A stretch of DNA of 36,603 nucleotides from IMG/VR virus record IMGVR_UViG_3300037504_000820, positions 1 through 36,603 of that record. One strand, written 5' to 3'. A model generated the notes under the pieces. That model worked only from the letters and a program-made list of their open reading frames with translations. It was not told the origin of the DNA and did no database searches. Position 1 is the stretch's first letter, and each line of letters begins with the position of its first letter. Origin of the DNA: a virus. Below, in pieces: positions 1 through 36,603 of the stretch. Position numbers and translations under genes: made by a program.

Positions 1-81
1 ACGCAGCCCCTTGAAGCCAGGGCGCACGCGGTGGTAGTGTGCCCTGGTAGGGCGGATGAGGTGAGAGTTGGCAAGAGTTAA
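1..81 (+). CDS. 3' end of an unidentified gene (partial)
   Basis: The only frame open from the left edge runs to a TAA at 79-81 and would encode the last 26 residues of a protein ending in VRVGKS. It overlaps the presumed start of the next remnant by a few bases, the same tight packing seen throughout the window. The other two forward frames close within 40 bases. The fragment is too short to identify and could be non-coding. Confidence 0.25.
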   Translation, partial: TQPLEARAHAVVVCPGRADEVRVGKS

Positions 82-263
82 TCGGCGCAAGGCTACAGAC
101 TACATGCCCGATCCGCGCAATGCAAATAAAGGCACTGAGCGCGGCGTTTATATGCTGGATAAAAGCGTCGAGGATACCGGTTTAGATTGAACCGAAGTAC
201 ATTGCGGTTACGCTTCAACGGTTGACGGACATGGGGCTTGGGCCTCGGTTAGTGAACGATTGA
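68..263 (+). pseudogene. Remnant of a ParB-like / DNA methyltransferase fusion gene
   Basis: Two frames each hold a recognisable piece. A TTG at 68, preceded by a GAGGTG ribosome site, starts a frame with DYMPDPRNANKGTERG and stops at 188-190. This resembles the first helix-strand of ParB-like nuclease domains that begin phage ParB-methyltransferase fusions. Immediately afterwards, one frame over, 186-263 reads IEPKYIAVTLQRL then TDMGLGPRL. This resembles the last helix of N4/N6 DNA methylases, after the DPFxGSGTT motif. The whole middle (ParB core, DPPY and SAM motifs) is missing and the two ends are out of frame. I infer an internal deletion in an ancestral gene located just upstream of the terminase, a common place for such methylases. 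An assembly error is the alternative. Confidence 0.45.
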
Positions 264-285
264 CCACTATAAAAAAGTGAGAACG

Positions 286-660
286 ATGGCCGAGAAAATA
301 ACTGTCAAGCAAATCGAGGAACTCATTGACGCCAAAAAGGGCAATGTGTCAGCCATTGCACGCACGTTGAAGGTGGCCCGTAACACGGTATATAAGCGAA
401 TTCGAGAAAGTTCAACTTTGCAGCAAATGCTGGACGATGCGCGTGAGACAATGCTTGATAATGCCGAGAGCGTGCTATATAGCAAAGTGCTGGCCGGGGA
501 CGTGACCAGCCTGATCTTCTTTCTCAAGACCCAGGGCAAATCACGCGGGTATGTGGAACGGCAAGAGCGGACTGGTAAGGACGGCGAACCTATGGAGCAT
601 CGTATTACTGGCTTGGAGCATCTAAGCGATGAAGACCTCGACAGCCTCATCGAGGATTGA
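286..660 (+). CDS. terS: Terminase small subunit-like HTH protein
   Basis: This 124-residue protein most likely recognises the packaging site and recruits the large terminase. Residues about 8-45 form a helix-turn-helix: IEELIDAKKGNVSAIARTL followed by a recognition helix RNTVYKRI. The next helical stretch (QQMLDDARETMLDNAESVLY, then KVLAGDVTSLIFFLKTQGKSRGY) is typical of phage small terminases and related DNA-binding proteins. The ATG at 286 is preferred over the in-frame GTG at 277; both are weakly supported by a GTGAGA stretch. The stop lies inside the next gene, which is the large terminase. The assignment rests on the HTH plus this position; sequence alone would also allow a generic HTH regulator. 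Confidence 0.7.
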   Translation: MAEKITVKQIEELIDAKKGNVSAIARTLKVARNTVYKRIRESSTLQQMLDDARETMLDNAESVLYSKVLAGDVTSLIFFLKTQGKSRGYVERQERTGKDGEPMEHRITGLEHLSDEDLDSLIED

Positions 661-2155
661 GCCAAGAGTCGCGCGCACTGAAAAGCTATTACGCAAAGCG
701 CGACGCAACTTTACAACCTATAAGCGATTGATCTGGAAAAACTACCAGCACGCACCGCACCTGGAAGCGCTTGATCAGGCGCTAATGGCATGTAGTCGCC
801 ATGTAGAGACGCAAGGGCGGGATGGTATTTCACACCTTATTGTCGAGATGCCACCCAGGCACGGCAAAACTAGCACAATTAGCCGTTTATTTCCTACATG
901 GCACATGGGTCGCAATCCTGATCACCGTGTTATTCTGGCGAGTTATGGTGCTACTCTTGCGCGCAAAAACAGCCGATACGCGCGGAATATCTTGCGAATG
1001 TCACGTTATTATTCGGTGTTTCCGCAGGTTATATTAGATGCGCGAAGCGGGGCCGCTGATGCATGGGACCTGGTTTCTGGCGGCACAGATTACGTATCCT
1101 GGCAGTGGACTGATGATGAACGCCTTGAATTCTATCGTGACAGTGTGGAAGGCGGCAGCGATGCTATGGGCGTGGGCGGTGGCGTCACGGGTAAAGGCGG
1201 GCATATTATTATTGTGGATGATCCCGTTAAATCGCGTAAAGAAGCTGAGTCAGAAACCTATCGTAATAGTGTATGGGACTGGTTCACCAATGACCTGTAT
1301 ACACGTCGCGAGCCTGGCGCAGCGGTGATCGTGGTGATGACACGTTGGCATCAGGATGACTTAGTAGGACGCTTGATGCTTGAACAGCCAGATCGATGGG
1401 AGAGGTTACACATGCCTGCGCTGGCTGTTGAGAGGGATCGGTTAGGACGATTGCCTGGTGCGGCATTATGGTCTGCGCGTTACAATGAGCAATCATTGGC
1501 AGAAATTGAGGCTATGCTGGGACCCTATTCGTGGTCCTCTCTCTACCAGCAGCGACCGACACCCGCCGAGGGCGGCATTTTCAAGCGGACGTGGTTTGAG
1601 CCTGCTATTTCGCAGACGCCAGACATTCAGTATGCAGCGCGCTATTGGGACCTGGCTATGAGCGAGAAGACCAGCGCAGATTATACGGTAGGAATTAAGC
1701 TGGGGTTTGCCGCCGACGGGCATTACTATGTGCTGGATGTTGTACGGCGTCAACTGGACTGGGGCGATGTGACGCCATTTATGGCGTCTGTGATATTGGC
1801 TGACGGGCCGCAGGTAGCGCAAGGGGTTGAAGAAAAGGGCTATATGAGCCGGGCAATTCAAGATTTGAATGCTGATCATCGATTGCATGGCTATGCCGTG
1901 CGTGGATATTCAGTGGATACTGATAAGTTAACGCGAGCGTTGCCGGTGGCGGCGCGGTGCGCTGCTGGGCAAGTACATCTTGTATTGGCGCATTGGAATA
2001 CGACGTTTATTGATGAAGTGTGCTCATTTCCGAATGCGGCGCACGACGATCAGGTGGATGCGCTGAGCGGCGCGTGGGCTATGATGGGGATGCAGCATGA
2101 AACAGGAGCGGTGTATTTTGCAGCAGATAACAGCTTCGGCATTGGCACCTACTGA
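629..2155 (+). CDS. terL: Terminase large subunit (ATPase and nuclease)
   Basis: This 508-residue motor protein pumps DNA into the prohead and cuts it. Walker A is PPRHGKT at residues 75-81, and Walker B is IIIVDDP at 194-200. The RNase H-like nuclease domain begins with the YWDLA motif at 339-343 (catalytic Asp341) and ends with DDQVDALSGA at 473-482, carrying the second acidic cluster. Length is usual for the family (about 450-550). The ATG at 629 lies 32 bases inside the small subunit gene, behind TTGGAG at 614-618, and no better start exists downstream before conserved sequence. The gene heads a head module in canonical order (portal, MuF, protease, capsid). Confidence 0.95.
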   Translation: MKTSTASSRIEPRVARTEKLLRKARRNFTTYKRLIWKNYQHAPHLEALDQALMACSRHVETQGRDGISHLIVEMPPRHGKTSTISRLFPTWHMGRNPDHRVILASYGATLARKNSRYARNILRMSRYYSVFPQVILDARSGAADAWDLVSGGTDYVSWQWTDDERLEFYRDSVEGGSDAMGVGGGVTGKGGHIIIVDDPVKSRKEAESETYRNSVWDWFTNDLYTRREPGAAVIVVMTRWHQDDLVGRLMLEQPDRWERLHMPALAVERDRLGRLPGAALWSARYNEQSLAEIEAMLGPYSWSSLYQQRPTPAEGGIFKRTWFEPAISQTPDIQYAARYWDLAMSEKTSADYTVGIKLGFAADGHYYVLDVVRRQLDWGDVTPFMASVILADGPQVAQGVEEKGYMSRAIQDLNADHRLHGYAVRGYSVDTDKLTRALPVAARCAAGQVHLVLAHWNTTFIDEVCSFPNAAHDDQVDALSGAWAMMGMQHETGAVYFAADNSFGIGTY

Positions 2156-2297
2156 CGCTGATGCGATTACAGTGATTTCGCCAGAGGACACGCTGGCAAT
2201 TGATAAGATTTGGGAAATGGATGGCACGGCGGGAATTGACTCTCGCCCGGAGATTGTCCGACAGGACGATGAGAGGATAGAACGCGGTGGCGCGTAA
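2097..2297 (+). CDS. Small acidic protein of unknown function
   Basis: A 66-residue frame fills the gap between terminase and the next structural gene. The ATG at 2097 has a good GGGGA ribosome site at 2086-2090 but overlaps terminase by 59 bases. An in-frame TTG at 2142 would reduce the overlap and give a 51-residue product. The product is acidic, with no recognisable motif, and ends in ERIERGGA just past the GTG of the next gene. Small genes in this position are common in phage head modules. It could be non-coding spacer, but its composition is protein-like. Confidence 0.5.
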   Translation: MKQERCILQQITASALAPTDADAITVISPEDTLAIDKIWEMDGTAGIDSRPEIVRQDDERIERGGA

Positions 2298-2652
2298 TTA
2301 TATGAATGTTACGGCAGTGTGGGCCAGCGGTAGTCCCACCAGCAGCGCCCTTCCGGTACCGTTTGGGAGTATGGCTGGTGGCGTTTTGCACATTTCGGGT
2401 GCATGGACGAACGCCAAAATTGGACTGCAAGTAAACGTGTTTGGACAATGGCAGCATGTGTTGGACTGGCAAGGTGGCTATACCGGTGTGAGTATTGCCA
2501 GTGCCAGCGGAAATGCATCGCATCAGTGCCCGCCCGCGTGGTTTTATGCCAATGGTGGTGATCACCAAGTGAAATTGTATTCACATGATGGTACGGGGAC
2601 GGCTGTCCAGCAGACCGATGTGCGGACTGTTGTGCTGTCGCTGAAGGATTAG
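2287..2652 (+). CDS. Beta-rich probable virion protein of unknown function
   Basis: This 121-residue protein starts with GTG at 2287 behind GAGAGGA (2271-2277). An in-frame ATG at 2302 is also possible. Alternating hydrophobic and polar stretches, many Gly, Ser, Thr and Trp (VTAVWASGS, WTNAKIGLQVNVFGQWQHVLDW, VVLSLKD) and the absence of charge clusters suggest a small beta-sandwich. Together with its place between terminase and portal, this suggests a head decoration or fibre component. I do not recognise a family. Confidence 0.55.
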   Translation: MARNYMNVTAVWASGSPTSSALPVPFGSMAGGVLHISGAWTNAKIGLQVNVFGQWQHVLDWQGGYTGVSIASASGNASHQCPPAWFYANGGDHQVKLYSHDGTGTAVQQTDVRTVVLSLKD

Positions 2653-2655
2653 TAT

Positions 2656-4185
2656 ATGTTTGCGCGTTGGTGGCAGAAAAAAGATAACACTACAGAGACT
2701 CCGATAGACCCGCAAATGATACGCCCACCGGAGTCAGGCATTGATGATGGTGTAGATTATCGTCAGCCTGTCGTGATTCCCTGGCATGTAAGTCGTGAGC
2801 CACAAGCAGTTTTGGCGCATCTGGAAGGTACGCAGAGTTATAGCGATCAGACATTGAGCACGTATCGCTTTCAATTTGATGGGCGTAGATCGCAGCGATA
2901 TGATGGGCGGGTGTGGATGCCTATCGATGATCCGCTCGAAGAGTGGGACTGGGATACGCGCAAAGAAGTGCTGACCAACTGCCATGCTGCTTATCATCGC
3001 AACCCGATTGCCAAACAAGCGGTAGACTTAACACGACGGTTTGTGGTGGGCAAAGGACATACAGTTAGTGCAAAGAATCGGGATGTACAGGACGTTATTG
3101 ATCGTTTTCGCGCGAATAAAGAGAATTATATCCACGGATATGATCGATCATTTATCCAAGATGTACAGGTAGATGGCGAGTTATTTGTACGTATATTTAG
3201 TGATGGTGGAGAGGTGGTTATTGCTCCTATCCCTCCCTGGTATGTGCGCGGGGCGGAAACGGAACCAGGATTTATGCGTCGAGTACGCTATTGGATACTG
3301 GAATACGTGCAAAACGGAGAGCTGATACAGGAACGAGTGCCTAGCGATGATGTGATCCATATTGCGATCAATAATCACAGCTACGAATTACGCGGACGTC
3401 CTGATTTGTTTGTCATCCTGCCCTGGTTGCGTGCTTATAACGAGTGGCTGGTGGATCGCGCTCGCCAAAACAAATGGCGATCAGCATTGTTATGGGTCGT
3501 TAAAGTGGCGCAAACTGCACCGGGAATATTGGCGAAAGTCCGTGCGGCATGGCGCAAGCCGCCAACACCAGGAAGTGTAGCTGTTGTGCCGGACAGCGTT
3601 GACGTCGATGCAGTAACGAATAGCATCAATGCTAATGATGCCAGCGAAGATGGTCGGCAGATTAAAATGATGAGCGCGGTCGGTGTGGGCATTCCGGAAT
3701 ACATGCTGAGCGATGGGGAAAACGCCAACCTTGCCAGCGCGACTGCCCAGCAGCTTCCAGCGTTATGGAAGTTCACCGACGGGCAGCAGTTAATGGCCGA
3801 GCAGGTGTGGACGCCTATCTATCGTCGCGTGATCCAGGCCGCAGTGGACGCAGGCGAGCTGCCGGAAATAGTGCCGGTCGAAGATGTGGATGGAGACGTA
3901 GTACCTGATAGTGAGCCAATGGCAGCAGTGGATGCGTTTGCTGTCGGATACTATGAATTGCAGAGTGATGATCCTAAGACGCTCGCCGAAGCGCTGGGCA
4001 CGTTAATTGACCGTCGTGTGATGAGCATTGAAACGGCACGCGAGCGTGCGGGCCTTGATCATCATGAAGAAGAAAAACGTATCGAGCGCGAGGAAGTGGC
4101 GCGGCGAGATGCGTATGAGCAGGGGCGTGATTTCAATATCCCGAATACGAATCAGCAGGACGAGCAAGACACTGATGGCGAGTAA
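2656..4185 (+). CDS. Phage portal protein
   Basis: This 509-residue protein forms the dodecameric ring at the packaging vertex. The family pattern is visible. There is a mostly helical and beta N-terminal wing, an entry segment with HRNPIAKQAVDLTRRFVVGKG at about 114-134, and a VDGELFVRIF strand at about 172-181. A long helix holds NEWLVDRARQNKWRSALLW (about 262-280). The tunnel-loop region reads GIPEYMLSDGENANLASATA (about 345-364). The C-terminus is charged and disordered (DQQDEQDTDGE-like). Its position directly after terminase and before a MuF-like gene supports the call. The stop at 4183-4185 overlaps the next gene. Confidence 0.92.
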   Translation: MFARWWQKKDNTTETPIDPQMIRPPESGIDDGVDYRQPVVIPWHVSREPQAVLAHLEGTQSYSDQTLSTYRFQFDGRRSQRYDGRVWMPIDDPLEEWDWDTRKEVLTNCHAAYHRNPIAKQAVDLTRRFVVGKGHTVSAKNRDVQDVIDRFRANKENYIHGYDRSFIQDVQVDGELFVRIFSDGGEVVIAPIPPWYVRGAETEPGFMRRVRYWILEYVQNGELIQERVPSDDVIHIAINNHSYELRGRPDLFVILPWLRAYNEWLVDRARQNKWRSALLWVVKVAQTAPGILAKVRAAWRKPPTPGSVAVVPDSVDVDAVTNSINANDASEDGRQIKMMSAVGVGIPEYMLSDGENANLASATAQQLPALWKFTDGQQLMAEQVWTPIYRRVIQAAVDAGELPEIVPVEDVDGDVVPDSEPMAAVDAFAVGYYELQSDDPKTLAEALGTLIDRRVMSIETARERAGLDHHEEEKRIEREEVARRDAYEQGRDFNIPNTNQQDEQDTDGE

Positions 4186-5176
4186 ACCCTGGATTGATGG
4201 CAGTAACGCAGGCATTGCGCGCGAGCTGCGTAATGATAGTGAGGCGTTGCGCTATGCGGAGTGGTGGGTCCGGCGCAAGATTTATGGCTTTGAAGACGCA
4301 GAATTGCGCTGGCTGCGAGACGAATTTGTCAAGGCATACAAGGAAATCGTTGAGCGGGTAGCCTATGAACGCGACGAAAGCAAGATGGGATGGTCGGCGC
4401 GTGAGTTGGCGCAGATTGAGCGCGAGATTGACGCTATCCTGGACGCTCTTTTCCAATCACAAAGCAATCGCCTGAATGACGCGCTGCCTGCCGGATGGCA
4501 GATGGGCTATTATGGCCGGGCGTGGCTGTTGGACAACGTGACTGCGCAGGATTGGAACGCCAGCAAGAATGTGCTGCTGCCTGCGGAGGCGATACGCGCC
4601 GCTGTTGTATCTCCTTATATCGGCACTGACGGTTGGCTGAGTCTTAAGCGTGAGGCGCTGGTCGATGGGGTCAAGCGCAGCATGATCCAGGGCTTGATTC
4701 AGGGCGAGGGCATGGACCAGATTCGACAACGGTTGGCGCGGGAACTGGGCGTCAAGCCGGGGCAGACAAAGAACTTCAAGCAATCCATGTATCGGTGTTT
4801 ATTGATTACACGAACGGAGATTATCCGTGCATCCAATTTAGGTACGCTGTCGATTTATGAAGATAATGCAGATGTATTACGCGGGTGGGAGTGGGTGGCT
4901 ACATTGGATGAGCGTACCTGTTCTATTTGCGGCGGACTGGATGGCAACACATTTGAATTTGGCAGTTCGCAGTTGCTGCCTCCATCGGGCAGTCATCCAG
5001 GGTGTCGATGCACATCTGCGCCCTGGCTGCGGTATGCGGATTTGCTCGATCCTCAATTGACTCGTCCGCGCGAAATATATGCCGACTGGGCAGCGCGAAA
5101 CGGAATAGCATTTGATGGTGGATTGGCGGGACAGCGCGCGAGTGACGCGCATGGATTAAACAAAACGGCGGCATAG
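4175..5176 (+). CDS. MuF-like minor head protein
   Basis: This 333-residue protein is related to Mu gpF and SPP1 gp7. These are minor head components that bind the portal and are often ejected or needed for infectivity. The C-terminal MuF domain has ITRTEIIRASN (about 210-220), then TCSICGGLDG (Cys249, Cys252) and SHPGCRCTSAPWL (His274, Cys277, Cys279), the usual metal-binding Cys/His set. The frame is open further upstream, but the ATG at 4175, which overlaps the portal stop, gives the natural start MASKPWIDG; upstream codons are shadows of the portal gene. The N-terminal 150 residues are helical. Confidence 0.9.
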   Translation: MASKPWIDGSNAGIARELRNDSEALRYAEWWVRRKIYGFEDAELRWLRDEFVKAYKEIVERVAYERDESKMGWSARELAQIEREIDAILDALFQSQSNRLNDALPAGWQMGYYGRAWLLDNVTAQDWNASKNVLLPAEAIRAAVVSPYIGTDGWLSLKREALVDGVKRSMIQGLIQGEGMDQIRQRLARELGVKPGQTKNFKQSMYRCLLITRTEIIRASNLGTLSIYEDNADVLRGWEWVATLDERTCSICGGLDGNTFEFGSSQLLPPSGSHPGCRCTSAPWLRYADLLDPQLTRPREIYADWAARNGIAFDGGLAGQRASDAHGLNKTAA

Positions 5177-5192
5177 CCGTAAAGGATAACAT

Positions 5193-6257
5193 ATGACAAC
5201 GCACATACTAGCAGAAAGGATAGAGTTACTCGAAAACACGCTAAACGCTGAGGCACGCACGGTAGACGTTGTATTGATCCGTCCTGGCTGGTCAGCCAAT
5301 GGGCGATATTATAGTCGTAATGTGCTGGCCCAGGCTGCGTCCCTGTTCGAGGGGGTCAAAGCCTACGCCAATCACCCTACGCGGGAGCAGCTCAAGCGCG
5401 GGGAAAGCCGTAGTGTGTTGGACATCACCGGTCGATACACCGGTGTGCATGTAGGACAGGCTGGTGAGCTACGAGCTACACGTGAGGTGTTTGGGAAGGC
5501 CGGTGACGCTGTTTGGCCTTTGATTGAGCAGTCTGTAGGCACACCAAAACCAGTGATCGGCGTCAGCATTAACGCGCTGGGCAAGGCCAAAAAAGGCACA
5601 GCGGATGGCAAAGAAGGCATTATTGTTGAAAGTATTGAGGTTGCCAATAGTGCGGATGATGTTGATACGCCTGCTGCCGGAGGTGGATTTGAGCGTCTGG
5701 TTATGGGGAACGACACATCATTGGTGCATGATTTATTGCAGACTCTTACATATGATGAATTTGTTGAGGCCCGACCTGATTATATTGAGACACTGCGCAA
5801 ACAGATGAAACGCGCACGTCAAACTGAGCAGGTACGCGCCTTGACTGAAGAACGGGATGCTGCACAAGCAGCATTAGCGGATGCACGTGTACAGGTCGAG
5901 ACTTTGACACAACAATTGGCGGATGTGCGCGCAGATTATGCCCGGCAAACGCAATTGATTGTTTTGGAGCAAGCCTTACGCGCAGCGAATTTTACAGCAG
6001 AACATGAGAAGCTATTGAGACAGCAGTTGGAACAAGCCGATCCATCTGAGTGGTTGTCGATAATTCAAGCAGAAAAAGACAAGCTCAGAGCGGCTAGCGT
6101 GCGACGAGTACCGGTACACGGTGCTCCGCTTCGGGAGCGGCAAGAGCCGGTTGCATTGCGGGAACCTTCGGGACCCATTCGACCGGAAGACTATCCGACT
6201 CCATACGCATTCTATGAAGCTGTCCAACGCCGTAGAGCGGCGAAAGGTAAAAAATAA
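5193..6257 (+). CDS. Prohead maturation protease with scaffold-like C-terminal region
   Basis: This 354-residue protein starts behind AAAGGA (5181-5186). Residues 1-165 look like a herpesvirus-type prohead protease fold: RPGWSANGRYYSR near the start, AYANHP with candidate His61, and VIGVSINALG with candidate catalytic Ser125. A VESIEVANSADDVDTPAAGG segment follows. From about 200 to 300 the sequence is a long charged coiled coil (RALTEERDAAQAAL and onward), consistent with a fused scaffold that is digested during maturation. Its position between MuF and capsid genes fits. The exact protease clan cannot be assigned by eye. Confidence 0.8.
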   Translation: MTTHILAERIELLENTLNAEARTVDVVLIRPGWSANGRYYSRNVLAQAASLFEGVKAYANHPTREQLKRGESRSVLDITGRYTGVHVGQAGELRATREVFGKAGDAVWPLIEQSVGTPKPVIGVSINALGKAKKGTADGKEGIIVESIEVANSADDVDTPAAGGGFERLVMGNDTSLVHDLLQTLTYDEFVEARPDYIETLRKQMKRARQTEQVRALTEERDAAQAALADARVQVETLTQQLADVRADYARQTQLIVLEQALRAANFTAEHEKLLRQQLEQADPSEWLSIIQAEKDKLRAASVRRVPVHGAPLRERQEPVALREPSGPIRPEDYPTPYAFYEAVQRRRAAKGKK

Positions 6258-6793
6258 TGGCAGTAAGCGCACCGGATGTCACGCATGGCATCCCGACTCA
6301 TCACATGGAGCCGTACATTGAAGTAGATGCTTCAGGCACGGCCCTGGAAGTTAATCCCGGCGATTACCTCGCGCGGTCCGGCCAATATGCAATTGCCGTA
6401 CATGACGGTGTGGCATATTGGAAGGCCAGCGGTATTGGGGTGGCGCTAGAGCGCAACCCAGCACGTGATTGGGCGGGGCGGAGCATTGTCAACACCGCAT
6501 TACTGGTTGTTCGTGGTGGGGTGACGATGCGTGTTAGCGCTAATTTTTCCGGCCAGCCCAATCTGGGCGTGCTGGCCTATCCAGATATGACCGGTTCCGG
6601 TGTCAACGCGGCAAGTGGCGCGACCGGACTGGGTGCAGTCTGGAACACGGCGACGCCTGTCACGGTATCCGGCGCAACCGCCGCTGCACCGGTAAAGGGT
6701 GTGGCTCAGGTGGTGGGCTGGGAAAACTCTGGCCCTGCCGGAACCGGCCAGCTCGACATCTACATCTACGACCGCAACGCGGACTATTACTAA
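6257..6793 (+). CDS. Capsid decoration/cement-like protein
   Basis: This 178-residue protein starts on the last base of the protease stop codon (TAATG). It is rich in Gly, Ala, Val and Thr with beta-strand patterning: a hydrophobic core ALLVVRGGVTMRVSANFSG, repeated Val-Thr stretches and a YIYDRNADYY end. The gene lies immediately before the major capsid gene, where many phages encode a head-stabilising decoration or head-fibre protein of the DUF2190 type. The functional call rests mainly on position and composition. Confidence 0.6.
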   Translation: MAVSAPDVTHGIPTHHMEPYIEVDASGTALEVNPGDYLARSGQYAIAVHDGVAYWKASGIGVALERNPARDWAGRSIVNTALLVVRGGVTMRVSANFSGQPNLGVLAYPDMTGSGVNAASGATGLGAVWNTATPVTVSGATAAAPVKGVAQVVGWENSGPAGTGQLDIYIYDRNADYY

Positions 6794-6803
6794 GGAGAGC
6801 ATG

Positions 6804-7964
6804 ATGGACTACGAACAAATTGATATGAATCGACTCCTGAGTTCGCGCAACGATCCTCGCACACCAACTACTGTAATTAAGGTAGAGGATGCCGACGAGG
6901 GTACGTACACCGAACGCGTGTTGCCTACGCATGGGCAACCGTTGGTAGAAGAGGACCCAACCTGGACTGGCTATCCATTGGATATGCACGGGCGCATCAC
7001 CATCAACGAAGCAACTGCCAATCCATTTGCCAATCCATTTATGGAAGCAGATGCAGCACGTGGACGGGCCTATACGTCCAACTTTCCCGATATGCTGCGT
7101 ATGGGCATTAACTTTGATGCGATGTCGAGCTATGCTGGTATTCCGCTGGTGTGGCGACAGATTGCAGGCAGGGAAATGCCCAGCAATAAGCAGCAGGAAG
7201 AATACCTTCGCGACGCCGGGATGGGCGTAGCGCCAATTGTCCACGAAGGAGCAGAGTATCCTGAAGCTGCTATCGATCTAGACGATGGGACAATTATCGT
7301 CAACTACAAACGTGGCTTCAAGTTCCCGGTCACCGAAGAAATGCGCCGGTTTGACCAGATCGGAAAAGTACGCGATCTGGCTCAACAAGCAGGTATTTCG
7401 CTGGCGCTGACCGAAGAGTACCAGATGGCGGTATTGCTGACGACGACAGGGAATTTTACTCGGACAACCGCTGACAATGACGAAGGCAACAACCAGCAAA
7501 CACTGACCATGAATGCTGAAAATCTGGAAACAGCGCTGAATGTGCTGATGACCATGAAGGGCAAAAATGGTGTGTATCTAGGTGTTCGGCCAAACATCAT
7601 GTACTGTGCGCCCAAAGCGCTGCATTATGCCAAGCGTTTGTTGCAGTCGCGTACCCTGGTGCGCACGCATGGCGCAACGACCGCCGAGGTGGATGGGTTG
7701 GGGGAACTCAATCCGTTTTTTGGCATTGTGGATACAATTGTGTCGAGTCCGTATTTTGGAAGCAACTACGAATGGGGCTTGATTGACAATTCACGTAATC
7801 CTGTAGTGTTCCAGCGTGTGGCAAATGCAGAGGTACGTGGTCCGGTATTTGACGAGGGTACGGATACCTTCTGGTTTTATCCGCGAGTATGGTTCGGGCT
7901 GGGGATCAAAGATGATCGCTTTATGTTCTTCAGCGACTCGTCAACACGCCCGACCGTAAGCTAA
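6804..7964 (+). CDS. Major capsid protein (HK97-fold)
   Basis: This 386-residue protein should build the icosahedral shell. It lies directly after protease and decoration genes and has the segment types seen in large major head proteins. There is a flexible acidic N-terminus, a spine-like helix RDLAQQAGISLALTEEYQMA, a P-domain-like ETALNVLMTMKGKNGVYLGVRPNIMYCAPKAL, an ELNPFFGIVDTIVSSPYF loop, and a C-terminus ending FWFYPRVWFGLGIKDDRFMFF. Two ATGs are adjacent. The second, at 6804, sits 6 bases after AAGGAG (6792-6797) and is preferred to 6801, which is only 3 bases away. A strong GC hairpin follows. Confidence 0.88.
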   Translation: MDYEQIDMNRLLSSRNDPRTPTTVIKVEDADEGTYTERVLPTHGQPLVEEDPTWTGYPLDMHGRITINEATANPFANPFMEADAARGRAYTSNFPDMLRMGINFDAMSSYAGIPLVWRQIAGREMPSNKQQEEYLRDAGMGVAPIVHEGAEYPEAAIDLDDGTIIVNYKRGFKFPVTEEMRRFDQIGKVRDLAQQAGISLALTEEYQMAVLLTTTGNFTRTTADNDEGNNQQTLTMNAENLETALNVLMTMKGKNGVYLGVRPNIMYCAPKALHYAKRLLQSRTLVRTHGATTAEVDGLGELNPFFGIVDTIVSSPYFGSNYEWGLIDNSRNPVVFQRVANAEVRGPVFDEGTDTFWFYPRVWFGLGIKDDRFMFFSDSSTRPTVS

Positions 7965-7976
7965 GCTAATATAATC

Positions 7977-8000
7977 GGGGGCGGGGTTATGTCCGCCCCC
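7977..8000 (+). terminator. Strong GC hairpin after the capsid gene
   Basis: GGGGGCGG (7977-7984) pairs perfectly with CCGCCCCC (7993-8000) around an 8-base loop. No U-tract follows, so it is not a classical intrinsic terminator. It could stabilise the 3' end of the capsid message or partially terminate, raising capsid expression over downstream connector genes. The next ribosome site lies only a few bases downstream. Confidence 0.5.
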
Positions 8001-8018
8001 TGATAGAAAGGATGAACA

Positions 8019-8513
8019 ATGGACGTCAAACAAAATCTCGCTTTTCTCGAGCAGTTGAGCCAGCAGATTGATGCAGAAGCGGGCAAATCACGTGTCGTGA
8101 CCTTAAACACAATTGCGCGTCGTTATCCGGTGTTTGCGTATTACTACAACCAGTGCCATTTAAATGCCAATGAGAGTCCAGAACATTGGTATCAGACGCG
8201 TGGACAGGCCATGATGCCTGCTATCGAAGCCATGCGCCTGGAATACGAACAGGCGGATCACGTAGATACAGTGGCCAGTGAGGTTGACAGCCTGAGCGAA
8301 GAATTTAAAGCTCTGGCACAAAAATTTGACACACTAGCAGAGATGCTAAAGCCTGTATTGGAAACGTTGGATCGTGAAGATGAAGATGAAGAGCCGGAAC
8401 CGGCACCGCCCAAGCGTAAGCGCCGGTCACGAAAAGCTAAGGACGAAGAACAGGAGGACCCTGCTGAGGAGACCACCTCGGAGGAGGACTCCGACGATAC
8501 GGACGAGGAGTAA
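8019..8513 (+). CDS. Acidic-tailed helical protein, unknown head-module function
   Basis: This 164-residue protein has a good ribosome site (AAAGGA, 8007-8012). The first 75 residues form a compact region (TIARRYPVFAYYYNQCHLNANESPEHWYQTRG). A coiled-coil-like helix follows (DTVASEVDSLSEEFKALAQKFDTLAEMLKPVLE). It ends in a very charged tail: a KRKRRSRK basic cluster followed by more than 30 mostly Asp/Glu residues. Such acidic tails occur in phage scaffolding and connector-associated proteins. It lies between capsid and connector genes. I do not recognise a family. Confidence 0.65.
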   Translation: MDVKQNLAFLEQLSQQIDAEAGKSRVVTLNTIARRYPVFAYYYNQCHLNANESPEHWYQTRGQAMMPAIEAMRLEYEQADHVDTVASEVDSLSEEFKALAQKFDTLAEMLKPVLETLDREDEDEEPEPAPPKRKRRSRKAKDEEQEDPAEETTSEEDSDDTDEE

Positions 8514-8519
8514 GTTATT

Positions 8520-9059
8520 GTGAGTACGCTAACCACTGCGCAGCAGGTACGGGGTCGTATTCAGGATGCCCCGCAACGCATTGACTGGGAATTTGTTGGG
8601 GATGGCAAACGCAGCGCGTATCCTGTACAGCAGGGCGCGTATCCTGTGACTAATCTCATCAGTGCAACTGCTTTTGTGCTCGATAATAACGGAGTCTGGA
8701 CAGCTACAGGCGCAACTTTTGACAATTCTGGGATTGTCACGTTTTCGGGTGTCATTACAGCTAATACGGCTTATCGTGTGGTTGGTGTGCAGTCGGTGTT
8801 CAGCGAGGACGAAATTGGCCATTTTACTGCCGTGGGGGGCAGTGTGGCCGGAGCTGCGTTGGAAGCAGTCGGATGGTTGCGGTTTGATGCACTTAAACGA
8901 GCAAAATGGGCTGCGCCGGATGGGAGCGAATACGATGATACACGCGCAGTCGCGGCGCTTGAGCGATTGTACGAAGATTTGCGACGTGAGCTGGTCGAAG
9001 GAGAAGAAGACCCGGGCGGGTTCGAATCGTGGGCTACCGGGCAGGATGACTTATGGTAA
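8520..9059 (+). CDS. Putative head-tail connector (adaptor) protein
   Basis: This 179-residue protein starts with GTG at 8520 behind GAGGAG (8505-8510). The first part is beta-rich (VGDGKRSAYPVQQGAYPV, GVITANTAYRVVGVQSVFSEDEI). The second half is helical: AGAALEAVGWLRFDALKRAKW and AVAALERLYEDLRRELVEGEEDPGG. Phage adaptors that plug under the portal usually have a helical bundle reading a DNA-length window, as here. The call depends on position after the capsid gene and before a head-closure-like gene; family membership was not recognised directly. Confidence 0.55.
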   Translation: MSTLTTAQQVRGRIQDAPQRIDWEFVGDGKRSAYPVQQGAYPVTNLISATAFVLDNNGVWTATGATFDNSGIVTFSGVITANTAYRVVGVQSVFSEDEIGHFTAVGGSVAGAALEAVGWLRFDALKRAKWAAPDGSEYDDTRAVAALERLYEDLRRELVEGEEDPGGFESWATGQDDLW

Positions 9060-9463
9060 CCTATCGGGGACCTCAGCGCGCGCGTGTGGGCGCACAGTTT
9101 GATCGCATCGCCGGTGAGCACGGGCAAGCGGTGACGTGGCGACAGTACGTTAGTGCCAGTACCGGCACCAGTAGCGCGTACTATGGGGGCGGTGGTACCA
9201 CACGTTATTATCGTGAGCAAACGATTACCGGATTGATTGCCGCGCCGCGTATGGGCGAATCACGATTTCGCGAATATTCGATATTTGGCGGGCAGGTATT
9301 GGCAGGAGATATTGTAGTCTCTCTGCCACACGAAATGGATCGACAGGATGAACTGATCTGGCGAGGCACAACGTACCGCGTTGAAAGTGACTCCACACCG
9401 ATCACACAAGGTGGCACAACGTGGTATCGTGCGCTGATGCGCCGAGGAGATGTAACAGGATGA
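9053..9463 (+). CDS. Putative head-closure / neck protein
   Basis: This 136-residue beta-rich protein overlaps the previous gene by 7 bases. Its pattern fits head-closure (stopper) proteins: an N-terminal helix RVGAQFDRIAGEHGQAVTWRQY, then strands YYREQTITGLIAAPR, GGQVLAGDIVVSLPH, ELIWRGTTYRVES and WYRALMRRG. In particular it has the string of GDxxV, DELxWRGxxYRV and a closing strand. In typical siphoviruses the tail-completion (gp10-like) gene follows directly. Here that gene is displaced by about 3.9 kb of inserted genes. Confidence 0.62.
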   Translation: MVTYRGPQRARVGAQFDRIAGEHGQAVTWRQYVSASTGTSSAYYGGGGTTRYYREQTITGLIAAPRMGESRFREYSIFGGQVLAGDIVVSLPHEMDRQDELIWRGTTYRVESDSTPITQGGTTWYRALMRRGDVTG

Positions 9464-9615
9464 ATCGCATATTTTTTGCTTTGCTGGCTGCTATACTACT
9501 GTGTGCATTGATCATGATCTTTGCTGACACAACTCGTGATGCAGTAAGCGAAATGGAAGCGACGCAAACACAACAAAAAATCATACAAACCTGGGACGCA
9601 GAACTGCGCCAGTAG
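9460..9615 (+). CDS. Small single-pass membrane protein
   Basis: This 51-residue product starts at the ATG overlapping the previous TGA. Residues 4-22 (IFFALLAAILLCALIMIFA) are a clear membrane segment, followed by a polar, helical tail (TTRDAVSEMEATQTQQ). The segment has no lipobox, so it is more likely a membrane anchor than a secreted lipoprotein. It opens the inserted glycosyltransferase block. Possible roles include anchoring glycan enzymes at the membrane or altering the host envelope; none can be shown from sequence. Confidence 0.6.
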   Translation: MNRIFFALLAAILLCALIMIFADTTRDAVSEMEATQTQQKIIQTWDAELRQ

Positions 9616-9627
9616 AAAGAGACGAGA

Positions 9628-9819
9628 GTGATCTCAAAAGAAGCGTGGAGAGCATATCGATACGCACTACAAAATATCCCATCGGGAATACATGTAGGAC
9701 CTGAAGCCTTTGAAAAAGGCAATCCGACCGGTATAGCACTAGGACAGCAGGCAACTGGCTACGCGATTGAAGCACTGAAACAAAAGCCGCTGTATTTAGG
9801 GACTAATGATGACAAATAG
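9628..9819 (+). CDS. Small protein of unknown function
   Basis: This 63-residue frame starts with GTG at 9628 after a purine-rich GAAAGAGACGAGA stretch and ends inside the start of the next gene. It is soluble and neutral, with Gly- and Ala-rich helices (NPTGIALGQQATGYAIEALKQ). It is co-directional with the glycosyltransferase genes and has no recognised family. It may be a genuine small gene or a filler. Confidence 0.45.
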   Translation: MISKEAWRAYRYALQNIPSGIHVGPEAFEKGNPTGIALGQQATGYAIEALKQKPLYLGTNDDK

Positions 9820-11029
9820 CCAGCCGCGACGTATTTTGCTGTACGGTGATTTTCTGCCCACCGGGTTCGGGCGTATTGTGCGCCATGTGGCGCAGCACCT
9901 TTCCAACTTAAACCAATACCATCTCATGGGGGCTTGTGTGCAGTGGGATGGTATATTGCCTTTGCCGCCAGCACCTATGCCTTTCCATGTGTGCGCGCTC
10001 AATGGTCGTGATCAGGGACAAGGGGCAATGGGATACGCGCAAGTTATCGCCCAGGTCGCGGGGGCAATGAAGCCAGACGTAATCATTAGCGTGCAGGATT
10101 TTCCCTATCACGAAATGCTACGTGCTGCGCCAATTGATTGGAGTGTGACGGGGCATATTGCGATTACGCCTATCGATGGCGTCCCGATAGCGCATCATTG
10201 GCTTGATATTGCCAGCCAGTTTGATGGAATGATGACAATCTCTGAATTTGGGGTAGAAGCACTTCGGCAGGCCGGTGTGCGAGCTATGTTGTGTCCACCG
10301 GGAGTAGATACCGGCGAGTTTACTCGTCTGGCGGATGGGCACCGCATTGAGTTACGACAGAAAATGGGAATTGCGTCAAATGCCTTTGTGGTAGGCGTCA
10401 TGGCAATGAACCAGGGACGGAAAGACTTCCCTTCGATGATCGCTGCATTTGCTGAGGCATATCGTGATATTCCTGAAGCAATATTGTATCTCGATTGTGA
10501 CGCGACCAGCCCGATGGGATGGGATGTGATCAACATGTTAGCCAAACCCTGTCGGCTTGATGCATCACGTATCAAGTTTCGTGCAGATGCGATTAAAGCA
10601 GGCGTGCAATTACTTAATGATCGGTACAATCTGCTCGACCTACACATGGTAATTGCGCACCGCGAGGGCTACGGCTTACCGCACGGCGAAGCAATGGCAA
10701 CAGGATGTCCAAGCGTCGCTATCGATTATTGTTCTGGTCGTGAGATCATTGGTGACAATACACGTGGGTGGCTGGTTCCTGCATTGGCTCCTCATGCACA
10801 CAATTATGGGACATGGGGCGGTGCGGTGGATAAATGGCCTGATTTGACTAAGCTCATTGCTGCGCTGCGCGAAGCTTACGAACAACCTGTCGAACGCCAG
10901 GTGCGTGGCGAACGAGGAATGCATTGGGCACGTCACGAACGCGATTGGACACGTGCCGGTACTGCGGTGCAGAATATGTTGGAGCAAGTTCTTGCTAAAC
11001 GCGGAACAGATATGGATGCCAGGATATGA
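9809..11029 (+). CDS. Glycosyltransferase, GT-B fold (GT4-like)
   Basis: This roughly 406-residue retaining glycosyltransferase probably transfers a sugar from a nucleotide donor. The N-terminal Rossmann half starts RRILLYGDFLPTGFGRIVRHVAQHL, with the glycine motif of acceptor-binding domains. The C-terminal half carries AFVVGVMAMNQGRKDFPSMI and the EX7E signature in REGYGLPHGEAMATGCPSV (Glu287 and Glu295, counted from the first of the two ATGs). The ATG at 9809 is 6 bases after AGGGA; 9806 is also possible. It is first of four sugar-related genes in an ATGA-coupled cluster, suggesting sequential action on one acceptor. Virion protein, teichoic-like polymer or DNA are all possible acceptors. 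Confidence 0.88.
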   Translation: MTNSQPRRILLYGDFLPTGFGRIVRHVAQHLSNLNQYHLMGACVQWDGILPLPPAPMPFHVCALNGRDQGQGAMGYAQVIAQVAGAMKPDVIISVQDFPYHEMLRAAPIDWSVTGHIAITPIDGVPIAHHWLDIASQFDGMMTISEFGVEALRQAGVRAMLCPPGVDTGEFTRLADGHRIELRQKMGIASNAFVVGVMAMNQGRKDFPSMIAAFAEAYRDIPEAILYLDCDATSPMGWDVINMLAKPCRLDASRIKFRADAIKAGVQLLNDRYNLLDLHMVIAHREGYGLPHGEAMATGCPSVAIDYCSGREIIGDNTRGWLVPALAPHAHNYGTWGGAVDKWPDLTKLIAALREAYEQPVERQVRGERGMHWARHERDWTRAGTAVQNMLEQVLAKRGTDMDARI

Positions 11030-11784
11030 GACTAAGTGTCATTATTCCCGCGTACAACCAGCTTGATACTGTGATGCGTTGTATTGCGTCAGTCATGCGA
11101 ACCACTGACCAGCGTTATACAGAGGCATTGGTGCAAGACGATGCCAGCCCTGACATTAATTTGCCATCGTTGATTGGACCCGCATGCCAACGCAACACAA
11201 AAAACCTGGGCTTCCCTGGCAACTGTAATGCAGGAGCCGCACGTGCAACCGGAGATATTTTGTTGTTTCTCAATCAAGACGTGACGATTACACAGCCGGG
11301 ATGGGACACGCGATTACGTGAATGGTTTGCGATTTTGCCTAAAATGGCGATAGCGGGACCTACGTTGTTGTTTCCTAACGGGCGAGTACAGTCGGTGGGC
11401 GGCGCGTTTGATAGCAAAGGGCAACCGTATCATGTGGCGCTGGGCGCACAAAATCCGGATTGGGAGCCTATTAACACCCCACGTCGTGTGGGATGGGTGA
11501 CCGGAGCAGCACTGGCAATCCGGATCGAAGTCTGGCAAGCGCTACAAGGATTTGATACGGTGTATGGGCGTGGTTATTTTGAAGATGTCGATTTGTGTGT
11601 ACGCGCACAGGTATCTGGATTTGATGTATGGCATTTGCCGGGCATTCGAATGTGGCACCAGGTGGGCAGCACCGGCGGAAACTCACAGATAATGGCGAAT
11701 GCACAGGTTTTCAAAACGCGCTGGGTCGATACTGGCGTCATCGAACCGGACACACATTTTGTTAAGGAGCGATTTTGGGCATGA
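11026..11784 (+). CDS. Glycosyltransferase family 2 (GT-A fold)
   Basis: This 252-residue inverting glycosyltransferase is of rhamnosyltransferase-like type. It begins LSVIIPAYNQLDTVMRCIASV. An acidic pair QDDASPD (Asp38, Asp39) is followed by NTKNLGFPGNCNAGAARATGDILLFLNQD with the metal-binding NQD near 83-85. The C-terminal half has WVTGAALAIRIEVWQALQGFD and GRGYFEDVDLCVRAQ, with the catalytic ED at 186-187. These are the standard GT2 motifs. Its start overlaps the preceding stop as ATGA, so translation is coupled with the GT4-like gene. Confidence 0.9.
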   Translation: MRLSVIIPAYNQLDTVMRCIASVMRTTDQRYTEALVQDDASPDINLPSLIGPACQRNTKNLGFPGNCNAGAARATGDILLFLNQDVTITQPGWDTRLREWFAILPKMAIAGPTLLFPNGRVQSVGGAFDSKGQPYHVALGAQNPDWEPINTPRRVGWVTGAALAIRIEVWQALQGFDTVYGRGYFEDVDLCVRAQVSGFDVWHLPGIRMWHQVGSTGGNSQIMANAQVFKTRWVDTGVIEPDTHFVKERFWA

Positions 11785-12665
11785 ATATATTGATTGCCGC
11801 TCAACATTGGGCAGTATCTAGCGGGCGTTATATGGCAGATGCGTTTCAGCGGTCGGGACATCATGTGTGCAGTATAGGACCCGGCATGGGCACGCGATTA
11901 TGGGACATAACTGTACCACACGAGTACGTGTGGACACCCAATCCGCCGCCCAAAAAATGGCGGCCTGACCTTGTAATTTTGATGGATGGCAATTGGGTTT
12001 GGGACCCGCCCGAAAAACGATGGGGGGATTGTCCACATATTGTGTATGGAGTGGATAATCACGTGCGTCGATATGATCACTGTATCGTGGATCATTTGTT
12101 TTTGGCGCATTCTTGGGCGATGCGGATGGATGAAGAAAATGTCACATGGCTGCCGTGTGCGTATGATAGCCAGTGGTTTGCCGGAGGCCCCCCCTGGGCG
12201 GAGCGCAAAGTGGATGCAGCGATGATGGCTTTTTTGTATCCACGACGCGCTGAATTATTGTACGCAATACGGGAACGTCTACCAGACATAACGATTAATT
12301 ATGGCCGGGCTGTATATCCAGAATATGCAGCGGCTTATCGAAATGCCAAAATATCGTTGATAGCGTCATACAGCGGTGATCTGGCGCAGCGAGTGTTTGA
12401 AACTGCCGCAATGGGATGTTTGCTGTTGATGGATGAGACACCGGACAACGACAAGCTGGGACTTAAGGATGGCGAAAATTGCCTGGTGTATCAAACAAAA
12501 CATGGCAAATTGGATTATGACCATATCCAGGAATGTATTGAATGGGTGCTGGCACATCCGGATAAAGCTGCCCGCATAGCAGCCGCAGGGCAAAAGTGGG
12601 CTACACCACACACATGGGATGCACGAGCAGACGTTATACTTCAGTGGGTGTCTGATGGAAACTAA
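11781..12665 (+). CDS. Glycosyltransferase, CgeB-like
   Basis: This 294-residue protein has a GT-B layout. An N-terminal MNILIAAQHWAVSSGRYMADAF is followed by DLVILMDGNW. The C-terminal part has KISLIASYSGDLAQRVFETAAMGCLLLMDETPDNDKLGL, DGENCLVY, and a final helix-rich IAAAGQKWATPHTWDARADVIL. This R-E-x2-A-x-G-C-LL arrangement, with a late 'DGEN' loop, is typical of CgeB/DUF3880-type enzymes with a glycosyltransferase 1 C-terminal domain. The ATG at 11781 overlaps the previous stop and is preferred over a TTG six bases upstream. It is co-translated with its neighbours. Confidence 0.8.
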   Translation: MNILIAAQHWAVSSGRYMADAFQRSGHHVCSIGPGMGTRLWDITVPHEYVWTPNPPPKKWRPDLVILMDGNWVWDPPEKRWGDCPHIVYGVDNHVRRYDHCIVDHLFLAHSWAMRMDEENVTWLPCAYDSQWFAGGPPWAERKVDAAMMAFLYPRRAELLYAIRERLPDITINYGRAVYPEYAAAYRNAKISLIASYSGDLAQRVFETAAMGCLLLMDETPDNDKLGLKDGENCLVYQTKHGKLDYDHIQECIEWVLAHPDKAARIAAAGQKWATPHTWDARADVILQWVSDGN

Positions 12666-13416
12666 ATTTCGTGGGATAAATCTGGGATGTGGCACAAAAG
12701 TGCTGCCGCGTGCAGAAAAATTGCCTCAGCACAATGGCATACCAGACGATATCTACTTTAATACGCTATGGGATAATGTGGATATCAATGCTGCGCCGGG
12801 GGTGGATCATACGATTGATTTGTTTACATACCCCTGGGCACTGCCATCTGAAACATACGATATCGCGATTGCATCGCACATTGTGGAGCATATCCCGCAT
12901 TACATCGTATGGAACGGCGCGGATTGGGGACCATACACGTTAGCTCGGTTTTCGCCGGATATACAAGAGTTTATACGGACGTTTGGACAGCTTATTCCGT
13001 GTCATCCGGTCTATGGTGATGGATGGTACGCCTGGTTTGGCGAATTGTGGCGCATCATGAAGCCAGGTGGACGTGTATACGTGGCTGCGCCCTGGGGATG
13101 GTCGCATGGAGCAATTGGCGAACCCCAGCATAGTCGCTATTTGAATTTAGTTACGTTTAACTATTTCAATCCATCGGATGATTATGTAATTCGGATGGGA
13201 CAGGCGTGGGATGTGAATATGCAAGCAGTTGTGTATACCCCACACAGCGATGGATTAATGCGCGCCAAGTCCAGGCTGGGGCTAGAAAGCCATAATTGGG
13301 AAACTATCCAAACATGTTGGCCTATTTTAAATCGAGCGATGCATCGTGAGTTGAATGTAGTGCAAGATTTTACTGTCACATTGACAAAGGTAGCGCTTGA
13401 TGAAGCTGGTAGTTGA
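12655..13416 (+). CDS. Class I SAM-dependent methyltransferase
   Basis: This 253-residue protein has a SAM-binding motif I INLGCGTK near residues 8-15. A following strand carries the acidic residue VDINAAPGVDHTIDL (Asp43), then IAIASHIVEHIPH and GELWRIMKPGGRVYVAAPWG. The start at 12655, within the end of the glycosyltransferase gene, places motif I at the expected N-terminal position; earlier codons are shadow sequence. A sugar- or lipid-glycan methyltransferase acting with the three glycosyltransferases is the simplest reading. No DNA-methylase catalytic motif (DPPY or PC) is present. Confidence 0.85.
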   Translation: METKFRGINLGCGTKVLPRAEKLPQHNGIPDDIYFNTLWDNVDINAAPGVDHTIDLFTYPWALPSETYDIAIASHIVEHIPHYIVWNGADWGPYTLARFSPDIQEFIRTFGQLIPCHPVYGDGWYAWFGELWRIMKPGGRVYVAAPWGWSHGAIGEPQHSRYLNLVTFNYFNPSDDYVIRMGQAWDVNMQAVVYTPHSDGLMRAKSRLGLESHNWETIQTCWPILNRAMHRELNVVQDFTVTLTKVALDEAGS

Positions 13417-13810
13417 TCATCGTTTGGACAGAGCATCTGTCGAGATGCGACGTACAAATCGTATTCTGCGCCGGGAAGTATGGCGAGTAGTACGCACGGT
13501 ATCTTTTTGGTTGGAGCGGCAGGTAAAAATTGAAATGCCTGTAGACACCGGACGCGCACGTGCAAGTTGGGGGCACTGGACTATAGGGAACTTGCGTCGC
13601 GGGGCAAAAGGCGCGTCACGACTTGATGCATTTTACAAAGAGGAGCCAGAACAGTTTGAAATTACCCAGGGATCGAATGTGGAATATGTGGGCGAATTAG
13701 AAAAAGGGCGGAGTCCCCAAGCGCCTGCTGGATTTATCGACAACCTTGCAGAGCAAGCGCAAGACGAGCTAAATCGGCTGGTTGATAATTTGGTGGACAT
13801 GTACATATGA
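13400..13810 (+). CDS. HK97 gp10-like tail completion / head-tail protein
   Basis: This 136-residue protein carries the family hallmark MPVDTGRARASWGHW near residues 49-63. It is preceded by a basic helix and followed by NVEYVGELEKGRSPQAPAGF and a final helix RLVDNLVDMYI. HK97 gp10-like proteins complete the tail-side end of the connector. The ATG at 13400 (after AAAGG at 13386-13390) is preferred over the TTG just upstream. It resumes the canonical head-to-tail order after the inserted glycan block. Confidence 0.85.
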   Translation: MKLVVDHRLDRASVEMRRTNRILRREVWRVVRTVSFWLERQVKIEMPVDTGRARASWGHWTIGNLRRGAKGASRLDAFYKEEPEQFEITQGSNVEYVGELEKGRSPQAPAGFIDNLAEQAQDELNRLVDNLVDMYI

Positions 13811-14316
13811 GTCACGCAACGGGCATTTACAATGTAGAAGCCAGTCTGGTAGCGTGGCTGGCAAAAGGGCTGGCAACCAATGCTGCCCCGCTCGCTGCCA
13901 ATGCATTATTGTTATATGACAGTCCTGAGCAACCACTCGAAGCTCCCTGTTACGCGGTGCATTTTCTGGGGGATACCGAAGACGATGCTGTGCAAGGACG
14001 TAATGTAGGCGAGGGGAAGCATGGCGGATTTAAGGTAGGCTTAATGCAAGTCACAGCGTATGTGACGCGCGAAAATAATTCAGGATGGCGCGGACAATTG
14101 AACCAGATGATTGACGCCATTACCGCAACCTACTGGAACACAACAAATAGTGCAATTATTATCAAAGACTTTTATACTGATGCAGATACTCCGACAGATA
14201 CGGCGTATCGTATTGTATTGCTAAATCATTATCGTGCGCCGGAACCGATGATCCAAAACCCGGATTTCGAACAACGGGGCATTAACATAATGTATCAATA
14301 TGTAGAAAGGATGTAA
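13807..14316 (+). CDS. Putative tail terminator protein
   Basis: This 169-residue protein overlaps the gp10-like gene as ATGA. Its arrangement fits phage tail terminators. An N-terminal helix EASLVAWLAKGLATNAAPLAANALLLYDS comes first, then an AVHFLGDTE strand, MQVTAYVTRENNSGWRGQLNQMIDAITATYW, and a C-terminal strand INIMYQYVERM. The location between gp10-like and tail-tube genes matches lambda gpU or HK97 gp11. No catalytic motif is visible. Confidence 0.65.
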   Translation: MSHATGIYNVEASLVAWLAKGLATNAAPLAANALLLYDSPEQPLEAPCYAVHFLGDTEDDAVQGRNVGEGKHGGFKVGLMQVTAYVTRENNSGWRGQLNQMIDAITATYWNTTNSAIIIKDFYTDADTPTDTAYRIVLLNHYRAPEPMIQNPDFEQRGINIMYQYVERM

Positions 14317-14318
14317 CA

Positions 14319-14792
14319 ATGTCAAATGAAGTACGAGTAATGATGGAAGGCAACTTTTATGTTGTGCAAGCGTCGGGATCAGGAAGCGCCTGGGCGACAG
14401 CCAGCGGTGCAACGACCGCTCTGCTAGGGTTTGTCCAATCGTTTTCCTGGACATCTGCGTATGATTTAATAACCGTCCGCGATCGCGGACGCGCGCACCA
14501 CCATAAAGTGGTGGGACATCCAGAAATCGAATTGACGTTTAGTTTTCAGGCGGCAGCTACCGCCAATATTCCGTCTGCTGCCAGTGGTTCTGGCGCGTCA
14601 GTTCCTATGCTGCACGCGGAGTTTAAGCAATCTGTGCCGGAAGATGACAGCGTCACCGGGCATTACTACCAGTTCATGGGATTGCCGATTCAGTCGATGC
14701 AATTTACCGAAAACCAAGAGGGCAATGAAATAAGTATGACTTGCCGTGCTCTGGCGATGAATGGCGTGACTGGGTCGGGACGAATTGCCTAA
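14319..14792 (+). CDS. Tail tube (major tail) protein candidate
   Basis: This 157-residue beta-rich protein starts behind GAAAGGATG, consistent with strong expression. Strand patterns such as FYVVQASGS, LLGFVQSFSWTSAYDLITVRDRGR, EIELTFSFQAAAT and MQFTENQEGNEISMTCRALAMNG fit the double beta-sheet fold of tail-tube subunits. It lies between the tail terminator and chaperone genes. A second gene of similar character follows directly, so one may be the tube and the other a tube-cap or trunk variant. Confidence 0.65.
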   Translation: MSNEVRVMMEGNFYVVQASGSGSAWATASGATTALLGFVQSFSWTSAYDLITVRDRGRAHHHKVVGHPEIELTFSFQAAATANIPSAASGSGASVPMLHAEFKQSVPEDDSVTGHYYQFMGLPIQSMQFTENQEGNEISMTCRALAMNGVTGSGRIA

Positions 14793-15193
14793 TGGCTGAA
14801 ACGTTTGTCTGGCCGGAAGGCGCGATTTATCTGTGGACCGGCACCGCTACTGCCAGCGCCATCCCTGCTTATGCGGAGTATGTGCAAGGCACATTTATGC
14901 GAGGATGGGAGAATTACGCTACATTGGACGGTGTGTGGCATAATGTCCAGACCGGCCAGCGTGCAGATATTACGCTCGGTACCCTGTACACTATGGATAA
15001 TGAGGTAATTCGCGCAATGGAAGGCACGGCAACGGCGGTGCATATGGAGCTGCGTCAATCCTCGATTAACGGCACGGCAGGCTATGTTTTGTATAGTGGC
15101 CGTATTGACATGATGGCTTTGGCAGGACGTGAAGGAGATACGTTCAAGTTTAGCTTGAGTTATCATGCGAATGAATGGAGCGCATATGGATAA
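14792..15193 (+). CDS. Second tail-tube-like protein
   Basis: This 133-residue protein starts on the last base of the previous stop (TAATG). It has a similar layout to its neighbour: an early GAIYLWTGTATASAIPAYAEYVQGTF segment and a closing strand pair (VLYSGRIDMMALAGREGDTFKFSLSYHANEW). The two proteins look distantly alike by pattern, though an alignment would be needed to show paralogy. It may be a second tube subunit or a tail-tube initiator. The next gene starts within its last codons. Confidence 0.6.
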   Translation: MAETFVWPEGAIYLWTGTATASAIPAYAEYVQGTFMRGWENYATLDGVWHNVQTGQRADITLGTLYTMDNEVIRAMEGTATAVHMELRQSSINGTAGYVLYSGRIDMMALAGREGDTFKFSLSYHANEWSAYG

Positions 15194-15656
15194 TATAACG
15201 ACATTTGATGAGCTAATGCATGAGGCTACTGCCGAAATTATCACGGTGGAATTGCCGGATGGGAGCGAGAAAAAGTTCCGCTTTCGCATTCCGACGTTAG
15301 CCGACATCTGGCAGATCGAACGCGATATGCCCCCACAGCCTCAACCGCCCGGCGAATGGGCTAAGGTGAATGGCAAACCGGAATTTCGCGAAAAACCAAA
15401 CGATCCGGGATATGTGGCAAAGATGGCAGAATGGCTTGCACTGTTGGAACACCGGCGAATTGTGGCCTGGTGGGATACGGATATTCCGGGCGATACGACG
15501 GATGAACAAGTCGAGAATGTCCGTAAACGACTTAACGCAGCGACCATGAAGGCGTTAAGCGCTTGTGTGCGCCATGTGACAGGAAGGGGAGAAGTCGCGA
15601 TTAAAGAGCGATCCTTTCAGTCCTCTGAAACACCTGGTCATGCGAACATGTCATAA
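15186..15656 (+). CDS. Tail assembly chaperone, short form (G-like)
   Basis: This 156-residue protein has the typical features of lambda gpG-like chaperones, which coat the tape measure before tube assembly. An early beta hairpin EIITVELPDGSEKKFRFRIPTLADIWQIERDMP comes first. A helical, charged middle follows (AKMAEWLALLEHRRIVAWWD, EQVENVRKRLNAATMKALSACVRHV). A downstream overlapping frame supplies a C-terminal extension, as in many siphoviruses. The ATG at 15186 is preferred over earlier codons that are shadows of the previous gene. Confidence 0.7.
   Translation: MDNITTFDELMHEATAEIITVELPDGSEKKFRFRIPTLADIWQIERDMPPQPQPPGEWAKVNGKPEFREKPNDPGYVAKMAEWLALLEHRRIVAWWDTDIPGDTTDEQVENVRKRLNAATMKALSACVRHVTGRGEVAIKERSFQSSETPGHANMS
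15585..15591 (+). other. Candidate slippery site for G-GT frameshifting
   Basis: Near the end of the chaperone gene the message reads AGG_GGA_G in the zero frame. The downstream T-like frame is open from 15580, just upstream of this site, to its stop at 15849, and overlaps the G frame. A -2 slip of the GGA tRNA onto GGG (15586-15588), or a +1 slip, would join residue 135 of G to an 86-residue extension. Mu-like phages are known to use -2 shifting on a GGGG run. The geometry is seen here; frameshifting itself is inferred. Confidence 0.5.
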
Positions 15657-15849
15657 ACAGGGATGGAGTGTTGCGTTTTTTAATACGTTATCCCGCGCTG
15701 AACAAAATGACTGGCTCACATGGCAGTTAACTTACGAAGATGCGGTGAGCGAGGCAATTGAGCGCGCGCACCAGCATACTGATGGGAAAGTATATGCTGA
15801 AACAGTAACAGCCCGGCTTTTGCTGGAATTGTTGCGATTGGGATTATAG
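15640..15849 (+). CDS. Tail assembly chaperone, C-terminal extension (T-like)
   Basis: As a free-standing gene it would encode 69 residues starting MRTCHKQGWSVAFFNTLSRAEQ. The frame is open upstream to 15580 with protein-like sequence (SDPFSPLKHLVM), so it is more likely the T part of a G-T fusion produced by frameshifting. It is mostly helical (WLTWQLTYEDAVSEAIERAHQ, ETVTARLLLELLRLGL). The T domain normally binds tail-tube subunits while G coats the tape measure. Its stop overlaps the GTG start of the tape measure gene, the usual position. Confidence 0.65.
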   Translation: MRTCHKQGWSVAFFNTLSRAEQNDWLTWQLTYEDAVSEAIERAHQHTDGKVYAETVTARLLLELLRLGL

Positions 15850-18281
15850 TGGCTGATAAAGTAAAACGTGTCCGTCTTCGGGTAGAAGACGAATTTACAC
15901 AACCGCTGAACCGGTATGGACAGCGCATGCGGGACGCCGGTAACGCGACGGATAGTTTCGCACGAAGCAGCACGCGGGGGTTACGCGGCGTTGTGCAAGA
16001 TATTCGTGACATAGGGCTGGCGGGGATGACAATCCAGCAGACATTTACGGGCGTGTTTCGCACTGTAAGTGACTTTTCGCAGCTCGGACAGACATCACTG
16101 CGTAATAAAGCAGCGCTTAGATCGTTAACGAGCACAACTGACGAATATCTGGCGAAATTGGAAGCTGTCCAACGTGCAACTCGGCAGACCACCACTGACA
16201 GCGAAGCCGCAGCCATTGCTGCCCGATTACAGCAGTTCGGACTGGCAGACACAGCTGACGAAATGGCGGAATTTGTAGATACCATTACCCGCGTGGGAGC
16301 AGTAAACCCCATGCTGGGCAGCACCAGTGAAGCCATTGAGCAAATTCAGCTCACGTTGTCGAATATGTCTTTTATGCGTCTCGACCAGTTGGGCATTTCA
16401 GCAGGCGACGTCCGAGATCGAATAGCTGAACTCAAAAATGAAATGCCGGAACTTAGTAGCGAAGTGGCATTCCAGACCGCTGTCATGGAAGCGCTTGAAA
16501 CACAAGCGAGCCGCGTGAGCGATGAAACGATGGAGATTGGGGCAGCGCAACAACGTGCAGGGGCACGTTTTCGTGAGTTCAAGGATGATGTCGGCGAGAA
16601 TGTGACTGCCGCACTGGATGAGGCGATTGAGGCAGCAGATCAGTTAGGCACATTATTAAATGAGCTGGGCACAACAGAAACGGTTTTGCGAGTTGCGTAT
16701 GAAGTAACAGGCACAGACAGAGATGCTGCAAAAGATGCTAGTTTTTTAGAACATGCCAATACATATGCGCTGGGCGCACCTTTTATGATAGCCAGTGCGC
16801 TGGGTGTAGATTCCCGAAATGCGTTTGTCGCAGGAGGTATTACACCGTATCGCTCCGACCCGGTACGTAGACCTGAAACATTAGCTGAATACATGAACGC
16901 AGCAACTATCGCACGTCGAACACGTATGCTTGCGGATCCATTTTCACGTACGATGGTACGTCGCCCAGGTCCTCAATATCAATTTGGCGTTGTTCCGCCA
17001 GAAATGCAAGGGAGAGGCGCACAAGCTCTTGCAGAACAAAGTGATATCTGGTCCACTTACCAACGTTTAGGGTATTCCCGCGAGGATGTTTATGCTCGAA
17101 AACAAGCACAACAAGAGGCGGAATTTCAAGCCGGAATGCGCCGTACCGCAGGCATACGACGTCATGTTAGAGTCCAGCGCACGATAGACACTGTAGGTGA
17201 CTATATAGGACAAGGCGCGGGTATTTTTAAAGATATGATGTTTAGCCCAATGGCTGCTGGTGCTCAGGAATTGGCGGGAGCTATTCGTCGCGCAACAGGG
17301 GCCACGCAGGAATGGGCAGGCAGCCTGGAGCATATTACGAGCGTGGCACAGAAGATGGGGGTTGAAGGCGCATCGCCTTTTAACGCCGATCTGTATAATC
17401 GGGCGGTAGAAGGGATGCGTAATGCGTCGCTGGAAACGGAACAAATGGCGGAAGCGCAACAAGCATTGGGGCTGGAACTGGGCACCACAAACGCCGCCAA
17501 TGAAATCTTTAACCGCCGTATGGACGTCATTGCACAAGCGCTTGCCGAAGGGCGATTATCGCTATCCGAGTATGTCAATGAGGTGCAGCACCTGGGACAA
17601 ATGGAGACCGCGGGCATTGAATGGCTGGCGGGACGAATGAGCACTGAAGATCAGATGCGGATGATCGACGTGTTGGGCAGTGAAGAAGGCGCACAGGCCT
17701 GGGAAAACGTCAGCGGTGGCATTACATCTTTGTTGGGACGTGGGGAGGATGAAGAGGCTAATACATTTCAGGGCGTAATCACCGATAGCGAACTTATGGC
17801 AAATGCATTTGATGACCAAACAAAACGCATGACCGACACGGCGATGGAAACGTGGGGCAACATACAAGGCGGAGGCAGCGAAGCATTTGCAACATTTCGT
17901 GAAGATGCCGATAAAGAAATTAGCGAAGTTGAGGCTACCTTAAAGCGTTTAGAAGCTGTCGAAGTGTTGATTACTATGTCAGTTAATCGTTCGGAAGGAA
18001 CGGTTCGCAATTTGCCAGAATTTCAGGAAGGCGGGTGGACAGGAGCGGGGAACCAACCGTTTCTAGCTGTGCTGCACCCGAACGAATTTGTGCTGAGTGA
18101 ACAAATGCTGAATAATATAAAACGCAATAATCAACCCGCTTTGCCGCCGCTGGCGGTTGCCGGGCAACACGGACAATCAACGCGGATCGAAGTGCCGGTA
18201 TTGTTAGATGGGCGACAAATTGCATCTGTCGTGCGCGATGTAGACCGGCGCGAAAATGTACGAGGGGTACCTAATGGCTGA
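15849..18281 (+). CDS. Tape measure protein
   Basis: This 810-residue protein starts with GTG overlapping the previous stop. It is long, mostly helical and low in Cys, with an N-terminal RLRVEDEFTQPLNRYGQRMRDAG motif common in tape measures. Long Ala/Glu-rich helices and central segments rich in Gly and Met follow. The C-terminal FQEGGWTGAGNQPFLAVLHPNEFVLSEQMLNN is a very frequent tape measure ending. It sets tail length: if about 0.15 nm per residue applies throughout, a tail of about 120 nm would be expected. No lytic transglycosylase motif was seen. Confidence 0.88.
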   Translation: MADKVKRVRLRVEDEFTQPLNRYGQRMRDAGNATDSFARSSTRGLRGVVQDIRDIGLAGMTIQQTFTGVFRTVSDFSQLGQTSLRNKAALRSLTSTTDEYLAKLEAVQRATRQTTTDSEAAAIAARLQQFGLADTADEMAEFVDTITRVGAVNPMLGSTSEAIEQIQLTLSNMSFMRLDQLGISAGDVRDRIAELKNEMPELSSEVAFQTAVMEALETQASRVSDETMEIGAAQQRAGARFREFKDDVGENVTAALDEAIEAADQLGTLLNELGTTETVLRVAYEVTGTDRDAAKDASFLEHANTYALGAPFMIASALGVDSRNAFVAGGITPYRSDPVRRPETLAEYMNAATIARRTRMLADPFSRTMVRRPGPQYQFGVVPPEMQGRGAQALAEQSDIWSTYQRLGYSREDVYARKQAQQEAEFQAGMRRTAGIRRHVRVQRTIDTVGDYIGQGAGIFKDMMFSPMAAGAQELAGAIRRATGATQEWAGSLEHITSVAQKMGVEGASPFNADLYNRAVEGMRNASLETEQMAEAQQALGLELGTTNAANEIFNRRMDVIAQALAEGRLSLSEYVNEVQHLGQMETAGIEWLAGRMSTEDQMRMIDVLGSEEGAQAWENVSGGITSLLGRGEDEEANTFQGVITDSELMANAFDDQTKRMTDTAMETWGNIQGGGSEAFATFREDADKEISEVEATLKRLEAVEVLITMSVNRSEGTVRNLPEFQEGGWTGAGNQPFLAVLHPNEFVLSEQMLNNIKRNNQPALPPLAVAGQHGQSTRIEVPVLLDGRQIASVVRDVDRRENVRGVPNG

Positions 18282-20646
18282 TGTTGATTTTAGTGTCCAA
18301 TGGGACTGGGACGATGATGGATTTGTCTGGAAAACAGACGAGCAGCTAGATAACGAAGACTTTAGCTCAGGCGAAACTGGCTGGTCGTTTTTTGGCGACA
18401 TTGTGCATAGTGTCAGCGGGGGCAAGCTGCAAGTCTATCGAAATGGGACAGATGCAGCTACATTTTATCAAACGCCGGGTTTTGCGGTTGAGCCGGGAAC
18501 GCAAATTTTTATAGCATTTGCCTGGGAAAATACATCATCAACGGCAAAAGAGTTTACAATTTTTGTGCGCAATGCCGCATCATATGATGATGCATATTCG
18601 GAAACATTTTATGCCCATACGGGAATGTCGCGTGTACAGTTGATGTTTACGACACTCGACGTGACCTGGGCTAGCACATTATTTGAGGTCGCGATCCTGA
18701 CCAACGATAACGATGCAGCGCTTGAATTTGATTATTTTTCACTTAAATACTCGTCTCCACACGACGATATAACACCTTATGTCATTGAGGCGCAAATAGA
18801 CAGCGGATTTACCGATCCACTGGCGCATATCGCTGACATTGGACGTATGATCCTGACATTGGATAATACGGATCAACGCTTTTCCCCAGACAATGCCAGC
18901 AGTCCGTATAATGGAAAGCAATGGATTAATGCGCCTGTTCGGGTACAGATGTCCGTTGATGACGGACCTCCTCAGACCATCTGGCGAGGATGGACTGTAG
19001 CCATAGAGCCAGCGGCGGGGGCTGAATATGGTACACGACGGACAACTGTATTGTGCGAGGATATTTTTGGCGTATATTCACGCGCGCCGCTCTCGCTGCC
19101 TATGCAAACTAATGTCACGATGGAAAATTTGCTTAATCTTATTGGAGCTGAAGTTTTTAGCACAGATCGAGCTACCGGAACAATTACTTTCAGCGACGTG
19201 CCTACCGATGGGGACACCATCACTGTTGGCGATGATACCTACACGATGCGTAGTACAATAAATGCATCCTATGATGTGCTCATCGGCACAGATGCCGACG
19301 AATGCGGACGCAATCTGGCCGCAGCCATTAATGATGATCCTGACGCGGGACTGGGCACGACGCTGTACCCCACCGGCACACTGAAATCACGTAGTGTGAG
19401 CGCATCAAATTCCAGCGGAACTGTAACCGTCACTGCATTGGCCCGTGGAACGCTAGGCAATAGTATTGTGTTGTCCGAAAATGCCAGTAATTGCACTGTA
19501 AGCGGGGCAACATTGTCCGGCGGAACGGATGGCCCCAGCGGGCTAACAGATTACGAGAGCGGGAAACGTACTTTTGATTATGCCGCCGATACGTGGCACG
19601 AGGATCGCACAAACGCTTTGCGAGCCATTCAGGACGTGGTGGAGAGCGAATTTGGCTATGCCTGGGTTGCACATGATGGCAGCATCGTCACGTGGGACAA
19701 AGATCGCGAGTTTGAACTCCCTGCCGAAACGGTGACGTTGGACGTAGATGATAATCAAATTACGGGAATGTCCGGTGACATTGGATCATATATTTTTAAC
19801 CGGTCGGTTGTCTCGTTTAATCCACGCACGACGGAAACTGACCAGATTATTGCTTCTGCGGGAAATGTCCTGGCGATACCGGGTACCACATTCGGCACGC
19901 GCTGGAATCGCAGCGTGTCACTCCCTAATTCGGGGGGTGGGGACGCGCTTGACGCAGGCGTACGTATTATTCGACTGCCGTTTGTGGAAAGCACGACCGG
20001 GAATGTAGTCGGCGCAAGCGACGTTATTACGCCGCGCGCCGGGACGGATTATACAGTCAACGACCGGCGTGACGGGAGTGGATACGATTATTCGGATGGG
20101 ACTGTACTTGGGTTGTCTATTGTGGTTACTGGATCGGGTGTGGAATGCTCGTTTAGCAATACCGCGCTGGGAACACTCTATGTGATCGATTTTGAGGTGC
20201 GCGGTACAGCGTTAATCGGCTACAACCAGCAGCAAATTGTGCGGGAAGACGCGACCAGCATTGGCGAATACCAACTACGAGCGCTACCGTATATGATTCC
20301 GCTGCCGTCAGGGGAGAATTTTGCAGAGCAAATTGCGTATTACCTGGTGGGACGATACAAAGACCCAGCATATCGACCACGTGAAATTCACATACGAGAT
20401 GCAACAGAAGCGATTGGCGGTACTGTACCACTGACGGTAGAGATTGGCCAAACTGTGCGCATTGTAGAAAGTCAAACGGCCATTGACCAAAAATTCATTG
20501 TACGCGGATTCAATTTGCGGGTACTGAATGGCGGCACAACGACAGAACTAAAATGGCGGGTGAAACGTATCGATGACACAACCTATTGGCTGTTAGGTGA
20601 CGCCACCTACGGCGTATTAGGTACAACAACGAGGTTAGGATTATGA
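18274..20646 (+). CDS. Large tail-tip / baseplate hub protein with inserted domains
   Basis: This 790-residue protein starts at ATG 18274 behind GAGGGG (18262-18267). Residues about 20-160 form a jelly-roll, carbohydrate-binding-like region (GWSFFGDIVHSVSGGKLQVYRNG, LEFDYFSLKY). A hub-like core follows (DITPYVIEAQIDSGF, ILTLDNTDQRFSP, PVRVQMSVDDGPPQTIWRGW). It is interrupted at about 295-400 by a GDTITVGDDTYTMRS / IGTDADECGRNLAAAIND / TVTALARGTLGNSI module, a beta-sandwich unit widespread in phage tail proteins. The end (EIGQTVRIVESQTAIDQKFIVRGF) resembles phage hub proteins. It likely links tube to tip and helps host binding. Confidence 0.75.
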   Translation: MADVDFSVQWDWDDDGFVWKTDEQLDNEDFSSGETGWSFFGDIVHSVSGGKLQVYRNGTDAATFYQTPGFAVEPGTQIFIAFAWENTSSTAKEFTIFVRNAASYDDAYSETFYAHTGMSRVQLMFTTLDVTWASTLFEVAILTNDNDAALEFDYFSLKYSSPHDDITPYVIEAQIDSGFTDPLAHIADIGRMILTLDNTDQRFSPDNASSPYNGKQWINAPVRVQMSVDDGPPQTIWRGWTVAIEPAAGAEYGTRRTTVLCEDIFGVYSRAPLSLPMQTNVTMENLLNLIGAEVFSTDRATGTITFSDVPTDGDTITVGDDTYTMRSTINASYDVLIGTDADECGRNLAAAINDDPDAGLGTTLYPTGTLKSRSVSASNSSGTVTVTALARGTLGNSIVLSENASNCTVSGATLSGGTDGPSGLTDYESGKRTFDYAADTWHEDRTNALRAIQDVVESEFGYAWVAHDGSIVTWDKDREFELPAETVTLDVDDNQITGMSGDIGSYIFNRSVVSFNPRTTETDQIIASAGNVLAIPGTTFGTRWNRSVSLPNSGGGDALDAGVRIIRLPFVESTTGNVVGASDVITPRAGTDYTVNDRRDGSGYDYSDGTVLGLSIVVTGSGVECSFSNTALGTLYVIDFEVRGTALIGYNQQQIVREDATSIGEYQLRALPYMIPLPSGENFAEQIAYYLVGRYKDPAYRPREIHIRDATEAIGGTVPLTVEIGQTVRIVESQTAIDQKFIVRGFNLRVLNGGTTTELKWRVKRIDDTTYWLLGDATYGVLGTTTRLGL

Positions 20647-21092
20647 CAACTCCCTGGACAACTCCCACATCGTTTGTCAACGGCATTGTAATGGGCGCAA
20701 CGGATTTTAACACGTACTTTCGTGATAATTTTGAGCACCTGAAAGCCCCGCCGGTGTTTAATGAACCGACTGCATTTGGCAGCCCGATCGTTTTCACGGC
20801 CACAACAGCGATACCGATTACGGCTGGGGCAAGCGCATCATTGCAAACGTATGGCGGGGCAGTAGAAATCTGGTTTGACGGCATTTTTGAAGGGTACCAG
20901 ACGGTAGTGACTGATTATCTGATTGACATAGACGGCACGGGCTACACTGGGGTAGGCAACCCGCTACATTTGCTTATTACTTCGCTGGCTTCTGGAACGC
21001 ACTGGTTCACGCCGATGTGCCGAACGACCGGCGGAGCCGGAGGGTACAGCGCTGAATGTTCGGCCTATCATTTTTGGGCACGGGAAGGATAA
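20643..21092 (+). CDS. Tail tip protein, unknown
   Basis: This 149-residue protein is coupled to the hub gene by an ATGA overlap. The start MTTPWTTPTSFVNGIVMGATDFNTYFRDNFEHL resembles the short N-terminal segment found on many phage tip and fibre proteins (TPxTFVxGxxxTAxxxN), which probably docks to the hub. The remainder is beta-rich and lacks known motifs. A receptor-binding or tip-fibre role is likely. Confidence 0.6.
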   Translation: MTTPWTTPTSFVNGIVMGATDFNTYFRDNFEHLKAPPVFNEPTAFGSPIVFTATTAIPITAGASASLQTYGGAVEIWFDGIFEGYQTVVTDYLIDIDGTGYTGVGNPLHLLITSLASGTHWFTPMCRTTGGAGGYSAECSAYHFWAREG

Positions 21093-21093
21093 A

Positions 21094-21855
21094 ATGGGGC
21101 TGGAATTAGGACTTGGACTGGTACCGGGGGTGCTCGTTAGTGGCAATGCAGTCGAGCACTATATCACCACCATGCTAAACAAATACGGCGGCGTGTACTG
21201 GCCGTTGCAAGAGCTAAGCGGAACCAATGCCGCAGCCACCGCCAGTGCTAGCGGAGATTTTGATGGCACCACGACCAGCGCGACAGTGGGGCAAGCAGGC
21301 GGCGCGTTGGGGAAGGCATACTTGTTCGATGGCGTTAATGACTACGTGGACATCCACAGCTCCGCGTTAAACACATTATTTGATCGAAGTAAAGGCACAC
21401 TGTTGTGCTTTGCCAAAGTTTCCGGGTCCGGCGTGTGGACGGATAGTGCAACCCGCGATCTGGTCGTCTTACGCGCCGACAATGACAATCGTATTTTGTT
21501 CGAAAAGACAACCACCAACAACCGGCTGATCTTATTCAAGGAATTCGGCACGACGGTAGACCAGATCGCCGTTGATCCCATCACGGAGACCGGCAACTTT
21601 ATGCTGGCCTTGACCTGGGATACTTCCGGCGGCGGCGAACTGAAAGGCTATTTAAACGGGGCGCAGGTAGGCAGCACAGCGACTGGGCTGGGCACCTGGG
21701 CAGGCAATCTGGATGCGACAACCACTACGATTGGGGCGGGAAGTACTGTTCCGACCAACGTGTGGGATGGCTATATGGCACACGTAGCGTTGCTAACCGG
21801 CGTGATGTCTGAAGCTGAACTGTTGCAGTTGGCGCAGATAGGGAGGGTAGCCTGA
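21094..21855 (+). CDS. Concanavalin A-like lectin (LamG) domain tail protein
   Basis: This 253-residue protein starts behind AAGGA (21085-21089). From about residue 35 it shows the LamG pattern: YWPLQELSGTNAAATAS, GKAYLFDGVNDYVDIHSS, GTLLCFAKVSG, NFMLALTWDTSGGGELKGYLNGAQVGS, and a closing WDGYMAHVALLTGVMSEAELLQL. In phages this fold is typical of glycan-binding tip or fibre proteins. With the jelly-roll region in the hub gene, it suggests a carbohydrate receptor. Confidence 0.82.
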   Translation: MGLELGLGLVPGVLVSGNAVEHYITTMLNKYGGVYWPLQELSGTNAAATASASGDFDGTTTSATVGQAGGALGKAYLFDGVNDYVDIHSSALNTLFDRSKGTLLCFAKVSGSGVWTDSATRDLVVLRADNDNRILFEKTTTNNRLILFKEFGTTVDQIAVDPITETGNFMLALTWDTSGGGELKGYLNGAQVGSTATGLGTWAGNLDATTTTIGAGSTVPTNVWDGYMAHVALLTGVMSEAELLQLAQIGRVA

Positions 21856-22292
21856 TGGCGCAATGGCACGGGTATTTCGGGGTTGAGCGACTGGCCTTAT
21901 CTGACGCGAATTGGAATGCAATCAAGGCGGCATTAGCAGCGATTTTGATTAATAATCCACGCGGTGCGCATCAGGCATTGCAAGTCCGCTTGCGCCCGGA
22001 CGGTGACGCTGCGATTGTCGAAGGGCTGTTTTCAACTGACGATCTCACGGTCGATGCGTTCAAGAACATGCTGGCAAACGCGACAGGCGTGCCGGTGGAC
22101 AACATCACGCACAGCGAAAATGCCGTGACGCTGCACGCCGAACCTTCCCGCATCCACCGGTTCGGAGTCGGGGGCGTGGACCGGCTGCGGGCATCGATGT
22201 TTGCAGGGGTCGGAGGATTTACAACGACCTGGGCGCAGTCGCGTCGCGAATGCGTACAGTATCTGATTAATAATGTTGCCGAATGGCAGTAA
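21855..22292 (+). CDS. Tail-module protein of unknown function
   Basis: This 145-residue protein overlaps the lectin stop by one base (TGATG). It is soluble and mixed alpha/beta (ANWNAIKAALAAILINNPRGAHQALQVRLRPDGDAAIVEGLF), with basic patches toward the C-terminus (SRRECVQYLINN). No domain was recognised. Position at the end of the tail operon suggests a tip accessory or fibre-related protein. Confidence 0.6.
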   Translation: MAQWHGYFGVERLALSDANWNAIKAALAAILINNPRGAHQALQVRLRPDGDAAIVEGLFSTDDLTVDAFKNMLANATGVPVDNITHSENAVTLHAEPSRIHRFGVGGVDRLRASMFAGVGGFTTTWAQSRRECVQYLINNVAEWQ

Positions 22293-22306
22293 CAACCGCC
22301 CGGCGC

Positions 22307-22362
22307 GTGAAGGGACCACGCACACAGGCGGCTATCTAATTGTATCATGGGTCCCGCGTCAC
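22307..22362 (+). other. Inverted repeat between tail and membrane-protein genes
   Basis: GTGA (22307-22310) and GGGACC (22312-22317) can pair with GGTCCC (22350-22355) and TCAC (22359-22362) around a loop of about 32 bases. No U-tract follows. It lies just before a strong ribosome site (AAGGAGGA at 22363-22370), so it may be an mRNA processing or translation element at the module boundary. Confidence 0.35.
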
Positions 22363-22378
22363 AAGGAGGACGCGCGAC

Positions 22379-22954
22379 ATGGATGAAAACCTTATCAGGC
22401 TGCTTATCGAAACCGGCGGCGTTGGAGGAACCATTATCATGGTGGTCTGGCTATTTCGCCCAATCTTCCTGGCCTGGCTCGGTAATATCGCGAAGGCACG
22501 TGAGCATGAAGCACAACGCATCCGCGACGAACGCGAAAGCGAGCGAGAACTTGCCAGTGCGCTAAATGGCATTAAGTCTGAGTTAAAACTATCGCGCGGC
22601 ATTAACAATCAACTTATCGAACGTATCGGCACGTTGCCGACACGCGATGATATTGTACAGGCCGGGCAAACGATGCATGAGTGGGCCACAAAACACGATA
22701 CCGCATTGGCTGCTGCACATACCGATCTGAAAACTGTACCGGCTGAAGTATGGCGTATAGGCGATCCGAAATTTGAAACGTTACGCCAGGCATTAGAAGA
22801 TCACATCAACAATCTGGAAAAGCGATTGATTGAGCGCATTGATCCGCAAGCCGAGAACGCGCGCCAATTGATACGTAAAGAGATGCAAACGTTACTTGAT
22901 CGCGTCCAGGAACTGGATACCGCACTACGTGCACTACAACCACAGGAGCAATAA
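22379..22954 (+). CDS. Membrane-anchored coiled-coil protein
   Basis: This 191-residue protein starts at ATG 22379 behind an ideal AAGGAGGA (22363-22370). Residues about 15-33 (GGTIIMVVWLFRPIFLAWL) are a membrane segment. A long charged helical region follows (EHEAQRIRDERESERELASALNGIKSELKLSR, then FETLRQALEDHINNLEKRLIERI). The shape resembles phage proteins near lysis genes, including some holin-like or spanin-like partners. No enzymatic motif is visible, and lysis function is inference only. Confidence 0.6.
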   Translation: MDENLIRLLIETGGVGGTIIMVVWLFRPIFLAWLGNIAKAREHEAQRIRDERESERELASALNGIKSELKLSRGINNQLIERIGTLPTRDDIVQAGQTMHEWATKHDTALAAAHTDLKTVPAEVWRIGDPKFETLRQALEDHINNLEKRLIERIDPQAENARQLIRKEMQTLLDRVQELDTALRALQPQEQ

Positions 22955-22955
22955 T

Positions 22956-23261
22956 ATGGATATCTGGAATGACACCGCATGGTGGGTAGAACTCGTATTT
23001 AACGTATGCCTATTTATCCTGCCGACTATCGCAGGGATAGCTGCAACAGGCACACTGGGCCTGAAAACTGTCAAATGGGTACGACTGGCGTGGAAAGAGG
23101 CGCGCGCGATGGTGGACGAGCCAAGCGATTTTGTAGTACGCTTGATCGCGGCGCGTACCGGACGCACACCGGAACAAGTGAGCAAGTTTATTATAAGCAA
23201 TCTCGATGCGGTAATCGCTGTACTGCCAGACGATACGCCCGTCGGAGCCGTGCGCGACTGA
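22956..23261 (+). CDS. Small membrane protein, possible holin
   Basis: This 101-residue protein has a hydrophobic N-terminal half: WWVELVFNVCLFILPTIAGIAATGTLGL, probably one or two membrane passes. A charged helical C-terminus follows (VKWVRLAWKEARAMVDEPSDFVVR, PEQVSKFIISNLDAVIAVLPD). Ribosome site AGGAG lies at 22944-22948. Size and topology fit phage holins, and it sits beside another membrane protein, but no endolysin is present in the window to confirm a lysis cassette. Confidence 0.5.
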   Translation: MDIWNDTAWWVELVFNVCLFILPTIAGIAATGTLGLKTVKWVRLAWKEARAMVDEPSDFVVRLIAARTGRTPEQVSKFIISNLDAVIAVLPDDTPVGAVRD

Positions 23262-23641
23262 TGCGATTACTTGCACTGGTTGTGGCACTTGCGACATTGT
23301 CCGGGTGCAGTTATGCTGCCGGGCCATTTCACATTTACGGGGGAATGAGTTATGCGCCTGTTGGCGATGCGCAACACGATACAGCGCTGCCGGTGCCAAC
23401 TGCCGAGTCCTGGCCGCGAACACCGGTACCGACCATCGCGCCAACACGAACGTGTACAGTGACCAGTGCACGCGGGTTGGTCATTCGCGCAGGACCGGGG
23501 GTCGAACACGCGCGCTTGGGCGTCGTGCTGGACGGAACTCGATTGGTAGTCGTGGATGAAAACGAGCCGGGCGACTGGGTGCAAATCGAGGGGCGAGATT
23601 TGCACCCAGCCGGATGGGTGGCCGGGTGGCTATGCGAATGA
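23261..23641 (+). CDS. Predicted lipoprotein with SH3b domain
   Basis: This 126-residue protein has a lipoprotein signal peptide MRLLALVVALATLSGC with lipobox LSGC and lipidated Cys16. A Pro/Thr-rich linker (VPTAESWPRTPVPTIAPTRT) leads to an SH3b domain from about residue 64: TVTSARGLVIRAGPGVEHARLG, VVDENEPGDWVQIEG, GWVAGWL. SH3b domains bind peptidoglycan or peptides. An exported lipoprotein on a phage could alter the host surface or superinfection (conversion function) or help lysis. Its 3' end overlaps the end of the opposing cysH-like gene by 12 bases. Confidence 0.8.
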   Translation: MRLLALVVALATLSGCSYAAGPFHIYGGMSYAPVGDAQHDTALPVPTAESWPRTPVPTIAPTRTCTVTSARGLVIRAGPGVEHARLGVVLDGTRLVVVDENEPGDWVQIEGRDLHPAGWVAGWLCE

Positions 23642-24388
23642 CTGGACAACGGGATTCGCCGCACAGAAGCTGTTCCATAGTTCGGGATACAGTTGTTTTA
23701 CGTGGACCATTGTGCCATATTGATACACGCGCACTGCCGTGAGCGGGCCAACGCGAGCATACGGCACATCAACTCCACCATCGATCAGCACCTGGTATGC
23801 GGGATGTACAATTAAATCACGACTGAATGTGTAGGCCCATACATCCTGCCACGTCCAATCATAAATTGGATCGCAATGCCATACGCTCAATGTCTGATTC
23901 CAGCGTAACGCACCGCGCGCAACAGCAAACGTGCGCTTGCTGCTTTCTTCGGCCCGAAGTCCTAAAAATTCTGCGTCAATTTTATAATGCCTGAGCGTTT
24001 CGCTGATATGATCACACTCAAAATCAACTGGCATACGATGGGGTGCGACCGGGCGACAGCCGAATTCATCGATAAATTCGCGTGCGCCATCCCGCTCATG
24101 CACGCGATGGATACGCATAGTATACCGTTGCTCAGTTTCCGTTAGTGTCTCCTGCGTGCCGGGCAAATCCCACAAATCATCGTGCCACATGACGCTTGCA
24201 TCTGGCCGAATAGCTAGTACTAAATCGAGTACGACCATACTGTCCTTGCCCGTGCTAAATGACACATTAGGCCGGTCGCTTTGAATCAAGCACTCTTGAA
24301 TCAAAGACTGGGCGCTTTCGATCTTGTGTTTTAGCCGAGGTATTCTGGCGTATATTAATGACGTTTTGCGCAATGTGGCATAGTTCAT
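23630..24388 (-). CDS. cysH: CysH-like PAPS reductase family protein of the type IV-B locus
   Basis: This 252-residue protein is of the adenine nucleotide alpha-hydrolase (PP-loop) superfamily. The PP-loop is SFSTGKDSM (43-51), followed by WHDDLWDLPGTQETL. The family's second signature is GLRAEESSKR (143-152), and the third region is HCDPIYDWTWQDVWAY. The C-terminal ECGxH motif of true PAPS reductases is not seen, so sulfate assimilation is unlikely. It is the last gene of the csf operon, with an ATGA overlap with csf3. A CysH-like gene next to csf1-cas11-csf2-csf3 is a known hallmark of subtype IV-B; its biochemical role there is unsettled. Confidence 0.85.
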   Translation of the reverse strand: MNYATLRKTSLIYARIPRLKHKIESAQSLIQECLIQSDRPNVSFSTGKDSMVVLDLVLAIRPDASVMWHDDLWDLPGTQETLTETEQRYTMRIHRVHERDGAREFIDEFGCRPVAPHRMPVDFECDHISETLRHYKIDAEFLGLRAEESSKRTFAVARGALRWNQTLSVWHCDPIYDWTWQDVWAYTFSRDLIVHPAYQVLIDGGVDVPYARVGPLTAVRVYQYGTMVHVKQLYPELWNSFCAANPVVQSFA

Positions 24389-25065
24389 AGAGCAACTTTT
24401 GTCTGATTTTCACGCGCCCAGTAAGGCGGGCGAAATCCTCGATTGCCAAACCGAATATCGCGCAAAGTGGAATCAAGTCCCGAATCACGAATGGCCTGTG
24501 CATAATATGACGATGGAATAGCCCGTGTCAACTGTCCATCACTATCAAATATACTGTAATCATGCTCAGCAGGGAAAATATGCCATGTATGAATATACCC
24601 CCATCCTATGCTGCGCTTTTTACCAATTGCAATGCAATCGGACAATAAGTGCCCAATTGCGTCGATATCCCCAACACAGTACCAGCGCACGTAACGCGCG
24701 GCGCGATAGTATATTGGCATATGATATGATTTGTAGGGGCCGGAACTGCTGTCAATTTTGCGACCAGAGGCCAGCACATTGTTATGCTGGATATCAAATC
24801 GCTTGTTCCAGTAGGCACGATTTTCGATATATTCGGACCACTGTGCAAACGAACACGCGTAAAACCATTCGCGGCCAGGATTGACAATCTGTAGCGGGAC
24901 AATAGCTGGATCATATTCGACAGCCTCGCCGGGACGCATAGCTCTTGGTGGCCCAAATTTACGGGCCATCACATGAAACAATAAAATGCCATCGAGGGGA
25001 ATCGTGGGATCGCCGACAACCGGTGACCCTAACTCCGCCTCAACGATCAGAGAACGGTATGCCAT
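24385..25065 (-). CDS. csf3: Csf3 (Cas5-like) of type IV CRISPR-Cas
   Basis: This 226-residue RAMP-type protein is expected to cap the 5' end of the guide RNA in the type IV effector. The start at 25065 (MAYRSLIVEAELGSPVV) lies 5 bases after GAGGT (25075-25071); an upstream TTG at 25077 is less likely. The beginning resembles Csf3/Csx-type RAMPs (an opening strand followed by GDPTIPLDGILLFHV). A glycine-rich loop GKKRSIGWG lies at 148-156, as in Cas5/Csf3 proteins, ahead of YIHTWHI. It overlaps csf2 (26 bases) and cysH, placing it in the expected IV-B order. Confidence 0.8.
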   Translation of the reverse strand: MAYRSLIVEAELGSPVVGDPTIPLDGILLFHVMARKFGPPRAMRPGEAVEYDPAIVPLQIVNPGREWFYACSFAQWSEYIENRAYWNKRFDIQHNNVLASGRKIDSSSGPYKSYHMPIYYRAARYVRWYCVGDIDAIGHLLSDCIAIGKKRSIGWGYIHTWHIFPAEHDYSIFDSDGQLTRAIPSSYYAQAIRDSGLDSTLRDIRFGNRGFRPPYWARENQTKVAL

Positions 25066-25930
25066 GCAGTACCTCAATTATCTCATCGCGGTGCGCGAGC
25101 ATATGCTCTGTATAAGATGCTGGCACCGGCGGCGCGATGCCATCTAGTGGATCGATTTCCAGGTCTGGGCGGTCGTGCATTTCGACTCGTACTAGCCCAT
25201 GCCCAATGCGACCCATACCACCCAGGATGGCACGCTGCGCCCACAACGCATATGCAGCCAAAAATGCATCGTGCTCCAATGCGCCACCAAAAGACAGCGC
25301 AGCATGCCAATAAAATTGTGTGCCTGCGGCTAACGTCTGGACTGTGTAACGCATCTGCTGGACGCGATCATCACGATCTGAGAGATAGTTTGATAAATTG
25401 CCGTTCTTGCTGTCGTCGCTACGTGTGTACTCCGTTTCCTGTAGGACATCGGCGACGCTTGGTAGATATTCCGCATCGTGATATTGTTCCGGCACAATGT
25501 GCCGCGTTTCGTGCAAAATAGGAATAATCATGCCTACATTAAAACGGCCGGGCATGATAAAGTTGCCGGAACTGCCGCCGAGCAGTGACAGTGATGGCAG
25601 CAGGCGACGAATGTAGCTGTCGTATTCGGGATCGTAGGTTGTGCCAGGATTGAGCACACTGGTCTTTTTCGACAAGCCACCGCCGCCGAATAGAAGATGA
25701 AAGACATCCCCCTCAAGCGTGATTTGCAATGTGTCGCATAGGTGGCGCGCTAATTCATCCCGAAACTGCCCGCGAATACTATTGCCGGTTATTGCCGGTA
25801 TAGATTCTGCGGTTCCGTCAGATTGAATGATTGTCATGCTATTAAATTCGGCGATGTTGCCAAACGTGTCGCCGTTGTGGGTGATCGGCGAGAGTGCCGT
25901 CATTACTGCGTTATATCGGATCGCTGCCAT
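25040..25930 (-). CDS. csf2: Csf2 (Cas7-like backbone) of type IV CRISPR-Cas
   Basis: This 296-residue RAMP protein polymerises along RNA in type IV complexes. It begins IRYNAVMTALSPITHNGDTFGN, followed by IPAITGNSIRGQFRDELARHL (about 44-64), the Cas7/Csf2 N-terminal motif. FGGGG lies at 81-85, and GRFNVGMIIPIL and GGMGRIGHGLVRVE (about 237-250) form the conserved glycine loop. Ribosome site GGAAAG precedes the ATG at 25930. The length fits Csf2. It overlaps the upstream small-subunit gene by 20 bases. Some phage tail or metabolic proteins also use RAMP folds, but the neighbours make Csf2 far more likely. Confidence 0.85.
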   Translation of the reverse strand: MAAIRYNAVMTALSPITHNGDTFGNIAEFNSMTIIQSDGTAESIPAITGNSIRGQFRDELARHLCDTLQITLEGDVFHLLFGGGGLSKKTSVLNPGTTYDPEYDSYIRRLLPSLSLLGGSSGNFIMPGRFNVGMIIPILHETRHIVPEQYHDAEYLPSVADVLQETEYTRSDDSKNGNLSNYLSDRDDRVQQMRYTVQTLAAGTQFYWHAALSFGGALEHDAFLAAYALWAQRAILGGMGRIGHGLVRVEMHDRPDLEIDPLDGIAPPVPASYTEHMLAHRDEIIEVLHGIPFSDR

Positions 25931-26252
25931 GCTGTTCTTTCCATTCCTGGTGCATCAAGCGCACCATTGCGATTATATAGGCTGTTTCCTGACGGCAAAT
26001 TCGCAGGATTTCTGACTGTTCCGATTGCGACAACTGCTTGACGACTTCAAAGTCCTCCTGGGTATATCCCAGTGAGGATTGAAGCTTACGAGCCATGCCG
26101 GACAACATAAGTTCCACGCTGCGCTGGCGTGCATAAAAAGCCAGTCGTGTCTCCATTTGTTGCCAGATTGTTTTTCCGTATTGGCTGCGATATTCGGGAT
26201 TAATCCCGCGATAAATCGCATATACCGCCCGAACGATTAAATCGTATGGCAT
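25911..26252 (-). CDS. cas11: Cas11-like small subunit of the type IV-B effector
   Basis: This 113-residue protein is almost entirely helical by composition (IWQQMETRLAFYARQRSVELMLSGMARKLQ, EDFEVVKQLSQSEQSEILRICRQE) and lacks any enzymatic motif. Small helical Cas11 subunits line the inner face of type IV complexes. In IV-B their gene sits between csf1 and csf2, as here. A GGAGAT ribosome site precedes the ATG at 26252. The gene overlaps both neighbours. The call rests on position, size and helicity; direct sequence similarity cannot be judged by eye. Confidence 0.65.
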   Translation of the reverse strand: MPYDLIVRAVYAIYRGINPEYRSQYGKTIWQQMETRLAFYARQRSVELMLSGMARKLQSSLGYTQEDFEVVKQLSQSEQSEILRICRQETAYIIAMVRLMHQEWKEQHGSDPI

Positions 26253-26995
26253 GATATCTCCGTTTTCTGAACTAAGTACACCGCAAGATTAAACATAGCA
26301 TTGCCACGCTGCGTTTTTATCGCCATTTCATGCGTGCGCCACAAATTGAGATCACATCCTGGCACTAATACGTACTGGCTCGACAAAATAGCGTGTTTGC
26401 TATGTCCAGCCTCATACAATGCTTTGATATGCGCAATGAGATCAGAAAAAAAAGATTGGTCGAGCCAGATGTGATGTGTCTCGAAAAACACCCATCCTGC
26501 TTTAGTGCCTGGCGGGTTTGCTCGCGCTTTCCATCCAGTGTATTTTTGCCCACTTTCAGTGATCGCGGCTACGGCAGGGAAACCCGCAGGCGACAGCAGT
26601 AAATCGAGCATTTGTTGCTTATCTCCCTTGCTACAGGGTATCCATCCACTGGTGGTGGCAAAGTGCGAATAATTAATCATGCGCTGCGGTTTGTCTTTGC
26701 CGGTATGCATCTGAAGTTCAACCGATTTGGCGTCTGTTGCCCACTGGCACGCAGCGCAAACGCCTGCTGCTATGTCGCCCACACAGGATGATTGATCAGT
26801 AAAGGATGGCTTTACCCATTGCGCTGTTGGTATTGCTCCATATGCCGGACCACCACACAACCAGCACGAACCGTTCGCTCTGCCATGCAGCATATGCCCA
26901 GCAGACACAAACAAATGCTGGCTGGCACTAACAGGTTTACGTTGATATAGGTGGAGTGAGATCATCCACTCGACGTTATATTCGTCAATTTGCAT
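26237..26995 (-). CDS. csf1: Csf1 (Cas8-like, zinc finger) of type IV CRISPR-Cas
   Basis: This 252-residue protein is expected to be the large-subunit-like Csf1. A zinc-finger pattern of two CxxC pairs is seen: CWLCGGP (Cys44, Cys47) and CAAC (Cys80, Cys83), typical of Csf1. After it come long charged and hydrophobic stretches (GKDKPQRMINYSHFATTSGW, AITESGQKYTGWKAR, FFETHHIWLDQSFFSDLIAHIKALYEAGHSKHA). AGAGG precedes the ATG at 26995, inside the regulator gene; an in-frame ATG ten codons later is an alternative. It is the first cas gene of the operon. Csf1 would bind guide or target DNA at the complex foot. Confidence 0.82.
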   Translation of the reverse strand: MQIDEYNVEWMISLHLYQRKPVSASQHLFVSAGHMLHGRANGSCWLCGGPAYGAIPTAQWVKPSFTDQSSCVGDIAAGVCAACQWATDAKSVELQMHTGKDKPQRMINYSHFATTSGWIPCSKGDKQQMLDLLLSPAGFPAVAAITESGQKYTGWKARANPPGTKAGWVFFETHHIWLDQSFFSDLIAHIKALYEAGHSKHAILSSQYVLVPGCDLNLWRTHEMAIKTQRGNAMFNLAVYLVQKTEISCHTI

Positions 26996-27273
26996 TTCAA
27001 GGCCTCTGCGCCGTTAAGGTCATTGCAACATCGCGCATTGACTGCGGGTGACGTTGGGACTATCAGCGGAAAAATCTTGTAGTACGGCACGCCGAATATC
27101 GCTTGAAGCGTAGCTGCTTTTTCCGCGCTGAGTGTCGGGTACGGCTCGCGCTGCCATTTTGACACAGCTGTTCGCGTCACACCAGCCCGGCGAGCCAGTT
27201 CGCTAGGTGTGATGTCCATCAGTTCCATCAGCTCGCGCAGCCGATTACCCCAGTAGGGGGTATTTTTATCCAT
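26962..27273 (-). CDS. XRE/Cro-CI-type regulator heading the csf operon
   Basis: This 103-residue protein has a classic helix-turn-helix: RLRELMELMDITPSELARRAGVTRTAVSKWQREP (about 11-44). A short C-terminal part follows with no peptidase motif, so it lacks a LexA-like self-cleavage domain. An AAAGGG ribosome site precedes the ATG at 27273. The gene overlaps the csf1 start by 34 bases and is transcribed with it from the leftward promoter at 27322-27350. It faces the early genes across mirror-image promoters, the usual site for a phage repressor that controls itself and the early operon. Confidence 0.88.
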   Translation of the reverse strand: MDKNTPYWGNRLRELMELMDITPSELARRAGVTRTAVSKWQREPYPTLSAEKAATLQAIFGVPYYKIFPLIVPTSPAVNARCCNDLNGAEALKCKLTNITSSG

Positions 27274-27321
27274 AAGCTACCCTTTCACTCAGCACGGTGT
27301 GTTTTAATGACCTCACTTTCA

Positions 27322-27350
27322 ATTTTAAAGTATTTTTCAGGCCATGTCAA
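27322..27350 (-). promoter_or_regulatory. Leftward sigma70 promoter for regulator and csf operon
   Basis: Read leftward, the -35 element TTGACA (27350-27345) is perfect, the spacer is 17 bases, and the -10 element is TAAAAT (27327-27322), one mismatch from consensus. Transcription would start near 27315, giving a leader of about 40 bases before the XRE gene. Its -35 and spacer sequence is nearly the same as the opposing promoter. Confidence 0.85.
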
Positions 27351-27401
27351 ATAGGTCGCAGCAATACATAAAACAACTTGGTTGACACGGCTTAAAAAAT
27401 A
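27331..27401. repeat. 20-bp inverted repeat joining the divergent promoters
   Basis: TTGACACGGCTTAAAAAATA on the top strand (27382-27401) matches TTGACATGGCCTGAAAAATA on the bottom strand (27350-27331) at 17 of 20 positions; spacer 31 bp. Each arm covers a -35 box and most of the -35/-10 spacer. The match beyond the -35 hexamer makes shared regulation, probably by the XRE protein, likely; chance is unlikely but not excluded. Confidence 0.7.
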
Positions 27402-27410
27402 TGCTATGAT
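27382..27410 (+). promoter_or_regulatory. Rightward sigma70 promoter for the early operon
   Basis: TTGACA (27382-27387), 17-base spacer, TATGAT (27405-27410): a near-consensus promoter. Start of transcription would fall near 27417, before the gene at 27449. It diverges from the leftward csf promoter with 31 bases between the two -35 boxes. Confidence 0.85.
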
Positions 27411-27448
27411 CATACTAAGAATAGCGAACACGAACGGGAGTTCTAAAG

Positions 27449-27685
27449 ATGTATTACACCAAGATCGAAGAAGCACAAGCGGCAGCGATGTCTGTGAAGT
27501 TCATTATTAACAATGGTGGCAAATGGGATGAAACCACCAGCCGGATGCACTGCTGTGACGCAGTGTATAGAGACGCACGTTACATTCAGCGAACCATCCG
27601 CAAATGGGCATGCAGTCAAAAAGAAGCGTACCATGCGGCTGTGGCTGCATGGCTCGAAGAAAAAGAAGCCGGACGCGCGCTCTAA
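27449..27685 (+). CDS. Small early protein of unknown function
   Basis: This 78-residue protein starts behind GGGAG (27436-27440) and is the first gene of the early operon. Its position mirrors that of Cro-like proteins, but no helix-turn-helix is visible. The sequence is helical with a Cys pair (SRMHCCDAVYRDARYIQRTIRKWACSQKEAYHAAVAAWLEEKEAG). Candidate functions, such as a host takeover or counter-repression factor, are not supported by sequence. Confidence 0.65.
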   Translation: MYYTKIEEAQAAAMSVKFIINNGGKWDETTSRMHCCDAVYRDARYIQRTIRKWACSQKEAYHAAVAAWLEEKEAGRAL

Positions 27686-27764
27686 TAAGACCCTTCGCCC
27701 GCAATTAACGCGCAGCTCAAGCCGCCCACACAGGCGGAGCGCGATAGAACAGGAGAGACCCACA

Positions 27765-27965
27765 ATGTTTAGCACACTACTTTCGATCATAACACCCATA
27801 AAAATCGACCCGTGGCAGCTCGTGGACCCGGACGATATCCTCCAGTATCCTGACCAGTACCCTGAGTGGTACTGGGGAATGGACGCCGAAGGCTTCGTCC
27901 AGTTATACTGGACGTATGCGTGGATAGAGCCATCCACACTGCCAAATTTTGTTGAGTACGCATGA
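27765..27965 (+). CDS. Small Trp/Asp/Pro-rich early protein
   Basis: This 66-residue protein starts at ATG 27765 behind AGGAGAG (27751-27757), a strong site; the longer open frame upstream is shadow. Its composition is striking: many Trp, Tyr, Pro and Asp residues (DPWQLVDPDDILQYPDQYPEWYWGMDAEGFVQLYWTYAW). Small acidic early phage proteins sometimes mimic DNA, but this is speculation. No family was recognised. Confidence 0.6.
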   Translation: MFSTLLSIITPIKIDPWQLVDPDDILQYPDQYPEWYWGMDAEGFVQLYWTYAWIEPSTLPNFVEYA

Positions 27966-28027
27966 GGCGTTAACGCCCCTCAGCATCCCTCAAAAAGTTG
28001 GGGGATGCACCAGGGGAATTAACCCCT
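27966..28027 (+). promoter_or_regulatory. Cluster of three hairpins upstream of a large early gene
   Basis: Three perfect stems follow the previous stop. GGCGTTAACGCC is at 27966-27977. Next comes an 11-bp stem, GCATCCCTCAA (27983-27993) with TTGGGGGATGC (27998-28008), one G-U pair, loop AAAG. The third is AGGGG (28012-28016) with CCCCT (28023-28027). CCCCT at 27976-27980 can also pair with AGGGG, so structures compete. The ribosome site AAGGAG (28041-28046) follows. This could be a transcript-end or translation-control element; there is no U-tract. Confidence 0.5.
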
Positions 28028-28054
28028 AACTTTAAGCGAAAAGGAGCTACACAA

Positions 28055-29557
28055 ATGGCTAAGAAATTCGAACGGAACCAGGCAACGGAAATCGCCACCG
28101 AACGCGCGCAGTACTACTACGACGCCGCCATCCAAAGCGGCAGCAGCGAAGAAGAAGCCCAAAGCATCTTTGACGAGTGGGTAGATGAGTTTGAAAATGA
28201 ACTCATGGCTGGGAATTACGATCCCAGCGAATACTCCCAAAACAAGAAATTCAATGAATATTCCGCGTGGGCATTCTCGGAAGAAACGAAAAGAAAAATC
28301 GAGAAAGCAAGAGAAACGGCAAAAGAGCTAGAAAACGCTCCACGCCAACTCACAGCAGCGCCATATAAGGCGGAGAAAAACGTTTTTTATGGTGGCAAAA
28401 ATCCGCCCGCGCTGTACGTCGAAGGCCCTTGGATCAACGTAGGGAAAAGTGATAGGGGGCGGTATTACGTAAAAATCAACGGAAAACAACGTGGAAAAAT
28501 CGAGAAAATCGACACATTCAACGGCGTGAAGAAACGCGCCGTGTTCGACGTGGGAACGACCACCATCGTGGTGGAATGCGCGCCAGGAAATCCGTACGTA
28601 TGCGGGTTTCTAGCGGTTTACGAGGAGAAAGGTAGCAGAAAATTGAAAAAAATGTCGGCTACGGTCGACTACGACAATGCACGGGAACTGCTGCGGGCTT
28701 TCGCTGACCCCTTCCCTTCGTTGAAAGAGGTAGACGCACAGGACGTGCTGGCGCTTGCGGTAGCGTTGGCGAATGACCCCGCCAACCAAGAAGTATGCGA
28801 CGCAATAGCGCGCATCAAGCATGCGCTCAAGCGCGGCAGCGTTGACGGGCAATGGCGGGGACATCTCTACGCCAGCCGGCGCTTTCGGCTGGCAGGGCTA
28901 ACACCCTACGTGGGCGACCGGCACATTAAAGTAGAATATGTCGGCTTCGGTTTGTTCGAAGTCACCATTGACTGCGCTGAACGCCCTTCCCGCACAGCCA
29001 TGCAACACGTTATCGCCTGGTTGCATCTGCGGGGAGAAAAGTTTTCCGCCACTGCGGAATACGTGGCAACACGGGAGTATGTCGTTCAATACAAGACATA
29101 CCCCCCTCACAGAGAGGAGCTGACGGAGAAGGAAGCGGATCAGCTTCGTATGTCAAAAAACCTTACCGTATCCGATTTTATGAGCATGTCCATGAAGGAC
29201 TGGCCCGACGCTTTGAAAGAATATACCGAGAACGTCGCTAAATTCGGAGGGCTTTCCGGTGGTGTGCTCGCAAGCTGCGCGCAACAGTATATAAACGCAG
29301 GATGCCCAGACAACGCTGATAAACTAATTGCGGATTACGTTCGCTCGCTCGATTGGCGAAAATCGCGCCGCAATCAAACCGATCCCACAATCACCTTCGA
29401 AGCCATGATCGCGCGCAACCAAGACGATCCCAACCTGTCTGATATGATCTACGGAGCAATTATGCACGTGCTGCTGGTCAGTACCCCGAATGATATTCGG
29501 AACCTGGTATGGAGCAGCATTGCCTACAAATGGCTTAAGCACATCGACGCTGTGTAG
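28055..29557 (+). CDS. Large early protein of unknown function
   Basis: This 500-residue protein starts at ATG 28055 behind AAGGAG (28041-28046). The N-terminal 100 residues are helical and charged (RNQATEIATERAQYYYDAAIQSGSSEEEAQS, KRKIEKARETAKELEN). A strand-rich centre follows (GRYYVKINGKQRGKIEKIDTFNGVKKRAVFDV). Then come mixed helices and a C-terminal helical part. No catalytic motif or known domain was recognised. It lies between small early genes and a helicase, so a role in early DNA metabolism or host takeover is possible but unproven. Confidence 0.65.
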   Translation: MAKKFERNQATEIATERAQYYYDAAIQSGSSEEEAQSIFDEWVDEFENELMAGNYDPSEYSQNKKFNEYSAWAFSEETKRKIEKARETAKELENAPRQLTAAPYKAEKNVFYGGKNPPALYVEGPWINVGKSDRGRYYVKINGKQRGKIEKIDTFNGVKKRAVFDVGTTTIVVECAPGNPYVCGFLAVYEEKGSRKLKKMSATVDYDNARELLRAFADPFPSLKEVDAQDVLALAVALANDPANQEVCDAIARIKHALKRGSVDGQWRGHLYASRRFRLAGLTPYVGDRHIKVEYVGFGLFEVTIDCAERPSRTAMQHVIAWLHLRGEKFSATAEYVATREYVVQYKTYPPHREELTEKEADQLRMSKNLTVSDFMSMSMKDWPDALKEYTENVAKFGGLSGGVLASCAQQYINAGCPDNADKLIADYVRSLDWRKSRRNQTDPTITFEAMIARNQDDPNLSDMIYGAIMHVLLVSTPNDIRNLVWSSIAYKWLKHIDAV

Positions 29558-29560
29558 CTA

Positions 29561-29589
29561 TCGACAAACAATGTCTTGCGTTATACAAT
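29561..29589 (+). promoter_or_regulatory. Candidate promoter before the helicase gene
   Basis: TCGACA (29561-29566), 17-base spacer and TACAAT (29584-29589) each differ by one base from consensus. Position, between stop at 29557 and ribosome site at 29607, fits an internal early promoter. Shorter alternatives are possible, so this is moderate evidence. Confidence 0.5.
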
Positions 29590-29623
29590 CATATATACGC
29601 ACAGGCAAGGAGGAACCCAACTC

Positions 29624-31981
29624 ATGACCGCACCCCAACCCCCCAATGCAGCACAGATCAAGGCTTTCAAACCTTCGAAGTACCAGCAGGCGATTTTTGA
29701 CGCAATCGCGGACAAAAACGGCCCTCAGTACATTGTAGTAGAGGCTTACGCCGGTAGTGGTAAAACGACCACACTGGTTAAAGCCGCAACTGAGTATGTT
29801 GACCCCTCACTGAGCGTGCTGTTTTGCGCGTTCAACAAATCGATTGCAACTGAAATTGGCGAACGTGTAGCCGGTCGCTCGAATGTGAATAGCTCCACCC
29901 TTCACAGCTTGGGTAAGCGTGCCTTAGATAAGCACTTCGGTACACGTACCCAGGTCAACACCAAAAAGCATTACCAACTCATTGACGCCTACATTGATGA
30001 GCATCACCCTGGGCCTGAAATTGTTAAGGGGCGCAAAGGTGAGCGTATTTTTCTTACGCAAGAGGGGCGACTCTTGCAAGAGGCTATGATCGATCTGTAC
30101 AACTTCGCTCGCCTGACCATGACCGATCCCAACAACCGCCCCGCTTTAGAGCAAATGGCGATCCATTATCAAATTGATCTGGATGATCGCGCGCTCAATG
30201 CGTGCCCCATCCTGATCAAGCGTGGCGAAGACCTGGCCCGTGAAAACCGGGAAATTGATTTCACGGATATGATCTATTTGCCGGTACACTGGGATATTGA
30301 TATGCCCAAGTTTGATTGGGTATTCTGTGACGAATCCCAGGATTTAAATAAGTGCCAGCTTGAGTTAGCCCTCAAGTGCCGCAAGCCTGACACTGGGCGC
30401 ATGGTGTTTGTTGGTGATCGTCGCCAAGCTATCTATGGCTTTGCCGGGGCAGATAACAAGTCACTCCAAAACATCATTGACCGCACCCAGGCAACCACCC
30501 TCCCCCTTTCAATCTGCTATCGGTGCGCAACCTCAATTTTGGACTTGGCGCGCGAAGTAACCCCACAAATCGAAGCACGCGAGGGCGCACCAGTCGGTAA
30601 AGTAACCATCATCCCTGAAGACAAATTGCCCGACTACGCCAAGCCGGACGATATGATCGTATGTCGGTTAACCGCCCCGCTGATTTCTGAGTGTATCGCC
30701 TTTATCAAGCGTGGCGTGAAGGCGCGCGTTGAGGGTCGCGACCTCGGTAAACAACTGAACAAGATCGTTAAATCGGTCGCCCAACGTGAACATTTTGATT
30801 TCGATTTGTTCCTTGAACATCTGCATAACTACAAAATGCAGCAAGTCAAAATGCTACGCGATAAGCAGGCAGATGATACCGCCGTCGAAAGCATGAAAGA
30901 CCGCTGTGAAGCGGTAAGCGTCGTATACGAAGGTATGCAATCTGGCAATGTCGATCAACTGTGCAACAAGATCGACTCCCTGTTTGATGAAAAATACCCA
31001 TTAATCAAACTGGCAACCGTTCACCGCTGCAAGGGGCTGGAAGCCGACCGCGTGTTTATCATCGCCCCGAACAAGCTACCCCTAAACCTCGGTGGCTGGC
31101 AGCAAGAGCAAGAGTGGAATTTACGCTATGTTGCCGTAACTCGCGCTAAATACGAATTGTTCATCGTGGGTGGCCCTCTGACGCCAGGTCCCTACGCCGC
31201 TGGGCAACCCAAGATCGTGACCAAAGGTTCCAGCTCACCCGACATTGACGCGATTGTTTCCCACGCCGCCGCCAATATCGAAAAAGAAGAAATACAACAA
31301 CTATTGGACCAGATCGAACAAGCCCAGGGACTCCGCGATCCCAACATGCCCCAGCAGGCAAAAGACGACCTGCTGCATGAACTGGACGCAGAAACCGACA
31401 ACGAGTCCCATTCCCCTGATGATTCCCCCAAACGCGAATGGGTACGTTGCCGCACCTGTGGGCAAAAATTCCCGCCTAACATGCTCGATAACTACGTGTG
31501 CAATCTGTGCCTTGAAGACCCGGAAATCAAAGAGTCTCACGACGCAATGAAAGCACACAAGGCGGAACAACCCCTTGTACTTTCGAAACGTGACCGGGAA
31601 CGCGCCGAACTACAACGCCTATTCGGTCGCAAGTCAGAAACCGCACCAGACGCGCAAAAAGGCACCCAGGAGCGACGAGGACCCGAATCGGATGTGAACC
31701 CCGCAGGTCACAGCGGGGGCATGAAAACACCCGCCATGTATCGCCAGCAGCGTATGTTTGCGCCAGCGGAAAACAACGATCACATGCTATCGGACAATGA
31801 CGCCGCGCTACTAAACAAGCTCAACAACCTGCCGGAAATCGAAACCCCGGCGAAAAACAACCCGCTTGCCGAATTTGAAGGCAGGCTGGACACCATCGAC
31901 AACCCTGAAGTGAAACAAGACGCGATTGAAGCGCTTGAGGTACTTCGGGACATTTTCGGAGACAACCCCCCTCAGAAGTGA
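29624..31981 (+). CDS. SF1 UvrD/Rep-like DNA helicase with C-terminal zinc ribbon
   Basis: This 785-residue protein starts behind AAGGAGGA (29607-29614). Helicase motifs are complete. Motif I AGSGKTTT is at 43-50; Walker B/motif II is FCDESQDLN (about 234-242); motif III is VGDRRQAIYGFAG (about 263-275). CYRC (298-301) is motif IV-like, motif V is LATVHRCKGLEADRVFII and motif VI is YVAVTRAKYELFIV. A zinc ribbon CRTC-x13-CNLC (Cys609, 612, 626, 629) and an acidic, low-complexity tail follow. It probably unwinds DNA during phage replication or recombination. It is SF1, unlike the SF2 DinG of type IV-A, so it is not Csf4. A hairpin spans the stop codon. Confidence 0.9.
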   Translation: MTAPQPPNAAQIKAFKPSKYQQAIFDAIADKNGPQYIVVEAYAGSGKTTTLVKAATEYVDPSLSVLFCAFNKSIATEIGERVAGRSNVNSSTLHSLGKRALDKHFGTRTQVNTKKHYQLIDAYIDEHHPGPEIVKGRKGERIFLTQEGRLLQEAMIDLYNFARLTMTDPNNRPALEQMAIHYQIDLDDRALNACPILIKRGEDLARENREIDFTDMIYLPVHWDIDMPKFDWVFCDESQDLNKCQLELALKCRKPDTGRMVFVGDRRQAIYGFAGADNKSLQNIIDRTQATTLPLSICYRCATSILDLAREVTPQIEAREGAPVGKVTIIPEDKLPDYAKPDDMIVCRLTAPLISECIAFIKRGVKARVEGRDLGKQLNKIVKSVAQREHFDFDLFLEHLHNYKMQQVKMLRDKQADDTAVESMKDRCEAVSVVYEGMQSGNVDQLCNKIDSLFDEKYPLIKLATVHRCKGLEADRVFIIAPNKLPLNLGGWQQEQEWNLRYVAVTRAKYELFIVGGPLTPGPYAAGQPKIVTKGSSSPDIDAIVSHAAANIEKEEIQQLLDQIEQAQGLRDPNMPQQAKDDLLHELDAETDNESHSPDDSPKREWVRCRTCGQKFPPNMLDNYVCNLCLEDPEIKESHDAMKAHKAEQPLVLSKRDRERAELQRLFGRKSETAPDAQKGTQERRGPESDVNPAGHSGGMKTPAMYRQQRMFAPAENNDHMLSDNDAALLNKLNNLPEIETPAKNNPLAEFEGRLDTIDNPEVKQDAIEALEVLRDIFGDNPPQK

Positions 31982-31986
31982 GGGGG
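31967..31986 (+). terminator. Hairpin spanning the helicase stop codon
   Basis: CCCCCTCA (31967-31974) pairs with TGAGGGGG (31979-31986) around GAAG. The TGA stop at 31979-31981 lies within the stem. No U-tract follows. It may protect the 3' end or limit read-through into the next gene. Confidence 0.45.
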
Positions 31987-32007
31987 CACAACCCAAAGGG
32001 AAGAAAC

Positions 32008-32201
32008 ATGTCACTACCAAAAAAGGTCTACAAACACGTCAAAAAACAATACAAAGATATGCCCTGGTGGAGCGTATTTGGACGTATACAACAGACAGCA
32101 AGATCAAGCGCTACGACCGCATCAAACTAGGCTTGATGCTTCACGCCCTGGAAGCCGATGTGTGCCCCCCATTTTATCTTATCGAAATCGAAGGAGAGTA
32201 A
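32008..32201 (+). CDS. Small gene probably decoded by -1 frameshift
   Basis: An ATG at 32008 behind AAAGGG (31995-32000) starts MSLPKKVYKHVKKQ but this frame stops after 40 codons. The -1 frame is open to 32201 and looks protein-like (RYALVERIWTYTTD, KIKRYDRIKLGLMLHALEADVCPPFYLIE), ending just before the next ribosome site. Codons five and six sit on an A_AAA_AAG heptamer (32019-32025), which would move ribosomes to that frame, giving a 64-residue product that starts MSLPKKGLQTRQ. A one-base homopolymer error in assembly is the alternative. Function is unknown. Confidence 0.5.
32019..32025 (+). other. A_AAA_AAG slippery heptamer
   Basis: In the frame of the ATG at 32008 the codons are CCA AAA AAG, so A_AAA_AAG lies in the exact X_XXY_YYZ phase used for -1 frameshifting in E. 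coli dnaX. The -1 frame is open for the next 180 bases while the zero frame stops at 32128-32130. No strong stimulatory hairpin was found directly after it by eye. Confidence 0.5.
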
Positions 32202-32205
32202 CCCA

Positions 32206-33591
32206 ATGACCGACAATAACAACGAAATGATCATCGACCAGGAACCCGAAAAGGAACAAGCGCTTGCTCCCCTGCCCGAAACCGGGCTTTATTCCCTTGA
32301 ACCTCGCACGCTCAAAGAAGTCCAGTCTATCGCGCTGGTATTCGCACAGTCCGGTATGTTTGAAGGCGTAAACGCAATGGCTCACGCTTTCGTCAAGATT
32401 ATGCAAGGTCGCGAATTGGGGTTCACCGCTGTTGAGAGCATGACCGGCATTCACGTAATTAAGGGGAAGCCGGTCGTTGGCGCTCACCTGATCGCCGCTG
32501 GTATTCGTCGAAGTTCGCAGTACGATTACGATGTAGAAGAACTTGACAACGAACGTTGCACAATCGTGCTATTCAAAAACGGGAAACCGTTTAAGCGCGA
32601 AACGTTCACCATCGAGGATGCCAAACAGGCTGGACTGACCAATAGCAACAATTGGCAGAAGTACCCGCGCAACATGCTTTTTGCACGCACGATCAGCAAC
32701 ATTCAAAAATTCCACTGTCCGGATGTTTTCAATATGCCGGTTTATGGTCCTGATGAAATGGGCCTAGATGTGGATGAACAGGGCAACGCAATCATCGAAG
32801 GCGAATTCGAGTATGTGCCCGAAACCCGCCCCGCCCCGAAAGATAAACCTGCCGAGCGCAAAAGCAAGCCGCACCAGCAGACGCCCCCCACCCCGCCAAA
32901 GCCCGACCAGAAAGAAAAAATGTGGCAGGACCACATTGAAGGATGGACACAGCAGAAATGGGGCGAATATTGGATCGCTATGAAGTCCATCGGGTTGGAC
33001 AAAAAAGGACGCCTGGCAATTGAACAGGCGACCCGTCCAATTGGGCTGACCAATGACGAAGTTCACGCTGCGCTCGGTGTGGAAAGCGTCAAAGATTTCC
33101 AGGACACTTACGCCGCGCACCAGGCGGCTATCCTGGACGCGGTCACCAAAAAAGCCAAAGCGCAACAATCCACCACCAAGCCCGGCACGCCATTCGCGCC
33201 ACCTGCCGATGACGAACCCACCGAACATCAAAGCAAAGGGGTGAGTATGTCAGGTGACTTTGGCGAGATTACCGCCAGCCGCGTGATCCTCATCGACCGC
33301 ACCAAAACCGAAACCTACAACAACCCGTTAATTGAAGTCTTTGCGATTAACGAAAATACCGGCGAAGAAGACCCAATGCCCGCAATCCCCCAGCGCGAAC
33401 TCTTGGATGATGAGGTTGAGCTGCTAAACAAAGTGATCCCATTTCCAGCGAAAATTGGCAAAGTGCAGGGATCAATGTGGTACAGCTTCGAAGATGCGTC
33501 CGAGGAAGACCCAAACGATCCCAAGTTGGTTCTGCTGACCTGGGAGCGCGAGAACGAAGTGGCGATCATCACTGAAGTGAATATCATCTAA
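32206..33591 (+). CDS. RecT/Red-beta-like single-strand annealing protein candidate
   Basis: This 461-residue protein starts at ATG 32206 behind AAGGAGAG (32191-32198). Residues about 40-190 match the pattern of a phage family often annotated as RecT-like or recombination-associated: ALVFAQSGMFEGVNAMAHAFVKIMQGRELGFTAVESMTGIHVIKGKPVV, then NNWQKYPRNMLFARTISNIQKFHCPDVF. The KPVVGAHLIAAGIRRS segment and the conserved ARxISN are typical. The middle is Pro/Lys-rich (PAPKDKPAERKSK, TPPTPPKP) and the C-terminus forms a separate acidic domain. It likely anneals ssDNA during replication or recombination with the helicase gene upstream. Confidence 0.6.
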   Translation: MTDNNNEMIIDQEPEKEQALAPLPETGLYSLEPRTLKEVQSIALVFAQSGMFEGVNAMAHAFVKIMQGRELGFTAVESMTGIHVIKGKPVVGAHLIAAGIRRSSQYDYDVEELDNERCTIVLFKNGKPFKRETFTIEDAKQAGLTNSNNWQKYPRNMLFARTISNIQKFHCPDVFNMPVYGPDEMGLDVDEQGNAIIEGEFEYVPETRPAPKDKPAERKSKPHQQTPPTPPKPDQKEKMWQDHIEGWTQQKWGEYWIAMKSIGLDKKGRLAIEQATRPIGLTNDEVHAALGVESVKDFQDTYAAHQAAILDAVTKKAKAQQSTTKPGTPFAPPADDEPTEHQSKGVSMSGDFGEITASRVILIDRTKTETYNNPLIEVFAINENTGEEDPMPAIPQRELLDDEVELLNKVIPFPAKIGKVQGSMWYSFEDASEEDPNDPKLVLLTWERENEVAIITEVNII

Positions 33592-33606
33592 GTTGAGGAA
33601 AACATC

Positions 33607-34656
33607 ATGGACACTACTGTTGAGAATTTGCTAGAACGCTACAAGGTCGCGTGCAACTTCGACCGCCCCGTAGATCGTGAAGCAGTCGAACGCCACCTGC
33701 TTAACTGGTGGTCCGACATTAGCAAAATCCCTATGCGTGTCGAGTTTGTCGACACTGCGCAAGAAATCAAACGGGCCGCCAGGGCCGCCGGGGCCGCCGG
33801 GGCCGCCAGGACCGCCTGGGACGACGCCTGGGCCGCCAGGACCGCCAGGGACGCCAGGGCCGCCTGGGCCGACGCCTGGGCCGCCAGGACCGCCTGGGAC
33901 GCCTGGACCGCCGGGGCCGCCGGGGCCGCCAGGACCGCCTGGGACGCCTGGGACGCCTGGACCGCCAGGGCCGCCTGGGCCGACGCCTGGGCCGACGCCT
34001 GGACCGCCAGGGCCGCCAGCACTTGGTGCATCATCGCAATCGGAGCACGGGAACGAGACGACGACAATTTGTTTTCGCGCTGGTATCCCTTGTTCCAGGC
34101 GTTTGAAGCCGGTTTGTGGCTGTTTTTCGTGTGTGAGGATAAAATGGTTGTCCTCACGCTGCCAACCATTCATAGAGATGAGGACAACCGGTTACATAAA
34201 CTTACCGGCCCCGCGTTTACCTATGGGGATGTCAATGAATACTATGTTCATGGGGTGAACGTCCCCGCCGATATCATTGAAGAACCGAGCAGCATCACGG
34301 CTGCACGGATTGACGCGGAACAAAACGTAGAGGTGCGGCGCATCATGATCGATATGTTTACGCCGGAGCGCTACATCGTCGAGAGCGGCGCGCAAAAGGT
34401 ACATGAGGATACTTATGGTATCCTCTGGCGCAAATCTGTGCCGGGTGACGAAGATATCGTCATGGTGGAAGTTGTCAATTCCACCCCGGAACCGGACGGA
34501 ACACACAAGCATTACTGGCTTCGCGTCGATCCATCTCAATATCACGGTGACGCAGGCAAGTATGCACAAGCTGCCGTCGCGTCCACCGTCCGCGATATAC
34601 ACGGCAATCTGATTTTTTTGGACTGGCGCGATTATGCGCCTATATTTGAGAGCTAG
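33607..34656 (+). CDS. DUF6745-like protein with Ala-rich repeat domain
   Basis: This 349-residue protein starts behind GAGGA (33595-33599). Residues 1-55 form an N-terminal helical region ([25 protein letters not shown]). Residues about 56-138 are a low-complexity repeat of Arg/Gly/Trp-Ala/Thr/Asp-Ala triplets. The C-terminal half ([65 protein letters not shown]) matches DUF6745-like proteins in arrangement, a family of unknown function in bacteria and phages. A partner gene follows. The repeat encodes a probable oligomer or helix-rich linker. Confidence 0.7.
33774..34020 (+). repeat. GC-rich 9-bp-period tandem repeat inside the DUF6745-like gene
   Basis: About 247 bases are built from degenerate 9-mers of the type GCCGCCAGG, GACGCCTGG and ACCGCCTGG. 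In the coding frame they give three-residue units such as RAA, GAA, RTA and WDA. The shift of one frame gives Gly-Pro-Pro, collagen-like triplets and is also open, but it lacks a start of its own and is treated as shadow. The array length is likely to vary by slippage. Confidence 0.85.
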
Positions 34657-34665
34657 GAGGTTCTC

Positions 34666-34995
34666 ATGAAATTAGATACTAAAACTGTAATTCGCCAGGG
34701 TGACGTGTTTTTTATTCGCGTCTTCGAAGCCGATCTCAGCACTGCCACGCCAAAACCCCCCACGGGGGACCGACATGTTATCCGTGAGGGAGAGGCCACC
34801 GGCCATGCGCACGCCATCGCTGTGCAGGACGGGGTGCAAGTGCTGTCACTTGCCGAAGAATTGTTTGTTCTTGCCGACGTGCCGGTTGAAGTAGAGCACG
34901 AGGAGCATGATACCGCTATTCTCACGTCCGCCATCTGGTACGTGCCGCAGCAGGTGGAGTACACGCCTGCCGCATTGCGCCGCGTGCTAGACTAA
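34666..34995 (+). CDS. Small partner of the DUF6745-like protein
   Basis: This 109-residue protein starts behind AGGAGG (34655-34660), which overlaps the previous stop. It contains RQGDVFFIRV near the start, a histidine-rich motif HVIREGEATGHAHAI (about 35-49), and strand-rich LFVLADVPVEVEHEEHDTAI. This RQGDV...GEATGHAHA pattern is a recurring small protein found beside DUF6745-like genes in phages and bacteria. The His cluster could bind a metal. Function is unknown. Confidence 0.7.
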   Translation: MKLDTKTVIRQGDVFFIRVFEADLSTATPKPPTGDRHVIREGEATGHAHAIAVQDGVQVLSLAEELFVLADVPVEVEHEEHDTAILTSAIWYVPQQVEYTPAALRRVLD

Positions 34996-35044
34996 CGCTT
35001 GTGGCTTGGGGAAATTTAGTGTATCATTAGGATACGCTTGTTGG

Positions 35045-35139
35045 ACATATCGTTACCCGCCAAGAAACGATATGTGGAGCGCAGATTTCCTCCGCTGTTG
35101 GACAGATACGCGAAAAGAGAGGGCCGCGCTCCCCCTCTC
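35045..35139 (+). other. Two hairpins upstream of the tRNA gene
   Basis: ACATATCGTT (35045-35054) pairs perfectly with AACGATATGT (35066-35075). GAGAGGG (35117-35123) pairs with CCCTCTC (35133-35139). No protein-like frame fills 34996-35152. The stems may end the preceding message or serve as processing sites for the tRNA precursor. A weak promoter (TTGTGG at 34999-35004, 17 bases, TATCAT at 35022-35027) is also possible. Confidence 0.45.
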
Positions 35140-35152
35140 GACCCTTTAATAC

Positions 35153-35228
35153 GCCAGTGTAGCTCAGTTGGTAGAGCGTCCGCCTTGTAAGCGAGTGCGC
35201 GGGGGTTCAAATCCTCTCACTGGCTCCA
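35153..35228 (+). tRNA. tRNA-Thr(UGU)
   Basis: A complete cloverleaf is seen. Acceptor GCCAGTG (35153-35159) pairs with CACTGGC (35218-35224). D stem GCTC/GAGC spans 35162-35165 and 35174-35177. Anticodon loop CTTGTAA (35184-35190) carries UGU. T stem GGGGG pairs with CCTCT around TTCAAAT. The CCA end is encoded (35226-35228). The anticodon stem has one C-A mismatch. UGU reads ACA (Thr). Phage tRNAs usually support codon usage or counter host tRNA loss. Confidence 0.92.
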
Positions 35229-35307
35229 AGCCCGAAGTAGCGCCTGAGCGGGGCGTGATGATATAAATACCGCTCACCTCTTGCTCAACTATTCGAAAGA
35301 AAACACC

Positions 35308-35550
35308 ATGAAAAACGGACACTATGAACGTATCCAAGCGCTTTACGACTTCATGCGCGAGAACGAGAACTCAATTGCGCTATCAGCCCACATCAAAGGT
35401 AAACTCGTCTCCGTCACATGGGATGAGGTAATCGACTTAGTGCACGAAACAGAAGACTTATGGAATGCACTTGCAAAAGCGCATGGCAAACATGAAGCAC
35501 GTCGTTTGTCGAACCAAGCGCGAAAAGAGCGAGTGGAAAACAATGACTGA
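35308..35550 (+). CDS. Small protein of unknown function
   Basis: This 80-residue protein starts at ATG 35308, preferred over an in-frame TTG at 35281. Only a weak GAAAGAAAA precedes it. It is helical and charged, with HIKGKLVSVTWDEVIDLVHETEDLWNALAKAHG. The ribosome site and start of the following gene lie within its end, suggesting translation coupling. No family was recognised. Confidence 0.6.
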   Translation: MKNGHYERIQALYDFMRENENSIALSAHIKGKLVSVTWDEVIDLVHETEDLWNALAKAHGKHEARRLSNQARKERVENND

Positions 35551-35746
35551 GCCTACCTACACTCTCACCTACGTCAACCGCACATCCCGCCAGCGCCGCG
35601 TGATTCTGGCCGACGTCACCTACGAGGAGGCTGTACAAGCGCTTGGCGCACGCAGACCCGGCAACCCCTGGCGCGGGAAAGCGAAGATCGCGGAGCGGCT
35701 GAACTTTGATCGCCAGGGATGGTTTGAAATTGAGGCGCATGACTGA
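35543..35746 (+). CDS. Small protein of unknown function
   Basis: This 67-residue protein starts at ATG 35543, overlapping the previous stop. It begins TEPTYTLTYVNRTSRQRRVILADVTYEEAVQALGARRPG and ends with a strand FDRQGWFEIEAHD. It is basic and small, with no motif. It is coupled with both neighbours. It could be a nucleic-acid-binding accessory protein. Confidence 0.6.
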   Translation: MTEPTYTLTYVNRTSRQRRVILADVTYEEAVQALGARRPGNPWRGKAKIAERLNFDRQGWFEIEAHD

Positions 35747-35969
35747 CGAGTACAACTGCGAATGGGACTTGTGGGACACCGAAGCCCCACAAATCGTATC
35801 AATGTGCAACACCAGGAGCGAGCTGCCCCAACGGATTGCAGCGTACAATAAGTTTCGCTGCGTAGGCAGTGACCGCCTGTACACATGCTTTGTGCGCGGC
35901 GAGATACACCTCTGGCACTTCCGCCGGTATCCGCTGCGGGACGCGTTCGAAGAAAAAAGCGCGGATTAA
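35739..35969 (+). CDS. Small protein of unknown function
   Basis: This 76-residue protein starts at ATG 35739 in an overlap with the preceding stop. It contains many Trp, Tyr and Cys residues (NCEWDLWDTEAPQ, YNKFRCVGSDRLYTCFVRGEIHLWHFRRYP). It could be a compact beta-rich fold. It is the last gene before the promoter and leader of the replication gene. No known domain. Confidence 0.55.
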   Translation: MTDEYNCEWDLWDTEAPQIVSMCNTRSELPQRIAAYNKFRCVGSDRLYTCFVRGEIHLWHFRRYPLRDAFEEKSAD

Positions 35970-35972
35970 AAC

Positions 35973-36001
35973 TTGCAATTGTGTGTGAATTAAGATATAG
36001 T
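35973..36001 (+). promoter_or_regulatory. Promoter for the replication-initiator gene
   Basis: TTGCAA (35973-35978), spacer of 17 bases, TATAGT (35996-36001). Transcription would start near 36008, giving an untranslated leader of about 175 bases that can fold strongly. Confidence 0.7.
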
Positions 36002-36007
36002 TGATTT

Positions 36008-36182
36008 ATCGCGCGAACAAAAATAAGCGCAGGCTTTTGGCAGAGCCTAAAATAGCAAAGGACTTGTGATAAAACCCGTTTCGGTGGGTTTTGGTCAACG
36101 TTGCGTTTTACACGTCCTTCGTGACACTGCCAAGACCAATTCCCACCCAAGCGGGTTTTTACGTCTATGGAGGACAATAATA
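36008..36182 (+). promoter_or_regulatory. Attenuator-like structured leader
   Basis: Segment A AAAACCC (36071-36077) pairs with GGGTTTT (36086-36092). Segment B GGTGGGTTTTGGTC (36083-36096) can instead pair with C GACCAATTCCCACC (36134-36147), matching 12 of 14 positions. C ends in ACCC, which can form a short stem with GGGT (36053-36056 plus 100, that is 36153-36156) followed by TTTT. Thus A:B plus C:D (terminator-like) competes with B:C (antiterminator-like), the usual arrangement of an attenuator or riboswitch expression platform. A small hairpin AGGCT/AGCCT lies at 36031-36048. Good ribosome site GGAGGA (36170-36175) precedes the gene. Confidence 0.5.
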
Positions 36183-36603
36183 ATGACCGATCTAACCCAA
36201 AACATTATCGATCAATCCAACCCCCGCCGATATTTCACTATTATCGAAAATATGGCTGATGACGATCTCGGTGTTTACGAGTACCGTCTCTTGGCGCATT
36301 ACAAGCGAGTATGCGGCGCAAATGGAGGACAATGCACCGAAAGCGTTCGAAAAATCGCCAGTCGATGCAAAATGTCAACCGGACAAGTATCGAAATCGCG
36401 CCGAGAGCTTGAACGGCAGGGGTGGATTAATTGCACCACTCACAGTCATCTCAGTGAAGATGGGAAGTCAATCATTGACGGTATTTCCGTAACGCTAGTT
36501 GATCGCATGATCGAAAATGTGATGCGGTACACCCCTTCACAGAGTGAAGACCCTGTTCATGGAGTGAACGGGGGTGTTCATGGAGTGAAACAAAGAAGAA
36601 CTA
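36183..36603 (+). CDS. Helix-turn-helix replication initiator/organizer (3' cut)
   Basis: This frame runs from ATG 36183 to the window end without a stop: 140 residues seen, C-terminus missing. Residues about 30-85 are a winged helix-turn-helix as in phage replisome organizers: LGVYEYRLLAHYKRVCG, SVRKIASRCKMSTGQVSKSRRELERQGWI. It is followed by TPSQSEDPVHGVNGGVHGV, in which three DNA repeats lie. GGAGGA ribosome site at 36170-36175. It would bind the origin and recruit helicase/primase. Another HTH regulator is possible, but the internal iterons fit an initiator with an origin inside its own gene, as in lambda gene O. Confidence 0.65.
   Translation, partial: MTDLTQNIIDQSNPRRYFTIIENMADDDLGVYEYRLLAHYKRVCGANGGQCTESVRKIASRCKMSTGQVSKSRRELERQGWINCTTHSHLSEDGKSIIDGISVTLVDRMIENVMRYTPSQSEDPVHGVNGGVHGVKQRRT
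36536..36589. repeat. Three 13-bp iterons, candidate replication origin
   Basis: TTCACAGAGTGAA (36536-36548), TTCATGGAGTGAA (36556-36568) and TTCATGGAGTGAA (36577-36589) have a start-to-start distance of 20 and 21 bp, about two DNA turns. The sites are partly palindromic (TTCA...TGAA). More copies may follow past the window. They lie in the initiator coding region. Confidence 0.6.

Follow-up and report, generated by a model that had tools for sequence, protein, structure and literature searches.

A mirrored repeat at the divergent predicted promoters of a viral type IV-B csf operon as a plausible shared operator

Gene layout around the control region

We begin with the genes on either side of the region, as they lie in the whole stretch of DNA analysed here (the window), a virus contig of 36,603 bases. 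The late genes (terminase, portal, head protein) occupy the left of the window, and the early plus-strand genes begin at 27449. Between the late and the early plus-strand genes of this tailed-phage contig, a minus-strand block covers positions 23630 to 27273 in the order XRE-csf1-cas11-csf2-csf3-cysH. Its first gene (26962 to 27273, minus strand) encodes an XRE/Cro-C1-type HTH regulator of 103 aa and overlaps the start of csf1 by 34 nt. Using PADLOC profiles and Pfam, the genes that follow, all on the minus strand, are assigned as csf1, the Cas8-like large subunit of type IV (26237 to 26995; PDLC01721, 1.5e-22), cas11, the type IV small subunit (25911 to 26252; PDLC01695, 3.2e-10), csf2, the type IV Cas7 (25040 to 25930; PDLC01552, 5.3e-58), csf3, the type IV Cas5 (24385 to 25077; PDLC01727, 2e-52), and a cysH-like gene of the PAPS reductase family (23630 to 24388; PF01507, 5.4e-22). 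The type IV-B core genes csf1, csf2 and csf3 and also cas11 are all present, and the cysH-like gene, a type IV-B ancillary gene, adjoins the csf set. The window contains no array-like spaced direct repeats that would mark a CRISPR array, and its multi-copy repeats are those of a coding tandem at 33764 to 34017. The set of genes and the lack of an array fit type IV-B as described in PMC8175902; what type IV-B complexes do is not known (PMC8175902). An inverted repeat is also seen at 23567 to 23617, near the ends of the cysH-like gene and of the late gene that converges on it; the two frames overlap by 12 bp.

On the other side of the region, the early operon on the plus strand opens with a gene of 78 aa (27449 to 27685) without a family match, the product of which has no HTH match. 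Farther along the same operon are a UvrD-family helicase (29576 to 31981, plus strand; the listed ORF taken from its first TTG) and a RecT-like annealing protein (32158 to 33591, plus strand). The profile searches and the gene layout confirm the arrangement given in the initial annotation, with the csf operon on one side of the promoters and the early operon on the other. Among the ORFs scanned (a subset of the ORFs of a record that may be a fragment), no integrase is found. The coding tandem mentioned above is made of GCC/GAC-rich 9-bp units that read as Ala/Trp/Asp/Arg/Thr repeats, and it sits in an ORF (33607 to 34656) with a DUF6745 domain. Near the right end of the contig are a tRNA-Thr (TGT) gene (35153 to 35228) and a long imperfect inverted repeat, AAAACCCGTTTCGGTGGGT ... 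CCCACCCAAGCGGGTTTTT (36068 to 36142).

The divergent promoters and their mirrored arms

We turn our attention to the 175-bp intergenic region. Hexamer matching gives a predicted sigma-70 promoter for each operon, both matching at 11 of 12 positions with a 17-bp spacer: TTGACA N17 TAAAAT for the XRE-csf operon (27322 to 27350, minus strand) and TTGACA N17 TATGAT, with an extended -10 TG, for the early operon (27382 to 27410, plus strand). The predicted transcription starts would lie near 27315 (minus) and 27417 (plus), about 102 bp apart. Only three sigma-70-like sites of 11/12 with a spacing of 16 to 18 are present in the 36.6 kb window, and two of them are this divergent pair. The third (24502 to 24531, minus strand; TTGACA N18 TATTAT) lies inside the csf3 coding frame and upstream of the cysH-like gene, and may be a chance match.

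The two promoters carry the arms of an inverted repeat, each 20 nt long and each composed of the -35 box and 14 bp of the adjoining spacer. Written from the -35 outward, the minus-strand arm of the csf-side promoter (27331 to 27350) reads TTGACATGGCCTGAAAAATA and the plus-strand arm of the early promoter (27382 to 27401) reads TTGACACGGCTTAAAAAATA. Both arms start with a perfect TTGACA, 17 of their 20 bases are identical (85% complementary), all three mismatches are transitions, and a gap of 31 bp (27351 to 27381) separates the two -35 boxes. The initial annotation had described both the mirrored divergent promoters and the inverted repeat, and our hexamer matching and repeat search recover the two features, the latter with the same score, gap and coordinates. 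Within the window no other inverted repeat has at least 17/20 matches with arms 100 bp or less apart. The likeness of the arms is limited to the -35 box together with the 14 spacer bases next to it; it ends short of the -10 boxes, and upstream of the -35 boxes it thins to scattered matches. Further copies of the arm consensus are absent from the window, even with 3 mismatches allowed (0.00 expected), and the idea of a regulon of additional arm copies, with no extra one to be found, was dropped.

Can the common sigma-70 boxes account for this likeness? When the intergenic region is shuffled with its dinucleotides preserved, 17/20 is reached in 2 of 2000 shuffles. For a fairer test, the hexamers are held fixed and only the 14 bases beyond the -35 are compared, of which 11 are equal between the arms. 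This match has a binomial P of 0.7-1.2e-4 (with the intergenic or the spacer base composition), a permutation P of 3e-4 and a P of 2e-3 by dinucleotide shuffles of the 17-bp spacers. When promoter-like sites from 147 kb of E. coli K-12 are paired, just 3 of 21,736 pairs do as well. The similarity was spotted first and tested later, so that the effective significance is weaker than the quoted P values. Because the 11/14 match is improbable by chance (about 1e-4 to 2e-3, post hoc), the sigma-70 boxes alone are insufficient to account for the likeness, and the view that the two arms share more than sigma factor motifs is upheld.

The explanation by chance, in which two independent sigma-70 promoters happen to coincide in an A-rich spacer and a GGC after the -35 and only the hexamers matter, is rather unlikely but deserves real weight. 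The observation is post hoc, the short-spacer shuffles equal it in 2e-3 of pairs, the A-rich run supplies about half of the matched bases in the extension, and the window offers no further copy of the arm. The binomial and permutation values (1e-4 to 3e-4), the scarcity of equally good E. coli pairs and the standing of the repeat as the only one of its class in the window speak against coincidence. It is very improbable that the repeat serves as a hairpin or cruciform, for example in single-stranded DNA or in a read-through RNA. The 71-nt segment folded as RNA does reach -18.5 kcal/mol (z -4.7), but any inverted repeat folds well, neither predicted promoter transcribes the segment, and its arms coincide exactly with the -35 boxes.

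Candidate operators and the regulation they predict

The best single reading, to which we tentatively give somewhat less than an even chance, is that the mirrored arms form a common operator. The region would then control divergent transcription in a tailed phage: of two near-consensus host sigma-70 promoters placed back to back, the left would drive the XRE regulator and then the type IV-B csf set, and the right would drive the early genes for replication and recombination. Most likely, the 14 bp common to both promoters between -35 and -10 would mark a shared binding site, where a single regulator could shut RNA polymerase out of both. The most economical candidate for this regulator would be the XRE protein that the left operon encodes; it is the natural one because its gene is the first of that operon and overlaps the csf1 start. 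We infer all three elements of this scheme: the promoter activity, the repeat as a binding site and XRE as the binder.

A common operator would also constrain the type of regulation. Since the arms are alike and take the same position in their promoters, parallel repression is predicted, that is, autoregulation of XRE-csf and repression of the early genes together. The reciprocal tie between csf and early expression that had been proposed in the initial annotation is not supported, unless the affinities of the two sites differ; a reciprocal switch would require such differential affinity or activation.

A different origin for the repeat is that a single promoter was duplicated in inverted orientation, for instance on acquisition of the XRE-csf cassette, after which the copies diverged without a common regulator. 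The inverted orientation of the repeat and mismatches that are all transitions are consistent with this history, but a recent duplication should include the -10 boxes and the upstream sequence, and the likeness stops before the former and fades in the latter. Arms of this extent are more in keeping with a binding site that overlaps the promoter than with a wholesale copy of the promoter, although an old duplication may also account for them; on the whole we consider duplication without a common regulator quite unlikely.

A search for solved relatives of this XRE with known DNA sites returns none at E 0.01. The choice of XRE as the protein that binds the arms meets with evidence on the other side. 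Dimers of XRE proteins usually bind dyad sites. Neither arm is dyad-symmetric in itself and the best palindrome is elsewhere, over the csf -10, and both points weigh against XRE on the arms. This palindrome, ACTTTCAATTTTAAAGT (27315 to 27331), is imperfect, with 7 of 8 pairs in 17 bp; it is the best in the region, where 0.07 are expected, and as a candidate XRE operator it would be at least as good as the arms. A perfect 10-bp palindrome, TATGATCATA (27405 to 27414), lies over the early -10.

It is therefore worth weighing whether XRE acts at these -10 dyads (27315 to 27331, and perhaps 27405 to 27414) and the mirrored spacers are incidental. In favor of this possibility, besides the low expected number for the 17-bp palindrome, is its location from the predicted csf start to about -16, a usual place for autorepression. 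Against it, the two palindromes are unlike in sequence, the shorter one is expected 0.22 times and may be chance, and a second good copy of the 17-mer is absent from the window, where a search for one led to its rejection. We judge action at the -10 dyads improbable, yet like chance and an old promoter duplication it is a rival to be taken seriously. Counted against the common operator itself are the occurrence of the arm only twice in the window, the choice of the similarity once the sequence had been seen, and the failure to find relatives in which its conservation could be followed.

A broader proposal is that a phage regulator, acting through one shared mirrored operator, controls both the early genes and the type IV-B csf genes and places csf in the developmental switch of the phage. 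We regard this proposal as a whole as unlikely; if true, the csf switch would resemble that of cI-rex, with an effector derived from CRISPR, and would indicate at what point, and to what end, a virus employs a type IV-B complex. A viral csf promoter tied to the early promoter would reveal at what stage of the viral cycle the complex appears, and would offer a small test system of one regulator, two promoters and one operon. Should the repeat be a chance likeness or a promoter relic, the region becomes an ordinary divergent phage promoter pair. Taken by itself, the mirrored repeat is slightly unusual, plausibly a shared operator in an otherwise ordinary divergent phage control region, and the main interest of the region is that it is predicted to control a viral type IV-B operon.

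Relatives and comparison with known systems

Co-variation of the two arms in related phages bears directly on the nature of the repeat, and we have searched for relatives by several routes. The intergenic DNA has 0 matches among phages, and the two-arm DNA pattern has 0 among all viral contigs. Scans of viral contigs (IMG/VR) with csf2, csf1, a 500-aa early protein and XRE yield no relatives; those with the helicase and the terminase yield distant homologs only (best segments 32-42% and 28-31%, respectively), none of which has a match to other proteins of the window. Scans of genome contigs (GTDB) with csf2 and the helicase give nothing, and neither does a search with a three-sequence alignment of csf2 give relatives. 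With the queries used, a close relative for arm co-variation is found in none of the annotated phages, plasmids, IMG/VR and GTDB genomes, nor is a close relative of the viral type IV-B system itself (23630 to 27273), an absence that is not strong evidence since some of the scans depend on short exact peptide matches and records very near the window may not have been among those searched. Because such relatives were not found, an operator and a duplicated promoter cannot be told apart here.

We next compare the region with known divergent control regions. In the divergent immunity region of phage lambda, cI and rexAB are expressed from PRM, and cro and the early genes from PR. In the S. aureus phage phi11, three homologous 15-bp operators lie between cI and cro (PMC3991615). 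As in these two phages, the XRE gene (a putative repressor) is transcribed away from the early operon, and a short intergenic region holds both promoters, facing apart; as in lambda, the operon of the regulator continues into accessory genes. Unlike the situation in phi11, no set of homologous operators with dyad symmetry is found, and unlike a lambda-type region, the first early gene has no HTH match that would mark a Cro-like regulator and the accessory set consists of type IV-B csf genes. By analogy, the region may work like a lambda-type immunity region, yet we do not class it as one because it has no family of dyad operators, no HTH match in the first early gene and no integrase among the ORFs scanned.

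The other comparison is with type IV-B loci. Viral type IV-B systems were already known before the present one: PMC10848311 describes one in archaeal viruses, the Fuxiviridae, and notes earlier sightings of type IV systems in several lytic phages as well as in plasmids and prophages. The operon resembles other type IV-B loci (PMC8175902; the Fuxiviridae, PMC10848311; Skermania phage SPI1) in having csf1, cas11, csf2, csf3 and a cysH-like gene with no array seen, and it differs from them in the XRE gene that precedes the csf set in the same operon. In the loci examined, from a Rhodovastum plasmid and the Skermania phage, the genes immediately upstream of csf1 have no HTH match, and XRE as a general partner of csf1 is unsupported by them. 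Both Skermania phage SPI1 and plasmids, among them those of Rhodococcus, carry csf2 homologs at about 30-33% identity. In Rhodovastum and SPI1 the csf genes are followed by one that is cysH-like.
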